Source: Roseobacter sp. (GTDB lineage Bacteria > Pseudomonadota > Alphaproteobacteria > Rhodobacterales > Rhodobacteraceae). From it: a stretch of DNA of 64,000 nt. The position numbers and the translations under genes are program-made. Shown here piece after piece: positions 1 through 64,000 of the stretch (position 1 is its first letter; each line of letters starts with the position of its first letter). The notes under the pieces are model-generated. The model saw nothing but the letters and a program-made list of their open reading frames with translations, was not told the origin of the DNA and did not search any database. Location: NCBI GenBank assembly GCA_024636495.1, contig JAGXGZ010000043.1, positions 1 to 64,000 of the forward strand. Direction: 5' to 3'.

Positions 1-1
1 C

Positions 2-676
2 GAGCTTTTGGAAAACATGCTCAAGAAAAAGATCGTATCCCTGATCGAAGTGACGCGTGCGCGCAAAGTGCACGCGGATGCGCGCATCAAACTGGACGAG
101 ATCACCACAGGCACCGAACTGGACCGCGCGCAGGAATATTCGGACGTCCTGAAGGAACTCGCGACCCTCAAACAGAACCTCAAATCAAGCACCGATCAGT
201 TGAACCGCACCATCTTGGTCAGCCCGTTGCGCGGTATTGTAAATAACCTGAGCGTCACAACAATCGGCGGCGTCGTACGCCCCGGCGAGGAGATTTTGCA
301 GATCATCCCGCTGGATGAAGAATTGTTCGTCGAGGCCCGTGTGAAGCCCGAAAACATCGCAGGTGTACGACCGGGCCAAGAAGCGACGGTCAAGCTGTCG
401 GCCTATGACTACACGATCTATGGGACGCTGAAAGGGACGGTCAAACTGATCTCGGCTGACACGTTCAAAGACGAACGTTCGCGCAGCCCCGACGGCGATC
501 CGCATTACAAGGTGACCTTGCAGGTCGATACTGAACACCTCACACCGCGTCAGGCGTCGCTGCAAATCCGTCCGGGCATGCAGGCAAGTGTTGAGCTGCA
601 CACCGGATCAAAGACGGTTTTGCAATATTTGCTGAAGCCTCTGTACAAGTCCAAAGAGGCGTTTCGCGAGCCATAA
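2..676 (+). CDS. HlyD-family type I secretion membrane fusion protein (C-terminal part; 5' end outside window)
   Basis: Frame open from the window edge; coiled-coil then 'VSPLRGIVNNLSVTTIGGVVRPGEEILQIIPLDEELFVEARVKPENIAGVRPGQEATVKLSAYDYTIYGTLKG', typical of HlyD/PrtE adaptors. Confidence 0.9.
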   Translation, partial: ELLENMLKKKIVSLIEVTRARKVHADARIKLDEITTGTELDRAQEYSDVLKELATLKQNLKSSTDQLNRTILVSPLRGIVNNLSVTTIGGVVRPGEEILQIIPLDEELFVEARVKPENIAGVRPGQEATVKLSAYDYTIYGTLKGTVKLISADTFKDERSRSPDGDPHYKVTLQVDTEHLTPRQASLQIRPGMQASVELHTGSKTVLQYLLKPLYKSKEAFREP

Positions 677-700
677 TATGTCGGCTTTTCAAGCGAGCGC

Positions 701-753
701 CGGGGGGCTGTCTGCCCCCCGGGACCCCCCGAGGATTTTGAACCATTTGGAAG
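701..753. repeat. Dispersed intergenic hairpin-plus-tail repeat, copy A (CGGGGGGC-tgtct-GCCCCCCG + GAGGATTTTGAACCATTTGGAAG)
   Basis: 8-bp perfect stem; tail shared with the copy near 54294. Confidence 0.7.
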
Positions 754-1200
754 CTAGGGCTTTTCGGTGTCGATCCAAAGTGTGACGGGGCCGTCGTTGG
801 TGAGAGCAACGGCCATGTCTGCGCCGAACCGGCCGGTTTGAACCGGGATACCCAGATTTTTCATACAAGCGATAAAGTGCTCGTAGAGCGCGTTTGCCTG
901 ATCCGGTTTTGCGGCATAGGAAAATCCGGGGCGTGTGCCGCGCGAGGTATCTGCGGCCAAGGTGAATTGGCTGACGATAAGGGCATGACCGCCGGTTTGG
1001 GCCAGGTTCAGGTTCATCTTGCCGCCGTCGTCTTTGAAGAGCCGTAGTTTCGCGATTTTCGCGGCAAGGGCTTGGGCGGTCGCTTGGGAATCGTCCGGCA
1101 TTGCGCAAACGAAGATCAGCAAGCCCGCATCAATCTGGCCAATCACTGCACCCTCGACGGTGACAGAGGCGTTCGAGACCCGTTGAAGCAAAGCGCGCAT
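754..1200 (-). CDS. dtd: D-aminoacyl-tRNA deacylase
   Basis: [17 protein letters not shown]...[21 protein letters not shown]; Dtd motifs SQFTL and NDGPVT. Confidence 0.95.
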
Positions 1201-1201
1201 G

Positions 1202-1876
1202 TCAGGATTTCCAGTCTATGATGTCAGAGGGGGCCGCGCGTTCAGTGCGAAACTGATTGATCGGGGCGCGGGCATCGGCATAGCCAAACGAGATCGCACA
1301 AAGGATCAACCGGTCGTCTGCGATATCCAATTGCGCGCGCACGACGGGCGCATAGGCGGCGATTGCAGCTTGGGCGATTGTCGCCACCCCAAGGGCAGTT
1401 GCGGCCAACGTAAAGGCCGTGACGAACCCCCCGCAATCCATTGCGCCGTAAGGGCCCAGCTCGGCCGGTGCCGAGATGATCGCAACATGTGGCGCATCAA
1501 ACAGGGCGTAGTTGCGCAGCATTTGTGCGGTGCGGCCTGCACGGTCTGATTTGTCTATGCTCACGGCATCATAAAGCTGAAATCCGCAGGTGCGGCGACG
1601 GTCATTATAGACCCCCGAATAGCTTTTGGGCCAATCCATATCAGGCTTCGGGGGCGCCCCGCCACTGGCGGCCTGCATCATGGCGGTGCGAAACCTTTCG
1701 GTTGCTTCACCCTTGGTGATGCTGACCTGCCAAGGCTGCGCATTGCACCAGCTTGGCACATGACGCGCGGTCGAGATGATCCGGGTGATCACATCGTCCG
1801 GCACTGGATCAGGCAGAAACGCGCGGCACGAATACCGCGCTTTTAGGATATCGGTCAAACTGTCGATCTGGGTCAT
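1202..1876 (-). CDS. Nitroreductase family protein
   Basis: [41 protein letters not shown] overlap with the upstream CDS. Confidence 0.9.
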
Positions 1877-3003
1877 TTTTGCAGCGCCATAAAATAGCCG
1901 ACCACCCCGGCAGCCAACAGGCCAAGGATGACAGCAAAGGTGATTTTGATTGCTGAGTAGGGGCGTTCGCCCTGCACATTGCCGGTGCGCCCGTTGACCA
2001 CAAAGCGGTAGGTCTTGCCGCGGTACTTATAGGCGGCCAGCCAGACCGGCAGCAGGACGTGTTTGAATGTCACGTCACTGATCTGGGTCTGAACATTATG
2101 GATCCGCTGCCTGTCCCCGCCGATATCAAAACGCACGTCGCGTTCGATCATCGCGTCCATGATCTGGCGCGCCTCGACATAGCCTTCGTCCAAGGCGATC
2201 GAATAGGCTTCGGCGCGGAAACCGGCGAGATATTCCGGGGCATAGGGTTCAAGTGCTGAAAGATCCCAAGGCTCAAGCGCGTCGGTGAACCGTTTGGGCA
2301 GCGATTTGGACGCCAGGACCAGCACATCGTCAAAGAACCGCGCCACCCTGCCAGAGGCCGCACGCCAGCGCACCTTTGGGACCTGCTGCTGGGTCGGCTT
2401 GCCATCTCGCATAACGGTGACGGTCACATAGTAGACCGTGCCGCGTTCGCCTGTATAGCTGGACTTTGTGTCGGCGTCATAGGTCCAGTAGGGCACATAA
2501 ATGCCCTCCATACGGCGGCCTTTGCGCGCGTATTCCTGCAAGCCGTTGGGGGCGAACCAAAGGCTGCCCAGCCAATTGGTCATTGCATCTTTGGCAACGT
2601 TTTCGGTCAATGCAAAAGGCAGAACGCCGCGCGGTTTGATATGCCGGTTTACGCCAGTATCGACCACGACGGGTGTTGCGCAGAACGGGCATTCTGTGGC
2701 GTGTTTGTCGGCGTCAAATTCGATCTGTGCCGCGCAGTTCGGGCAGGTCGTGACGCGGGTATCTTCCATTTCGGTTTGCGGCAGGGCGCTGGCAATTGCG
2801 GCGCGAAAATCAAGTTCGGCAATGGGTTGGTGGGTGCGCCGCCCTGATATCCGTTCGGTATTGCCACAATGGTCGCAAACCAGCAGATATTTTTCGGGGT
2901 CAAAACGCAGGTCTGATCCGCAGGTATCGCAGGGAAAGCGGTGCTCTTCCACCGGGCCGGGTGGTGGGGGCGGTGGGTCAAAGGAAGGGCTGTCGGGCAT
3001 CAA
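1873..3003 (-). CDS. Double zinc-ribbon (TFIIB-like) protein with C-terminal TM helix; YdjG-like
   Basis: Two CxxC...CxxC ribbons (CDTCG..CDHCG, CPNCA..CPFCA) and C-terminal hydrophobic helix ITFAVILGLLAAGVVGYFMAL. Confidence 0.75.
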   Translation of the reverse strand: MMPDSPSFDPPPPPPGPVEEHRFPCDTCGSDLRFDPEKYLLVCDHCGNTERISGRRTHQPIAELDFRAAIASALPQTEMEDTRVTTCPNCAAQIEFDADKHATECPFCATPVVVDTGVNRHIKPRGVLPFALTENVAKDAMTNWLGSLWFAPNGLQEYARKGRRMEGIYVPYWTYDADTKSSYTGERGTVYYVTVTVMRDGKPTQQQVPKVRWRAASGRVARFFDDVLVLASKSLPKRFTDALEPWDLSALEPYAPEYLAGFRAEAYSIALDEGYVEARQIMDAMIERDVRFDIGGDRQRIHNVQTQISDVTFKHVLLPVWLAAYKYRGKTYRFVVNGRTGNVQGERPYSAIKITFAVILGLLAAGVVGYFMALQK

Positions 3004-3066
3004 TGCGTCCTCTGGTCGGGCTTATGGCAGACATACCCTGCCAAGCCCCGTGTCACCAGTGGCGAG

Positions 3067-3606
3067 TTATAAAAACCGGTGGAGCAGCTTGGGGGCCATG
3101 ATGCGCAGGGCGTTGTCTTTCAGGGCAAAATGGCGCCAGATGTGAAACCCTGCATGCAGTGCTGCGATCAGCGCAAGACCGTAAAACTCAATGCTGTGCA
3201 AAAGCCCTACCCAGTCATTTGCCAGCGGCATGTTCAGCGGCACTGCAATCGGGACGATCCCGCCCGCCCAAAGCTGCACGGTCGATGTGACGCCGATCAA
3301 GAGCCCCGTCAAAGCAACGCCAAAGATGCCCCATATCAATGTCTTATGCAGGATGGGATGAAGCCGGCGGGCCCATCCCGTCAGCTTGGGGCCGGGCCGG
3401 CTTAGCAGCCCTTTGCGCAGATACAGGGCGGTCCAAAGCAACGCGGTGCTCACGAATATCAGCCCCATCACTGAATGGAACCGTACAGCACCCGGCCCAA
3501 TGCGGGCAACATCAGCGGGCTGCACCAGAATGAACCACGCAAACATCGGTACCATTGACCAATGGATGATCTTGAGCGTTGTGCGACGGTTCGGCCAGCG
3601 CATCAC
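3067..3606 (-). CDS. Cytochrome b561-like membrane protein (paralog 1)
   Basis: Multiple TM helices; conserved His in IHW, RFHS, HPILH, LLHS, HAGFHIWRH. Confidence 0.75.
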   Translation of the reverse strand: MMRWPNRRTTLKIIHWSMVPMFAWFILVQPADVARIGPGAVRFHSVMGLIFVSTALLWTALYLRKGLLSRPGPKLTGWARRLHPILHKTLIWGIFGVALTGLLIGVTSTVQLWAGGIVPIAVPLNMPLANDWVGLLHSIEFYGLALIAALHAGFHIWRHFALKDNALRIMAPKLLHRFL

Positions 3607-4028
3607 AGGATCGAATGCATGAATTTCGGCAAGATCAGGCGCAACGCATTGTCATAAAGGGCCGTGTGTCGCCAAAAATGAAACACTCCATGCGCCGTGC
3701 CCGCCCCGAGTGTGACCAACAGCATGGTCCACGCGTCAAGATACGGGATCGGGCTGCCAAAAAGGCGTCCGACGATCGCGACGGCTGTCAGGGACAGCAA
3801 GATATGTAGCAAACGGTGCATCCAAGGATAGGCACGGCGGACCGCTGGTGAAAGTTTCGGGCCGGGTCGGCCCAGCAGGCCTTTGGTTAGGGTGATTGCC
3901 TCCCATACCACAACGATACCGGCAAACACCCCCAACACATAGGTGTTGGAGGTTCCGCCTTTGACCATCGCCAAAAGCAACAGCACCACAGACCAGTGCA
4001 AAACAATGACGACGCTGCGACGTGTCAT
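3603..4028 (-). CDS. Cytochrome b561-like membrane protein (paralog 2)
   Basis: Aligns to paralog 1 (LLxRPGPKL, H..FHFWRH.AL.DNALR..PK..H); start reset to MTRRSVV, within ORF 3603..4118; ATGA overlap with paralog 1. Confidence 0.7.
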   Translation of the reverse strand: MTRRSVVIVLHWSVVLLLLAMVKGGTSNTYVLGVFAGIVVVWEAITLTKGLLGRPGPKLSPAVRRAYPWMHRLLHILLSLTAVAIVGRLFGSPIPYLDAWTMLLVTLGAGTAHGVFHFWRHTALYDNALRLILPKFMHSIL

Positions 4029-4035
4029 AGCTGGA

Positions 4036-5145
4036 TTAGCTTGCGGGGGGCGGAGGCGGTGGCATGACGGTGAAAAGCTGCGCCAATTCGTCGACGTCGT
4101 TTGCCTTGATCCAGCCATCCTGACCGGGGGTCCAAACCAATGTCTCGCGGGTCAGCGCACCATCGCTTGTCATGCGTCCAAGGGCTGCTTTTGAAAACGG
4201 GCCTTTGGTCTGGCCGTTTTCAGCCAGATGCCAGACCTTGTCTGCGACCGGCGGCGGCGGTGGCGTTTGGACGGCAGTGGCGCGCGGCCCCCACGGGCCT
4301 GCCTGTGCGGCGGCGGCTTGCCCGATCTGCATGCCCAAACCAGCGCCCAATCCCGCCTGCATCGCGGCACCCGCGCCGCCATCCCGGCCAAGCGCTTCGG
4401 CGGCTTGGAACTGGGTGTATTGGTTCAGGTCGCCCACCAAACCCATCGAAGACCGCTTGTCCAAAACCGCCTCGACTGCGGGGGGCAGAGATACGTTTTC
4501 AACATACAGCTCGGGGATCGACAGGCCGTATTCGGCGATGGTCGCTGAAATCTCGGCGCTGACCAGCTTGCCCAGTTCGCGGGTGTTGGCGGCCATATCA
4601 AGGATCGGGATTTTCGACATCGCGATGCTGCGCGAAAATTCCTGCACGATGATGTTGCGGATCTGATAGCTGATCTCGTCCATGGTGAATTCGCCATCGG
4701 TGCCGACGATCTCGGTCAGGAAATGGGCAGGGTCTGACACCTTGACCGAATAGGTGCCAAAGGCGCGCAGGCGCACGGGGCCAAACTCGGGGTCACGTAC
4801 GATAATGGGGTTTTTCGTGCCCCATTTCAGATCGTTAAAGCGGGTGGTGTTGACGAAATAGATCTCTGATTTGAACGGGCTTTTAAAGCCGTGATCCCAA
4901 TGCTGCAACGATGTCATGATCGGCATGTTGTTCGTCTCAAGCATATAGAGGCCGGGGGTGAAGACATCGGCCAACTGCCCTTCGTGGACAAACACAGCTG
5001 CTTGACCCTCGCGCACGGTCAGCTTGGCACCGTATTTGATCTCGTGGCCTTCGCGCTCGAACCGCCAAACCATGGTGTCGCGGGTGTCATCAGTCCAGTG
5101 AATGACGTCGATGAATTGGCCGGATAGGAAATCGAGAATACCCAT
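4036..5145 (-). CDS. SPFH/band-7 domain protein with C-terminal GYF_2-like domain (YdjI-like)
   Basis: N-terminal SPFH-like region (DDTRDTMVWRFEREGHEIKYGAKLTVREGQAAVFVHEGQLADVFTPGLYML); C-terminal VWHLAENGQTKGPFSKAALGRMTSDGALTRETLVWTPGQDGWIKA. Confidence 0.85.
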   Translation of the reverse strand: MGILDFLSGQFIDVIHWTDDTRDTMVWRFEREGHEIKYGAKLTVREGQAAVFVHEGQLADVFTPGLYMLETNNMPIMTSLQHWDHGFKSPFKSEIYFVNTTRFNDLKWGTKNPIIVRDPEFGPVRLRAFGTYSVKVSDPAHFLTEIVGTDGEFTMDEISYQIRNIIVQEFSRSIAMSKIPILDMAANTRELGKLVSAEISATIAEYGLSIPELYVENVSLPPAVEAVLDKRSSMGLVGDLNQYTQFQAAEALGRDGGAGAAMQAGLGAGLGMQIGQAAAAQAGPWGPRATAVQTPPPPPVADKVWHLAENGQTKGPFSKAALGRMTSDGALTRETLVWTPGQDGWIKANDVDELAQLFTVMPPPPPPAS

Positions 5146-5177
5146 GGGTGTGGTCCTTTCGGGGGCAAAGCAGCGGT

Positions 5178-6134
5178 CTAAAGAGGCCCGCCAGTCAGTT
5201 CGCGGGCGATAATTCGGGTGATGGGGGCGGCTTCTTCCGCGCTCATGCCTGCATGCAAGCGGGGATCATACAGTATCTTAAGCAAGTGTTCATCGTGCCG
5301 CGTCAACAATGCGAATTCGTCGTCATCGTTAAAGATCGACGGGCGCGCGGTCGGGCTGTCATTGGCAAGCCCCATGCCTTGGGCAAGTTCTTCATGGATA
5401 CAAGACAAGCGCATCAACGAAGGGTTTTCGGCGCGGATGACGGCCACAGCGGCGGTGTAGGTGCTGGGATCGGTGCCGCCTGCGTAAGCCGCCACGATGC
5501 AATAGGTGTCACGGCGCAAGTCGCGCAAAGCGGCAAGGCTGGCGGGGGTCACACCGGGAATGCGTTTTGCGGCCTCGTCAAGCGCGGCTTCGCGGTCATC
5601 TTCGCTTGCGATGATCACCATAAAATTGGGCGCACCCCCGACTGAAATCGGATGCCCGGTTACGCCCGCAAGCCTGCCCGCATAGGCGCGCACGGCAGCG
5701 GTATCGCTTTCGCGTTCGGATGGGGGCACGCTTTCACCAAAAACGATGGCCATGCGCACGGGCTTGTCCCACCGACGCATCAGGGTCTTTTCGCCGCGAC
5801 CAGAAAAATTGGCGTTATATTCGTTATAAAAAGCAACCTGCTCAAAATTGCGCGCCAACATATCCGATGTGTATGGGGTGTCAGGCCCACCGCCATCCCG
5901 GCGCATCAGACCCTGACTGAGCTGGGCCTGTTGCACCTGGTTGAAATAACTGCGCAGCTTGGCGCTTGCCTCGGATGTGGGACGGTCCACAACCGGGGCA
6001 GGCAAAGCGACCAGATCTGCCGGGCGCGCAACAGGTTTGGCCGTAGGTTCAACCGGGGGCCTTAGTGCGCAAGCGCACAGCAACAGCGATGCTGCCACGA
6101 TCGCAAACCTGCTTTTCCGCTGAAACATAGCCAT
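5178..6134 (-). CDS. DUF2927-like lipoprotein
   Basis: Lipobox LLLCACAL; DNDDEFALLTRHDEHLLKILYDPRLHAGMSAEEA C-terminus. Confidence 0.75.
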   Translation of the reverse strand: MAMFQRKSRFAIVAASLLLCACALRPPVEPTAKPVARPADLVALPAPVVDRPTSEASAKLRSYFNQVQQAQLSQGLMRRDGGGPDTPYTSDMLARNFEQVAFYNEYNANFSGRGEKTLMRRWDKPVRMAIVFGESVPPSERESDTAAVRAYAGRLAGVTGHPISVGGAPNFMVIIASEDDREAALDEAAKRIPGVTPASLAALRDLRRDTYCIVAAYAGGTDPSTYTAAVAVIRAENPSLMRLSCIHEELAQGMGLANDSPTARPSIFNDDDEFALLTRHDEHLLKILYDPRLHAGMSAEEAAPITRIIARELTGGPL

Positions 6135-6157
6135 TCCCTTTGCCGCGCGCCTTTATC

Positions 6158-7324
6158 TTATGCGGCGGGTTTGGCCGCTGACGCAGACGCCAGCGTATCG
6201 CGCAAATTGGCTTCCATTTCTTCCAGTTCCTTTTCGGCTGCGGCCCGTTTTGCCTTGCCCTCGTCTGCAATCTGCAAGGATTCCTGAATCGTGCCGATCA
6301 GATCTGCATTGGCCTGCTTGACGGCCTCGATATCGAAAACGCCGCGCTCCATCTCTGTGCGGATGATCTTGTTGCTTTCGCGCAGGTTCTTGGCATTCGA
6401 GGTCAGCAGTTCGTTGGTCAGATCATTGGCCTCGCGCACGGCAACCGCCGCCTCGCGGGACCGCTGGATTGTCACGGCCTGTGCGAGTTGGGTTTCCCAA
6501 AGCGGCACGGTATTCACAAGGGTCGAGTTGATCTTGGTGACTAGTGATTTGTCGTTTTCCTGAACCAAGCGGATCGAGGGCAGGGATTGCATTGTCACCT
6601 GACGCGTCAGTTTCAGATCATGAACCCGGCGTTCCAGATCGTCGCGCGCGGCCCGCATGTCGCGCAGTTCTTGCGCCATGATCACCTGATCATCCTCAGG
6701 TGCGGCTTTGACGGCGGCCTCTTTGGCGGGAATGTCGGTTCCATCCAGCTCGGCCAGCTTGGCCTCGCCCGCAGCGATATAAAGCGCCAGTTCATCGTAA
6801 AACTGCAGTGTCTTTTCATACAGCATATCAAGCGATTTGATATCTTTCAGCAGAGTATGCTCGTGGGTCAGCAATTCATCTGTCACACGGTCAATCTGAC
6901 CTTGGACCTTTTCGAATTTGGCCGTGAACTTGGCGAAAGGTGCGGCACGGCCCAGCAAACGTTCCCACCAGCTGCGCTCGCGGCGCACGTCCAGCTCGGA
7001 TACAGAGAACCCGCGAATGGTCGTTACGATGTTACGCAGACTGTCACCTGCGGGGCCTACATCCTTGTTGCGCACGTCTTGCAACATGGCTTGGCTGATC
7101 TCTTGCAACTCTGCTTGGGCAGCTGACCCGAAAGAGATAATCGACTGCGTCTCGTTCATGTCGATCTCGGCCATGCGGCTTTTGATCTCGTTGCTCATCG
7201 GGCCATCGGCCTTTTCAAGTGACACAATCGCATCAGCGGGGGACGGGTCAGCCAATACCAAGGCGTTCACTTCTTCAACGAGCGCTACGGATTGGGTCGC
7301 TTTTTCGCGGACGATATCAGACAT
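6158..7324 (-). CDS. telA: Toxic anion resistance protein, TelA family
   Basis: ISFGSAAQAELQEISQAMLQDVRNKDVGPAGDSLRNIVTTIRGF and ESNKIIRTEMERGVFDIEAVKQANADLIGTIQESLQIADEGKAKRAAAE. Confidence 0.9.
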   Translation of the reverse strand: MSDIVREKATQSVALVEEVNALVLADPSPADAIVSLEKADGPMSNEIKSRMAEIDMNETQSIISFGSAAQAELQEISQAMLQDVRNKDVGPAGDSLRNIVTTIRGFSVSELDVRRERSWWERLLGRAAPFAKFTAKFEKVQGQIDRVTDELLTHEHTLLKDIKSLDMLYEKTLQFYDELALYIAAGEAKLAELDGTDIPAKEAAVKAAPEDDQVIMAQELRDMRAARDDLERRVHDLKLTRQVTMQSLPSIRLVQENDKSLVTKINSTLVNTVPLWETQLAQAVTIQRSREAAVAVREANDLTNELLTSNAKNLRESNKIIRTEMERGVFDIEAVKQANADLIGTIQESLQIADEGKAKRAAAEKELEEMEANLRDTLASASAAKPAA

Positions 7325-7355
7325 GGGTCATTCTTCCTATTTTGGTGGCGGCGGG

Positions 7356-8246
7356 TCAGTCTAGCCGAACGCCTTCTCGGGAAAGCCGCTCGCGCAGCAC
7401 TTCAATTTCAATGTTCAGATCAGTCTTGTCTTCTAATAGGGACTTTTGCGTGCGTGCCGCAAAGTTTTTATCCAGATCATCCAGCAATGCCATATAGTCA
7501 AGCCGGGCCTGAGCGTCGCGGGTATTTGAATAGATATCCGAGAACTTGATCGTCGCGTCACGCGCTCCAAGCAAATAGACCGACAGATATTTTCGCGCTC
7601 CGGTCAAATCTCGTGGGTCTTCTTCGACGGTCCGGATCAGGGTGCGGGCAGTGGTCTGGAAATCTGCCAACCGCTCTGCGGCCTGGCGGTCGCCTGCGCG
7701 CGCGATTGCCGCGCTCATCGCGGTCAGGTGTTTCTCGGCCTCTTCCACGACACGGGCCACGCGGTCTTTTTGAAAACTGTCAACGCCCTCCATCCCCTTT
7801 GAGGACAACGGATCAATGCCAAACGCGCAAACATGCAGCCCGATTGCGGCAATCCCGTAGATCACCGATGCCGCAATGCCCGGATCGTTCTTGTACGCCG
7901 CGAGTGCGACGCCAAACCCGGTCAGCGCGCTTGCAATCATCTTGCGTGGCAAAGCAGGCCGCTCGGCCACTTTACGTGCGCGGTATGCCGCTTCGGCCTT
8001 AAGCCCCTCGCGCAGCATCAACGCGGCACCGGTCAGCGACGCGGCTGCGATTAACCCGAATGCAAGGCCCTGCGCGCCATCATTCAACGACATAAATACA
8101 AGCGGAATTGCGGGGATGAACAACAGGTTCGACCGTGCGCCAGCCGGATCAACCTCGACCCGTCTGGCCACAGGTGCTTGGGTCGTTTCGCTGTTCTGGC
8201 TGAACTTGCCGCCGTAACGCTTGGCCATCAGAGCCCTCCCAGCCAA
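7356..8246 (-). CDS. XpaC-like (5-bromo-4-chloroindolyl phosphate hydrolysis family) membrane protein
   Basis: N-terminal TM pairs, helical C-terminal domain, position directly upstream of telA. Confidence 0.7.
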   Translation of the reverse strand: MAGRALMAKRYGGKFSQNSETTQAPVARRVEVDPAGARSNLLFIPAIPLVFMSLNDGAQGLAFGLIAAASLTGAALMLREGLKAEAAYRARKVAERPALPRKMIASALTGFGVALAAYKNDPGIAASVIYGIAAIGLHVCAFGIDPLSSKGMEGVDSFQKDRVARVVEEAEKHLTAMSAAIARAGDRQAAERLADFQTTARTLIRTVEEDPRDLTGARKYLSVYLLGARDATIKFSDIYSNTRDAQARLDYMALLDDLDKNFAARTQKSLLEDKTDLNIEIEVLRERLSREGVRLD

Positions 8247-8458
8247 CCGGTGGAAACGCCGAACAACAGCACAATCAGCGCGGCATAGGTGATCTTTTGA
8301 AACGGTGTGGGTACCATATGGCCCTCTTTGGTTTGTCCGTTTGCAGTTCTGAGCATGTTTTGTCCTGCATCCAAAATCCGCCCTGCAATTGCCATCAAAA
8401 CGAAAACAATCACAACAAGAGCGGCTAATAGAGCAACAAACAGAAACAAACGACCCAT
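8228..8458 (-). CDS. Small membrane protein, two predicted TM helices
   Basis: MGRLFLFVALLAALVVIVFVLMAIAG...TYAALIVLLFGVSTGWLGGL; overlaps the XpaC-like start by 19 bp. Confidence 0.7.
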   Translation of the reverse strand: MGRLFLFVALLAALVVIVFVLMAIAGRILDAGQNMLRTANGQTKEGHMVPTPFQKITYAALIVLLFGVSTGWLGGL

Positions 8459-8556
8459 CTAAATTCTACCTCTTGGCCATATATAGGGGGTCTGACGCGG
8501 GGCCGCTAGGGATTCCGCGCCAAAGTGGCATATGCGTGCCTTAGATGGTTGAGTTT

Positions 8557-9567
8557 TCAGGAATTGCGCGTGCTTTTCACACGGGTGCCGAATTTGCGCG
8601 GGGCAGGGCCGTCGGACGCAGGGCGCGGCGCTTTGGATTTGCCATATCCCGGCTTGGGCTTGCCGCCAATCACCTTGCCTGTCGCGGTTTTCTCGCCGGG
8701 TTCTTTGGGCAGGCCGGGGCGTCCGGGGCCGGGCACACCGGGTTTGCGCGGCTTGCGTTTGACGATGTGGCTTGGCTTTTTCTTGATCGCCGTGCCGGTG
8801 TTGTCTTCGATCTCGATGCCCAACTGGTCGCGAACGACCTTGCGTTTCAACTCTTCGACCTCGCCGGGTTTGAGTTCGCCCAGCTGAAACGGACCATAAC
8901 TCGTACGGATCAGGCGGTTGACCGACAGGTTTACCGCCTCCATTGCGCGGCGGATTTCGCGGTTCTTGCCTTCGCGCAGACCTATGGTCAGCCATGCATT
9001 CGCCCCTTGCTGACGGTCCAGCGTGACGGTCATGGGCTGAAACGCCTCGCCGTCAACGGTGATGCCTTTGCGCAAAGGTTCAAGCATGTCATCGGTGGGG
9101 CGACCGTTGACGCGCACGCGGTAGCGGCGCAGCCAACCGTTCGAGGGCAATTCCAGCTTGCGCTTGACCTCTCCGTCGTTGGTCAGCAGCAGCAACCCTT
9201 CAGAGTTCAGATCGAGCCGTCCGATGGTCATGACACGGGGCATGTCCTCAGGCAGATCATCAAAGATCGTGCCGCGGCCTTTTTCATCGCGATTCGTCGT
9301 CACAAGGCCAGTGGGCTTGTGATAAAGCCACATACGCGGCGGTTCTGGATCGCCTACAAGTGTGCCATCGACGGTGATCTGGTCTGCATCGGTCACATTC
9401 AACGCTGGCGAATCGATTTGCAGGCCGTTGACGCGCACACGCCCGGCTTCGATCATGCGCTCGGCCTCGCGGCGGCTGGCAAGCCCTGCACGCGACAGGA
9501 CTTTGGCGATGCGATCGCCGGGCGGCGTGTCGGATTTGGGCGGCTGTGTTGGGTTATCTTGGCTCAT
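8557..9567 (-). CDS. rluB: Ribosomal large subunit pseudouridine synthase (RsuA/RluB family) with basic C-terminal tail
   Basis: S4 domain RIAKVLSRAGLASRREAERMI; TIGRLDLNSEGLLLLTNDGE; start reset within ORF 8557..10002. Confidence 0.9.
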   Translation of the reverse strand: MSQDNPTQPPKSDTPPGDRIAKVLSRAGLASRREAERMIEAGRVRVNGLQIDSPALNVTDADQITVDGTLVGDPEPPRMWLYHKPTGLVTTNRDEKGRGTIFDDLPEDMPRVMTIGRLDLNSEGLLLLTNDGEVKRKLELPSNGWLRRYRVRVNGRPTDDMLEPLRKGITVDGEAFQPMTVTLDRQQGANAWLTIGLREGKNREIRRAMEAVNLSVNRLIRTSYGPFQLGELKPGEVEELKRKVVRDQLGIEIEDNTGTAIKKKPSHIVKRKPRKPGVPGPGRPGLPKEPGEKTATGKVIGGKPKPGYGKSKAPRPASDGPAPRKFGTRVKSTRNS

Positions 9568-9630
9568 GCAATAGCGCTTACCCTGTTTCAAACGCTTGCG
9601 AAAGGGTGCGGTTTGCGCACAAGTGAGGCC

Positions 9631-10086
9631 ATGGTTTTTACGTCCTTCATGAATATCGCCTTGGATGAGGCGCGCGCTGCCGCTGCAAGGGGCGAAGTGC
9701 CTGTGGGCGCGGCCATTGTGTCGCCTGCGGGATTGGTGGTTGCGCAGGCGGGCAACCGGACGCGCGAGTTGAACGATCCGACCGCCCATGCCGAGGTTCT
9801 GGCGATCCGCGCGGCCTGTGCGGCTGCGGGGGTGGAACGGCTGGGCGGGCATGCGCTTTATGTGACGCTTGAGCCTTGTGCGATGTGTGCAGGGGCGATT
9901 TCGGCGGCGCGGTTGGCGACGTTGTATTATGGGGCGAGTGACCCCAAGTCCGGCGGGGTTGCGCAGGGCGCGCGGGTGTTTTCCCATCCCCAATGCCACC
10001 ATGTGCCGGATGTTTATGACGGTATCGCAGCGAGCGGATCTGAGGCGTTGTTGAAAGAGTTTTTCGCAGAGAAAAGAAAAGGATAG
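9631..10086 (+). CDS. tadA: tRNA-specific adenosine deaminase
   Basis: HAEVLAIRAA...TLEPCAMCAGAI (HAE/PCxxC); start reset within the over-long ORF 8545..10086. Confidence 0.93.
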   Translation: MVFTSFMNIALDEARAAAARGEVPVGAAIVSPAGLVVAQAGNRTRELNDPTAHAEVLAIRAACAAAGVERLGGHALYVTLEPCAMCAGAISAARLATLYYGASDPKSGGVAQGARVFSHPQCHHVPDVYDGIAASGSEALLKEFFAEKRKG

Positions 10087-10092
10087 GGCGAT

Positions 10093-10713
10093 ATGGCAAA
10101 TCGAGATGAGCTGAACTTGTTTGTGCGCGATGCCTTGGTTACGGGCAAGTCCCGCGACGAGATTGCTTCCGTGCTCACCGGCGCAGGCTGGAGCCCGAGC
10201 GAGGTGAATGATGCCTTGGGCGCGTGGGACGAGACGCCGTTTTCGCCCCCGGTTCCACGCCCCGTGTCCACCGTGTCGGCGCGTGATTTCTTTGTCTATG
10301 CGCTTACTTTCGGGCTCTTGCTGATCGGGTCGTTCAATCTGGTGTTGGTCTTGCAGGCCCTCGTCGATCTGGCCTTTGCCGATGAAAGCTATGGCGAGAC
10401 CGAGATTATTCGCTGGGGTGTGTCGGTGCTGATCGTGACGGCACCGCTTTACCTGTGGCTGACGCTGCGCGAGCGGCGCAAACTGGCACAGGACCCTGCG
10501 CTTTATCGCTCTGCCATCCGCAAATGGCTGACCTATCTGGCGCTTTTATTTGCGGCGATGACCTTGCTGATTGTGTTGATCGCGACGGTCTATGCGCTTT
10601 TGACGGGCGATTTGACCGGGCAGTTTATTGCGAAGGCGTTGATTGTCGTCGTCGTCGCTGGCGGTATTTTCCTGTTTTACTTCAACGATATCGGACGCGG
10701 CGAACCACAATGA
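10093..10713 (+). CDS. DUF5671-like multi-TM membrane protein
   Basis: RDFFVYALTFGLLLIGSFNLVLVLQALVDLAFAD and further TM helices. Confidence 0.65.
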   Translation: MANRDELNLFVRDALVTGKSRDEIASVLTGAGWSPSEVNDALGAWDETPFSPPVPRPVSTVSARDFFVYALTFGLLLIGSFNLVLVLQALVDLAFADESYGETEIIRWGVSVLIVTAPLYLWLTLRERRKLAQDPALYRSAIRKWLTYLALLFAAMTLLIVLIATVYALLTGDLTGQFIAKALIVVVVAGGIFLFYFNDIGRGEPQ

Positions 10714-11132
10714 ACCGGGTGTTTTTGATTGGATTTTGTGCGCTGATCGCAGCAGCTATCGGGGGCGGCCTGTGGGTTGTGGGTGGGCCAAATCATGCGC
10801 GGTTGATGACGCAGGACGCGGATCGGTTGGCGGCTTTGGTGGATTGGCATAACCGGTTGCGCTGTCTTGGGCGTAGTCAGGGTTTGCCGGACAGTCTGGA
10901 GGCCGCCGAAACCTGCCCCGATACGGTGGTGTTCGAGGGTGATCTTTCGCCCTTCGATGCCGTTACAGGCGTGCCTTATGTTTACACGCGTCTTGGCGGT
11001 CCTGCGTTCGAGGTTTGTGCGACCCTGGCCCTTGACCTTCAAGAAACGGGTCGCCTGCGCGCAGATATGGAAATGCGCGCAGGAAATGTGGTCTGTCTTG
11101 CAGGCATTGCGGCCCCTGATCGGAAAGAGTAA
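10710..11132 (+). CDS. Hypothetical exported/membrane-anchored protein
   Basis: MNRVFLIGFCALIAAAIGGGLW signal anchor; ATGA overlap with the preceding CDS; start reset within ORF 10455..11132. Confidence 0.7.
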   Translation: MNRVFLIGFCALIAAAIGGGLWVVGGPNHARLMTQDADRLAALVDWHNRLRCLGRSQGLPDSLEAAETCPDTVVFEGDLSPFDAVTGVPYVYTRLGGPAFEVCATLALDLQETGRLRADMEMRAGNVVCLAGIAAPDRKE

Positions 11133-11135
11133 CCC

Positions 11136-11828
11136 CTAGATCAAGATCGGCTTCATCACTTCGGGCTCGACCACGTTCACGCTTGGCAGACCGTCGATCA
11201 ACACTTGGGCAGATTGCTCGAGTGCGGGGAAGGTTTTGTAGTGGCCGGGGATCACCGTCTTGAAATCAAAGTATTTCTTTGAGGCATAGGCCGCTTGCGC
11301 CATATCCATCGTGTAATGCCCGCCAGCACTGAGGATGCCGATATCGGGTTTGTGATAGTCGCCCATCCATTCCATATCAGCCATGATACCAGTGTCACCC
11401 GAGACATAGATCACATGACCTTCGCCCGCGATCATAAAGCCAATCTCGGCCCCCATATAGATCGGCCCGGCCTCGCCGTTGACAGAGGAGGAGTGGGACG
11501 CAGGCACCATTGTCACAGCGACCTTGCCGCATGTGATCGTGCCGCCTTTATTGAAGCCAATGGTGTTTTTGACGCCTTTGTTTTCGAAATAGCCCATCAG
11601 TTCTACCATGCCCGCCACGGGAGCAGAGGTCTTTTCGGCGACCATCGCCAAGTCTTGCGTGTGGTCGAAATGGCCGTGGGTGATCAGAATTTGTGTCACA
11701 CCCTCAAGCGCTGGGGCGTGATACTCGTCGTCGAGCATTGGATTGCCCGAAAGCCAAGGGTCAATCAGTAGAACCTGATCCTCGATTTCGATGCGAAAGC
11801 TGCCGTGTCCGAGCCAGATGATGTTCAT
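11136..11828 (-). CDS. Metal-dependent hydrolase, UPF0173-like metallo-beta-lactamase fold
   Basis: MNIIWLGHGSFRIE...THGHFDHTQD...VSGDTGIMADM...PGHYKTFP. Confidence 0.92.
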   Translation of the reverse strand: MNIIWLGHGSFRIEIEDQVLLIDPWLSGNPMLDDEYHAPALEGVTQILITHGHFDHTQDLAMVAEKTSAPVAGMVELMGYFENKGVKNTIGFNKGGTITCGKVAVTMVPASHSSSVNGEAGPIYMGAEIGFMIAGEGHVIYVSGDTGIMADMEWMGDYHKPDIGILSAGGHYTMDMAQAAYASKKYFDFKTVIPGHYKTFPALEQSAQVLIDGLPSVNVVEPEVMKPILI

Positions 11829-11890
11829 TTTGGGTTCTCCCTTGGTCATACTCCAAATCCCAACCTAGTATATCTTGCAGCTTTGGGGAG

Positions 11891-11922
11891 CCTCCGGAGG
11901 GAGTTTATTTGGCAAAATGAAG
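11891..11922. repeat. Short intergenic hairpin-plus-tail repeat (CCTCCGGAGG + GAGTTTATTTGGCAAAATGAAG)
   Basis: Tail shared with 23024-23045. Confidence 0.5.
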
Positions 11923-12016
11923 ATGAGGCGTGGTGTTTGGGGCACGCGATGCCAGCCCAGACTTGCAGGGGGCAGCGGGGGGCGGTAAACGGCTGACAAA
12001 GAGATAAGGAGCACCC

Positions 12017-12304
12017 ATGTCCATTGACGAGACCACAGCCGCACGGGTGGCCAAATTGGCCCGTATCAAGGTCGAGCCATCCGCTTTGCCGGCACTTGCC
12101 CAAGAGTTCAACAACATCCTTGGATTTATCGAGCAATTGAACGAGGTCGATGTGGACGGGGTCGAGCCGATGACGTCCGTCACGCCCCAAGTTTTGAAGC
12201 GGCGCGATGATGTGGTGCGCGATGGCAACCAGCAGGCCAAGATTTTGGCAAATGCGCCTGATGCGCGTGAAGGGTTCTTTGCTGTGCCGAAGGTGGTGGA
12301 ATAA
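12017..12304 (+). CDS. gatC: Asp-tRNA(Asn)/Glu-tRNA(Gln) amidotransferase subunit C
   Basis: [55 protein letters not shown]. Confidence 0.95.
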
Positions 12305-13791
12305 TGGCTGATCTGAACAAACTGAGCCTTGCTGAGGCGCGCGATGCATTGCGCAAGGGAGATGTTACGTCGGTTGAATTGACCGGAGCCTGTTTGGGCG
12401 CGATCGAGGGTGCCGGCGCGTTGAACGCCTTTGTGCACCATACGGGCGATCTGGCGATGGACCAGGCCCGCGCGGCGGATGCGCGGATCAAGGCGGGCGA
12501 TGCGCCTGGGATGTGTGGCTTGCCAATTGGCATTAAGGATTTGTTCTGCACCAAAGGCGTGCCGTCGCAGGCAGGGTCGCGGATTTTGCAGGGGTTCTTG
12601 CCGGAATATGAAAGCACCGTTTCGCAGAACCTGTTTGATGCGGGTGCGGTCATGCTGGGCAAGTTGAACATGGACGAATTCGCCATGGGCTCGTCTAATG
12701 AGACGTCAGTCTATGGCAATGCTGTGAACCCTTGGCGGCGGGCGGGCGATGATGCTCCTTTGACGCCGGGTGGATCCTCTGGCGGGTCGGCCGCTGCGGT
12801 TGCGGCTGACTTGTGTCTGGCCGCCACGGGCACGGATACGGGCGGGTCGATCCGCCAGCCTGCGGCCTTTACTGGTACAGTGGGGATTAAACCGACCTAT
12901 GGGCGCTGTTCGCGTTGGGGCGTCGTGGCCTTTGCGTCGTCCTTGGATCAGGCGGGTCCGATGACCAAGACCGTGCGCGATGCGGCCATTATGTTGGGTG
13001 CTATGGCGGGCTATGACGCCAAGGACAGCACCTCGGCCGAGTTGGCTGTGCCCGATTTCGAGGCAGCGCTGACGGGCGACATTCGTGGTAAAAAGATCGG
13101 CATTCCGCGCGAATACCGCATGGACGGCATGCCCGAAGAGATCGAGGCGCTGTGGCAGAACGGTATTGCCATGATGCGCGATGCCGGGGCCGAGATTGTC
13201 GATATCACCTTGCCGCACACGAAATATGCGCTTCCTGCTTACTATGTGATTGCCCCCGCCGAGGCGTCTTCCAACCTCGCACGCTATGACGGGGTGCGCT
13301 ACGGTCACCGCGCCAAGCTGGATCAGGGCGATGGTATCACCGAGATGTATGAAAAGACCCGCGCCGAAGGGTTCGGCCCCGAGGTGCAGCGCCGTGTGAT
13401 GATCGGGACATATGTGCTAAGTGCCGGTTTCTACGACGCTTATTACAACCGTGCGCGCAAGGTGCGGACGCTGATCAAGAAAGACTTTGAGGACGTCTTT
13501 GCCGCCGGAATCGATTGTATTCTGACGCCGGCAACGCCTTCGGCTGCCTTTGGTCTGGGCGAGATGACGGATGCTGATCCGGTGGCGATGTATCTTAACG
13601 ATGTGTTTACCGTGACGGTCAACCTTGCCGGATTGCCCGGAATTGCGCTGCCCACTGGCACCAATGCTCAGGGACTGCCCTTGGGGTTGCAACTGATCGG
13701 GCGGCCTTGGGAAGAAGCGGATTTGCTATCAACCGCCTATGCGCTTGAGAAAGCCGCGGGGTTTGTAGCCAAGCCGGAAAAATGGTGGTAA
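12304..13791 (+). CDS. gatA: Asp-tRNA(Asn)/Glu-tRNA(Gln) amidotransferase subunit A
   Basis: Amidase signature [32 protein letters not shown]. Confidence 0.97.
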
Positions 13792-13833
13792 AAGAACGCC
13801 AATAAAACAGTGCAGATAGAAAAAGCAGGTCCA

Positions 13834-14574
13834 ATGATTAAACCGATTTCCCTTGTTGTCACCTTGGGCATGGCCCTATCGGCGTGCCAACCCGCCATAC
13901 CGGACAGCGGTCGCGGGGCTGGGTTTGATTCATTCCAGACGCAACAAGCGCAACGTGATGCGGCCTTGGCAACGAACAGCCAAGCGCTTCCTGCGCCTTC
14001 AGCCGTGAATGCGACACCACTGGCAGCGCTTGACGACGGTTCTGCTGCGTCAACGGCGGCGCAAACCGCCCGCATTCTGGACGCGACCCGCCCCGGTGGT
14101 TTGGGAAACGACGCTTTGACCAATTCCGGCATTGAACCGATCAATGCCAGCCCCGCAAACGCAGCACCACCGGTGCTGAACACCGAAGGTATTTCGCAAG
14201 AGAACAACTTTGATGCCGTGTCTGGTGAACGCAGCATCGAAGGCGACGCTGCGCGTATTGCTGCCAACCGTGCGCAATACCGCGTTGTGCAGCCCGAAGC
14301 CCTGCCAGACCGCGCCGAAGCCGGACCAAACATCGTGTCCTATGCTTTGCAAAACAATCACCCCGTGGGCACGGCGGTCTATTCACGTCGCGGCTTTAAC
14401 AAAGCGCGCAAATATGAGCGCGCTTGCGCGGAATACACCCATCCTGATCAGGCGCAATTGGCCTTTCTAAGCGCCGGAGGGCCAGAGCGTGATCGTGCTG
14501 GAATGGATCCTGATGGCGATGGATATGCATGCACATGGGATCCCTCTCCCTACCGACGTGCCATCCAAGGATAA
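13834..14574 (+). CDS. Lipoprotein-like protein with C-terminal excalibur calcium-binding motif
   Basis: MIKPISLVVTLGMALSACQP lipobox; C-terminal MDPDGDGYACTWDP; start reset within ORF 13810..14574. Confidence 0.75.
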   Translation: MIKPISLVVTLGMALSACQPAIPDSGRGAGFDSFQTQQAQRDAALATNSQALPAPSAVNATPLAALDDGSAASTAAQTARILDATRPGGLGNDALTNSGIEPINASPANAAPPVLNTEGISQENNFDAVSGERSIEGDAARIAANRAQYRVVQPEALPDRAEAGPNIVSYALQNNHPVGTAVYSRRGFNKARKYERACAEYTHPDQAQLAFLSAGGPERDRAGMDPDGDGYACTWDPSPYRRAIQG

Positions 14575-14580
14575 TCGCAG

Positions 14581-15255
14581 GTGATCGCAGATGTGATCAT
14601 CCACCCCTCCCCAAATCAAGGGCCGCGCCGCGATGGGCTGCGGCCCTCAATCGTTGTGATCCACTATACCGCCATGCAAAGCGCTGCCGCGGCGCTTGAA
14701 AGGCTTTGCGACCCTAGCGCCGAGGTGTCCGCCCACTACCTGATCTCGGGGCAGGGCGACGTGTACCAGATGGTCGAGGAAGATCAGCGCGCTTGGCACG
14801 CGGGGCAGGGGGAATGGGCAGGGTCGGATGACATCAATTCACGCTCAATCGGGATCGAATTGGACAATCAGGGCACCCATCCGTTTGCAGAGCCTCAGAT
14901 GCAAGCACTTGAACGCCTTTTAAAGGACATCATGGCAAGGTGGAAAATCACAGCCGACGGGGTGATTGGCCATTCAGATATGGCACCGGGACGCAAAGCT
15001 GATCCGGGTCCACGTTTTGACTGGGCAAGGTTGGCGCGGCAGGGACTGGCAGCGACAGGCAAGGATGATCCTTCGCGCAAGGACCTGACACCCGACAGCT
15101 TCATCGCTGCGGCGCGTCTGGTGGGTTTCACGGCCGATGTCTCGCTAGATACATTGCTAACCGCCGCACGGCTGCGCTTTGCCCCGTGGCGATCGGGGCC
15201 GTTGTGCCAGGACGACCTGCAGCTTTGCCATTACATATCGTCCAAATGGAAATAA
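14581..15255 (+). CDS. N-acetylmuramoyl-L-alanine amidase (Amidase_2, AmpD/AmiD-like)
   Basis: VVIHYTAMQSA...VSAHYLISGQGDVYQMVEEDQRAWHAG...SIGIELDNQG...GHSDMAPGRKADPG; GTG start. Confidence 0.9.
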   Translation: MIADVIIHPSPNQGPRRDGLRPSIVVIHYTAMQSAAAALERLCDPSAEVSAHYLISGQGDVYQMVEEDQRAWHAGQGEWAGSDDINSRSIGIELDNQGTHPFAEPQMQALERLLKDIMARWKITADGVIGHSDMAPGRKADPGPRFDWARLARQGLAATGKDDPSRKDLTPDSFIAAARLVGFTADVSLDTLLTAARLRFAPWRSGPLCQDDLQLCHYISSKWK

Positions 15256-15321
15256 ATCCCCGCCGGAGGCATCAGGGGCGCAAAACACATTGACCCGGCC
15301 CGATCCAAGGCGCTAGGCGTG

Positions 15322-15740
15322 CAGCGCGCGGAAGGCTGGATGGCCGCGGGCCTTTCAAAGGGTTCGAGGAAAGTCCGGACTCCAAGGAAAGACGGTGCCG
15401 GGTAACGCCCGGGCGGGGCAACCCGACGGATAGCGCCACAGAAAATAAACCGCCATCCCAGCGGGTCGGGCAACCGATACCACCGGGGCGGTAAGGGTGA
15501 AACGGTGCGGTAAAAGCGCACCGCGGGGGTGGTAACATCCCCGGCATGGCAAGCCCCACCAGGAGCAATGCCAAATAGGGACCGCGCGCTGCGTCTGGCA
15601 ACAGGCAAGGCGGGGCTTTTTCTGCCCCAGCAGGTCCGGGTTGGCAGCTATAGCCATGCGAGTAATTGCATGGTCAGAGGAATGGTCATCCCCTGTCTTC
15701 GGGCGGGGACAAAATCCGGCTTATAGGCTTTCCGCGCATC
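15322..15740 (+). ncRNA. rnpB: RNase P RNA, bacterial type A
   Basis: GAGGAAAGTCCGGACTCC (P4 5'), ACAGAAAATAAACCGCC, AAGGGTGAAACGGTGCGGTAAAAGCGCACC, GAGGAATGGTCATCC...ACAAAATCCGGCTTATAGGC; P1 pairing GCGCGGAAGG/CTTTCCGCGC. Ends approximate. Confidence 0.95.
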
Positions 15741-15756
15741 TTTTCCGGACCAAACA

Positions 15757-15798
15757 CGGAATTTTTAAAATTCCGGACCGGAAAATTCGAATTTTCCG
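15757..15798. promoter_or_regulatory. Two tandem palindromes CGGAATTTT-T-AAAATTCCG and CGGAAAATTCGAATTTTCCG
   Basis: Read directly: perfect dyads at 15757-15775 and 15779-15798, 3 nt apart. Confidence 0.75.
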
Positions 15799-15923
15799 TC
15801 TCCTTTCCGCTGACGTTGGGAAATAGCGGTTGACTCGGGGGCTGGCGTGGCTAGAACCCAAATCTCAGGATTTCACGAGCAACGGTCGAACAGCGGCCTG
15901 CTCGTCGTTGCAGGAGAACGACT

Positions 15924-16091
15924 ATGGCGAAGCCAACCACGATCAAGATCCGTCTGAACTCGTCCGCGGGCACAGGCCATTTCTACGTTACAAAGAAAAA
16001 CGCGCGTACGATGACAGAAAAAATGGTCATCAAAAAGTACGACCCCGTTATTCGCAAGCACGTGGAATACAAAGAAGGCAAGATCAAGTAA
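15924..16091 (+). CDS. rpmG: 50S ribosomal protein L33 (absent from the ORF track, 55 aa)
   Basis: Translated by eye: [55 protein letters not shown]. Confidence 0.97.
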
Positions 16092-16117
16092 GATCGCCCT
16101 CTTTGCTTTGAATACTG

Positions 16118-16144
16118 GACCGCACCGTTGTGTGCGGTCTTTTG
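16118..16144 (+). terminator. Rho-independent terminator after rpmG
   Basis: GACCGCAC-cgttgt-GTGCGGTC-TTTT. Confidence 0.85.
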
Positions 16145-16176
16145 CGTTTTCAACCATAGTTTTTGAAAGTGATAGG

Positions 16177-16866
16177 ATGCCCAAGGAAGGTCATTATATC
16201 AACCGCAGCAATTGGTTGCGTGCGGCGGTGCTGGGGGCCAACGACGGAATCGTTTCGATGTCGAGCTTGCTGGTCGGTGTGACCTCTGCGGGGATGGCAT
16301 CGGGCAATGTGATGCTGACGGGCTTTGCGGGGCTGACGGCAGGGGCTTTGTCGATGGCGGCGGGGGAATATGTATCGGTCTCCGCGCAGGCCGATGTGGA
16401 GGCAGCAGATCTTGAACGCGAACGGATCGCGCTGGAAGACGATCCTGACTACGAACTTGAAGAACTGGCCGAAGGGCTTGAGACGCGCGGCGTCGATCCG
16501 AAGCTTGCGCTCAAGGTTGCTACGCAATTGACCGATCACGATGCTTTGGGCGCCCATGCGCGCGAAGAGCTGGGGATGTTCGGCCTTGCAGGGCAAGCAA
16601 ACCCGTTGCAGGCGGCGGGGGCATCGGCGCTTGCCTTTGCGGTTGGCGGCGCATTTCCCTTGATTGCAGCACTGATTATGCCCGCGCATCTTGATATCCT
16701 GGGCGTTGCGATTGTCGCAGTTTTGGCGCTGGTCTTGTTGGGTGCTGGGGGCGCGCGTTTGGGGGGCGCACCATTGCGTCCCGCGATTCTTCGGGCTGTC
16801 GTTTGGGGTGTTGTTGCGATGGTGTTTACGGCGGCGGTTGGGCAGCTTTTCGATGTGGCCGTTTAA
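16177..16866 (+). CDS. VIT1/CCC1-family transporter
   Basis: HYINRSNWLRAAVLGANDGIVSMSSLLVGVTSAG...GLTAGALSMAAGEYVSVSAQADVE; start reset within ORF 16108..16866. Confidence 0.93.
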   Translation: MPKEGHYINRSNWLRAAVLGANDGIVSMSSLLVGVTSAGMASGNVMLTGFAGLTAGALSMAAGEYVSVSAQADVEAADLERERIALEDDPDYELEELAEGLETRGVDPKLALKVATQLTDHDALGAHAREELGMFGLAGQANPLQAAGASALAFAVGGAFPLIAALIMPAHLDILGVAIVAVLALVLLGAGGARLGGAPLRPAILRAVVWGVVAMVFTAAVGQLFDVAV

Positions 16867-16889
16867 GGGCCTTTACGGTCAAATCCTGT

Positions 16890-17600
16890 AACTGACCGAC
16901 ACCTTCAATATTTTACCCGTGACAAGCACTGCGGACCCGCTGGCGAGAGATTTAACGGCGTGTGCAATATCCTCCGGCACTTCAATCCGCTCCAAAGATG
17001 TGTCTTTGACGAATAGTGCCGTCAGCCCTTGGTGTTTGGGGGATACCGATCACACCGGGTGCCAGGGCATTAACTCTTATGCCCGATGGTCCCAGTTCCT
17101 TGGCAAGGGGGCGATTCTAAAGGTTTAGCGCCGCCTTGTTGCCCCCGAACAGGGTAGTGCCTTTCGGGTGCAACACCGCGTCCATCAATACTATACTCAA
17201 AATGGCAGCGCCCGGTTGCAAATGCGCCAAGGCCACCACAAGCAATCCCGCTGGTGCGAATAGGTTAATAGCCAGCAACCCGTCTGGTCGGCGGCACGAT
17301 GGGTGTCCCTAAGGGCATGCTACGGCCAGGACCTAGCGCTGTTCACAGTAAATATCCAACCGCTCGAAACAGGCGTCACCTGCGCTATCACAACAATTCA
17401 CTTCCTGCCTTATGTCAGGTCCGCGTGAGCCGCATAGAGGCCCTTAGGCACGCCCCTTGGTTCAGTCTGGTGCCATACAATCGCACCATCATGATCGCTC
17501 GCCATGTTTTCAGCGATGGCACGACCTATGCCGATAGCGGCCCCGGTCACAAGAGCAGGACGGGGCAGGATCTGGTGCTCTATCAACTTGAATGCAGGCG
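16890..17600 (-). pseudogene. Decayed short-chain dehydrogenase/reductase (SDR)
   Basis: Minus-strand fragments in different frames: PALVTGAAIGIGRAIAENMASDHDGAIVW (N-term), AKELGPSGIRVNALAPGV, and EVPEDIAHAVKSLASGSAVLVTGKILKVSVSY (C-term); no intact ORF. Confidence 0.75.
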
Positions 17601-17605
17601 AAAGC

Positions 17606-17914
17606 TTACCGATCTTGTGGGGCAATATCCTTTGTTGCGTCGGTTTGGCGCGCAATATCTTCGAGGGAGTATTTCAAACTGCGCCGTTTTGCCGATGCCG
17701 GTTGGTGCAACAGACTAACGCCCGCGCGTCGATCTTGCAGCGGCCGGATCGGGCGCGGCACAAAGCCTCCCGCACAATTGGGGCAGACGTTTTGTAATAC
17801 TTCGTCAACACAAGCAGCGCAGAACGTGCATTCATAGCTGCAAATTCTTGCGTCCATGGCTTGGGGTGGCAGGTCTTTGTCACACATCTCACAGTTTGGG
17901 CGTAGTTCCAGCAT
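17606..17914 (-). CDS. DUF1272-like cysteine-rich protein
   Basis: MLELRPNCEMCDKDLPPQAMDARICSYECTFCAACVDEVLQNVCPNCAGGFVPRPIRP. Confidence 0.85.
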   Translation of the reverse strand: MLELRPNCEMCDKDLPPQAMDARICSYECTFCAACVDEVLQNVCPNCAGGFVPRPIRPLQDRRAGVSLLHQPASAKRRSLKYSLEDIARQTDATKDIAPQDR

Positions 17915-17992
17915 GGTGCGATCCCCTCATGGCTTGGGTTCAGCATCGACCAGCGCAAGGGGGCTTGCAAGCCCGGCGCAGTGCCGAAAACG

Positions 17993-18024
17993 AAAACCGC
18001 CCGCCAGATTTCTCTGACGGGCGG
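17993..18024 (-). terminator. Rho-independent terminator for the Bax inhibitor-1 family gene
   Basis: Minus strand CCGCCCGTCAGAGAAATCTGGCGGGCGGTTTT. Confidence 0.8.
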
Positions 18025-18059
18025 TCCAAACCTTTACGACCCAATTGGGTTCAAATCAT

Positions 18060-18836
18060 CTATTCGCGGTTGCCGAACAGTTGCAGCAGCATCATGAACA
18101 TGTTGATAAAGTTCAGGTACAGGCTGAGTGCGCCCATGATACCCGACTTTTGCAGCCACTCTTGGTCACCATGCTGGGCATGGGCAAGATATGTGTTTTT
18201 GATGTTCTGCGTGTCGTAAGCTGTCAGACCCGCAAAGATCAAAACACCGATAGCAGAGATCGCAAATACCAGCGCAGGGGAGGCCAGAAAAATGTTCACA
18301 ACCGAGGCCACGATCAGGCCGATTACGCCCATAATCAGGAAGCTACCCCAGCCAGAGATATCTTTTTTGGTCGTGTAACCCCAAAGCGACAGGCTTGCGA
18401 AAGCGATGGATGTGACCAAGAAGATCTGGATGATCGAATAGCCCGTGAAGACCAGAAAGATCGAACTGATCGACACGCCCATAACGGCGGCAAACGCGTA
18501 GAACAGCACTTGAGCCGTCGCGGCAGAGATTTTGTTCATGGCGGCCCCAAGGCCGAAGACAAAGGCGAGCGGCGCAAACATAACGACCCATTTCAGTGGT
18601 GACATATACAATGCCGACCCCAAAGAGGTCAGGTATTTGTCAGCACCGATCTGCGCTACAGCGGCAGAAGGGTCGGTCGTAACGGCCAGACCAGAGATGG
18701 CCCAGGCGGCGGCAAAGGTGATGAACATGCCGATCGACATGGTGCCATACACCTTATTCATGTGGGTGCGCAGCCCCTCGTCGATAGCGGCGGCGCGGGA
18801 TCCGGTTGCGGACCGGATTGTATTCACGTCGGCCAT
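18060..18836 (-). CDS. Bax inhibitor-1/YccA family membrane protein
   Basis: LNKVYGTMSIGMFITFAAAWAISGLAV-like N-terminus; multiple TM; AGLTAYDTQNIKNTY near the C-terminus. Confidence 0.93.
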   Translation of the reverse strand: MADVNTIRSATGSRAAAIDEGLRTHMNKVYGTMSIGMFITFAAAWAISGLAVTTDPSAAVAQIGADKYLTSLGSALYMSPLKWVVMFAPLAFVFGLGAAMNKISAATAQVLFYAFAAVMGVSISSIFLVFTGYSIIQIFLVTSIAFASLSLWGYTTKKDISGWGSFLIMGVIGLIVASVVNIFLASPALVFAISAIGVLIFAGLTAYDTQNIKNTYLAHAQHGDQEWLQKSGIMGALSLYLNFINMFMMLLQLFGNRE

Positions 18837-19908
18837 GAAAGTCCTCCAATTGGTATAAAAAGGTTGCGGGACAGGTTTTCCAATCCCGGTATTGCGTCAA
18901 ATATCGGGGTACTTGTCTGGGTTTTCAAGAGTTTTTGCAGGATAAAACGCAAGAGTTTCGAATAAGACTGTCAGTTTTTAGGGAATCTGATCGACATCAT
19001 TAGAAATCAATCCAGAAGTTATCGGCCCCAGGCGGAATTTCGGTCGGGATTAAGACGGGTCATATACTCTAACATATTGAAATAATGGCGAAAATAAATA
19101 GGCTTTGTGCCAGCATTCGTGAACCGACCGCGAGGCTAAATCCAGCAATTGTCGAACATCGGTGTGCCGTCAGCGGCAAGGGGCCGCCAAACGATCATCA
19201 ACCTGCGTTGTTACGTCGCTGTTTTGCGCGTGAAGATTTACGAATACCAACTTTCCCTCCGGCCACGTCCTGAGTGGCAAACCCGAAAAATTTAGCGATC
19301 ATCCATCGCGCGGGATTTGGTCGAAGCGAGGTCGGCTCTTAGCACGCCCTCGACCGTTTATGTACCTGCTTCTCGACCTGCCAAAAAATGCTGTGCGATT
19401 CTTCTGTGTGGTCTTTGTGCAAGCTGTTTTGGGTGCAGCAGAGCGACAGCGTTTTTCGTAAGAGAATGGTCCGAGCGTCGCGATCTTTGCCAAATCGGCA
19501 AAACTCTGCGCATCTAAAAGTCTCTGCGCTGTCATCTTGAACATGGCGTAACATTATGAAAGGGATAAAAAATCTAGCGTAAGTCAGAATGTAATTTTGC
19601 AAATGGGTTGTCGATCAGCGGCGTTAACCAATAATTTACGAAGTTGTTTTGCACTCTGCAATTTCGGTGCTACGATTGGGTTACACGTATAGGGTGCAGA
19701 AAGCACATATTTACGCGTCGAACAGCTAAAATATTCGAAGACACCTTTGCGATCGAAAAATGCATAAGCGCGTGAAACTTGTTTTTATTTGCGAAGGTTC
19801 AATAATTTTGTCACCTTGCCGCACCGTAGGACCGGAGGTCTTGGATCCCCCTGCGTCATGTAAAGTTTAGCGCTGTTAAAGGCGCTCCTCACCTGAAAGA
19901 GTACAATA

Positions 19909-20283
19909 ATGCCCCATAAAGTAGATGTCCATGTAGGACAGCGTATCCGCCAGCGACGTTGGTTGGCTGGAATGACACAGCAAAAACTTGCTGAACTGGT
20001 GGGCATTAAGTTCCAGCAAATTCAAAAGTACGAGACAGGGGCCAATCGCGTCAGCGCGTCACGGTTGTGGGATATAGCAGACGCTTTGAACGTCGAAGTG
20101 TCGCATTTCTTTGAAGGGCTTGAGGCCGAGAAAACAAAGAACGAGACGATACCAGAAAACATTCCCGCCGATTTGATCGGCGATAAGGAAGCGATGGATC
20201 TGGTCCGCTCTTATTATGCGATCCCGGAAAACCAACGTCGCCGTCTTTTTGAACTCGCCCGCGTCTTGAGTGATGTCGCCTGA
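19909..20283 (+). CDS. XRE-family transcriptional regulator
   Basis: VGQRIRQRRWLAGMTQQKLAELVGIKFQQIQKYETGANRVSASRLWDIADALNV HTH_3. Confidence 0.9.
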   Translation: MPHKVDVHVGQRIRQRRWLAGMTQQKLAELVGIKFQQIQKYETGANRVSASRLWDIADALNVEVSHFFEGLEAEKTKNETIPENIPADLIGDKEAMDLVRSYYAIPENQRRRLFELARVLSDVA

Positions 20284-20340
20284 AGATCACGAATATCATG
20301 GTTCTTGCATCAGCCAGACGATGATGGCAGTCCAAGGGTC

Positions 20341-21147
20341 ATGAAAAATCACACCAGACTTGACCCCGATATCCTGCGGGTTGGCCATTTGCTTGCCGAT
20401 GCTGCCCGCCGTGAAACACTGAAATATTTTCGGACGACTGACCTGTCGACTGACAATAAGGTGGCCGACGGTTACGATCCTGTAACTGTCGCTGACCGCG
20501 CGGCAGAACGCGCGATGCTGGATATTCTGGCGCAAGAGCGTCCTGACGACGCGGTGTTAGGCGAGGAATACGGCGCTGTCTCGGGCACGTCGGGGCTGAC
20601 ATGGGTGCTGGATCCGATCGACGGGACGCGTGGTTTCGTGTCGGGAACGCCGACATGGGGCGTGCTGATCGCCGTCGGGGACGCTGACGGGCCGTTCTTC
20701 GGGATCATCGACCAGCCCTATATCGGCGAAAGGTTCATTGGCGGGCCCGGCCTTGCGACCGTTACTGGCCCGACCGGGACGCATAAACTGCAAACGCGCA
20801 AATCGCGTGACCTGTCCGAAGCGACAGTATTTACCACCTTTCCAGAGGTCGGCACCAAGGCGGAAGGCGCGGCATTTGCACAAGTTTCGCAAAAGGCACG
20901 GCTGACGCGTTACGGGACGGATTGTTATGCCTACGCGCTGGTTGCGGCGGGGCAGGTAGATCTGGTCATCGAGGCCAGCTTGCAAGCCTATGATCTTCAA
21001 GCGCCGATTGCAGTTGTTCAGGCCGCTGGCGGCATTGTCACAGACTGGCAGGGTGGCCCTGCACATAACGGCGGGCGGGCCCTTGCGGCAGCAAATCCCG
21101 AGATTCACGCTCAGGCTTTGGAGATGCTCAGGCACTGTGCGCCATGA
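20341..21147 (+). CDS. hisN: Histidinol-phosphatase, inositol monophosphatase family
   Basis: GEEYGAVSGTSGLTWVLDPIDGTRGFVSGTPTWGVLIA. Confidence 0.85.
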   Translation: MKNHTRLDPDILRVGHLLADAARRETLKYFRTTDLSTDNKVADGYDPVTVADRAAERAMLDILAQERPDDAVLGEEYGAVSGTSGLTWVLDPIDGTRGFVSGTPTWGVLIAVGDADGPFFGIIDQPYIGERFIGGPGLATVTGPTGTHKLQTRKSRDLSEATVFTTFPEVGTKAEGAAFAQVSQKARLTRYGTDCYAYALVAAGQVDLVIEASLQAYDLQAPIAVVQAAGGIVTDWQGGPAHNGGRALAAANPEIHAQALEMLRHCAP

Positions 21148-22493
21148 CCACGCTGTTAATCCGAAACGCGGACTACATCCTGACGATGGATGAATCGCGT
21201 CGGGAAATGGCCGGGGCGGACATTCTGGTGCGTGACGGTGCGATTGTTTCAATAGGACATGGGCTTGAGGCCGTGGGCACCGAGGGCGAAGTGATCAATG
21301 CGCGTGGCTGTGTGGTGACACCGGGCCTCGTGAACACGCATCACCACCTGTATCAGACGCTTACGCGTGCAGTGCCGGGCGGACAGGATGCTTTGCTGTT
21401 TGGATGGCTCAAGACCCTTTATCCGATCTGGGCAAGGTTCTCGCCTGACCATATGTTCACCTCCGCGCAAATAGGTCTTGCCGAGCTGGCCTTGTCAGGC
21501 TGCACATTAAGTTCGGATCACTTGTATCTTTACCCCAACGGGTCGCGGCTTGAGGATACGATCCATGCGGCCGCAGAAATTGGCCTGCGGTTCCAGCCTA
21601 CACGCGGCGCTATGAGCATCGGCGAGAGCGACGGGGGGCTGCCGCCCGACGCGCTGGTCGAAGACGAGGCCGCAATCCTTGAAGACTGCATTCGGGTGAT
21701 CGACGCCTTTCACGACGATCAACCGTCATCGATGTGCCGTATTGGCATAGCGCCCTGTTCGCCCTTCTCGGTCAGTCGTGATTTGATGCGGAATGCCGCC
21801 CTGTTGGCGCGTGACAAGGGGGTCATGCTGCACACCCATCTGGCCGAAAACGACGAAGATATCGCCTATTCCCTTGAGAAATTCGGATGTCGTCCAGGTC
21901 AATACGCGCAGGATTTAGGCTGGGTCGGCCCTGACGTGTGGCACGCGCACTGCGTGAAGCTTGACCCCAGCGAGATTACCCTTTTCGCCCAAACAGGTAC
22001 GGGGGTTGCCCATTGCCCTTGCTCTAACTGTCGGCTTGGGTCTGGGATCGCGCCGGTGCGCGCAATGCGGGATGCCGGGGTGAATGTGGGCTTGGGCGTG
22101 GACGGATCGGCCAGCAACGACGCGGGAAATCTGGTGTCGGAGGCGCGTCAGTCGATGCTATTGCAAAGGGTTGCACAGGGCGCTGACGCCATGAGCGCAC
22201 GTGAGGCGCTGGAGATTGCCACCCGTGGCGGCGCAGATGTGCTGGGCCGCCCCGAATGCGGGCGCATCGCGGCAGGCGCGCGCGCGGATATTGCCATCTG
22301 GGATGTAAGCGGCATCGAAAGCGCCGGCAGTTGGGATCCCGCAGCACTGTTGTTAGCAGGCCCAACAACTGTACGCGATCTGGTGGTTGAAGGGCGCAGG
22401 ATCGTTCAAGACGGCCAGCTTCTGACGATTGATCTTGAGGCGCAAATACTGCGGCAGAACAACATGGCGCGCCAATTGAGGGACAAGATATGA
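21144..22493 (+). CDS. 8-oxoguanine deaminase-like amidohydrolase
   Basis: VVTPGLVNTHHHLYQTLTRAVPGGQDALLFGWLKTLYPIWA...HTHLAEN...HCPCSNCRLGSGIAPV. Confidence 0.85.
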   Translation: MTTLLIRNADYILTMDESRREMAGADILVRDGAIVSIGHGLEAVGTEGEVINARGCVVTPGLVNTHHHLYQTLTRAVPGGQDALLFGWLKTLYPIWARFSPDHMFTSAQIGLAELALSGCTLSSDHLYLYPNGSRLEDTIHAAAEIGLRFQPTRGAMSIGESDGGLPPDALVEDEAAILEDCIRVIDAFHDDQPSSMCRIGIAPCSPFSVSRDLMRNAALLARDKGVMLHTHLAENDEDIAYSLEKFGCRPGQYAQDLGWVGPDVWHAHCVKLDPSEITLFAQTGTGVAHCPCSNCRLGSGIAPVRAMRDAGVNVGLGVDGSASNDAGNLVSEARQSMLLQRVAQGADAMSAREALEIATRGGADVLGRPECGRIAAGARADIAIWDVSGIESAGSWDPAALLLAGPTTVRDLVVEGRRIVQDGQLLTIDLEAQILRQNNMARQLRDKI

Positions 22494-22915
22494 ATAAGCT
22501 GTGGCTGTTTTTCATATTTTTGGCAGGTATGGCCGTCTCGGCGGCAGCAAACCCGGATGCGACAAAAACGCTGAATGATCTGCGTGCCTTAAAGGGGGTT
22601 GCGGCTGTGGCCTATTCGACCAAGCTGGAGGCCGTCGCAAAGGCACACGCCTTGGATATGGCAAAGCACGGCTATTTTGCACATGAGGGTCGAAATGGAT
22701 CAAGCGTGGGCGACCGGGTGAAAAAGCAACGTTACAAATGGTGTTTCGTCGCAGAGAACCTTGCCAAGGGACAGCGTGACCTGAACCAAGTGATGCAGGG
22801 TTGGGCGCAGTCGCCGGGGCATCATTCGAACATGATCAATCATAACGCAAAGGAATTTGGGATCTTCGAAGGCCCTGATCGCATTTGGGCCATGGTTTTG
22901 GCGGCACCTTGTTAA
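22490..22915 (+). CDS. CAP (SCP/PR1) domain exported protein
   Basis: Signal peptide; LEAVAKAHALDMAKHGYFAHEGRNGSSVGDRVKKQRY...VMQGWAQSPGHHSNMINHNAKEFGI. Confidence 0.9.
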   Translation: MNKLWLFFIFLAGMAVSAAANPDATKTLNDLRALKGVAAVAYSTKLEAVAKAHALDMAKHGYFAHEGRNGSSVGDRVKKQRYKWCFVAENLAKGQRDLNQVMQGWAQSPGHHSNMINHNAKEFGIFEGPDRIWAMVLAAPC

Positions 22916-22923
22916 ACAAGACA

Positions 22924-22951
22924 GCGGCGCGGCTGCGCCGCATTGTTTTTA
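22924..22951 (+). terminator. Rho-independent terminator
   Basis: GCGGCGC-ggct-GCGCCGC-ATTGTTTTTAT. Confidence 0.75.
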
Positions 22952-23003
22952 TATGTGTGTCGACGTCAGGTGAGCCCAGATTATCACCACCTGAAATCTG
23001 CTA

Positions 23004-23046
23004 AAGCGCCGGACGCTTCGCGGAGAGTTTATTTTGCAAAATGAAA
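23004..23046. repeat. Short intergenic hairpin-plus-tail repeat (GAGTTTATTTTGCAAAATGAA)
   Basis: Tail nearly identical to 11901-11922. Confidence 0.5.
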
Positions 23047-23051
23047 TGGCA

Positions 23052-24344
23052 TCAGCCGCGCTTTTGGCCGGCGACCCAGACATCCTTGATCGCACGGTCA
23101 TCGCCCATCATGAGCGTCGCAAAGACCATGTCCCAGATATCTTGAGCGTTTGACGCGCGTTGTGCGATGGCAGGTGTCGAGGCAAGATCAAGAATTGTAA
23201 TGTCCGCCTCGAAACCCGCGCTAAGCGTGCCGATCTTGTCCTGCAGATGAAGACTACGCGCTGATCCGGCTGTGGCGAGCCACATCAGCTGCGCTGCGTG
23301 AAGCGGTGTGCCGCGCAACTGGCCGATCTCATAAGCGGCGGCCATTGTGCGCAACATCGAGAACGACGACCCCCCACCGGTATCAGTGGCTAGCCCGATG
23401 GGGATATGGCGCGCGGCAAGGCTGACCATATCGAACAGCCCAGAGCCAATGAAGGTATTGGAGGTGGGGCAATGCACAAGCGCTGCACCGGTTTCTGAAA
23501 TCCGGTCGATCTCGCGCGGGGTCAGGTGGATGGCATGCCCATATACGGCACGCGCACCGATCAGGCCGTGCTCCTCGTAAGTGTCCAGATAGTCACGGGC
23601 AGTCGGCACAAGGTCACGCACCCAGGCAATCTCGTCAAGCTGCTCGCTGAGATGGGTTTGCATCAGGCAGTCAGGATATTCCGCCCAAAGTGCGCCCAAG
23701 GCTGCCAATTGTTCGGGGGTCGATGTGGGCGTGAAGCGCGGTGTAATAGCATAGCCCGCGCGGCCTTTGCCCTGCCAGCGCTGGATCAGCGCCTTGCTGT
23801 CATCGTATGCCGTTTGCGCAGTATCGCGCAGTCCGTCCGGAGCATTTCTGTCCATGCAGGTTTTGCCCGCAACAATGCGCTGACCGCGAAGGGCTGCTGC
23901 CTCAAAGATCGCATTGACGCTTTGGGGCGTGATGGTTGCGTAGGAACAGACAGTCGTGGTGCCATGTGCAAGCGTCAAATCCAGATAGCGTCCGGCAATG
24001 TCAGTGGCATAGGCGGGATCGGCAAGCCGCATTTCTTCTGGGAATGTATAAAGGTTAAGCCAGTCGATCAGCCGCTTGCCCCAGCTCGCGATGATGGCAG
24101 TCTGGGGGTAGTGCACATGCGCATCCACAAATCCGGGGCAGATCAGCGCATCACCGTAGTCTGTGACCTGAGCGAAGGGATGTGCCTTGCGCAGCTCAGC
24201 CCCATTGCCCACCGCCTGGATATGGCCGCCCGCGATCAGCACACCGCCTGCGCTGTCGATTGAAACGGTGTTTTCCCAGCGATCCTCAAGCGGATTGCCA
24301 GTAAAATTCAGGGTCTGACCCAGAAGAAGCATTTGATCTGTCAT
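23052..24344 (-). CDS. guaD: Guanine deaminase
   Basis: ICPGFVDAHVHYPQTAIIASWGKRLIDWLNLYTFPEE...QTHLSEQLDEI; start reset within ORF 23052..24476. Confidence 0.93.
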   Translation of the reverse strand: MTDQMLLLGQTLNFTGNPLEDRWENTVSIDSAGGVLIAGGHIQAVGNGAELRKAHPFAQVTDYGDALICPGFVDAHVHYPQTAIIASWGKRLIDWLNLYTFPEEMRLADPAYATDIAGRYLDLTLAHGTTTVCSYATITPQSVNAIFEAAALRGQRIVAGKTCMDRNAPDGLRDTAQTAYDDSKALIQRWQGKGRAGYAITPRFTPTSTPEQLAALGALWAEYPDCLMQTHLSEQLDEIAWVRDLVPTARDYLDTYEEHGLIGARAVYGHAIHLTPREIDRISETGAALVHCPTSNTFIGSGLFDMVSLAARHIPIGLATDTGGGSSFSMLRTMAAAYEIGQLRGTPLHAAQLMWLATAGSARSLHLQDKIGTLSAGFEADITILDLASTPAIAQRASNAQDIWDMVFATLMMGDDRAIKDVWVAGQKRG

Positions 24345-24458
24345 GTCGCCAGCATAAGACCTGACGGGCAAAGGAACAATCAGATGAATCGGTATTTTCG
24401 CGCCATTGTAACCCCGTAATGCGGCCACTATTGTACATGCAAAGCAAAGGGGTGTGTG

Positions 24459-25862
24459 ATGTCTGATGAAACGCAAGAACTGGAAGTAACCCCCGAAGCA
24501 GAAGATGAAGCCGAGGCTTACAGGCTCAATAAAAAAGCGGTTGCATCGATTTTATATGCGGTCGAAATTGATGATGCCGCCAAACTGACCGAGCTGATGG
24601 AGCCCCTGCACGCGGCTGACATCGCCGACCTTCTGGAACAGATCAGCAGTTTCGAGCGGGCCAAGCTGATTCGGCTTTATGACCGCGAATTTGACGGCGA
24701 AATCCTGTCGGAACTTGACGAATCCATCCGCGAAGAAGTCATCGACCTGTTGACGCCTCAGGTCTTGTCGGACGCGGTCCGCGAGATGGACAGCGACGAT
24801 GTGGTCGACCTGATCGAAGACCTTGAGGACGCGCAGGCCGAAACGATTCTGGGCGCGCTGGAAGATGTCGACCGGGCCGCGGTTGAACAGGCGCTGGCCT
24901 ATCCCGAATACTCTGCCGGGCGTTTGATGCAGCGCGAAGTCGTGATGGCCCCGGAACACTGGACGGTAGGCGAAGCAATTGATTTCTTGCGTAAAACTCC
25001 GGAAGAAGACCTGCCAGACCAGTTTTATCACATCGTGATGGTCGATCCGCGCCTGCATCCTGTTGGCAACGTGACCTTGGGCAAGCTGATGCGGTCAAAA
25101 CGCGCGACGCTGTTGCGTGACATTCTGGAAGACACGTTTCAGGTCATTCCTGCCATGCGCGATGAGGGCGATGTCGCCTATGCGTTCAACCAATACCACC
25201 TGATTTCGGCGCCCGTTGTGGATGACGAGGGGCGGCTGATCGGGGTGATCACCATTGACGATGCGATGGCCGTTCTTGACGAGGAACACGAGGAAGACAT
25301 CCTGCGCCTTGCCGGTGTAGGCGAGGGGTCGCTCTCGGACAGGGTGATCGAGACGACAAAGCAGCGCCTGCCTTGGCTGGCCGTGAACCTTTTGACCGCG
25401 ATTGCCGCATCTATGGTGATTTCGCAGTTCGAGGTCGCGATTGCGCAGATCGTGGCGTTGGCGGTGTTGATGCCGATTGTGGCGTCGATGGGTGGCAATG
25501 CCGGAACACAAAGCCTGACCGTCGCGGTGCGTGCCATTGCTACCCGCGACTTGACTGGCTCGAACGTGTGGCGGGTGATCCGGCGTGAATGTCTGGTGGG
25601 GCTGATCAACGGCATTATCTTTGCCGTCATCATGGGCATTGTCGGGGTCATCTGGTTCGGCTCGCCCGCGCTGGGCTATGTGATTGCGGTGGCGATGGTG
25701 ATCAACATGGTTGTTGCGGGGTTGGCGGGCACGGGTATTCCCATCGTGTTGGAACGCATAGGCGTCGACCCTGCCTTGGCATCGGGTGCTTTCGTCACAA
25801 CTGTGACGGATGTGGTCGGCTTCTTTGCGTTCCTGGGTCTGGCCGCAGCGGTATTGCTATGA
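24459..25862 (+). CDS. mgtE: Magnesium transporter MgtE
   Basis: HAADIADLLEQISSFERAKLIRLYD; CBS pair; VLMPIVASMGGNAGTQSLTVAVRAIA. Confidence 0.96.
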   Translation: MSDETQELEVTPEAEDEAEAYRLNKKAVASILYAVEIDDAAKLTELMEPLHAADIADLLEQISSFERAKLIRLYDREFDGEILSELDESIREEVIDLLTPQVLSDAVREMDSDDVVDLIEDLEDAQAETILGALEDVDRAAVEQALAYPEYSAGRLMQREVVMAPEHWTVGEAIDFLRKTPEEDLPDQFYHIVMVDPRLHPVGNVTLGKLMRSKRATLLRDILEDTFQVIPAMRDEGDVAYAFNQYHLISAPVVDDEGRLIGVITIDDAMAVLDEEHEEDILRLAGVGEGSLSDRVIETTKQRLPWLAVNLLTAIAASMVISQFEVAIAQIVALAVLMPIVASMGGNAGTQSLTVAVRAIATRDLTGSNVWRVIRRECLVGLINGIIFAVIMGIVGVIWFGSPALGYVIAVAMVINMVVAGLAGTGIPIVLERIGVDPALASGAFVTTVTDVVGFFAFLGLAAAVLL

Positions 25863-26422
25863 CCGATCTGGCGGCGGTCAAAGGCGCTGCCCGCAAGGCT
25901 GCGTTCGCCCGTCGCAAGCCCTTGTTTGAGGGTGCCACTGCAGCACAGGCGGGATATCTGAGCGAAGTGCTTGCAGGATACCGGGGTGTCGCGCTGTCGG
26001 GTTTCATGCCGATCCGCACCGAGATCGACCCGCGCCCTGCTATGGCAGAGGCATCGGCCTACGGACCTGTTGGCGTGCCTGTCATCACAGGGCCAAACCA
26101 GCCGTTGCGCTTTTCCAGCTGGACGCCGCAGACAGCGATGATCGACGGACCATTCGGCGCTCAAGTTCCAGCCGTGGATGATTTTTTTGAGCCAGAGATC
26201 GTGATCGTGCCCTTGCTGTCTTTTACGATAAACGGCGACCGGCTGGGGTATGGCGGCGGTTTTTATGACCGTACGCTTGAACACTTGCGCGGCTTGCGCG
26301 CGACGCTTGCTATCGGTTTTGCGTTTGCAGGACAGCAGGTCGATGCCTTGCTGCTGGAGCCTACCGATCAGCCGCTTGATCTGATCGTGACCGAGGCGGG
26401 GGTGATCGACGTGGCGCGATGA
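25859..26422 (+). CDS. 5-formyltetrahydrofolate cyclo-ligase
   Basis: FMPIRTEIDPRPAM...IVPLLSFTINGDRLGYGGGFYDRTL; ATGA overlap with mgtE. Confidence 0.9.
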   Translation: MTDLAAVKGAARKAAFARRKPLFEGATAAQAGYLSEVLAGYRGVALSGFMPIRTEIDPRPAMAEASAYGPVGVPVITGPNQPLRFSSWTPQTAMIDGPFGAQVPAVDDFFEPEIVIVPLLSFTINGDRLGYGGGFYDRTLEHLRGLRATLAIGFAFAGQQVDALLLEPTDQPLDLIVTEAGVIDVAR

Positions 26423-27606
26423 TCCTGAACATCGCTATTCTGGGGGCCGCAGCGCTTGCCGCGCTTGTCCTGTGGTCGGCCCCTGTGCGCCGGTCTGTGA
26501 CGTGGGGTGCGATGACCACGCCGCTCGCATCGATCATTGGCAGCGGTTTCTTGGTGCTTGGTCCGATTTTGATGGCGCAATTTGGCTGGCTGGCCCCAGT
26601 GGTCATGGCGTTGTTATGCATCACCGCCTATTTGTTTGGTGCCGCTATCCGCCATAACATGCGCCGGATCGAAGCCAACGATACCTTGCCCCAAGGGCTT
26701 GAGGCTGCTTCCTCGTGGGCGCTGAGTTTTGCCTATATCGTGTCGGTCGCGTATTATCTGAATCTGTTTGGCGCGTTTGGTGTCAGACTGACGCCGTTTG
26801 CGGGCGCGTTCGAGGCCAAGCTGCTGACAAGCGCCGTCTATCTCGTGATCTTGGGGGTCGGCTGGACCCGTGGTTTTGCCTCGCTTGAGCGGTTGGAATA
26901 CATCAGCGTGACCATCAAGCTGGCGATCATCGCGGGTTTGCTGATCGGCTTGGGTGGTTTTTTCTGGGGTCGAGTTCAAGCGGATACGCTGGTGATTATC
27001 CCTTCGCATCTGTCGGGTTGGGCGGCTATTACGCTGGCCTTTGGTCTGATCGTTACCGTGCAGGGGTTTGAAACCTCGCGCTATCTGGGCGCTACTTATG
27101 ACACGAATACGCGGGTGCGTTCGATGAAATGGGCGCAGTGGTTGTCGGCGCTGATCTACATGATTTATATCATGCTTCTTGCCTATGTGTTCGAGCGCAA
27201 TGAGCTGAAACTCAGCGAAACCGCAATCGTCGATATGATGGGCGTGGTTGCCCCGATCTTGCCCGTGCTGTTGGTCGCTGCGGCTTTGGCGGCGCAGTTC
27301 AGCGCGGCGGTGGCCGACACCTCAGGCTCGGGCGGCTTGATAACCGAATTGTCCGCCAAGCGGATCAGCCCGCGCATGGGCTATCTGCTGCTTACGGCCA
27401 TAGGTCTGCTGCTGACATGGGGCGCAGACATTTTCGAGATCATCAGCTACGCCTCGCGGGCCTTCGCGATCTACTATGCGGTGCAAGCGGTCATTGCGGC
27501 GATGAGTGCTAAACAGCTGGGGCAAAAACGTCTTAGCTTCGGGTTCTCGGCACTTGCCTGTTTGGGCTTTGCCATTGCCGTTTTCGGGCATGCCGTCGAA
27601 GGGTAG
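26419..27606 (+). CDS. Putative multi-TM transporter/permease
   Basis: About 11 hydrophobic segments; overlaps the preceding CDS. Confidence 0.6.
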   Translation: MILNIAILGAAALAALVLWSAPVRRSVTWGAMTTPLASIIGSGFLVLGPILMAQFGWLAPVVMALLCITAYLFGAAIRHNMRRIEANDTLPQGLEAASSWALSFAYIVSVAYYLNLFGAFGVRLTPFAGAFEAKLLTSAVYLVILGVGWTRGFASLERLEYISVTIKLAIIAGLLIGLGGFFWGRVQADTLVIIPSHLSGWAAITLAFGLIVTVQGFETSRYLGATYDTNTRVRSMKWAQWLSALIYMIYIMLLAYVFERNELKLSETAIVDMMGVVAPILPVLLVAAALAAQFSAAVADTSGSGGLITELSAKRISPRMGYLLLTAIGLLLTWGADIFEIISYASRAFAIYYAVQAVIAAMSAKQLGQKRLSFGFSALACLGFAIAVFGHAVEG

Positions 27607-27688
27607 GGACGCAGCGTTTCGCCTTGGGGCCAAAATACCGCAGCCCTGCCTCTTGCCCTTGCCCGCCCCGCAGCCTAACGCTGTGGCT

Positions 27689-28501
27689 ATGAAAATACTC
27701 TTTCTTGGCGATGTCATGGGCCGTGCTGGCCGCCGTGCAATCAGCGAAAACCTGCCCCGTCTGCGCAAAGACTGGAAGCTGGATTTCGTCGTGGTGAACG
27801 GTGAAAACGCGACCTCGGGGATGGGGTTGTCGGGCAGCCATGCCAAGGATCTGCTGGACGCTGGTGCTGACTGCCTGACCCTTGGCGATCATGCATTTGA
27901 CCAAAAAGACATGCTTGGCTTTATCGAGCAGGAACAACGCATTATCCGCCCGCTGAATTTCTCGAAAAATGCACCGGGCAAGGGCGCGCGGCTATTCACA
28001 GCGCAAAACGGGCGCAAAGTGCTGGTGGTTCAGGCCCTTGGCCAAGTGTTCATGAAACGCCCCTTTGATGATCCTTTTTCTGCGCTGGAACCGGTGCTTA
28101 AGACCCATCCTTTGGGGGGCATGGCATCTGCGGTGATCGTCGACATCCATTGCGAAGCCACATCCGAGAAAATGGCGATGGGCCATTGGTGCGATGGGCG
28201 CGCAAGCCTTGTTGTTGGTACCCACACCCATGTACCCACATCTGACGCGATGATCTTGCCCGGCGGCACTGCTTATTTGACCGACGCAGGCATGTGTGGC
28301 GATTATCATTCCGTCATCGGGATGGAGAAAACCGAACCTTTGCGCCGTTTTATCACGGGCATGCCGAAAGACCGGTTTACCCCCGCCAACGACGAAGCGA
28401 CCTTGTCCGGCGTCTACATCGAAACCGATGATCGCACCGGAAAAGCGACGCGTGTCGTACCCGTACGCCAAGGCGGGAAGCTGCAACAAAGCGCGCCATG
28501 A
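27689..28501 (+). CDS. YmdB/TIGR00282-family metallophosphoesterase
   Basis: MKILFLGDVMGRAGRRA...VVNGENATSGMGLS...GDHAFDQKD...VVGTHTHVPTSDAMILPGGTAYLTDAGMCG. Confidence 0.93.
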   Translation: MKILFLGDVMGRAGRRAISENLPRLRKDWKLDFVVVNGENATSGMGLSGSHAKDLLDAGADCLTLGDHAFDQKDMLGFIEQEQRIIRPLNFSKNAPGKGARLFTAQNGRKVLVVQALGQVFMKRPFDDPFSALEPVLKTHPLGGMASAVIVDIHCEATSEKMAMGHWCDGRASLVVGTHTHVPTSDAMILPGGTAYLTDAGMCGDYHSVIGMEKTEPLRRFITGMPKDRFTPANDEATLSGVYIETDDRTGKATRVVPVRQGGKLQQSAP

Positions 28502-28549
28502 CACGGCGATGGCAAGACGCGCTGTGACCCGACACCGGACGCAAACCCT

Positions 28550-29479
28550 GTGACCCGGCGACACGTCATCTTTTACACCGCATTTCTGGCAGTGCTGGGC
28601 GCAGGGTGGGGCTTTACCCAACCGATGGCGAAAATTGCCGTCAGCACAGGCTATCAGCACTTTGGTCTCGTGTTTTGGCAGATGGCAATCGGTGCGATCT
28701 TTATGATCGTCATCAATACCCTCCGCGGCAAATCTTTGCCACTTGGTCCGCGGTATTTACGCCTGTATCTGATCATCGCGATGATCGGGACGGTGGTGCC
28801 GAATTCCGCCTCTTATCAGGCCGCCGTTTGGCTGCCTTCTGGGGTTATGTCGTTGCTGCTTAGCATTGTCCCGATGTTCGCGTTCCCGATTGCGCTTGCG
28901 ATGGGGCTCGACCAGTTCAGTCTGCGCCGCCTTTGGGGATTGGCCTTTGGCCTTGCCGGCGTGCTGCTGCTTGTGGCACCGGGCGCAAATATGTCCTTGG
29001 ATTTGCCGGTCTTCTGGATCTTTATCGCGCTGATTGCAGGGCTTTGCTACGCATTCGAAGGCAATATCGTCGCCAAATGGGGCACCCTTGATCTGGACGC
29101 CTTTCAGGTGTTGCAAGGCGCATCAATCCTTGGGGCTGTGCTTGTTTTGCCCGCAGCACTTTTGACAGGCCAGTTCATTGATCCGACCTTACCTTGGGGC
29201 GCACCGCAAATGGCGCTGATCGCCTCCTCTGTTGTGCATGTGTTGGTCTATTCGGGCTACATGTGGCTGGTGGGGCGTGCGGGGGCGGTGTTTGCGGTGC
29301 AGGTCAGCTATCTGGTGACGGGTTTCGGACTGATCTGGGCCAAGCTGATCCTGTCCGAGGCCTACGCACCTACCTTGTGGATCGCGCTTGCGATGATGTT
29401 TGCCGGTCTCTATCTGGTGCAACCGCGCCCCAAAGCCGCGCTTGCCGAAGCAGTGGCAATGGGCGACAGTACAATCTGA
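28550..29479 (+). CDS. EamA/DMT-family transporter
   Basis: Ten-TM DMT pattern; GTG start. Confidence 0.85.
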   Translation: MTRRHVIFYTAFLAVLGAGWGFTQPMAKIAVSTGYQHFGLVFWQMAIGAIFMIVINTLRGKSLPLGPRYLRLYLIIAMIGTVVPNSASYQAAVWLPSGVMSLLLSIVPMFAFPIALAMGLDQFSLRRLWGLAFGLAGVLLLVAPGANMSLDLPVFWIFIALIAGLCYAFEGNIVAKWGTLDLDAFQVLQGASILGAVLVLPAALLTGQFIDPTLPWGAPQMALIASSVVHVLVYSGYMWLVGRAGAVFAVQVSYLVTGFGLIWAKLILSEAYAPTLWIALAMMFAGLYLVQPRPKAALAEAVAMGDSTI

Positions 29480-29509
29480 TTTTACGAGCCAAATGCAGGA
29501 CATACCGGA

Positions 29510-31282
29510 ATGGATCTACTGAACCTGTCGCAAGGAACTTCTGCGATTCTGGCAATTACGGTCGTCGTGATCATGTTCATCATGTTCCTGCGCGAAACCT
29601 TCCCGACCGAAGTTGTGGCCTTGACCGGGTCTGCAGTTATGCTCGCGCTTGGCATCCTGCCCTACGAGGATGCACAGGCGGTTTTGCAAAACTCGGCCCC
29701 CTGGACGATTGCAGCAATGTTTATCGTGATGGGTGCACTGGTGCGGACCGGTGCGCTGGATGTTCTGACGCGGCTGGCGGAACGCTATGCCAAGACCCAC
29801 CCCAAGTCGGCAGTTGTCGGTGTCATCGTCGCGGTCATGGCGGCGTCTGCGATCATGAACAACACGCCTGTTGTGGTGGTAATGATCCCTGTGGTCGTGC
29901 AGCTTAGCCAGACGTTGGGCACCAAGGCGTCAAAACTGCTGATCCCACTTAGCTACGCGGCGATCATGGGTGGCTCGCTGACCTTGATCGGGACCTCGAC
30001 CAACCTGCTTGTGGACGGCGTCGCGCGCAGCCAAGGGCTTGAACCATTTGGCATTTTCGAAATCTTGCCCATCGGCTTGGTCGTTTGCGCATGGGGCCTG
30101 ATCTACATGGCAGTTTTTGCGCCCAAACTGCTGCCCGCGCGTGACAGCATGGCGAATATGCTGTCGGACCGCTCGAAGATGAAATTTTTCACCGAGGCCG
30201 TGATTCCCCCCGAATCAAACCTGATCGGCCGCGAAGTTCTAGATGTGCAGCTGTTCAAACGCGAAGGTGTGCGACTGATCGACGTGGTGCGCGGCGATCA
30301 ATCGTTGCGCCGCGATCTGGCTGCGGTGCAGTTGCAGGTCGGCGACCGCGTTGTTTTGCGCACGCAGATGACCGAACTGCTCAGCTTGCAAGCCAACAAG
30401 GAACTCAAGCGCGTCGATCAGGTGTCGGCGGTAGAAACCTCGACGGTCGAGGTGTTGATCACGCCGGGCTGCAAGATGGTGGGCCGCTCGCTTGGCGCGT
30501 TGCGCCTGCGGCGCCGCTACGGTGTCTATCCGCTGGCCGTCCACCGCCGCAACCAAAACATCGGGCGCCAGCTGGATGACCTGATCGTCAAGGTCGGCGA
30601 TACATTGCTGCTTGAGGGGGCAATGGCCGACATCCAGCGGCTTGCCTCTGACATGGATATGGTCGACGTCTCGCAACCGTCGGCGCGCGCGTTCCGCAGG
30701 GGCCACGCCCCGATCGCAATCGCAGCCCTCATGGGGATCGTCATTCTGGCCGCTTTGAACGTCGCGCCGATCCTGTTGCTCGCTGTCATTGCGGTGGCTC
30801 TTGTGCTGGTCACGGGCTGCATCGACGCCGATGAAGCCTTTACCTTTATCGACGGCCGTTTGCTGGCCCTGATTTTTTCGATGTTGGCCATTGGGGCAGG
30901 GCTGCAAAACTCGGGTGCGATCAGCCTGATCGTCGACGGCATTGCGCCCGTGCTGGGCACCTTGTCACCTTTTTATGTGATTTTTTCGGTTTTCCTGCTG
31001 ACCACCATCCTGACCGAGATCGTGTCCAACAATGCCGTCGCTGTCATCATGACGCCCATCGCGATCAGCCTTGGTACAGCCCTTGGCATGGACCCGCGCC
31101 CCCTTGTGGTGGCCGTGATGATCGCCGCGTCCTGCGCTTTTGCAACCCCCATCGGCTACCAGACAAATACATTGGTTTACGGGCCGGGTGGCTACCGCTT
31201 TACCGACTTCATGCGGATCGGTATCCCGCTTAACCTCACCATGTCCTTACTGGTATCATCCGTCATCCCCCTTATCTGGTAG
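29510..31282 (+). CDS. SLC13-family permease with tandem TrkA-C (RCK_C) domains
   Basis: SYAAIMGGSLTLIGTSTNLLVDG; EVLDVQLFKREGVRLIDVVRGDQSLRRDLAAVQLQVGDRVVLRT. Confidence 0.88.
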   Translation: MDLLNLSQGTSAILAITVVVIMFIMFLRETFPTEVVALTGSAVMLALGILPYEDAQAVLQNSAPWTIAAMFIVMGALVRTGALDVLTRLAERYAKTHPKSAVVGVIVAVMAASAIMNNTPVVVVMIPVVVQLSQTLGTKASKLLIPLSYAAIMGGSLTLIGTSTNLLVDGVARSQGLEPFGIFEILPIGLVVCAWGLIYMAVFAPKLLPARDSMANMLSDRSKMKFFTEAVIPPESNLIGREVLDVQLFKREGVRLIDVVRGDQSLRRDLAAVQLQVGDRVVLRTQMTELLSLQANKELKRVDQVSAVETSTVEVLITPGCKMVGRSLGALRLRRRYGVYPLAVHRRNQNIGRQLDDLIVKVGDTLLLEGAMADIQRLASDMDMVDVSQPSARAFRRGHAPIAIAALMGIVILAALNVAPILLLAVIAVALVLVTGCIDADEAFTFIDGRLLALIFSMLAIGAGLQNSGAISLIVDGIAPVLGTLSPFYVIFSVFLLTTILTEIVSNNAVAVIMTPIAISLGTALGMDPRPLVVAVMIAASCAFATPIGYQTNTLVYGPGGYRFTDFMRIGIPLNLTMSLLVSSVIPLIW

Positions 31283-31297
31283 AGGGCACGCCGGCTT

Positions 31298-31341
31298 CTC
31301 TGGCTTGGAAATATCCCGGGGGTTTGGGGGCTGGCCCCCAG
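31298..31341. repeat. Dispersed hairpin-plus-tail repeat, copy D (minus orientation)
   Basis: Reverse complement TGGGGGCCAGCCCCCAAACCCCCGGGATATTTCCAAGCCAGAG closely matches 33180-33223. Confidence 0.7.
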
Positions 31342-31357
31342 TCGCCCCGTCTTCAAA

Positions 31358-33142
31358 TCACAACGGCCAGAAGACCAGAATCGCCGGTATCGACACAGTG
31401 ACGATAATGATCTCCAAAGGCAGCCCCATGCGCCAATAATCCCCAAAGGAATATCCCCCGGGCCCAAGGATCAGGGTGTTGTTCTTATGCCCGATAGGGG
31501 TCAGAAAGGCGCTTGAGGCGGCCACGGCGACCGCCATCAGGAAGGGATCAGGAGAGACGTCCAGTGTTTGAGCCATCTGAATGCCGACTGGTGCCGCCAC
31601 AATAGTCGTTGCGGTGTTGTTCAAGACATCCGACAGTGTCATGGTCACAATCATCAATACCGTCAGCACGACCCAAGCAGGAAAACCGTCCGTGAGCCCG
31701 ACAAGCGCACCTGCGATCAGCTCGGTGCCGCCCGACGTCTCAAGCGCCGCCCCGAGCGGGATCATCGAGCCTAGCAGCACGACGACGGGCCATTCAATAT
31801 GGGTGTAAAGCTCTGACAAGGGGACAATTTTCGCCAGAACATAGGCGACGACAACCAGCCCAAGGGCAACCGGTAAATAGATCAGACCGAAACTCGCAGC
31901 CGTTACCGCGCCGCCAAACAGGCCTATCGCCAGCCACACCTTGCTGTTTTCGGTGACTGCCAGCCCACGGTCTGCCAACGGCAGCACGCCCAGCCATTCG
32001 ACCACATGGGCCGCGGTATCGCGGGGCACCAGCAGCAACAGAATATCGCCGGCTTTCAGCTGGGTCTTGCGCAATTGCGAGGTGATCTTTTGACCCTTTC
32101 GGGAAATGCCCAAAAGCACCGTCCGTTGCCGCCAGGCCAGCCCGACCGTCTGCGCTGTGCGCCCGTTCAGCCTTGAGTCGTCAGTCACGACCACCTCAAC
32201 GATCTCGACCCCTTCACCGCTGGCGTGCAGCAGGTCTTCGCGATCTGTGTCTGCGACCTTCAGGTTCAACGTGCTGCGAAATTCATCCAGCGCGTCAGGG
32301 GTCGCTTCCAGCACCAAAGCATCTCCGGCCTGCAAGGCTACATTGCGCGATTGACCGTATCGCCGCTTGCCGTCCCGGATCAGCCCCAAGATGGCCACGT
32401 CGGATTTGTCCGCCACGTCTTGCAGTTCGGCCAACCGTTTGCCGATCTGATTGCTATCGTCTGGCACTGTCAACTCGGCGATATATTGCGACAGATCCTC
32501 GGGTTTGAGCGCGGAGTCGTCGCGTGCGGGGATCAACCGCCAGCCCATCAAAGCGACAAAGGTCAAACCCGCAATCGCGGCAATCCCGCCCACAGGGGCG
32601 AAATCGAACATGCCAAAGGGTGCCCCCAGCGATTCCTGCCGGATCGAGGCGATGATGATATTGGGCGGGGTGCCGATCAGCGTGACCATGCCCCCCAAGA
32701 TTGTCGCAAAGCTGAGCGGCATCAGGCTAAGGCCCGGATTACGCCCCGCTTTGCGTGCGGTCTGGATATCGACGGGCATCAACAAGGCAAGCGCTGCGAC
32801 ATTGTTCATAAACGCCGACAAGACGCCGCCGATCAGACCCATCAAAGTGATATGTGCCGCCAAGCTGCGCGAGGCATCGACCATGGTGCGGGTGATCAGT
32901 AACACCGCGCCCGAGCGCACCAGCCCGGCAGAAACGATGAGGACGAATGCGACAATCAATGTGGCCGGATGTCCAAAGCCGTCAAAGGCGTTCTTGCTGT
33001 CTACCACCCCCAAGACGACACCGATCATCAGGGCTGAAAAGGCAATCAGATCGTACCTGAAACGTCCCCAAAGCAGCATGCCGAAAACAGCCCCGAAAAG
33101 GGTGAAAAGAATGATTTGGTCTTGGGTCATGGGGTGGGTCAC
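31358..33142 (-). CDS. SLC13-family permease with tandem TrkA-C domains (convergent paralog)
   Basis: [39 protein letters not shown]. Confidence 0.88.
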
Positions 33143-33178
33143 TTGTATAAAAACTATGCCCGAGACTTAGCAGTCCGG

Positions 33179-33224
33179 TTGGGGGCTGTCTGCCCCCAAA
33201 CCCCCGAGGATATTTACAAGCCAG
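33179..33224. repeat. Dispersed hairpin-plus-tail repeat, copy B
   Basis: TTGGGGGC-tgtct-GCCCCCAA then ACCCCCGAGGATATTTACAAGCCAGAG. Confidence 0.7.
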
Positions 33225-33316
33225 AGAACAAGGGGATGCCCTCGCACTGTGGCTTGTTTGCGCGCCAGCGCTGGCTTATAGAGAGCCAGTTCAAAGATTA
33301 CGCAGGCGAGGTTACC

Positions 33317-34057
33317 ATGGCAGGCCACTCAAAATGGGCAAATATTCAACACCGCAAGGGGCGCCAAGACAAGCTGCGCGCCAAGGTGTTTTCCAAGATG
33401 TCGAAAGAGATCACCGTTGCCGCCAAGATGGGCGACCCCGACCCTGATAAAAACCCGCGCCTGCGTCTGGCGATCAAGGAAGCCAAGTCGGTTTCCGTTC
33501 CCAAAGACGTGATTGATCGTGCAATCAAGAAATCCACAGCCGGCGAGGGCGAGGATTACGAAGAAATCCGCTATGAAGGCTACGGCCCTAATGGTGTCGC
33601 GGTCATCGTCGAGGCGATGACCGACAACCGCAACCGTACTGCATCGGTTGTACGTTCTACCTTTACGAAAAATGGCGGTAATCTGGGCGAAACCGGTAGT
33701 GTCGGGTTTATGTTCGATCGCAAGGGTGAAATCACCTATCCAGCATCCGTAGGCGATGCCGATACCGTGATGATGGCAGCAATTGAGGCGGGCGCTGAAG
33801 ACGTTGAAAGCGCTGAGGATGGTCATGTGATCTGGTGTCTGGATACCGATCTGAATGACGTGGCTACCGCACTTGAATCAGAGTTGGGCGAATCCGACAG
33901 CACCAAGCTGGTCTGGCGCCCGACCACAACTACAGAGATGGATCTGGAAGGCATGGAAAAGCTGATGAAGCTGATCGATGCGCTGGAAGACGACGACGAC
34001 GTTCAACGCGTCACCGCGAATTTCGAGGCCTCGGACGAGGTCATGGAACAGCTTTAG
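33317..34057 (+). CDS. yebC: YebC/PmpR-family protein
   Basis: [37 protein letters not shown]. Confidence 0.97.
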
Positions 34058-34086
34058 AACGTCAAAGGCGCGTTCTGGCAGAGACA

Positions 34087-34124
34087 AAAAAACCGCCCTC
34101 CGTCATTGGGGGCGGTTTTTTTTG
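34087..34124 (+). terminator. Rho-independent terminator after yebC
   Basis: AAAACCGCCC-tccgtcattg-GGGGCGGTTTTTTTT. Confidence 0.9.
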
Positions 34125-34143
34125 ATTAAAGGGAGGGGCGAGA

Positions 34144-34407
34144 TCAGCCGAACATGCGTGCCATGCTAAGAAAAAGACCTTTGGTAGGGACAGCCGGTGT
34201 CCGCTTTACGTTTCTTTGCTGCGCAATTGTGGCCAATACGCGCTTGACGTCATTGAGACGACCAAGGGCGTTCGATCCGCCCGCACTTGCTTGCACACCC
34301 AAAATCTTGGACTGTGTTTGAAGCGCCGCTTCGATAAGCGCTAGATCGTCTTGGCTGATTTCCAGCTTCTGCTTTTCGTCTAACATGACTTTGTTCCTTA
34401 CTTGCAT
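34144..34407 (-). CDS. Hypothetical small helical protein
   Basis: 87-aa ORF between a terminator and a divergent promoter region. Confidence 0.5.
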   Translation of the reverse strand: MQVRNKVMLDEKQKLEISQDDLALIEAALQTQSKILGVQASAGGSNALGRLNDVKRVLATIAQQRNVKRTPAVPTKGLFLSMARMFG

Positions 34408-34576
34408 GGCGTTCAGATAGGTGCTGCATGTTGGTTACGCCAGTAGATACGCGCCAGATCACAGATTTGTTTCACCCTTGGTTGAAGATTTCTGCCTTGC
34501 TTTTGGGTGACACGGCTAAGATACCGTTTTTACGCAATCTTTTTCCGCCGGTTTTCCGCCTATCCTTTTTTGAAAT

Positions 34577-35182
34577 GTGACTGAGATGACTGCTTTATTA
34601 CCGGGCTTCGCCCTGAGTTTGACGCTGATCCTGGCAATTGGGGCGCAAAACGCCTTTGTTTTGCGTCAGGGCTTGCGGTTGCAGCACGTGTTTTGGGTGT
34701 GTCTGACCTGTGCTGTCTCGGACGCTATTTTGATAACGGTCGGTGTTGCGGGCTTTGGAGGGTTGGGCCAGGCAGTGCCATGGTTCGAGCCGCTGATGCG
34801 CTACGGTGGTGCTGGGTTCTTGATCTGGTATGGCGCGCAAAACGCAATGTCAGCGTGGCGTGGCGGTGAAACTCTTGAGGCAGAAGGGCCGAAGACCCAG
34901 ACCCTGCGCCGCACGATTCTCACACTGTTGGCGCTTACGTGGCTCAATCCGCATGTGTATCTTGATACGGTGGTTTTGCTGGGGTCGATCTCGGCGCAAT
35001 ATGACAACCGGCTGGCCTTTGGGGTCGGGGCAGTGATGGCAAGTTTCGTGTTTTTCTTTAGCCTTGGATACGGTGCGCGCATGTTAAGCCCAATTTTTGC
35101 AAAACCGCGCAGTTGGCAAATTCTGGATGCGTTGATCGCGCTGACCATGTGGGCGATTGCCGCTAAATTATTGTTGATGTGA
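34577..35182 (+). CDS. argO: LysE/ArgO-family amino-acid exporter
   Basis: LSLTLILAIGAQNAFVLRQGLR...TWLNPHVYLDTVVLLGSIS. Confidence 0.92.
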   Translation: MTEMTALLPGFALSLTLILAIGAQNAFVLRQGLRLQHVFWVCLTCAVSDAILITVGVAGFGGLGQAVPWFEPLMRYGGAGFLIWYGAQNAMSAWRGGETLEAEGPKTQTLRRTILTLLALTWLNPHVYLDTVVLLGSISAQYDNRLAFGVGAVMASFVFFFSLGYGARMLSPIFAKPRSWQILDALIALTMWAIAAKLLLM

Positions 35183-35230
35183 GCCGCATGTGAGCTTGTG
35201 GTCGCCCGCGCATTCAGGAATGCTGGGGAT

Positions 35231-36133
35231 ATGACAACAGCGCTTCCTCATCGACCGGTTTCCGGCATCTTCTGGATGATCGTGACGGGGCTGTTGTTCA
35301 TCTGCGTGACAGCGCTGGTGAAACACATGGGGCCAAGGCTGCCTGCGGCTGAAGCGGCGTTTATCCGGTATGGATTCGGACTGGTGTTCTTGCTGCCGGC
35401 CATAGGCGCTTTGCGCGCCGCCCATCTGACCCGCCGCCAATGGTCGTTGTTCGGCCTGCGGGGCGGATTGCACGGGTTGGGCGTAATCTTGTGGTTTTAT
35501 GCGATGACCCGCATTTCCATCGCCGAAGTGACGGCGATGAATTATCTCGCCCCGATCTACGTGACAATCGGTGCCGCGGTGTTTTTGGGAGAGAAGCTGG
35601 CGCTGCGGCGGATCATTGCGGTGGTCTTGGGGCTGACCGGGGCGGTGATCATTCTGCGACCGGGGTTTCGCGAGCTGACCAACGGGCATTTTGCGATGCT
35701 GATTGCTGCCGTGGTCTTTGGTGGGGCATATCTGCTGGCCAAGGTGCTGTCAGACGAGGTCAAGCCGTCTGTCGTGGTCGCGATGATGTCGTTGTTTGTA
35801 ACGATTGCGCTTGCACCCTTTGCGCTGCCTGTCTGGATCGCACCCACTTGGCAAGAGGTGGGAATCCTGGCCGCCGTGGCGTGCTTTGCCACCGCGGGGC
35901 ATTACACAATGACGCTTGCGTTTGCTGCCGCCCCGCTGACTGTCACGCAACCGATCACGTTTTTGCAACTTGTCTGGGCAACCGCCTTGGGTGCGTTGGT
36001 GTTTGCAGAACCGATTGACGTCTGGGTTATCCTTGGTGGCTTTGTCATCTTGGGATCGGTCACATTCATCACGTGGCGCGAAGCGATGTTGAACCGTCAG
36101 ATCACGCCAGCCAGCCCTGCTACAAAGCTTTAG
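35231..36133 (+). CDS. EamA/DMT-family transporter
   Basis: Ten-TM DMT pattern; TRISIAEVTAMNYLAPIYVTIGAAVFLGEKL. Confidence 0.88.
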   Translation: MTTALPHRPVSGIFWMIVTGLLFICVTALVKHMGPRLPAAEAAFIRYGFGLVFLLPAIGALRAAHLTRRQWSLFGLRGGLHGLGVILWFYAMTRISIAEVTAMNYLAPIYVTIGAAVFLGEKLALRRIIAVVLGLTGAVIILRPGFRELTNGHFAMLIAAVVFGGAYLLAKVLSDEVKPSVVVAMMSLFVTIALAPFALPVWIAPTWQEVGILAAVACFATAGHYTMTLAFAAAPLTVTQPITFLQLVWATALGALVFAEPIDVWVILGGFVILGSVTFITWREAMLNRQITPASPATKL

Positions 36134-36140
36134 GCATTTT

Positions 36141-36160
36141 TATTGACTCTTGAGTCAATA
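36141..36160. promoter_or_regulatory. Perfect palindrome, candidate BetI operator (TATTGACTC-TT-GAGTCAATA)
   Basis: 9-bp perfect arms, 43 bp upstream of the betI start. Confidence 0.75.
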
Positions 36161-36202
36161 ACCCTACATCTATTTCAAGAACTGAAATGGTAAGGGACCA
36201 AA

Positions 36203-36778
36203 ATGCCCAAACTTGGGATGGAGCCGATCCGCCGCGATGCGCTGGTGAAAGCCACGATTGCCGAAATCGGGGCCGCACAATCGCTTGATGTGACGGTTGA
36301 TCAAATCGCGCGACGTGCGGGCATGTCCAAAGCGTTGGCGCATCATTACTTTGGCGGCAAAGACCAGATTTTTCTGGCGGCCATGCGCTATATCCTGTCG
36401 GAATATTCTTCCGAAGTCCGTCGGGAATTGCGCAAAGCCAACACGCCGATTGCCCGCGCCGAAGCGATTATTCGCGCCAGTTTCGACGAAAGCTGCTTTG
36501 ATCCGGCAACCGTCAGCGCGTGGATGATGCTATATGGATCATCGCGCACGAACGTTGAAACCTATCGGCTGCTGATCGTTTATCAGGCCCGCTTGCGATC
36601 AAACCTGACCCATGCGCTGCGCCCGATCTCAACCCAGCCGGAACAGCATGCTGAGACATTGGCCGCCTTGATCGACGGGCTATACCTGCGCGCCGCCCTG
36701 TCCGACAGCGGCAGTGCGCGGGCGGCCTGCACGCAGGCTCTGACACTATTGGGCATCTTGATAGAAAGCACGTCATGA
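36203..36778 (+). CDS. betI: TetR-family transcriptional repressor BetI
   Basis: MPKLGMEPIRRDALVKATIAEIGAAQSLDVTVDQIARRAGMSKALAHHYFGGKDQIF. Confidence 0.95.
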   Translation: MPKLGMEPIRRDALVKATIAEIGAAQSLDVTVDQIARRAGMSKALAHHYFGGKDQIFLAAMRYILSEYSSEVRRELRKANTPIARAEAIIRASFDESCFDPATVSAWMMLYGSSRTNVETYRLLIVYQARLRSNLTHALRPISTQPEQHAETLAALIDGLYLRAALSDSGSARAACTQALTLLGILIESTS

Positions 36779-38283
36779 CCAAACCGAATATCCTGATTTT
36801 GATGGTCGACCAGTTGAACGGCACGTTGTTCCCCGACGGTCCGGCCGATTGGTTGCATGCCCCGAACCTCAAGGCGCTTGCCGCACGTTCGACCCGTTTC
36901 AAAAACGCCTATACCGCCAGCCCGCTCTGCGCGCCGGGTCGGGCTGCGTTTATGTCCGGCCAATTGCCAAGTGCGACGGGTGTTTATGACAACGCGGCCG
37001 AATTTACCTCGAGCATCCCGACCTATGCGCATCATCTGCGCCGCGCGGGATATCAGACCTGTCTATCGGGCAAGATGCACTTTGTCGGCCCCGATCAGTT
37101 GCACGGGTTCGAAGAACGCCTGACCACAGATATCTACCCGGCAGATTTCGGATGGACGCCCGATTACCGCAAGCCTGGTGAACGCATTGATTGGTGGTAT
37201 CACAACATGGGGTCGGTGACGGGGGCCGGTGTTGCCGAGATCAGCAACCAGATGGAATATGATGATGCCGTCGCGTTCGAGGCAACCCGCAAGCTATATG
37301 ACCTTTCGCGCGCCCAAGATGCGCGGCCATGGTGTCTGACGGTCAGCTTTACCCACCCGCATGATCCTTATGTGGCGCGCAAGAAGTACTGGGATCTTTA
37401 CAACGATTGTGAACATCTGCTGCCCGAGGTGTCCGATCTGGGCTATGAGGCCCAAGACCCCCATTCCAAACGTATCTTTGATGCAAACGACTGGCGTAGT
37501 TTCGACATTACCGAAGACAATATCAAACGGTCCCGCCAAGCCTACTTTGCGAATATCAGCTATATCGACGACAAGATCGGCGAGATTTTGCAAACCCTTG
37601 AAGACACCCGCCAAGAGGCGATCATCGTCTTTGTATCGGATCACGGCGATATGCTGGGCGAACGTGGGCTTTGGTTCAAGATGAGCTTTTACGAAGGTTC
37701 CTCGCGCGTGCCTATGATGATTGCCGCACCGCAGATGGCACCGGGTCTGAACGAAACCCCGGTTAGCAATATCGACGTTTGCCCGACCTTGTGTGATCTG
37801 GCGGGTGTGTCGATGGAGGATGTCATGGAATGGACCACAGGCCAGTCGCTGGTGCCCATGGGGCAGGGGGTGGAGCGCACGGAACCGGTTGCGATGGAAT
37901 ACGCCGCCGAGGGGACCCAAGCCCCGATGGTGTCGCTGCGCTATGGCAAATGGAAATACAACCGCTGCGCGCTCGACCCTGATCAGCTGTTTGATCTGGA
38001 CGCTGATCCGCACGAGCTGACCAATCTGGCCGATGAACCTGCCAATCAAGGCACGCGCCAGACCTTGCGCGCGAAGTCCGACGCCCGTTGGGATCTGGAC
38101 GCATTTGACGCGGATGTGCGCAAAAGTCAGGCCCGCCGCTGGGTTGTCTACGAGGCGCTGCGAAAGGGTGGATATTATCCCTGGGATTATCAGCCGCTGC
38201 GCAATGCGTCAGAGCAATACATGCGCAACCACATGGATTTGAACGTGCTGGAAGAAAACAAACGCTTCCCGCGCGGTGAATGA
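36775..38283 (+). CDS. betC: Choline-sulfatase
   Basis: [18 protein letters not shown]...[18 protein letters not shown] sulfatase motif. Confidence 0.96.
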
Positions 38284-38306
38284 AAAAGATCGAAAGGCGA
38301 AACCCT

Positions 38307-39758
38307 ATGCAAACGCAACCCACAGCCAGCCACTTTATCAACGGTGAATATGTCGAAGACACAAGCGGTACGCCGATTGATGTGATCTATCCCGCGACGG
38401 GAGAAAAGATCGCAACTGTCTACGCCGCCACGCCTGCGATCATCGAACGGGCGCTTAGCTCTGCACGGGCGGCTCAGGCGGCATGGGGGGCAATGACCGG
38501 AACCCAAAGGGGCCGTATTCTGCGCCGCGCCGCTGACATCATGCGCGAACGCAACCACGATCTGTCGGTGCTTGAAACCTATGACACCGGCAAGCCCTAT
38601 CAGGAAACGTCGGTGGCCGATGCCACAAGCGGTGCCGACGCGCTTGAATATTTCGGGGGGATCGCCGCAAGCCTGACCGGCGAGCATATCCAGCTTGGCG
38701 AAGATTGGGTCTATACCCGCCGCGAACCTTTGGGCGTTTGCGTCGGCATCGGCGCGTGGAACTATCCGACGCAAATCGCCTGCTGGAAAGGCGCACCGGC
38801 GTTGGCCTGCGGCAATTCCATCGTGTTCAAACCGTCTGAAACGACGCCCCTGTGTGCGCTGAAAGTGGCCGAGATATTGTTCGAGGCAGGTTTACCGGCC
38901 GGGCTTTATAACGTCGTGCAAGGCATGGGCGAAGTCGGCGCCGCGTTGGTGACGGACCCCCGCGTCGACAAGGTATCCCTGACCGGATCGGTGCCCACGG
39001 GTCGCAAGGTCTATGCTGCCGCTGCCGAAGGGATCAAGCACGTCACGATGGAGCTGGGCGGCAAATCCCCGATGATCGTGTTCGAAGACGCCGATATCGA
39101 GAACGCGGTCAGCGGTGCGATCCTTGGCAACTTCTACAGCTCGGGTCAGGTCTGTTCAAACGGCACACGCGTATTCGTTCACACGGACATCAAAGAGGCG
39201 TTCCTGTCGCGGCTGGCCGAACGGTTGGGCACGGCTGTAATCGGTGACCCGATGGACCCGGCCACCAGCTTTGGCCCGATGGTATCGAAACGCCAATTGG
39301 ATATTGCACTTGGCTATATCGAAAAAGGCAAAGCCGAAGGCGCGCGCCTTGTCTATGGCGGTAACGCGATTGACGGCGACGGTTTCTATATGCAGCCCAC
39401 TGTCTTTGCCGACGTCACAGATGACATGAGCATCGCGCGCGAAGAGATTTTCGGCCCCGTCATGTCGGTGCTTGATTTCACTGACGAAGACGACGTGATG
39501 GCGCGTGCGAATGATACCGAGTTTGGCCTGGCTGCTGGCGTGTTCACCCGCGATCTGGCCCGCGCGCACCGCGTGGCTGCCAAGTTTCAGGCGGGCACCT
39601 GTTATATCAATACCTATAATGACGCCCCTGTCGAAGCGCCCTTTGGCGGGATGAAGAATTCGGGCGTAGGCCGCGAAAACTCCAAGGCGGCGATCAATCA
39701 CTACAGCCAGCTCAAGTCCGTTTACGTGCGCATGTGCGATCTGGAAGCGCCTTTCTAG
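38307..39758 (+). CDS. betB: Betaine-aldehyde dehydrogenase
   Basis: [23 protein letters not shown]...[16 protein letters not shown]. Confidence 0.96.
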
Positions 39759-39877
39759 ACGCGGGGCGATCCAAAGGAGCGCTAAAGCGCATTCGATTTT
39801 GGGCGTGTGATGCACCCTGAGCCCACGGCTGCGACTTTGGGTCAGGGCGGTATTCGGTCCTATGGAAAGGGAATAGG

Positions 39878-41536
39878 ATGGAAGCGGAATTTATTATCGT
39901 CGGCGCTGGCAGTGCGGGTTGCGCAATGGCGTACCGTTTGGCCATGGCGGGGCGAAAGGTGTTGGTCATTGAACATGGCGGCACGGATGCGGGGCCATTC
40001 ATCCAGATGCCTGCGGCGTTGTCTTATCCGATGAATATGAAGACCTATGACTGGGGGTTTTCATCTGAACCTGAACCGCATCTGAACAACCGGCGTCTCG
40101 CAACGCCGCGTGGCAAGGTCATCGGTGGATCGTCTTCGATCAACGGAATGGTCTATGTGCGTGGCCATGCCGAGGATTATAACCACTGGGCCGAAAGCGG
40201 TGCCGATGGATGGTCGTTTGCCGATGTCCTGCCTTACTTCAAGCGGATGGAGCATTGGCATGACGGCGGTCATGGTGGCGATGCGGATTGGCGTGGCAAG
40301 GACGGCCCGCTGCATGTCAGCCGTGGTCCCCGCAAGAACCCCTTGTTCGAGGCTTTCGTCGAGGCCGGAAAACAGGCTGGGTACGAGGCTACCGATGACT
40401 ACAACGGTGAAAAGCAAGAGGGCTTTGGCCCGATGGAGCAGACGGTTTATAACGGCCGCCGCTGGTCAGCTGCGAACGCCTATCTGCGCCCTGCCCAGAA
40501 GACCGGCAATATCGAGGTGATCCGCGCACTGGCGCAGCGCGTCGTGATCGAGGGGGGGCGGGCCGTCGGCGTCGAGGTGCTGCGCGGTGGCACTGCGGAA
40601 GTGTTGCGCACCACGGGCGAGGTGATTTTGGCCGCGTCCCCGATCAATTCGCCAAAACTGCTGATGCTGTCGGGCATTGGCCCTGCTGCGCATCTGGCAG
40701 AACACGGCATAGACGTGGTCGCTGATCGCGCGGGTGTGGGGCAGAACCTGCAAGACCATCTTGAGCTTTACATCCAGATGGCGTCCAGCAAACCCATTAC
40801 CCTATACAAACACTGGAACCTCGTTTCCAAAGCCGTCATCGGTGCGCAATGGCTATTCACCAAAACCGGTCTGGGTGCGTCGAACCAGTTTGAATCCGCG
40901 GCTTTCATCCGGTCGAAGCCGGGGATCAAATATCCCGACATCCAGTACCATTTTTTGCCCATTGCCGTGCGCTATGACGGCAAGGCCGCAGCCGAAGGTC
41001 ACGGTTTTCAGGCCCATGTCGGCCCCATGCGCTCGACCTCGCGCGGCGCGATCACGCTTGCGTCGGGCAATCCTGCGGATGCGCCAAAGATTGTGTTCAA
41101 CTATATGTCTCAGGAAAAGGATTGGGAGGAGTTTCGCAATTGCATCCGTCTGACCCGCGAGATTTTTGCCCAAGACGCGTTCAAGCCCTATGTGAAAAAC
41201 GAGATACAGCCCGGTGCGAATGTCCAGACCGACGATGAGCTTGACGCCTTTATCCGTGAACATGCCGAAAGTGCGTACCATCCATGCGGGACCTGCAAAA
41301 TGGGCCGCGCCGATGACCCTAATGCCGTCGTCGATCCGCAAGGTCGCGTGATCGGGGTCGAAGGATTGCGCGTCGCAGACAGTTCGATCTTTCCGCGCAT
41401 CCCAAACGGCAACCTGAATGCGCCCTCGATCATGGTTGGTGAAAAGATGTCGGATCACATATTGGGTCTCGATCCGTTGGCGGCGTCGAACGATGCGCCA
41501 TGGATCCATCCGCAGTGGGAAACATCGCAGCGCTAG
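39878..41536 (+). CDS. betA: Choline dehydrogenase
   Basis: [30 protein letters not shown]-terminal [12 protein letters not shown]. Confidence 0.96.
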
Positions 41537-41579
41537 GCGATATTTGGTCGCAAAAAATTAACCTAAGTTAACGAATGCC

Positions 41580-41611
41580 ATTGATTGGGGCGGCGATCCG
41601 GCCCAATCAAT
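41580..41611. promoter_or_regulatory. Inverted repeat ATTGATTGGG-(12)-CCCAATCAAT just upstream of the nuclease start
   Basis: 10-bp perfect arms; ends 4 nt before the ATG at 41616. Confidence 0.6.
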
Positions 41612-41615
41612 CAAT

Positions 41616-42314
41616 ATGTTAAAACTTATTTCAAATTTGAGTGTTCTGATTGTCGTGTGGCTTCTGGGGTCAACCGCTGCCTCCGCCCAAACACAGATTA
41701 ATGGCGCTATTCGCGTCATAGATGGCGATACCTTTGATGTCGGTTCTACCCGCGTGCGCCTGTTCGGGATTGATGCGCCTGAAGGCGATCAGCCCTGCAC
41801 CGATGCGCAAGGCACAAAACTGGCCTGCGGCACGTTTGTGACAACCCAAGTGCGCGATGCCTATCGGGGCAAGCAGGCGACGTGCCGCCAGATAGATGTT
41901 GACCGCTACGGGCGTAGCGTGGCGCGCTGCGCGGTCGGCGGCGTTGACGTGGGGCAAAGCCTGGTTGCCAGCGGTCTGGCTTTTGCCTTTGCGCAATATT
42001 CTAAGGATTATATTACTGTGGAAAAGGCGGCGATCCGTGCGGGACGCGGCATCCATGCCTATAACCTGATCCGCCCGTCAGAATTTCGCGCCCAGCAACG
42101 CGCCGTTGCGGCTACGGTTGCCAAAACCCCTGCAAATGTCGGGCAAAACGGCTGCACCATCAAAGGCAATATCAGCGCCAAAGGTGTCCGGATTTTCCAC
42201 GTGGCAGGTCAGCGTGACTATCAAAAAACCTCGATCAAGACCAACAAGGGCGAACGCTGGTTCTGCTCGGCTAAGGAAGCGCGCGCAGCAGGGTGGCGCG
42301 CCGCGCGCCGGTGA
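41616..42314 (+). CDS. Thermonuclease (SNase-like) family exported protein
   Basis: VIDGDTFDVGSTRVRLFGIDAPEGDQPC. Confidence 0.92.
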   Translation: MLKLISNLSVLIVVWLLGSTAASAQTQINGAIRVIDGDTFDVGSTRVRLFGIDAPEGDQPCTDAQGTKLACGTFVTTQVRDAYRGKQATCRQIDVDRYGRSVARCAVGGVDVGQSLVASGLAFAFAQYSKDYITVEKAAIRAGRGIHAYNLIRPSEFRAQQRAVAATVAKTPANVGQNGCTIKGNISAKGVRIFHVAGQRDYQKTSIKTNKGERWFCSAKEARAAGWRAARR

Positions 42315-43715
42315 TTATTCGACCTGATAAGGCAATATATCCCGCAAATTGGGATCGACGACCAATTTCCGCTCAAGCGGGGGAACAGACCGTTGATGGC
42401 ACGCTTTGCGTTCGCAGATCCGGCAGGAAATCCCGATGGGTTCAAACGCTGATGCGCGCGACGTGTCCATTCCGTCTGCATAGACAAGTGCCGGTGCATG
42501 GCGCACCTCGCATCCAAGCGCGATCGCATAGCGCCTGACCGGTGCGCCAAAGCGTCCCGCAGGCTTTGATATATCGCGCGCCAGCGAGATATAACGGACC
42601 CCGTCTGGCGTTTCCGCCAACTGTCGCAAGAACCGCCCCGGCGTTTCGAATGCGCTGTGCACGTTCCACAAGGGGCAAGCGCCCCCAAATCGCGCAAATT
42701 GCAGCCGGGTTGCAGAATGGCGTTTGGTGATTGTTCCAGCTTGATCAACGCGCACGAAAAAGAACGGAATGCCCTTTGATCCGGGCCGTTGCAGGGTGGA
42801 CAGGCGGTGTGCCGTTTGTTCGATCGATGCGCCAAACTGGCCTGCAAGAACCTCAAGGTCGTGACGGCACGCTTGGGCTTTTTCCAAAAATACCGTGTAC
42901 GGCATAAGCGCCGCGCCCGCGAAATAATTCGCCAATCCGATCTTGGCGATGTCACGGGCCGCGTCACTGTGAAACCGCGCCAAATCCAGCGTCGCCTCAA
43001 GCAGGTCGTTATGGCGCGCCATTGCCGTTTGGAACAGCAGTTGAAACATCTGCGTCTCGTGCGGCGCACGCGACGAGATATGCAAGGTTTTCGTAGCAGG
43101 TTCAAAGCGGCGCAAAGCGTCTACATCGTCAAAGCTGACTTGCGTGCCCACGGCTGTAAGCGCTTTCCGCGCCATTGCCTTAAGGGATGTTCCGCTTTGT
43201 CCCGAGCGGGCGAAATGTTCGGCGGCACGGTCAACGGCGTCGATGTAATTGTCGCAATAATGAAAGAAATCGCGTACCTCTTCCCATGGGCTGGGCGAGG
43301 CGCGCGCATCTTCGCGCCCCAAAGCTTCGTCCAGATAGGCAAGGCGTTCATGGGTTTGTCGGTGACTTTGATGCAGCTTGATAAAGGCCCGCGCCAGCCC
43401 CGGTGCATTAGACGCGGCGAGCTGAAGGTCGGCCAACGGCAAGGCGTCCCCTTCAAAAAGCGGATCAGACAAGACCTCGCGCATATCACTGATCAGGCGC
43501 TGGCTGTCACCGCTGGACAGTTCGGTTACGTCCATCCCGAACTCAGACGCCAAGGCCAGCACAACCGTCGTGCTGACGGGACGGTTGTTATTTTCCATCT
43601 GGTTAAGGTAGGGCAGCGATACGCCAAGCTTGGCCGCAAAGTCTTTTTGCGTGTTGCCCATCTTGGTGCGTACTTCGCGCAGTTTCGCGCCAGCATAAAG
43701 CTTTTGGGTCGCCAT
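42315..43715 (-). CDS. pccR: Short-chain fatty acyl-CoA regulator (ScfR/PccR-like XRE regulator)
   Basis: HTH KLREVRTKMGNTQKDFAAKLGVSLPYLNQMENNNRPVS; long C-terminal domain with C-terminal Cys motif CRICERKACHQRSVPP; adjacent to pccB. Confidence 0.85.
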   Translation of the reverse strand: MATQKLYAGAKLREVRTKMGNTQKDFAAKLGVSLPYLNQMENNNRPVSTTVVLALASEFGMDVTELSSGDSQRLISDMREVLSDPLFEGDALPLADLQLAASNAPGLARAFIKLHQSHRQTHERLAYLDEALGREDARASPSPWEEVRDFFHYCDNYIDAVDRAAEHFARSGQSGTSLKAMARKALTAVGTQVSFDDVDALRRFEPATKTLHISSRAPHETQMFQLLFQTAMARHNDLLEATLDLARFHSDAARDIAKIGLANYFAGAALMPYTVFLEKAQACRHDLEVLAGQFGASIEQTAHRLSTLQRPGSKGIPFFFVRVDQAGTITKRHSATRLQFARFGGACPLWNVHSAFETPGRFLRQLAETPDGVRYISLARDISKPAGRFGAPVRRYAIALGCEVRHAPALVYADGMDTSRASAFEPIGISCRICERKACHQRSVPPLERKLVVDPNLRDILPYQVE

Positions 43716-43728
43716 GCGGATTCGGGCC

Positions 43729-43767
43729 TTTGCAAATTTGCAGATATGCGAATGGTAGCTTTGCAAA
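43729..43767. promoter_or_regulatory. TTTGCAAA boxes upstream of the pccR-like gene
   Basis: TTTGCAAATTTGCA at 43729-43742 and TTTGCAAA at 43760-43767. Confidence 0.7.
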
Positions 43768-43788
43768 CTCAGTACGGCAAGCGCCCTG

Positions 43789-45006
43789 TTATTGAATGCC
43801 AAGCGCCTTTTCGCGGCGGATGACGACCAGGATCGACATAACGCCCGCAACAGCCGTCAGCAGCATGATCCACAACAGCGGATAGGCCCCCGTTTCGATG
43901 CTCAGCAGCGAACCGGCCAGAATGCTAAGCCCTGCGCCGCCCCCGATCATGATCGCGCCCCCCAACCCGGACGCTGTGCCAGCCAGATGCGGGCGCACCG
44001 ACAAAAGGCCTGCGGTCGCGTTGGGAATGCACAAGCCATTGCCAAGCCCCACCAACGTCATCATCCCAAAGAAGGTCATCGGACTGCCATAGCCTGCCAG
44101 AAATATCAGCAGCGACACAGATCCACCTACCGCATTGGCAAGGCATCCCAGAAGCACCAGCGTATTGACGCCCAGCTTGGTGGCCATGCGCGCAGTGATG
44201 AAGTTACCGATGAAATAACCGACTGCCGGAGCCCCGAAATAAAGACCCAACTGTGCAGGTTCCATCCCGAAGACTTCGCTTCCGACAAAGGGCGCACCGC
44301 CAAGATAAGCGAAAAACGCGCCCGAACAGCAGGCGGCAGCCATCGAATACCCCCAAAACCGGGGCGAGGTCAGAAGTTCGGGGTATTCGCCAAACTGCTG
44401 GGTCAGTGTCTTGCCCGAGGCGACAGAGGTTTCGCCCAGATCGGACCATGTGACGGCAAGGACCAAACCGCCGATTGCAAACATGGCCCAGAACGTCGCC
44501 TGCCAGCCGAATGCCTGATCCAGCATTCCGCCAATCGCCGGAGATATCATAGGCACAATCGCCATCCCCATCGTGACATAACCGATCATCGACGCCGCCT
44601 TGTCTTGGGTAAACATGTCGCGCACCACGGCGCGACTTAGCACCATGGTGACGGCAACGATGGCTTGGGCGCATCGGCAGATCAGGAAAATCATCGTGGT
44701 CGGCGCATAGATGCAGCCCACAGTCGCGACCATGAAAATGATCAGCCCCCAAAGCAGAACATTCCGGCGGCCCAGATTGTCGGACACAGGCCCGATGATC
44801 AGCTGCAAGCCCGCACTGAACAATAGGTAAAGCGGCACAGACAGCTGCATGACCGCATAGTCCGTGCCAAAATATTCGGCCATCGCGGGCAGGCTAGGCA
44901 AGAACATGTTCATAGCCAGCGCACCGATCCCTGATAGCAAAATCAGCGTCGAGATATGCGGGGGCGTGGTCTTGTCCAGAAAACGGACAGCGTTTGCATT
45001 ATCCAT
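43789..45006 (-). CDS. MFS transporter, Bcr/CflA-like
   Basis: 12-TM; LQLIIGPVSDNLGRRNVLLWGLIIFM motif. Confidence 0.9.
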   Translation of the reverse strand: MDNANAVRFLDKTTPPHISTLILLSGIGALAMNMFLPSLPAMAEYFGTDYAVMQLSVPLYLLFSAGLQLIIGPVSDNLGRRNVLLWGLIIFMVATVGCIYAPTTMIFLICRCAQAIVAVTMVLSRAVVRDMFTQDKAASMIGYVTMGMAIVPMISPAIGGMLDQAFGWQATFWAMFAIGGLVLAVTWSDLGETSVASGKTLTQQFGEYPELLTSPRFWGYSMAAACCSGAFFAYLGGAPFVGSEVFGMEPAQLGLYFGAPAVGYFIGNFITARMATKLGVNTLVLLGCLANAVGGSVSLLIFLAGYGSPMTFFGMMTLVGLGNGLCIPNATAGLLSVRPHLAGTASGLGGAIMIGGGAGLSILAGSLLSIETGAYPLLWIMLLTAVAGVMSILVVIRREKALGIQ

Positions 45007-45065
45007 GCAAATGCAATTATGCCTCCGGTTGTATCTTGTCTATAATGTTTATCACAGTTCGCACA

Positions 45066-45113
45066 TTTGCAATTTGCTACTATTGATCTGTATAGAATTT
45101 GCAAATTTACAAA
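45066..45113. promoter_or_regulatory. TTTGCAA/TTTGCAAA boxes in the MFS-pccB intergenic region
   Basis: TTTGCAATTTGC at 45066-45077 and TTTGCAAATTTACAAA at 45098-45113. Confidence 0.7.
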
Positions 45114-45174
45114 AAGATGCTTTGGTTGTTTGTCAGCAATAGATAGGATGGCGAAAATCTAACAGAGGTGCGTC

Positions 45175-46707
45175 ATGAAAGATATTCTGGAACAGCTTGA
45201 AGACCGTCGCGAAGGTGCCCGTTTGGGCGGTGGCCAAAACCGGATCGACGCGCAGCACGGACGCGGCAAGCTATCTGCCCGCGAGCGTGTTGATCTGCTG
45301 CTGGACGAGGGTTCTTTCGAAGAGTTCGACATGTTCGTCACCCATCGTTGCACCGACTTCGGGATGGAACAACAAAAGCCGGCGGGCGATGGTGTTGTCA
45401 CAGGCTGGGGCACCATCAATGGCCGCCTCGTCTATGTGTTCTCGCAAGACTTTACTGTTCTGGGCGGATCGGTGTCGGAAACCCACGCGAAAAAGATCTG
45501 CAAGATCATGGATATGGCCATGCAAAATGGCGCGCCCATCATCGGCATCAACGATTCCGGTGGCGCGCGTATCCAAGAGGGCGTCGATAGCCTTGCAGGC
45601 TATGGCGAGGTGTTCCAGCGCAACATTCAGGCCTCTGGTGTGGTGCCGCAGATTTCTGTGATCATGGGGCCATGTGCCGGCGGTGCGGTCTACAGTCCTG
45701 CGATGACCGACTTTATTTTCATGGTCAAAGACAGCTCGTATATGTTCGTGACCGGTCCCGATGTGGTCAAGACAGTGACCAACGAACAGGTCACCTCCGA
45801 AGAATTGGGCGGTGCCAGCACGCACACCCGCAAATCTTCCGTTGCCGATGCCGCGTTTGAAAACGACGTAGAAGCCTTGGCCGAAGTGCGCCGCCTTGTC
45901 GATTTCCTGCCCGCAAACAACCGCGAAAAGCCGCCTGTCCGCCCATTCTTTGATGAACCCGACCGGATAGAACCTTCGTTGGACACATTGGTGCCTACCA
46001 ATGCGAACACCCCTTACGACATGAAGGAATTGATCCTCAAGCTGGCAGACGAGGGGGACTTTTACGAAATCCAGCAAGAGTTCGCCAAGAACATCGTTAC
46101 AGGCTTCTTCCGCATTGAAGGGCGCACTGTGGGTGTCGTGGCGAACCAGCCAATGGTGCTGGCCGGCGTTCTCGATATCGATTCAGCCCGCAAGGCTGCC
46201 CGTTTTGTGCGCTTTTGCGATGCCTTCGAAATCCCAATCCTTACCTTGATTGACGTGCCGGGCTTTCTGCCAGGGACCAGTCAGGAATACGGCGGCGTCA
46301 TCAAACATGGTGCAAAACTTTTGTTTGCCTATGGCGAAGCGACTGTACCCATGGTGACCGTGATCACCCGTAAAGCCTACGGTGGTGCCTATGTCGTCAT
46401 GGCGTCTAAACACCTGCAGTCCGACTTCAACTATGCGTGGCCCACAGCCGAGATTGCCGTGATGGGGGCTAAAGGGGCAACCGAGATCATCCACCGCGCC
46501 GATCTGAAAGACCCTCAGAAAATCGCGAGCCATGCGGCAGATTATGAAGAACGCTTTGCCAACCCCTTTGTCGCCGCAGAACGCGGTTTCATCGACGAAG
46601 TGATCCAGCCGCGCATGACCCGCAAACGCATCTCCCGCGCTTTCGCGTCCCTGCGCAATAAATCCAAAACGATGCCATGGAAGAAACACGACAACATCCC
46701 GCTTTGA
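45175..46707 (+). CDS. pccB: Propionyl-CoA carboxylase beta subunit
   Basis: [59 protein letters not shown]. Confidence 0.97.
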
Positions 46708-46708
46708 C

Positions 46709-46745
46709 TTCTCTGGCTCTTAAATATCCTCGCCGAAGGCGAAAA
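46709..46745. repeat. Dispersed hairpin-plus-tail repeat, copy E (minus orientation)
   Basis: Reverse complement TTCGCCTTCGGCGAGGATATTTAAGAGCCAGAGAAG. Confidence 0.6.
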
Positions 46746-46770
46746 TCTTTCGGTACGACGGGAGACGCGC

Positions 46771-47211
46771 GTGACACCGCCACTCAATGACCACCCCACC
46801 AAGACACCCGCACGGGGCGGGGCAGCGTGCCATGTGAAGCTGGCCGCTGCCTTCCTTCTTGCCGCAACCCCGGCGCTGGCAATTGACGTGCCCTCCGGCC
46901 AGCCGGTGGAGTTGCAAGAAGTGTTGGTCGATCAAATGGGGGGCGAGACGTGGCTGCGCTTTCGCTTTGTTGCACCGCAAATTGGGCGCGATGGCGGCAG
47001 TATTGGATACGATCTGGCAGGCTCGGACATGACGGCTTTGTGCGACACACTGGCCATCCCCTATATCGCAGAGTATGCGCTGACGGGCGACGTGATTGTG
47101 ATCTCTCTGGCAGACCGTGCTGTTGAATTTGGCACAGCTGACCCGGAAACGACGCAGTTTTTCGAAGCATATCGCCTGAAAAATGGCACCTGCATCTGGG
47201 AGGGTTTGTGA
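46771..47211 (+). CDS. Exported hypothetical protein (DUF6497-like)
   Basis: Signal peptide then IDVPSGQPVELQEVLVDQMGGETWLRFRFVAPQI...GTCIWEGL. Confidence 0.65.
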   Translation: MTPPLNDHPTKTPARGGAACHVKLAAAFLLAATPALAIDVPSGQPVELQEVLVDQMGGETWLRFRFVAPQIGRDGGSIGYDLAGSDMTALCDTLAIPYIAEYALTGDVIVISLADRAVEFGTADPETTQFFEAYRLKNGTCIWEGL

Positions 47212-47425
47212 TGCAACCACAACATCTTGCGCAACGACCTGCAACCATACGGGCAACTGCGGCTTTGACGTCACATTATCGCCGATTGAAAAGCAGCCCG
47301 TATGCAATGCAGCACAACTGCGGTAATGTCTGGGCAAGGAATACCCAAGTATCCCTTACCTCAAAACCGGGGTCTTATTGGCATGAGGCAGTGTCAGACC
47401 CTTCAAACAGTGACAGGAGACTTAG

Positions 47426-47569
47426 ATGTCAAAGAGCATCACAATGCTGGCCGCATTCGGCCTTATCGCAGCCGTTTCGGCATGCGCACCCAAGCAGCAG
47501 GAAGAATATGTTGTGGTTGCACCCGAGCCAATCTCGGTTGAGCCAGTGTACACAGGCAAGTACAAGTAA
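47426..47569 (+). CDS. Small lipoprotein (47 aa, absent from the ORF track)
   Basis: Translated by eye: MSKSITMLAAFGLIAAVSACAPKQQEEYVVVAPEPISVEPVYTGKYK*; lipobox VSAC; GGAG upstream. Confidence 0.75.
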   Translation: MSKSITMLAAFGLIAAVSACAPKQQEEYVVVAPEPISVEPVYTGKYK

Positions 47570-47647
47570 GACTTGCCGGGGGCGGGCGCACGCGCCTGTC
47601 CCCACGCAAACCCAGCCGCGCATGGCCTCTGACGTTCGGGGGGCATC

Positions 47648-47995
47648 ATGCTGAAACATCGCGGCTTTCCGGGGCGTATGCCCGGTTCGGACTTTCAATT
47701 TACAATTCGTCGCGCCAACCCAAAGGGCGTAACCCCTCTGACTCGGCGCGAACGGCGCTCGGACCGCAAATCTGTGGATCGGCGCGCTGATACCGCCTTT
47801 ATGCAGGCCTTGTGGGAATGCTTTGGTGACGAACCTTTCGAGCGTGGCAATCTGGATGCGGGCCGTCTGTCGTGGCTGTTCGGCCGCGAGGTCGTGCCCG
47901 CGCAAGATCCGTTTGATCCGCAAGACTACGAGGCGCTTCTGGTCATCAATGTAAACCTTGCCCGCGCATCATATCCTGACGTGTTCGAGGATTGA
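47648..47995 (+). CDS. Hypothetical protein
   Basis: 115-aa ORF on the coding strand between pccB and pccA. Confidence 0.6.
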   Translation: MLKHRGFPGRMPGSDFQFTIRRANPKGVTPLTRRERRSDRKSVDRRADTAFMQALWECFGDEPFERGNLDAGRLSWLFGREVVPAQDPFDPQDYEALLVINVNLARASYPDVFED

Positions 47996-48170
47996 TAATC
48001 ATGCCAGCTCAGCAAAAATCCGCAGATCAATCCGCCTTGGCCAGCGGATTTGCGCCCTTCAAGACGCTGGGTCTTGGCAAAACCAGTGGGACAGCGGAAC
48101 CTTTGATCTGGCCTTGCGTTAGTAGGCATACCCAAACAAGAAATCACTACAGATCAAAAGGACCGTCCAA

Positions 48171-48377
48171 ATGTCAGTCAGAAAAATTCTTCTCGCCGTT
48201 ACCGCATGTGCAAGCCTTGCAGCATGTGGCGACACAATCGGCAAACAGGCCATTGGTGGCGGCGCGGTCGGCGCGGGTGCCGCGGCTCTCACAGGCGGTG
48301 GCCTTTTGCAGGGTGCCGCAATCGGTGCGGGCGCAAACGTTCTTGCCTGCCAGTCGGGTGCCGTACGCTGCCGCTAA
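48171..48377 (+). CDS. Small Gly/Ala-rich lipoprotein (glycine-zipper-like)
   Basis: MSVRKILLAVTACASLAACGDTIGKQAIGGGAVGAGAAALTGGGLLQGAAIGAGANV. Confidence 0.75.
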   Translation: MSVRKILLAVTACASLAACGDTIGKQAIGGGAVGAGAAALTGGGLLQGAAIGAGANVLACQSGAVRCR

Positions 48378-48430
48378 TGTAAAACCTGCAAGCGCTTTTC
48401 GCGCTCAGGTTATGTCGAACCAAATTAAAT

Positions 48431-48463
48431 GCCCCGCTCAGCTTGCGCTGATGCGGGGTTTTT
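48431..48463 (+). terminator. Rho-independent terminator before pccA
   Basis: GCCCCGC...GCGGGGTTTTT. Confidence 0.7.
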
Positions 48464-48493
48464 CCGTTCCCTCAAGACCCAAAAGGACAGCCC

Positions 48494-50539
48494 ATGTTCA
48501 ATAAGATTCTAATCGCCAACCGTGGTGAAATCGCCTGCCGTGTCATTAAGACGGCAAAAAAGATGGGCATCCAGACCGTCGCGATCTATTCTGACGCCGA
48601 TGCGCAGGCGCTGCATGTGCAAATGGCAGACGAGGCGATCCACATCGGCCCCCCCCCCGCCAACCAATCCTACATCGTCATCGACAAGGTGATGGAGGCC
48701 GTGAAGGCGTCAGGCGCACAGGCGGTGCATCCGGGGTATGGTTTCCTTTCTGAAAATTCCAAGTTTGCCGAAGCGCTCTCGGCGGCGGGCGTGTCTTTTG
48801 TCGGCCCTCCGGTGGGTGCAATCGAAAAGATGGGGGACAAGATCACCAGCAAAAAGATTGCGCAAGAAGCAGGCGTATCGACGGTGCCCGGTTATATGGG
48901 GCTGATTGCTGACGCAGACGAGGCCGTTAAAATCTCGAATGAAGTCGGCTATCCGGTGATGCTGAAAGCGTCAGCTGGCGGCGGCGGCAAAGGGATGCGC
49001 ATCGCGTGGAACGATACAGAAGCGCGCGAAGGCTTCCAATCGTCCAAGAACGAGGCCGCCAACAGCTTTGGCGACGACCGGATTTTCATCGAAAAATTCG
49101 TCACCCAGCCGCGCCATATTGAAATTCAGGTGCTCTGCGACGCGCATGGGAATGGGATTTATCTGGGCGAGCGTGAATGTTCGATCCAGCGCCGCAACCA
49201 AAAGGTCGTCGAAGAAGCGCCCAGCCCGTTTCTGGACGAGGCCACCCGCAAAGCAATGGGCGAACAGTCCGTCGCCTTGGCGCAAGCAGTCGGGTATACG
49301 TCTGCCGGTACGGTCGAGTTTATCGTGGACGGTAACAAGAATTTTTACTTCCTCGAAATGAACACGCGGCTTCAGGTCGAACACCCTGTGACAGAACTGA
49401 TCACCGGCGTTGATCTGGTTGAACAGATGATCCGTGTCGCTAATGGCGAAAAGCTGACGATCACCCAAGACGACGTAAAGCTGACGGGCTGGGCAATCGA
49501 AAACCGCCTTTATGCCGAAGATCCCTATCGCGGGTTTTTGCCGTCTATTGGCCGTCTGACCCGCTACCGCCCCCCGATGGAAATCGCGGCGGGCCCGCTC
49601 TTGGTTAACGATAAGTGGCAAGGCGAGGCCCCCGCAGGCGAGACTGCGGTCCGCAACGATACCGGCGTCTACGAGGGCGGCGAGATCAGCATGTATTATG
49701 ACCCGATGATTGCCAAGCTGTGCACATGGGCCCCAACGCGGGCCGAGGCGATCGAAGCGATGCGGGTTGCGCTTGACAGCTTCGAGGTCGAAGGCATCGG
49801 GCATAACCTGCCGTTTCTAAGCGCTGTGATGGACCACCCGATCTTTGTCGCAGGCGACATGACGACCGCCTTTATCGAAGAACAATACCCCGATGGTTTT
49901 GTGGGCGTCGATCTGCCCGAAGCCGAACTCCGCCGGATTGCGGCTGCGACTGCTGCAATGCACCGTGTCGCTGAAATTCGGCGCACCCGTGTCTCTGGCC
50001 GCATGGACAATCATGAACGCAAAGTAGGATCTGTCTGGAATGTTGCGATCCAGGGTCAGGCCTTTGACGTGAATATTGATGCTGACCCCAAAGGGGCGAC
50101 CGTCAGCTTTGAAGATGGCACATCGTTGCGGGTGGCAGGCGATTGGAAGCCGGGCGATCAGCTGGCGACAATGACCGTTGGTGATGCGCCGCTGATCTTT
50201 AAGGTTGGTAAAATTTCGGGTGGGTTCCGCGTGCGTGCGCGCGGTGCCGATCTAAAGGTTCACGTGCGCAGCCCGCGTCAGGCCGAACTGGCGCGGCTCA
50301 TGCCCGAAAAGCTGCCGCCGGATACGTCAAAGCTGCTCTTGTGTCCGATGCCGGGTCTCATCGTCAAGATCGAGGTCGAGGTTGGCGACGAGGTTCAGGA
50401 GGGTCAGAACCTGTGCACGATTGAGGCGATGAAAATGGAAAACATCTTGCGCGCCGAAAAGAAGGGCATCGTCGCAAAGATCAACGCAAGCGCTGGCGAC
50501 AGCTTGGCGGTTGACGATGTTATCATCGAGTTTGAATAG
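48494..50539 (+). CDS. pccA: Propionyl-CoA carboxylase alpha (biotin) subunit
   Basis: MFNKILIANRGEIACRVIKTAKKMGI...C-terminal biotinyl motif IEAMKMENILRAEKKG. Confidence 0.97.
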   Translation: MFNKILIANRGEIACRVIKTAKKMGIQTVAIYSDADAQALHVQMADEAIHIGPPPANQSYIVIDKVMEAVKASGAQAVHPGYGFLSENSKFAEALSAAGVSFVGPPVGAIEKMGDKITSKKIAQEAGVSTVPGYMGLIADADEAVKISNEVGYPVMLKASAGGGGKGMRIAWNDTEAREGFQSSKNEAANSFGDDRIFIEKFVTQPRHIEIQVLCDAHGNGIYLGERECSIQRRNQKVVEEAPSPFLDEATRKAMGEQSVALAQAVGYTSAGTVEFIVDGNKNFYFLEMNTRLQVEHPVTELITGVDLVEQMIRVANGEKLTITQDDVKLTGWAIENRLYAEDPYRGFLPSIGRLTRYRPPMEIAAGPLLVNDKWQGEAPAGETAVRNDTGVYEGGEISMYYDPMIAKLCTWAPTRAEAIEAMRVALDSFEVEGIGHNLPFLSAVMDHPIFVAGDMTTAFIEEQYPDGFVGVDLPEAELRRIAAATAAMHRVAEIRRTRVSGRMDNHERKVGSVWNVAIQGQAFDVNIDADPKGATVSFEDGTSLRVAGDWKPGDQLATMTVGDAPLIFKVGKISGGFRVRARGADLKVHVRSPRQAELARLMPEKLPPDTSKLLLCPMPGLIVKIEVEVGDEVQEGQNLCTIEAMKMENILRAEKKGIVAKINASAGDSLAVDDVIIEFE

Positions 50540-50572
50540 AACAGATGGTCTGTGACACGTCCAGATTTAACC

Positions 50573-50615
50573 CCACCGGACCGGCAGAACCTGCCGCTTC
50601 GGTGGGCGTTTTTCT
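50573..50615 (+). terminator. Rho-independent terminator after pccA
   Basis: CCCACCG...CGGTGGGCGTTTTT. Confidence 0.7.
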
Positions 50616-50624
50616 GTGCGTGCC

Positions 50625-51086
50625 TCAGTCAAAGATATTCCCGGCCGCCTCTTTCTCGTCGCGTATCTCGCGCTGCCGGATTGTCATTTTGTCGATGCTG
50701 CGGGTGATCTCGCGAACATCCCAAGGGCGGGGTTTGCGCAGTTTGATCCCTCCATCCTTTCCAACCAGTACCAGCATAAAGCCCCTTGGGCGCATTTTCA
50801 GCCGCAGCGGGCTGCGTGCCGCAGGGTCCGTATCGATAAGAACAACAACGTCTCTGGACCGCAAATCAACGGTCTGCTCTCGCAACAACTCCATTTGCGC
50901 CACAAAGGCAGGGTCGTCTTCACTGTCTGCAAAGACGAGAACGGGCCTCTTTTTCCAATGGAATTCACTTAAATCTTCCATATCTGCCTGTAAGAACAGC
51001 ACAGTTTCCTGTGGTTCGGTGGCAGATTGTGCGGATGCCGCAACGGCAAACAATCCAGCAAAAACAAGGGCTATTACACGTTTCAT
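50625..51086 (-). CDS. DUF4174-like exported protein
   Basis: MKRVIALVFAGLFAVAASAQS signal; RPVLVFADSEDDPAFVAQMELLREQTVDLRSRDVVVLIDTDP. Confidence 0.75.
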   Translation of the reverse strand: MKRVIALVFAGLFAVAASAQSATEPQETVLFLQADMEDLSEFHWKKRPVLVFADSEDDPAFVAQMELLREQTVDLRSRDVVVLIDTDPAARSPLRLKMRPRGFMLVLVGKDGGIKLRKPRPWDVREITRSIDKMTIRQREIRDEKEAAGNIFD

Positions 51087-51254
51087 TTTTTCTCCTACTG
51101 GAACAGATATAGGGTCTTTAAGCGCGATTGCGATGTGCAAATTGGCGCAAGGACCTATTAAGCTTAATGCAACGGATGTTCGGCCATGAAAGGGACAGTT
51201 TCCCTGAATGGACCGGTTGGGGCGGTTTCCTTGCGAAGATTGGGCAAAACGCTG

Positions 51255-52196
51255 ATGGATATCATCTTGCATTTAGGCGCGCACCGCACCGCCACAACAA
51301 GTTTCCAACGCTATTTGCGATCAAACGCTGACGCTATTTCTGCCTCTGGCACCGGTGTTTGGGGCCCATTGCGTACTAGAAAAGGGCTTTTTGCGGGGCT
51401 TTTTCCGGCTCAGAGCGCTACAATGCTCGGCGCATCGCCTGAACGGGTCAATGGAAGGATCGCTTTTCAGCTTGGCAAAAGCCGCGAAGCAGGGATTGCG
51501 CGATTGCTGATCTCGGACGAAAATATGATCGGCTGTTCGCGTGATTGTGTCCGGACCGGCACGCTTTTTCCCGCAATCGGCGAACGGATGGCGCGGTATA
51601 GTGCTGCTTTTGATCACCAAATTAAGCGGGTTGTGCTCACCATAAGGTCGCCCGAAATGTGGTGGTCTTCTGCTGCGGCATACGCGGTGTCGCGGGGCCA
51701 CCCCCTGCCAGATCAGGCGAGGCTGGCAAAGATTGCACTGTTGCGGCGCAGTTGGCGTGACGTCATTGTGGATCTGGCTTGCGCTATGCCGAATACCGAG
51801 ATTCAGGTTGTTAGCTTTGAAGAATATGCAAGCTGTCCGAACGACTTGCTTGCCCAAGCGACCGGTGTGATGGCACCGCCGGATCTGCAACGCCATTGGG
51901 TAAACCGATCGCCGGACCTGCCCGCCCTGCGCGTCATTCTGGCCGAGCGGGGGCAAGATCCGGACCTGCTGCCGGATTGCACCGGCCGCTGGAGCCCATT
52001 CACCCAAGCGCAGGCAGCAGCACTGCGCGAGACATATTCAGATGATCTGTTCTGGCTGGCTGCCGGGGCGGATGGTCTGGCCGAATTGACACGGAATCCG
52101 ACCCGTAAAAGAGCAGGCACAAGCCAGCCCGCGGGCGACATCAAAAAAGGACACAACAATGACAGCCGACAAAGATACTTGGCGCAATCTGGCTGA
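51255..52196 (+). CDS. Sulfotransferase-like (P-loop) protein
   Basis: N-terminal [43 protein letters not shown]; start reset within ORF 51186..52196; 3' end overlaps mcm by 38 bp. Confidence 0.6.
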
Positions 52197-54288
52197 GGCC
52201 GAACTGCGTGGACGCTCCATTGACGATCTGACATGGCACACGCTGGAAGGCATCGACGTAAAGCCGCTTTATACCGCCGATGACATTGACGGGCTGGGGC
52301 ATTTGGGCGGCGTGCCGGGTGCAGCACCTTTCACGCGTGGCGTCAAAGCGACGATGTATACAGGGCGACCCTGGACGATCCGTCAATACGCTGGCTTTTC
52401 AACGGCTGAAGCATCCAATGCCTTCTACCGCCGCGCGTTGGCCGCAGGTCAGCAGGGCGTGTCCGTCGCTTTTGATCTGGCAACGCACCGTGGCTACGAC
52501 AGCGATCACCCTCGGGTCGAGGGTGACGTAGGCAAGGCTGGCGTGGCGATTGATTCAGTTGAAGATATGAAGATTCTGTTCGACGGTATCCCGCTGGACA
52601 AGGTGTCGGTATCCATGACGATGAACGGGGCGGTTATTCCAATCCTGGCAAACTTTATCGTCGCAGGCGAAGAGCAGGGGCATGATAAATCCGTCCTTTC
52701 GGGCACGATCCAGAACGACATTCTTAAAGAATTCATGGTGCGCAACACCTATATCTATCCGCCCGAACCTTCGATGAAGATCATCGGTGATATCATCGAA
52801 TATACCTCTGATTACATGCCGAAATTCAACTCGATTTCGATCTCGGGCTATCACATGCAAGAGGCTGGCGCGAACCTCGTTCAGGAACTCGCCTTTACGC
52901 TAGCGGACGGGCGAGAATATGTGCGCACGGCGATTGCCGCCGGGATGGACGTGGATAAATTCGCGCCGCGTCTCAGCTTTTTCTTTTGCATCGGCATGAA
53001 TTTCTTCATGGAGGCCGCCAAACTGCGCGCTGCCCGTCTGCTGTGGTCGCGGATCATGGATGAATTCCAGCCAAAGAACCCAAAATCTTCAATGCTGCGC
53101 ACCCATTGCCAGACCTCGGGCGTATCGTTGCAGGAGCAAGACCCCTATAACAACGTCATCCGCACAGCCTACGAGGCGATGTCGGCAGTTCTTGGGGGCA
53201 CCCAGTCGCTGCACACCAACGCTTTGGACGAGGCGATCGCCTTGCCGACAGAATTCTCATCGCGCATCGCCCGCAATACGCAGTTGATTTTGCAAGAAGA
53301 AACCGGCGTGACCAATGTGGTCGATCCGCTGGCTGGCAGTTATTATGTTGAAAAGCTGACCAGTGACATGGCGGAAGCGGCGTGGAAGCTGATTGAAGAG
53401 GTTGAAGAACTTGGCGGCATGACTAAGGCCGTGGCCTCGGGTATGCCCAAGCTGCGCATCGAAGAAGCCGCCGCGACACGTCAGGCCAAGATCGACCGGG
53501 GGACGGATGTGATCGTCGGCGTTAACAAGTATCGCCGCGAGACCGAGGATGCGATTGATATCATGGATGTCGATAACGTCGCCGTACGCGACAGCCAGAT
53601 CAAACGGTTGGAAACTTTGCGCGCCAACCGTGATGATGCCGCCTGTACCGCAGCGTTGCAAGAACTGACGCGCCGCGCCAAGGAAGGCGGCAATCTGCTT
53701 GATGGTGCCGTCGAGGCGGCGCGTGCGCGTGCCACTGTGGGCGAAATCAGCATGGCGATGGAAACTGAATTCGGTCGCCACCGCGCCGAGGTCAAAACCC
53801 TTGCCGGTGTATATGGCGCGGCCTATGAGGGCGATAGCGGGTTCGCCGAGATTCAGAAATCCGTGGAAGATTTCGCAGAAACCGAAGGCCGTCGCCCTCG
53901 GATGCTGGTCGTAAAAATGGGGCAGGACGGGCATGATCGCGGTGCCAAGGTCATTGCAACAGCCTTTGCGGATATCGGTTTTGACGTGGATGTGGGCCCG
54001 CTGTTCCAAACCCCGGCTGAAGCGGCGCAGGATGCGGTCGATAATGATGTGCATGTGATCGGTATTTCGTCACAGGCCGCGGGCCACAAAACGCTGGCTC
54101 CGCAATTGATCAAAGCGCTGAAAGAGGCCGGGGCCGAGGATATTCTGGTCATCTGTGGCGGCGTGATCCCACAGCAAGATTACAAGTTCTTGCGGGATGC
54201 CGGGGTCAAAGCAATTTTTGGGCCTGGCACCAACATCCCGAGTGCCGCGCAGGACATTCTGAAACTGATCCGCGAAGCGCGCGGTTAG
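52159..54288 (+). CDS. scpA: Methylmalonyl-CoA mutase
   Basis: [34 protein letters not shown]12 motif [16 protein letters not shown]. Confidence 0.97.
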
Positions 54289-54293
54289 GATGG

Positions 54294-54346
54294 TGCATGA
54301 GGGGGCTGTCTGCCCCCTCATGCACAGAGAATTTTTGACCATTTGG
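54294..54346. repeat. Dispersed hairpin-plus-tail repeat, copy C; 13-bp perfect stem
   Basis: TGCATGAGGGGGC-tgtct-GCCCCCTCATGCA then CAGAGAATTTTTGACCATTTGGAAG. Confidence 0.75.
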
Positions 54347-54357
54347 AAGAGATGAAG

Positions 54358-54969
54358 ATGGAACTGGATCATCTTGCCGTCGCGGCGCGCACTTTAAGCG
54401 AAGCGACAGCACATGTGCAAAACGCTTTGGGCATCACGATGCAAAAGGGTGGTGAGCACGCCGTTTTTCATACCCACAATATGCTTTTGGGGCTGGAGGA
54501 GGAACTGTATCTTGAGGCGATCGCCATCAATCCCGACGGCCCCATTCCTGACCGTGCACGCTGGTTTGATCTGGACCGGTTTCAGGGGCCTGCGCGGTTA
54601 ACGAACTGGATCTGCCGATGTGATGATCTGGACGCCACGCTGGCCGCCCTGCCAGAGGGTTTCGGCACCCCTGTGCAGCTTGAGCGTGGGGATCTGCGGT
54701 GGCGCATGGCGGTGCCCCGGTCAGGGGTGCTGCCCTTTGATAACTGCGCCCCTGCGTTGATCGAGTGGCAAGGCACCGCGCATCCCGCGCAACAGTTGAC
54801 TGCATCTGGTTGTCGGTTGACGGGGCTTGAGGTGCGTCATCCAGACGCCGACATTCTGGCGGGTTTGCTTGCCCCCTTATTGCGGGACGTCCGTGTTTCC
54901 TTTGTCAAAGCGCAGCCTGCGTTAAAGGCGGTATTCGCAAAGGCGGGCAGCCGACTGGTTCTGGGATGA
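54358..54969 (+). CDS. VOC-family (glyoxalase-like) protein
   Basis: MELDHLAVAARTLSEATAHVQNALGITMQKGGEHAVFHTHNMLLGLEEELYLEAIAINPDG. Confidence 0.85.
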   Translation: MELDHLAVAARTLSEATAHVQNALGITMQKGGEHAVFHTHNMLLGLEEELYLEAIAINPDGPIPDRARWFDLDRFQGPARLTNWICRCDDLDATLAALPEGFGTPVQLERGDLRWRMAVPRSGVLPFDNCAPALIEWQGTAHPAQQLTASGCRLTGLEVRHPDADILAGLLAPLLRDVRVSFVKAQPALKAVFAKAGSRLVLG

Positions 54970-55451
54970 TCCTGCGCGCAGCCGGTGCCCCTGACGCGCC
55001 TGTGATCGCGGCGATCTGGAACCGGATGATCCGCGACACATTGTTTACCTTCACAACCGATGAAAAGACCGATGCCGGGATTACAAAGATGATCGCGGAT
55101 CGGCCCGGTGCTTACTGGGTTGCGCAAGACGACGGGATAGTAGGTTTCGTGACCTACGCGCAATTCCGGTCCGGGCCCGGCTACCAGATGAGCGTCGAAC
55201 ATAGCATTGTGCTAAACGAAGCGGCGCAAGGGCGCGGGGCAGGGCGGGCGTTGATGGACAAGGCGATGAAAATGGCCGCCGAACAAGGTCTGCATGTGAT
55301 GGTCGCGGGCATCAGTTCGGCGAACACCGTAGGGGTGGCATTTCACACCGCTTTGGGGTTTCAGCATGTTGGCCGGATGCCGCAGGTTGCCCATAGAAAC
55401 GGCAGATGGCTGGACTTAATTTTGATGCAGAAAATGCTGAGCGCCCCCTGA
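54966..55451 (+). CDS. GNAT-family N-acetyltransferase
   Basis: EHSIVLNEAAQGRGAGRALMDKAMKMAAEQGLHVMVAGISSANTVGVAFHTALGFQHVGRM. Confidence 0.93.
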   Translation: MILRAAGAPDAPVIAAIWNRMIRDTLFTFTTDEKTDAGITKMIADRPGAYWVAQDDGIVGFVTYAQFRSGPGYQMSVEHSIVLNEAAQGRGAGRALMDKAMKMAAEQGLHVMVAGISSANTVGVAFHTALGFQHVGRMPQVAHRNGRWLDLILMQKMLSAP

Positions 55452-55482
55452 CTTCTGCGCTGCCGCGCAGTAAGGTTGCATC

Positions 55483-56163
55483 ATGTCGATTTGGTCACGC
55501 ATCACAGAAGCCCTAGCAGCACTCACCGCCGGTGAGGGGTTGTCGGCTGTGTTTGACCGCCTGCGCAGCCCGCCCGAACGGTCAGTCGCTTTTACAATTG
55601 CTGTAATTGCTTTGGGTGCAAAGATGGCCAAGGCCGACGGGCTTGTCACTCGGGACGAGGTCACGGCATTTCGCGAGGTTTTCCAGATTGCAGAGGCCGA
55701 CCAGCAGGGGGCTGCGCGCGTGTTCAACCTGGCGCGTCAGGACGTGGCGGGGTTTGAAGACTATGCAACCCGCATCGCCAGCATGTTTGCGGACCAACCC
55801 GAAATGCTGCGTGACCTGATCGAAGGGCTGTTTCACATAGCGATGGCGGATGGCACATATCACCCGAATGAAGATGCGTTCCTGACGCGTGTGGCCGAGA
55901 TTTTTGCGATGGATGACAGCGATTTTGCGTCGCTGCGTGCGCGGTTTGTGCCTGATACCTCGCCGCTGCCGCATACTGTGCTTGGCATCGCGCCCAACGC
56001 AACAAAAGCGCAGGCCAAGGCGGCATGGCGTCAGTTGGTGCGCAATAATCACCCTGACGCCTTGGTGGCACGGGGGTTGCCACCCGAAGCAATCTCGATG
56101 GCGGAAAAACGCATGATCGACATCAACCGCGCGTGGGAAACCTGGTCTGGCAAAGGCCGCTGA
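55483..56163 (+). CDS. DjlA-like protein: TerB domain plus C-terminal J domain
   Basis: FTIAVIALGAKMAKADGLVTRDEV...(TerB) and AKAAWRQLVRNNHPDALVARGLPPEAISMAEKRMIDINRAWE (J domain, HPD). Confidence 0.9.
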   Translation: MSIWSRITEALAALTAGEGLSAVFDRLRSPPERSVAFTIAVIALGAKMAKADGLVTRDEVTAFREVFQIAEADQQGAARVFNLARQDVAGFEDYATRIASMFADQPEMLRDLIEGLFHIAMADGTYHPNEDAFLTRVAEIFAMDDSDFASLRARFVPDTSPLPHTVLGIAPNATKAQAKAAWRQLVRNNHPDALVARGLPPEAISMAEKRMIDINRAWETWSGKGR

Positions 56164-57188
56164 TGCGGATTGCCACCTATAATGTCGAATGGTTCACGGG
56201 CCTGTTTGACGAACACAACCGGCTTTTCAATGACGACGGATGGTCTGACCGCCACGGTGTGACCCGTGCACAGCAGACCCAGGCGCTTGGTGCCGTTTTT
56301 CGCGCTTTAGACGCGGATGCGGTGATGATCATCGAGGCGCCTGACGATGGCCGCAAGCATCAAACAGTCATAGCATTGCAGGCCTTTGCGGCGCATTTCA
56401 ACTTGCGCACTCGGGCCGCGATCATGGGGTTTGCCAACGATACTCAGCAAGAAATTGCGCTGCTTTATGACCCTGATAAACTGACCGTGTCTCATGTGCC
56501 GGGCGGTGTTCCGACCGGGCCCGAAGGGGCGACCGGTGCGCCCCGCTTTGATGGCGTTTTGCGGATTGATCTGGACGTCGACGCCAGCGAGGATCTGGTT
56601 GTCTTCTCAAAACCGCCGCTGGAATTGAATGTTCAGACAAACTCGGGGTTTGCCTTTCACATGATTGGCGCGCATTTGAAGTCGAAAGCACCGCATGGTG
56701 CCAAAAACGATGCGGATGTGATGCGCCTGGGGATTGCCAATCGGCGCAAACAGTTGGCCCAAGCGATCTGGCTGCGTGGCCGCATTGACGAGCAGCTTGC
56801 GCATGGCACTGCCTTGATGGTGATGGGCGATTTGAACGATGGTCCGGGTCTGGACACGTTCGAAGATCTGTTCGGGCGATCGTCGGTCGAGATTGTGATG
56901 GGCCATCGCGGTGAAAACGAGCTGACCGACCCGCACGCCATGCGCGCCTTGAGCCAACGCATCGGTGCTGTGCCGACAACTTCGCGGTTTTGGATCGCAC
57001 AGGAAAAGCGGTATTTGCAAGCGTTGTTGGATTATATCATGGTCAGCCCCGCTTTTTTGCAGCGCAATGCAAATTGGCGCATTTGGCATCCGATGGATGA
57101 TCCCGATTGCTGGCACGATACCGCGCTACGGGATGCGCTGATCACGGCGTCTGATCATTTCCCCGTGACAATCGAGTTTGATGATTAA
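56163..57188 (+). CDS. Endonuclease/exonuclease/phosphatase family protein
   Basis: MRIATYNVEWFTGLFDEHN...VMGDLNDGPG...ASDHFPVTIEF. Confidence 0.9.
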   Translation: MRIATYNVEWFTGLFDEHNRLFNDDGWSDRHGVTRAQQTQALGAVFRALDADAVMIIEAPDDGRKHQTVIALQAFAAHFNLRTRAAIMGFANDTQQEIALLYDPDKLTVSHVPGGVPTGPEGATGAPRFDGVLRIDLDVDASEDLVVFSKPPLELNVQTNSGFAFHMIGAHLKSKAPHGAKNDADVMRLGIANRRKQLAQAIWLRGRIDEQLAHGTALMVMGDLNDGPGLDTFEDLFGRSSVEIVMGHRGENELTDPHAMRALSQRIGAVPTTSRFWIAQEKRYLQALLDYIMVSPAFLQRNANWRIWHPMDDPDCWHDTALRDALITASDHFPVTIEFDD

Positions 57189-57241
57189 ACAAGGCTGCTG
57201 ATATCTTTTGCGGTGTGCGCAAAGATGTGTAGTGTCAGGAT

Positions 57242-57616
57242 ATGAAAAACATTTCCCTGATTTGCGCCTTAATTTGCTTGCCCGGTCTTGCGACGGGGCA
57301 AACCGTGCCAGACACTGGTCCCTCCATGATGGAGCGGGGCGCGCAGATGTTTCTTGACGGCATGATGCAGGAAATGGCCCCAACACTCGAAGATTTGTCG
57401 GAACTGGGGGATAAAATCGGCCCGGCGCTGCGTGACTTTGCCAGCGAAATGGGTCCGGCCTTAGGCGGTATTCTGGAAAGCGTTGAGGATTGGAGCGTTT
57501 ATGAAGCCCCCGAGATTTTGCCCAATGGCGACATCATCATCAAACGCAAACCCGAGCCTGAGGCCCCCAAAGGGCCGATGATCTTTGTCGATAAGACGCC
57601 CCAGATCGATATTTAG
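57242..57616 (+). CDS. Exported hypothetical protein
   Basis: Signal peptide MKNISLICALICLPGLATGQ; stop codon overlaps the convergent ppx stop. Confidence 0.7.
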   Translation: MKNISLICALICLPGLATGQTVPDTGPSMMERGAQMFLDGMMQEMAPTLEDLSELGDKIGPALRDFASEMGPALGGILESVEDWSVYEAPEILPNGDIIIKRKPEPEAPKGPMIFVDKTPQIDI

Positions 57617-59247
57617 GATTTTGCCGTCTTAAGTTGCACCTGAGCGCCCAGTGACGCCGCGAGTGAGTTCAGCCGCGCTTCTGCGACCTCTCCGAACAGG
57701 GGCAGCATGTCGTTGGTAAGCCAAAGTTCAAGGAGCTTCTTTTTAGGATACCAGCGCAGGGTGCCGCGTTCTGCGTCCTTGTTCATCCACAACATTGCAC
57801 CAAATCGCATAGCCTTGCCCAGAATTTCTGCATCCATCCGGGCTTTCTCGTCGACCAACTCGTATAGGTCTTCAAATCGGCTGTTTTCACGTTTGTTCGA
57901 ATAGCGATGCAGCAAGGAAAGCCCCAGAAAAACACGCTCCGAATGCTTGAGGCCCCCCAGATTTGCACGGGTCGCGTTGTCAAAACAGACTTCGGCACGG
58001 TAGTCGGGATGCGCGCGCCAACTGACGTCGTGTAGCAGGCATGCAGCCTTGATCAGACGTTTGCGCTGCGGTGAGGCGGATTTATAAAGCGGCGAGATGA
58101 AGTCGAACAAAACCTTGCCAAAACCCGGCGTGCGCGCGTCTTTGTCCTCGGCAAAACGGCAGGCCTCGATCAGCGGATCACGGTCGCGCAGACGTTGCGG
58201 CATCTGTTCATACAGCATCCCCTCGCGAATACCGTAGCTTGAGATCGCTATATCCTTGGGCTTGAAGGTCTTGACCAGCCGGGACAGAACCTCGGCAGCA
58301 TAAGGAACCAGCGCCATCCGGCTTGACGACACGCCGCTGATTTGGCGCAATTCCTCGATGTCTGAATTCTGTATATGTTTGACGGTGTCGCGCACCGACT
58401 TTGCGGTCATGCGGTATTCGTGAAGTACGTGCAAAGGATACCCCTGACGCACCATATCTATCCTCGCAATCGCGCGCCACGATCCGCCCACCAGAAACAA
58501 CCGGTCGCGCTGCGCACCCATTTTTTCGGCAAGCCCTTGCATGATCTCTTTGATATGGGCCTGCCGCGCTTTTGCCCCGCCTTTAAGGTCGCGCAATTTG
58601 AGCGGCCCAAGGGCCGACGTCACCCGTTTGCCCACGCGGCCTGCAGAAATCTCCGCCAACTCCATCGATGACCCGCCAATGTCGCACACCAGACCGTAAG
58701 CGCCGGGCCAGCCCAAAAGCACGCCCTGCGCTGAAAGCCGCGCCTCTTCCTCGCCTGCAATCACCCAGATTTTCAGGCCTGTTTCACGCTGCACCTCATC
58801 GCAGAAGTCATGCCCGTCCGTTGCATCGCGCACAGCGGCTGTGGCCACGACAGTCAGTTCCGACAGGCCCATACCTTCGGCAAGCTTGCTGAAACGCCGC
58901 ATGGCAGACAGCGCACGCGCGCGCCCTTGGGGTGATAAATGCCCGGTTTCGGCCATCCCTGCACCCAACGCGCACATAATCTTTTCGTTGTAAAAATAGG
59001 CGGGTGATCGCGCGGCCCCGTCAAATACCACCAATCGGACCGAGTTCGAGCCGACATCCACAACACCGACCCGCGCCAAGGCACGTGCCGACGGATCTTG
59101 GAACAAAGGTTTACCGAAAAGCCCCAAATCGGCCACGCCGGTTTCGGGGACTAGGGGAGGCGGATTGGTATCTGTCTGATCTGCCACAAACGCTCCTGGC
59201 GGCCCTTGGTTCGCTTGCAAACTGGCCCAGTGGGCAAGTGAGGTCAA
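57613..59247 (-). CDS. ppx: Exopolyphosphatase (Ppx/GppA family)
   Basis: VGVVDVGSNSVRLVVFDG...VCDIGGSSMELAEI; C-terminal HD-like LLHDVSWRAHPDYRAE. Confidence 0.93.
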   Translation of the reverse strand: MTSLAHWASLQANQGPPGAFVADQTDTNPPPLVPETGVADLGLFGKPLFQDPSARALARVGVVDVGSNSVRLVVFDGAARSPAYFYNEKIMCALGAGMAETGHLSPQGRARALSAMRRFSKLAEGMGLSELTVVATAAVRDATDGHDFCDEVQRETGLKIWVIAGEEEARLSAQGVLLGWPGAYGLVCDIGGSSMELAEISAGRVGKRVTSALGPLKLRDLKGGAKARQAHIKEIMQGLAEKMGAQRDRLFLVGGSWRAIARIDMVRQGYPLHVLHEYRMTAKSVRDTVKHIQNSDIEELRQISGVSSSRMALVPYAAEVLSRLVKTFKPKDIAISSYGIREGMLYEQMPQRLRDRDPLIEACRFAEDKDARTPGFGKVLFDFISPLYKSASPQRKRLIKAACLLHDVSWRAHPDYRAEVCFDNATRANLGGLKHSERVFLGLSLLHRYSNKRENSRFEDLYELVDEKARMDAEILGKAMRFGAMLWMNKDAERGTLRWYPKKKLLELWLTNDMLPLFGEVAEARLNSLAASLGAQVQLKTAKS

Positions 59248-59297
59248 TCGCTAACGGGCAAGGCTTTGGCAAAAAGGGGCGTTGGGGGCACCGTGGT

Positions 59298-61472
59298 TCA
59301 ATCCTCGGTATGGGTGAGTTTTGGTACATCTGACGCACCCGCACTGCCACGTCCTGAAAGCGATGGATTTTCCATAAAGAAGCGGTGGCAATTGAACGCG
59401 AACGTCCCTTCTTCCAGTGGATGACGGGTAAAACTGCCATCCGGGGCCATCACCCAGCTTTGGGCGACATCGGCCAAATTCGCGGCCATGATCTGGCTGG
59501 TGATCTGCGCCTTGACCGTCTGGTTTTCGATCTCGACCAAAGTTTCGACCCGGCGCGTCAGGTTGCGGCCCATCCAGTCGGCAGAGGAGATAAACACGCG
59601 GGATTTCTTGTGGGGCAAGCCGTAGCCATTTCCAAAGCAAACGATACGGGAATGTTCAAGGAACCGCCCCACGATGGATTTCACACGGATGTTTTCCGAC
59701 AAACCTTTGATGCCGGGGCGCAGGCTGCATATACCGCGCACCACGAGGCTGATCTTTACGCCAGCCTGTGACGCTGCATAAAGCGCGTCGATCACATCTG
59801 GGTCCACGATAGAGTTCATTTTGGCCCAAATGATAGCCGGTTTGCCTGCGGCGGCGTGTTTCGCCTCGGCTGCGATCATCTCAAGCAGGCGTGGCTTTAG
59901 GGTGATCGGCGAAATCGCGAGGTTGTCCAGTGTATCGGGTTGCGCATAGCCCGAAAGATAGTTGAACACCTTGGTTGCATCGCGCCCCAGCTTTTGGTCG
60001 CAGGTAAAGAACGAAAGATCGGTATAGATGCGCGCCGTAATAGGGTGGTAATTGCCGGTCCCGTAGTGGGTGTAGGTGACCAGTTGATCCCCCTCGCGGC
60101 GCACCACAGTCGAGATTTTGGCGTGGGTTTTCAGATCGATAAAACCGTACACGACATGCGCGCCGGCGCGCTCAAGCCTGCGCGACTGGCGGATATTTGC
60201 GGCCTCGTCAAAGCGGGCCTTGAGTTCAACGAGTGCAGTGACGGATTTGCCGTCTTCTGCGGCTTCACACAGCGCTTCGACGATGGGGCTATCGCGCGAG
60301 GTGCGGTAGAGCGTTTGTTTGATCGCCACCACATTGGGGTCACGCGCGGCCTGCGCCAGAAAGCGGACAACCATATCGAAGGTTTCATAGGGGTGGTGCA
60401 GCAACATGTCTTTGGAGCGGATCGCCGCGAACATATCGCCTTCGTGATCGGTAACGCGTTCAGGGATACGGGGTGTAAACTGGGGCCAAAGCAGGTCGCT
60501 GCGGCTGTCGATCACCAGTTCTGAAAGATCTCCGACCCCGATCATCCCGGCGATCTCGATCACATCTTGCGGGCGCACGCCAAGTTCAGCCATCACCACA
60601 TTCTTAAGCTTTTCAGGCGCGTTTGCTGAATGCGTCAGCCGCACAACTTCGCCGCGACGCCGACGTTTCAACGCCACTTCGAATTCGCGCACAAGGTCTT
60701 CGGCTTCGTCCTCGACCTCGAGATCGCTGTCACGCAGCACCCTGAACTCAAAGTGGTCTTTCAGTTTGTAGCCGGGGAAAAGACCCGGAATGTTGAGAAC
60801 CAGCAGATCCTCCAACGGCAGGAAGCGCTGACATCCGTCGGGCGCGGGCAGGGCCACGAAGCGGTCTATCTTTGCGGGTATCGGCAACAGCGCTTGCAGC
60901 GGGCGCTTGTCGGAACTGCGCTCAAGCTGAAGGGCTAGCACATAGCCGGTGTTTGGGATGAACGGAAACGGATGCGCGGGATCGATGGCCAATGGCGACA
61001 GAACCGCAAAGACCTGATTTAGAAATACGTCCTCAAGAAAGGTCAGGTCGGCCTTGTCCAGATCGGCGGCCCGTTCAAGCATTATATTGTTGGCGTCCAT
61101 CTCGGTCATCAGATCGACCAGCGTGCTTTGCTGCGTCAGCATCAGTTTACGCGCATCTTCGTTGATCAGAACCAATTGTTCCGCCGGGGAAAGCCCGTCG
61201 GCAGCAGGCGTCGTGTTTCCGGCTTGGGCAAGCTCCCGCAGGCCTGCGACGCGGACGGTATAGAATTCATCAAGGTTATTGGCTGAAATCGACAAAAACC
61301 GCAGACGTTCCAGCAAAGGCACACGGGCATTTTGCGCCTCTTCCAGAACGCGCCAGTTGAAGCCAAGCCAGCTTAGTTCGCGGTTATAGAATCGACCCGG
61401 CCCCGTGATGTCGAGATCGGGCAGGTCTTCTGCCTCGGCAAAGGCAGCTTTCAGAAAGTCAGCTTGGGTCAT
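59298..61472 (-). CDS. ppk: Polyphosphate kinase 1
   Basis: [19 protein letters not shown]...[11 protein letters not shown]...[19 protein letters not shown]. Confidence 0.97.
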
Positions 61473-61538
61473 ATCGGCCTTATGGCGTTGGATTATAACA
61501 AATTTATGACGAATTGGATTAAAAGACTATCGCGCGGG

Positions 61539-62210
61539 TCAGGCACGCTTGTCCAGTACTTGTGCAGCAAGCGCGCGGGTCACCGGTTTTTTCTGCGCAA
61601 GGCTTGCGGCATCAAGGGCGGCAACCAGAGCTCCTGCCGCTGCAAAGGACCGGTCCATGCGGGGCAACAGATAGGGGATCAGGTCGGGCTTGGGGGTCAG
61701 TTGCCTGTCGGCCAGCAACTTTGCCAGCACAGCCGTAAGCAGCATATCGTCAGGTGCCTCAAGTGCAGCAGACCCCGCAGCCCCCATCCGGCTTGTGAGG
61801 TCAGGCAGGGTCAGGTTCCACAACGCCACAGGGGGCGCGCCTGTCAACAGCAGGCTGTGACCTTCGGCCAGCACAAGGTTGTGCAGATGAAAAAGCGCCG
61901 TCTCGGCCTTTGGATTGCCAGCGATTGCAGGCACATCTTCGACGGCAACGCAGGAGCGCGCCAAGTCCGGGATATCAGCCTCGGCCAAGTCGCGGGCAGT
62001 GATGATCCGCGCCCCCGACATCGCAGCCCAAACATGTGTCAGATGGGTTTTGCCCGATCCATGCGGTCCTGTCAGCGCCAGTTTGCGCCCGGCCCAATTT
62101 TGCCAGTCGTCGATCATCGCCGCCGCAATCGCATTCGACGGTGCGACGAAAAAGTCGTCACGTCCCAGTGCGGTGCGACTGGGAAGGGCAAGGCCTAACT
62201 GTTGTGCCAT
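61539..62210 (-). CDS. hda: DnaA-homologous regulator (Hda-like)
   Basis: MAQQLGLALPSRTALGRDDFFVAPSNAIAAAMIDDW...LTGPHGSGKTHLTHVWA. Confidence 0.85.
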   Translation of the reverse strand: MAQQLGLALPSRTALGRDDFFVAPSNAIAAAMIDDWQNWAGRKLALTGPHGSGKTHLTHVWAAMSGARIITARDLAEADIPDLARSCVAVEDVPAIAGNPKAETALFHLHNLVLAEGHSLLLTGAPPVALWNLTLPDLTSRMGAAGSAALEAPDDMLLTAVLAKLLADRQLTPKPDLIPYLLPRMDRSFAAAGALVAALDAASLAQKKPVTRALAAQVLDKRA

Positions 62211-62211
62211 T

Positions 62212-63291
62212 CTATTCCGCCGGGTCGTCGGTGGATGTCCGAGCGGTGCCTTTATACAGCACACTTTCGCGGTATTGCTCGGTTGCAAAGCGTGCAATCA
62301 CACCCAATGCAGCGGCAATCGGCACAGCTGCCAGCATTCCGACAAAACCGAACAGTGACCCGAAAACCGACAGCGCCAGGATTAGCCAGACCGGATGCAA
62401 ACCAACGGAATTGCCGACCAGCTTTGGGGTGAGAAAATTCCCTTCGAGTGTCTGCCCAAGCATGAAAATGCCCGCGACCAGCCCGATTGACACCCAGTCA
62501 CCCCAGAACTGGAACAGCGCCAGACCGATGGCCAAGGCACCGCCCAACAGGGCCCCCAGATAGGGAATGAAGGTGACCAGACCGGCGATGAACCCGACGA
62601 CAAGCCCGAATTGCAACCCCACCAACATCAGCGCAATGGCATAGTATGTGCCCAAAATCAGACACACAGTTCCCATGCCCCGAATAAAGCTGGCCAGCGT
62701 CTTGTCGATATCACGTGCCAAACGGCGGATAACGGGCGCATGATCCCGTGGCAGCAGGCTGTCGATCTGGGCGACCATGCGGTCCCAATCCAAAAGCAGA
62801 TACACTGCGACCACCGGAACGATGACAAACAGAATGAGGATATTCAGAAGTGACGCAGCAGAGGCCAGCGCGGTATTAAGCAACTCGCCCCCTCGTTCCT
62901 GCACAGTCGCACCAACAGAGATGATGGAATTGCGCAAAGTCGATCCCTCCACCAGCAGTGTGGGGAAGCGCTCTGTCAAAAAATCGATGAAATTTCTGGT
63001 TAATTCCGGTGCAACTGCAAACAGGTTGACCGCCTGATTGACCAACGTGGGAATAACCAACAGGGCCATCAGGACAAAGATCAGAATCGCAAACAGCGTG
63101 ATGACGGTCGTGGCCATCGTTCTACTGAGCCCCAGCTTCTCAAGTCGGTCGGCAACCGGGTCCAGAAAATAGGCAATTGCAGCCCCAATCAGAAACGGCA
63201 GCAGGACATCGCCTGCAAACCACAAGATCACAAGGGAAATGGCCCCCGCAATGCCCCAGTACTTCAATTGTTCTCTGATCGGCAGGGCCAT
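62212..63291 (-). CDS. AI-2E/PerM-family transporter
   Basis: GAAIAYFLDPVADRLEKLGLSRTMATTVI...GLVTFIPYLGALLGGALAI; alternative start 63321. Confidence 0.93.
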   Translation of the reverse strand: MALPIREQLKYWGIAGAISLVILWFAGDVLLPFLIGAAIAYFLDPVADRLEKLGLSRTMATTVITLFAILIFVLMALLVIPTLVNQAVNLFAVAPELTRNFIDFLTERFPTLLVEGSTLRNSIISVGATVQERGGELLNTALASAASLLNILILFVIVPVVAVYLLLDWDRMVAQIDSLLPRDHAPVIRRLARDIDKTLASFIRGMGTVCLILGTYYAIALMLVGLQFGLVVGFIAGLVTFIPYLGALLGGALAIGLALFQFWGDWVSIGLVAGIFMLGQTLEGNFLTPKLVGNSVGLHPVWLILALSVFGSLFGFVGMLAAVPIAAALGVIARFATEQYRESVLYKGTARTSTDDPAE

Positions 63292-63490
63292 GTGCAGTCT
63301 CCGCAAACGCTTGCCTTTCACATTGCGCAGCGTGGCCGGATTTTCAAGGGCTGGACGCGATCAAATCGCCGTTTGGGGTCGTCTTGCGCGCCTTCAAGCG
63401 GGGTTTCGCGTGCAATGATGCGTGCATGCGAGGTGGCTTGACAATTTGCCTTGGCAAACGGCCACTGGACCCAAAACAAGGAGATCCGCA

Positions 63491-64000
63491 ATGCGCAGTG
63501 ATTTTGATCATGAATTGGAAGAGCGTCTGGTGCGCTATGCCGCCATCGACAGCCAAAGTGACGAAAATAGCCTGACCAGCCCGAGCACCGATATTCAACT
63601 GAACATGTCGCGTCTGCTGGTCGAAGAATTAACCGCGATGGGTGCTGCCGATGTGCACTTAACCGATTACGGCGTGGTGCTTGCGACGGTGCCCGCCACA
63701 GTCACAGGCGCGCCTGTGATGGGATGGTGCGCGCATGTGGACACCGCCCCGCAGTTCAACGCAACGGGGGTAAAGCCGGTTGTGCATCGCGGTTATAACG
63801 GCGGCGACATCACCTTTGCCGACGCGCCCGAGCTGAAACTGTCGCCTGAAAACGCGCCGTATTTGCGCGAAAAACAGGGCGAAGACATCATTACCGCCAG
63901 CGGCACCACGCTGCTGGGCGGCGACGACAAGGCGGGTGTGGCGATCATCATGACAGCCGCACGGCATCTGCTTGAAAACCCCGAGGTGCCCCATGGCGAT
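63491..64000 (+). CDS. pepT: Peptidase T (5' part; runs off the window)
   Basis: Translated by eye: MRSDFDHELEERLVRYAAIDSQSDENS...MGWCAHVDTAPQFNATGVKPVVH...LLGGDDKAGVAIIMTA. Confidence 0.93.
   Translation, partial: MRSDFDHELEERLVRYAAIDSQSDENSLTSPSTDIQLNMSRLLVEELTAMGAADVHLTDYGVVLATVPATVTGAPVMGWCAHVDTAPQFNATGVKPVVHRGYNGGDITFADAPELKLSPENAPYLREKQGEDIITASGTTLLGGDDKAGVAIIMTAARHLLENPEVPHGD

Follow-up and report, generated by a model that had tools for sequence, protein, structure and literature searches.

A co-inherited XpaC-TelA-DUF2927-SPFH/GYF-zinc ribbon gene cluster in Rhodobacterales and its possible role in envelope protection

Among the closest described relatives of the locus analyzed here are two operons of Bacillus subtilis, xpaC-yaaN and pspA-ydjGHI, both of which belong to the sigma-W regulon (PMC3498285). 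In the latter system, membrane foci of PspA require YdjI, YdjG and YdjH, and the soluble SPFH protein requires a membrane partner (PMC8581546). The Bacillus SPFH protein is reported to carry a C-terminal zinc ribbon in a 2024 PSP census, which describes SPFH-ZnR-PspA operons (ZnR, double zinc ribbon protein) and leaves TelA, XpaC and DUF2927 unmentioned in its main text (PMC11237479). An XpaC and TelA gene pair is also linked to envelope stress in Listeria, where lmo1966-lmo1967 respond to a bacteriocin (PMC12791056). TelA and XpaC are widespread, and recent work describes their mechanism as unknown (PMC12791056). One proposal has TelA building structures beneath the membrane which block phage or xenobiotics (PMC7824862). 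Members of the TelA family further occur in the Ter/TelA systems of plasmids (klaB, approximately 27% identical) and jumbo phages, but in that setting they are partnered by Ter proteins, by XpaC together with a large membrane-anchored protein, or by unlinked genes, and no SPFH-ZnR pair was seen in those systems.

In the window (the whole stretch of DNA that was analyzed, 64,000 nt of a Roseobacter sp. contig), ingredients resembling the two separate Bacillus membrane-stress systems are joined in one cluster, which no paper in the literature searched treats as a unit. The ORF listing confirmed eight minus-strand ORFs in the order given by a sequence-only reading of the same DNA. The block that this reading had delineated is real, but several of its starts had to be moved: the XpaC gene starts at ATG 8228, with a TGATG stop/start overlap, rather than at TTG 8246, and the first b561-like gene starts near 4028, past the SPFH stop codon, rather than at 4118. 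The corrected start of the ZnR gene is ATG 3000. GTG is the start codon of the second b561 gene, and the overlap at 3603/3606 is 4 nt long. Intergenic gaps through the eight genes are -1, 31, 23, 32, 7, -4 and 66 nt. The features are as follows.

8228..8458, minus strand: small membrane protein with two predicted TM segments, variable accessory (ORF and hydropathy; in only part of the relatives)
7356..8228, minus strand: XpaC (PF10112), at least two TM segments and a helical domain (Pfam 84.5 bits; conserved in relatives)
6158..7324, minus strand: TelA (PF05816), soluble, all-helical model (Pfam 356 bits)
5178..6134, minus strand: DUF2927 lipoprotein with a metzincin-like predicted fold and replaced zinc ligands, EExxQxxGxxND (Pfam 207 bits)
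4036..5145, minus strand: SPFH protein (PF13421) lacking TM segments, with a GYF_2 domain and a proline-rich tail at the C-terminus (Pfam, hydropathy)
3603..4028, minus strand: b561-like membrane protein A, variable accessory (no Pfam match; His-rich TM pattern; patchy in relatives)
3067..3606, minus strand: cytochrome b561-like protein B (PF01292), variable accessory (Pfam 30.6 bits, cut-off 30.1; patchy in relatives)
1873..3000, minus strand: ZnR protein with a C-terminal TM tail anchor (conserved CxxC pairs; TM 356-374)
1202..1876, minus strand: nitroreductase, variable neighbor (Pfam 97 bits; adjoins ZnR in many, not all relatives)
754..1200, minus strand: D-aminoacyl-tRNA deacylase-like (DTD) gene, neighbor outside the core, which we take to be such by sequence recognition

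The nitroreductase gene overlaps the ZnR stop codon by 4 nt and the deacylase-like gene lies 1 nt beyond it, so the transcript may reach position 754 and the nitroreductase may be co-transcribed with the module. Promoter and terminator scans returned sites no more frequent than in shuffles. At the edge of the window, a plus-strand gene (8-676) presumably encodes a membrane-fusion (HlyD-like) protein, recognized from its sequence; similar sequences lie downstream in two other regions (L027 and L046).

Most of the domain calls of the sequence-only reading held. TelA, over the whole of its domain, and XpaC scored far above their curated Pfam cut-offs (30 bits for TelA and 29.8 bits for the XpaC family, Halogen_Hydrol), the combination of SPFH and GYF in one protein was confirmed (Band_7_1 334 bits, GYF_2 73 bits), and the DUF2927 call was confirmed as well. 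No Pfam family exceeded its cut-off in the ZnR protein, for which a double zinc ribbon is indicated by weak DZR and zinc-ribbon matches and by two CxxC pairs conserved across 30 relatives. The two b561 calls fared unevenly: the gene at 3067-3606 barely passes the Pfam cut-off, whereas that at 3603-4028 matches no Pfam family, its assignment being based on likeness to the neighboring b561 gene and on a His pattern judged by eye. The same reading had tentatively grouped all eight genes into one assembly, but b561-like matches turned up in just 24 of the 80 close relatives, and the gene for the small membrane protein in only part of the relatives. The core is XpaC-TelA-DUF2927-SPFH/GYF-ZnR; the small membrane protein and both b561-like proteins are variable additions.

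Conservation was assessed in 121 genomes of the order, in the neighborhoods of 80 close relatives and in 40 regions from further genera. The nearest TelA matches came from Sulfitobacter. TelA was detected in 119 of the 121 genomes of the order, and in 32 of 289 genomes sampled across the class, of which five belong to the own family. As far as contigs extend, the order XpaC-TelA-DUF2927-SPFH-ZnR was nearly always retained in the 80 close relatives, among which the small membrane protein, the b561-like genes and the nitroreductase come and go; the core was again retained in nearly all of the 40 regions from further genera. In 115 of the 117 genomes with SPFH, TelA lay no more than 4.5 kb away from it; SPFH and ZnR were that close in 102 genomes, several of the exceptions being contig breaks. 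The block therefore survived the condition under which the sequence-only reading was to be abandoned, namely that its genes are not co-conserved as a block in relatives, and it keeps its gene order in other genomic contexts. Conservation of the core is far above chance, and part of the within-family clustering reflects shared ancestry.

Presence and absence of SPFH and ZnR matched exactly, with both genes found in the same 117 genomes and missing from the same four. The probability of four such coinciding absences is approximately 1e-7 under independence of genomes, which does not hold. The four genomes belong to four genera; TelA is absent in two of them, a diverged remnant in the third, and in the fourth intact but the lowest-scoring of the intact ones. 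At the syntenic site of the genome with the remnant (G085, region L136), the 301-aa TelA remnant sits between RluB and the nitroreductase, the deacylase-like gene is also present and the rest of the module is gone. In six genomes of one genus, ZnR was relocated yet retained. The unit is real and co-inherited, and since almost all relatives hold the genes together and losing one core part usually means losing the others, its genes probably work as one envelope-protection machine. It is also modular, because XpaC-TelA and SPFH-ZnR can each be found without the other: XpaC-TelA-DUF2927 is present without SPFH and ZnR in one region (L135), XpaC-TelA lies 14 kb away from SPFH-ZnR in another (L141), and SPFH-ZnR occurs without adjoining TelA in three more (L146-L148).

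Outside the family, XpaC-TelA-SPFH-ZnR was found in four other Alphaproteobacteria families (L089, L090, L092, L093 and L095), and neither DUF2927 beside TelA nor an RluB neighbor was detected in those regions. Among 284 genomes of the class outside the family, 11 carried a strong SPFH match; 10 of these 11 also had TelA, which was adjacent in six. The association of SPFH with TelA in the 284 genomes gave Fisher values of 1e-12 by genome and 1e-8 by family, both of which ignore phylogeny. Genomes of the phylum sample from outside the Alphaproteobacteria showed no adjacency. On phylogenetic trees, the SPFH and ZnR proteins of the family each fall on one side of a well-supported branch, and the SPFH-linked TelA sequences stand apart from the remaining alphaproteobacterial TelA group; several branches are long and unsure. 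An SPFH gene with a short zinc-ribbon protein was found in L149. Two of the regions with SPFH-ZnR and no adjoining TelA (L146 12977-16924, L148 6589-10506) encode two consecutive large, related-looking proteins past SPFH-ZnR, and TelA lies elsewhere in these genomes.

The sequence-only reading had missed two properties of the core, namely that DUF2927 is metzincin-like and that SPFH carries proline-rich tails. The predicted model of the DUF2927 lipoprotein had a pLDDT of 89, and its top 50 Foldseek matches in the PDB were all matrix metalloproteinases (MMPs), with probabilities of 0.85 to 1.00 and modest E-values of approximately 1e-3 to 1e-2. Searched as a profile against PDB sequences, DUF2927 matched no metzincin, and no publication on DUF2927 was found in the literature searched. 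The position of the active-site helix in the model also resembles that of metzincins. The active motif of zinc metzincins, HExxHxxGxxH/D, is absent from operon members: aligned with two outlying members of the family (L196 and L197), the operon type reads E-E-x-x-Q-x-x-G-x-x-N-D, with all three zinc histidines replaced, and the Met-turn is replaced by SIF. The outlying members, whose membership in DUF2927 Pfam confirms (one also has an Astacin match below threshold), retain HEILH and the following His. The lipobox Cys22 and the motif residues were invariant in 47 relatives, and conservation of the residues that stand in for the zinc ligands suggests that a role, possibly a non-proteolytic one, has been kept. 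These predictions assign DUF2927 a metzincin (MMP-like) fold lacking the usual zinc site, and the operon type is most likely not a protease. The HExxH-type proteins (L196 519-1307; L197 248-1768, which also has Sel1 repeats) are possible active metalloprotease relatives. A second DUF2927 protein in the window's own genome (L180 655-2064, contig C26) is approximately 470 aa long, with a C-terminal extension and a motif of the E-E-x-x-Q type.

The SPFH protein has no TM segment by hydropathy. A GYF domain was present in all 21 SPFH members scanned, and a proline-rich C-terminal tail in all 76 close relatives, with shorter versions in other families. GYF domains prefer proline-rich peptides. The presence of such a domain and a candidate ligand in one chain suggests binding from subunit to subunit. 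Binding of GYF to a proline run in ZnR was also considered and is disfavored, and self-binding of the SPFH tail is preferred, because such a run occurs in only 12 of 72 relatives.

The sequence-only reading had noted the lack of PspA and likened the SPFH and zinc ribbon proteins to YdjI and YdjG. The likeness is well taken: PF13421 has a strong member in B. subtilis, both Bacillus operons are under sigma-W, and a PF13421 SPFH gene side by side with a gene for a double zinc ribbon membrane protein, as found here, constitutes a YdjI-type pair. A PspA-centered PSP response implies a PspA/IM30 homolog that the system encodes or needs, and the window's own genome has no PF04012 match. Compared with PspA-YdjG-YdjH-YdjI, the module has TelA and XpaC in place of PspA, DUF2927 in addition, a GYF domain instead of the C-terminal zinc ribbon on SPFH, and no TPM-domain YdjH detected by Pfam. 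Compared with xpaC-yaaN, which is separate from the SPFH-ZnR genes in Bacillus, all these genes form one cluster. We rejected TelA as a replacement of PspA across the order, as PspA coexists in 22 of 61 relatives, and also as a PspA homolog, as the two profiles aligned with an hhalign probability of 6%. The AlphaFold2 model of TelA was helical and of low confidence, its fold matches were non-specific helical proteins, and the weakness of the model makes the fold search uninformative. With no detectable homology to PspA, any equivalence of TelA would be positional only.

Co-loss and clustering tie TelA and XpaC to a putative SPFH-ZnR scaffold and lead to the hypothesis that TelA is a client of this scaffold as PspA is of YdjGHI, which could be tested in genetically tractable roseobacters. 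Given the co-conservation, clustering, co-loss, domain content and topology described above, we infer from homology and context that a scaffold-and-recruit mechanism is the best-supported reading. The soluble SPFH protein would form an oligomeric scaffold beneath the inner membrane, where the tail-anchored ZnR would keep it in place, in parallel with the dependence of YdjI on YdjG/YdjH in Bacillus. The GYF domain of SPFH would bind proline-rich tails, in the simplest case the protein's own PPPPPP tails on neighboring subunits, which would make SPFH assembly switchable. The scaffold would bring helical TelA to stressed membrane, where TelA and the membrane protein XpaC may stabilize or seal the damaged bilayer, the role of PspA beside YdjGHI. 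The DUF2927 lipoprotein may report on, or couple to, the periplasmic or outer-membrane side, and the b561-like proteins and nitroreductase may be optional redox additions. That the five core genes encode one such envelope-protection complex, with SPFH-ZnR recruiting TelA/XpaC, we consider an even bet.

Four other readings of the cluster were weighed. As RluB, and often the nitroreductase and DTD genes, also remain nearby, the core could merely consist of stable neighbors with separate housekeeping roles; yet the block persists in other families where no RluB neighbor was detected, SPFH and ZnR stay co-present even where ZnR has moved, and the four genomes that share the absences come from four genera, all of which makes conserved synteny alone very unlikely. 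An improbable reading is that of a tellurite or oxyanion resistance operon, with TelA as the effector and b561 and nitroreductase providing redox chemistry. It draws on the name of the TelA family, on the redox genes adjoining here and on a Listeria telA mutant reported second-hand to be twofold more sensitive to tellurite (via PMC12791056); according to the same second-hand report, however, this mutant is fourfold more sensitive to nisin, the redox genes lie outside the core, and near universality in the family argues against a specialized resistance.

Defense against phages or bacteriocins would fit the proposal of TelA as a sub-membrane barrier to phage and xenobiotics (PMC7824862) and the TelA genes of jumbo phages, one of them with XpaC and flotillin. 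No meaningful PADLOC family score was obtained, though (two matches only, with E-values of 0.02 and 0.085), and stable, near-universal inheritance is unlike that of typical defense genes, so that we regard a defense module as very improbable. SPFH proteins are known to scaffold proteases, as in HflKC-FtsH, and DUF2927 models as a metzincin, which would suit an HflKC-like scaffold for membrane-protein quality control with DUF2927 as an active periplasmic protease. This is quite improbable considering that all three zinc histidines are replaced in operon-type DUF2927 and that four other families have the block without DUF2927 beside TelA.

As an independent association, genes for a YqiJ-like protein, flotillin, XpaC and TelA are consecutive in the Sinorhizobium jumbo phage Phosso (L153, 2858-7038), an unusual membrane cluster for a phage. 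Most other phage TelA genes examined were without such an arrangement, and two scans of viral contigs yielded no TelA relatives. A tentative and, in our judgment, rather unlikely generalization is that XpaC-TelA is a general, PspA-independent effector of membrane maintenance recruited by differing SPFH scaffolds, of the YdjI type in Alphaproteobacteria and of the flotillin type in the jumbo phage, with a periplasmic lipoprotein sensor derived from a zinc-less metzincin added in Rhodobacteraceae. Two other regions (L091 9452-14063, L102 6068-10771) have a different TelA neighborhood, in which TelA is joined by a large protein whose N-terminus has a membrane or signal segment, by XpaC and by another protein that is secreted or anchored.
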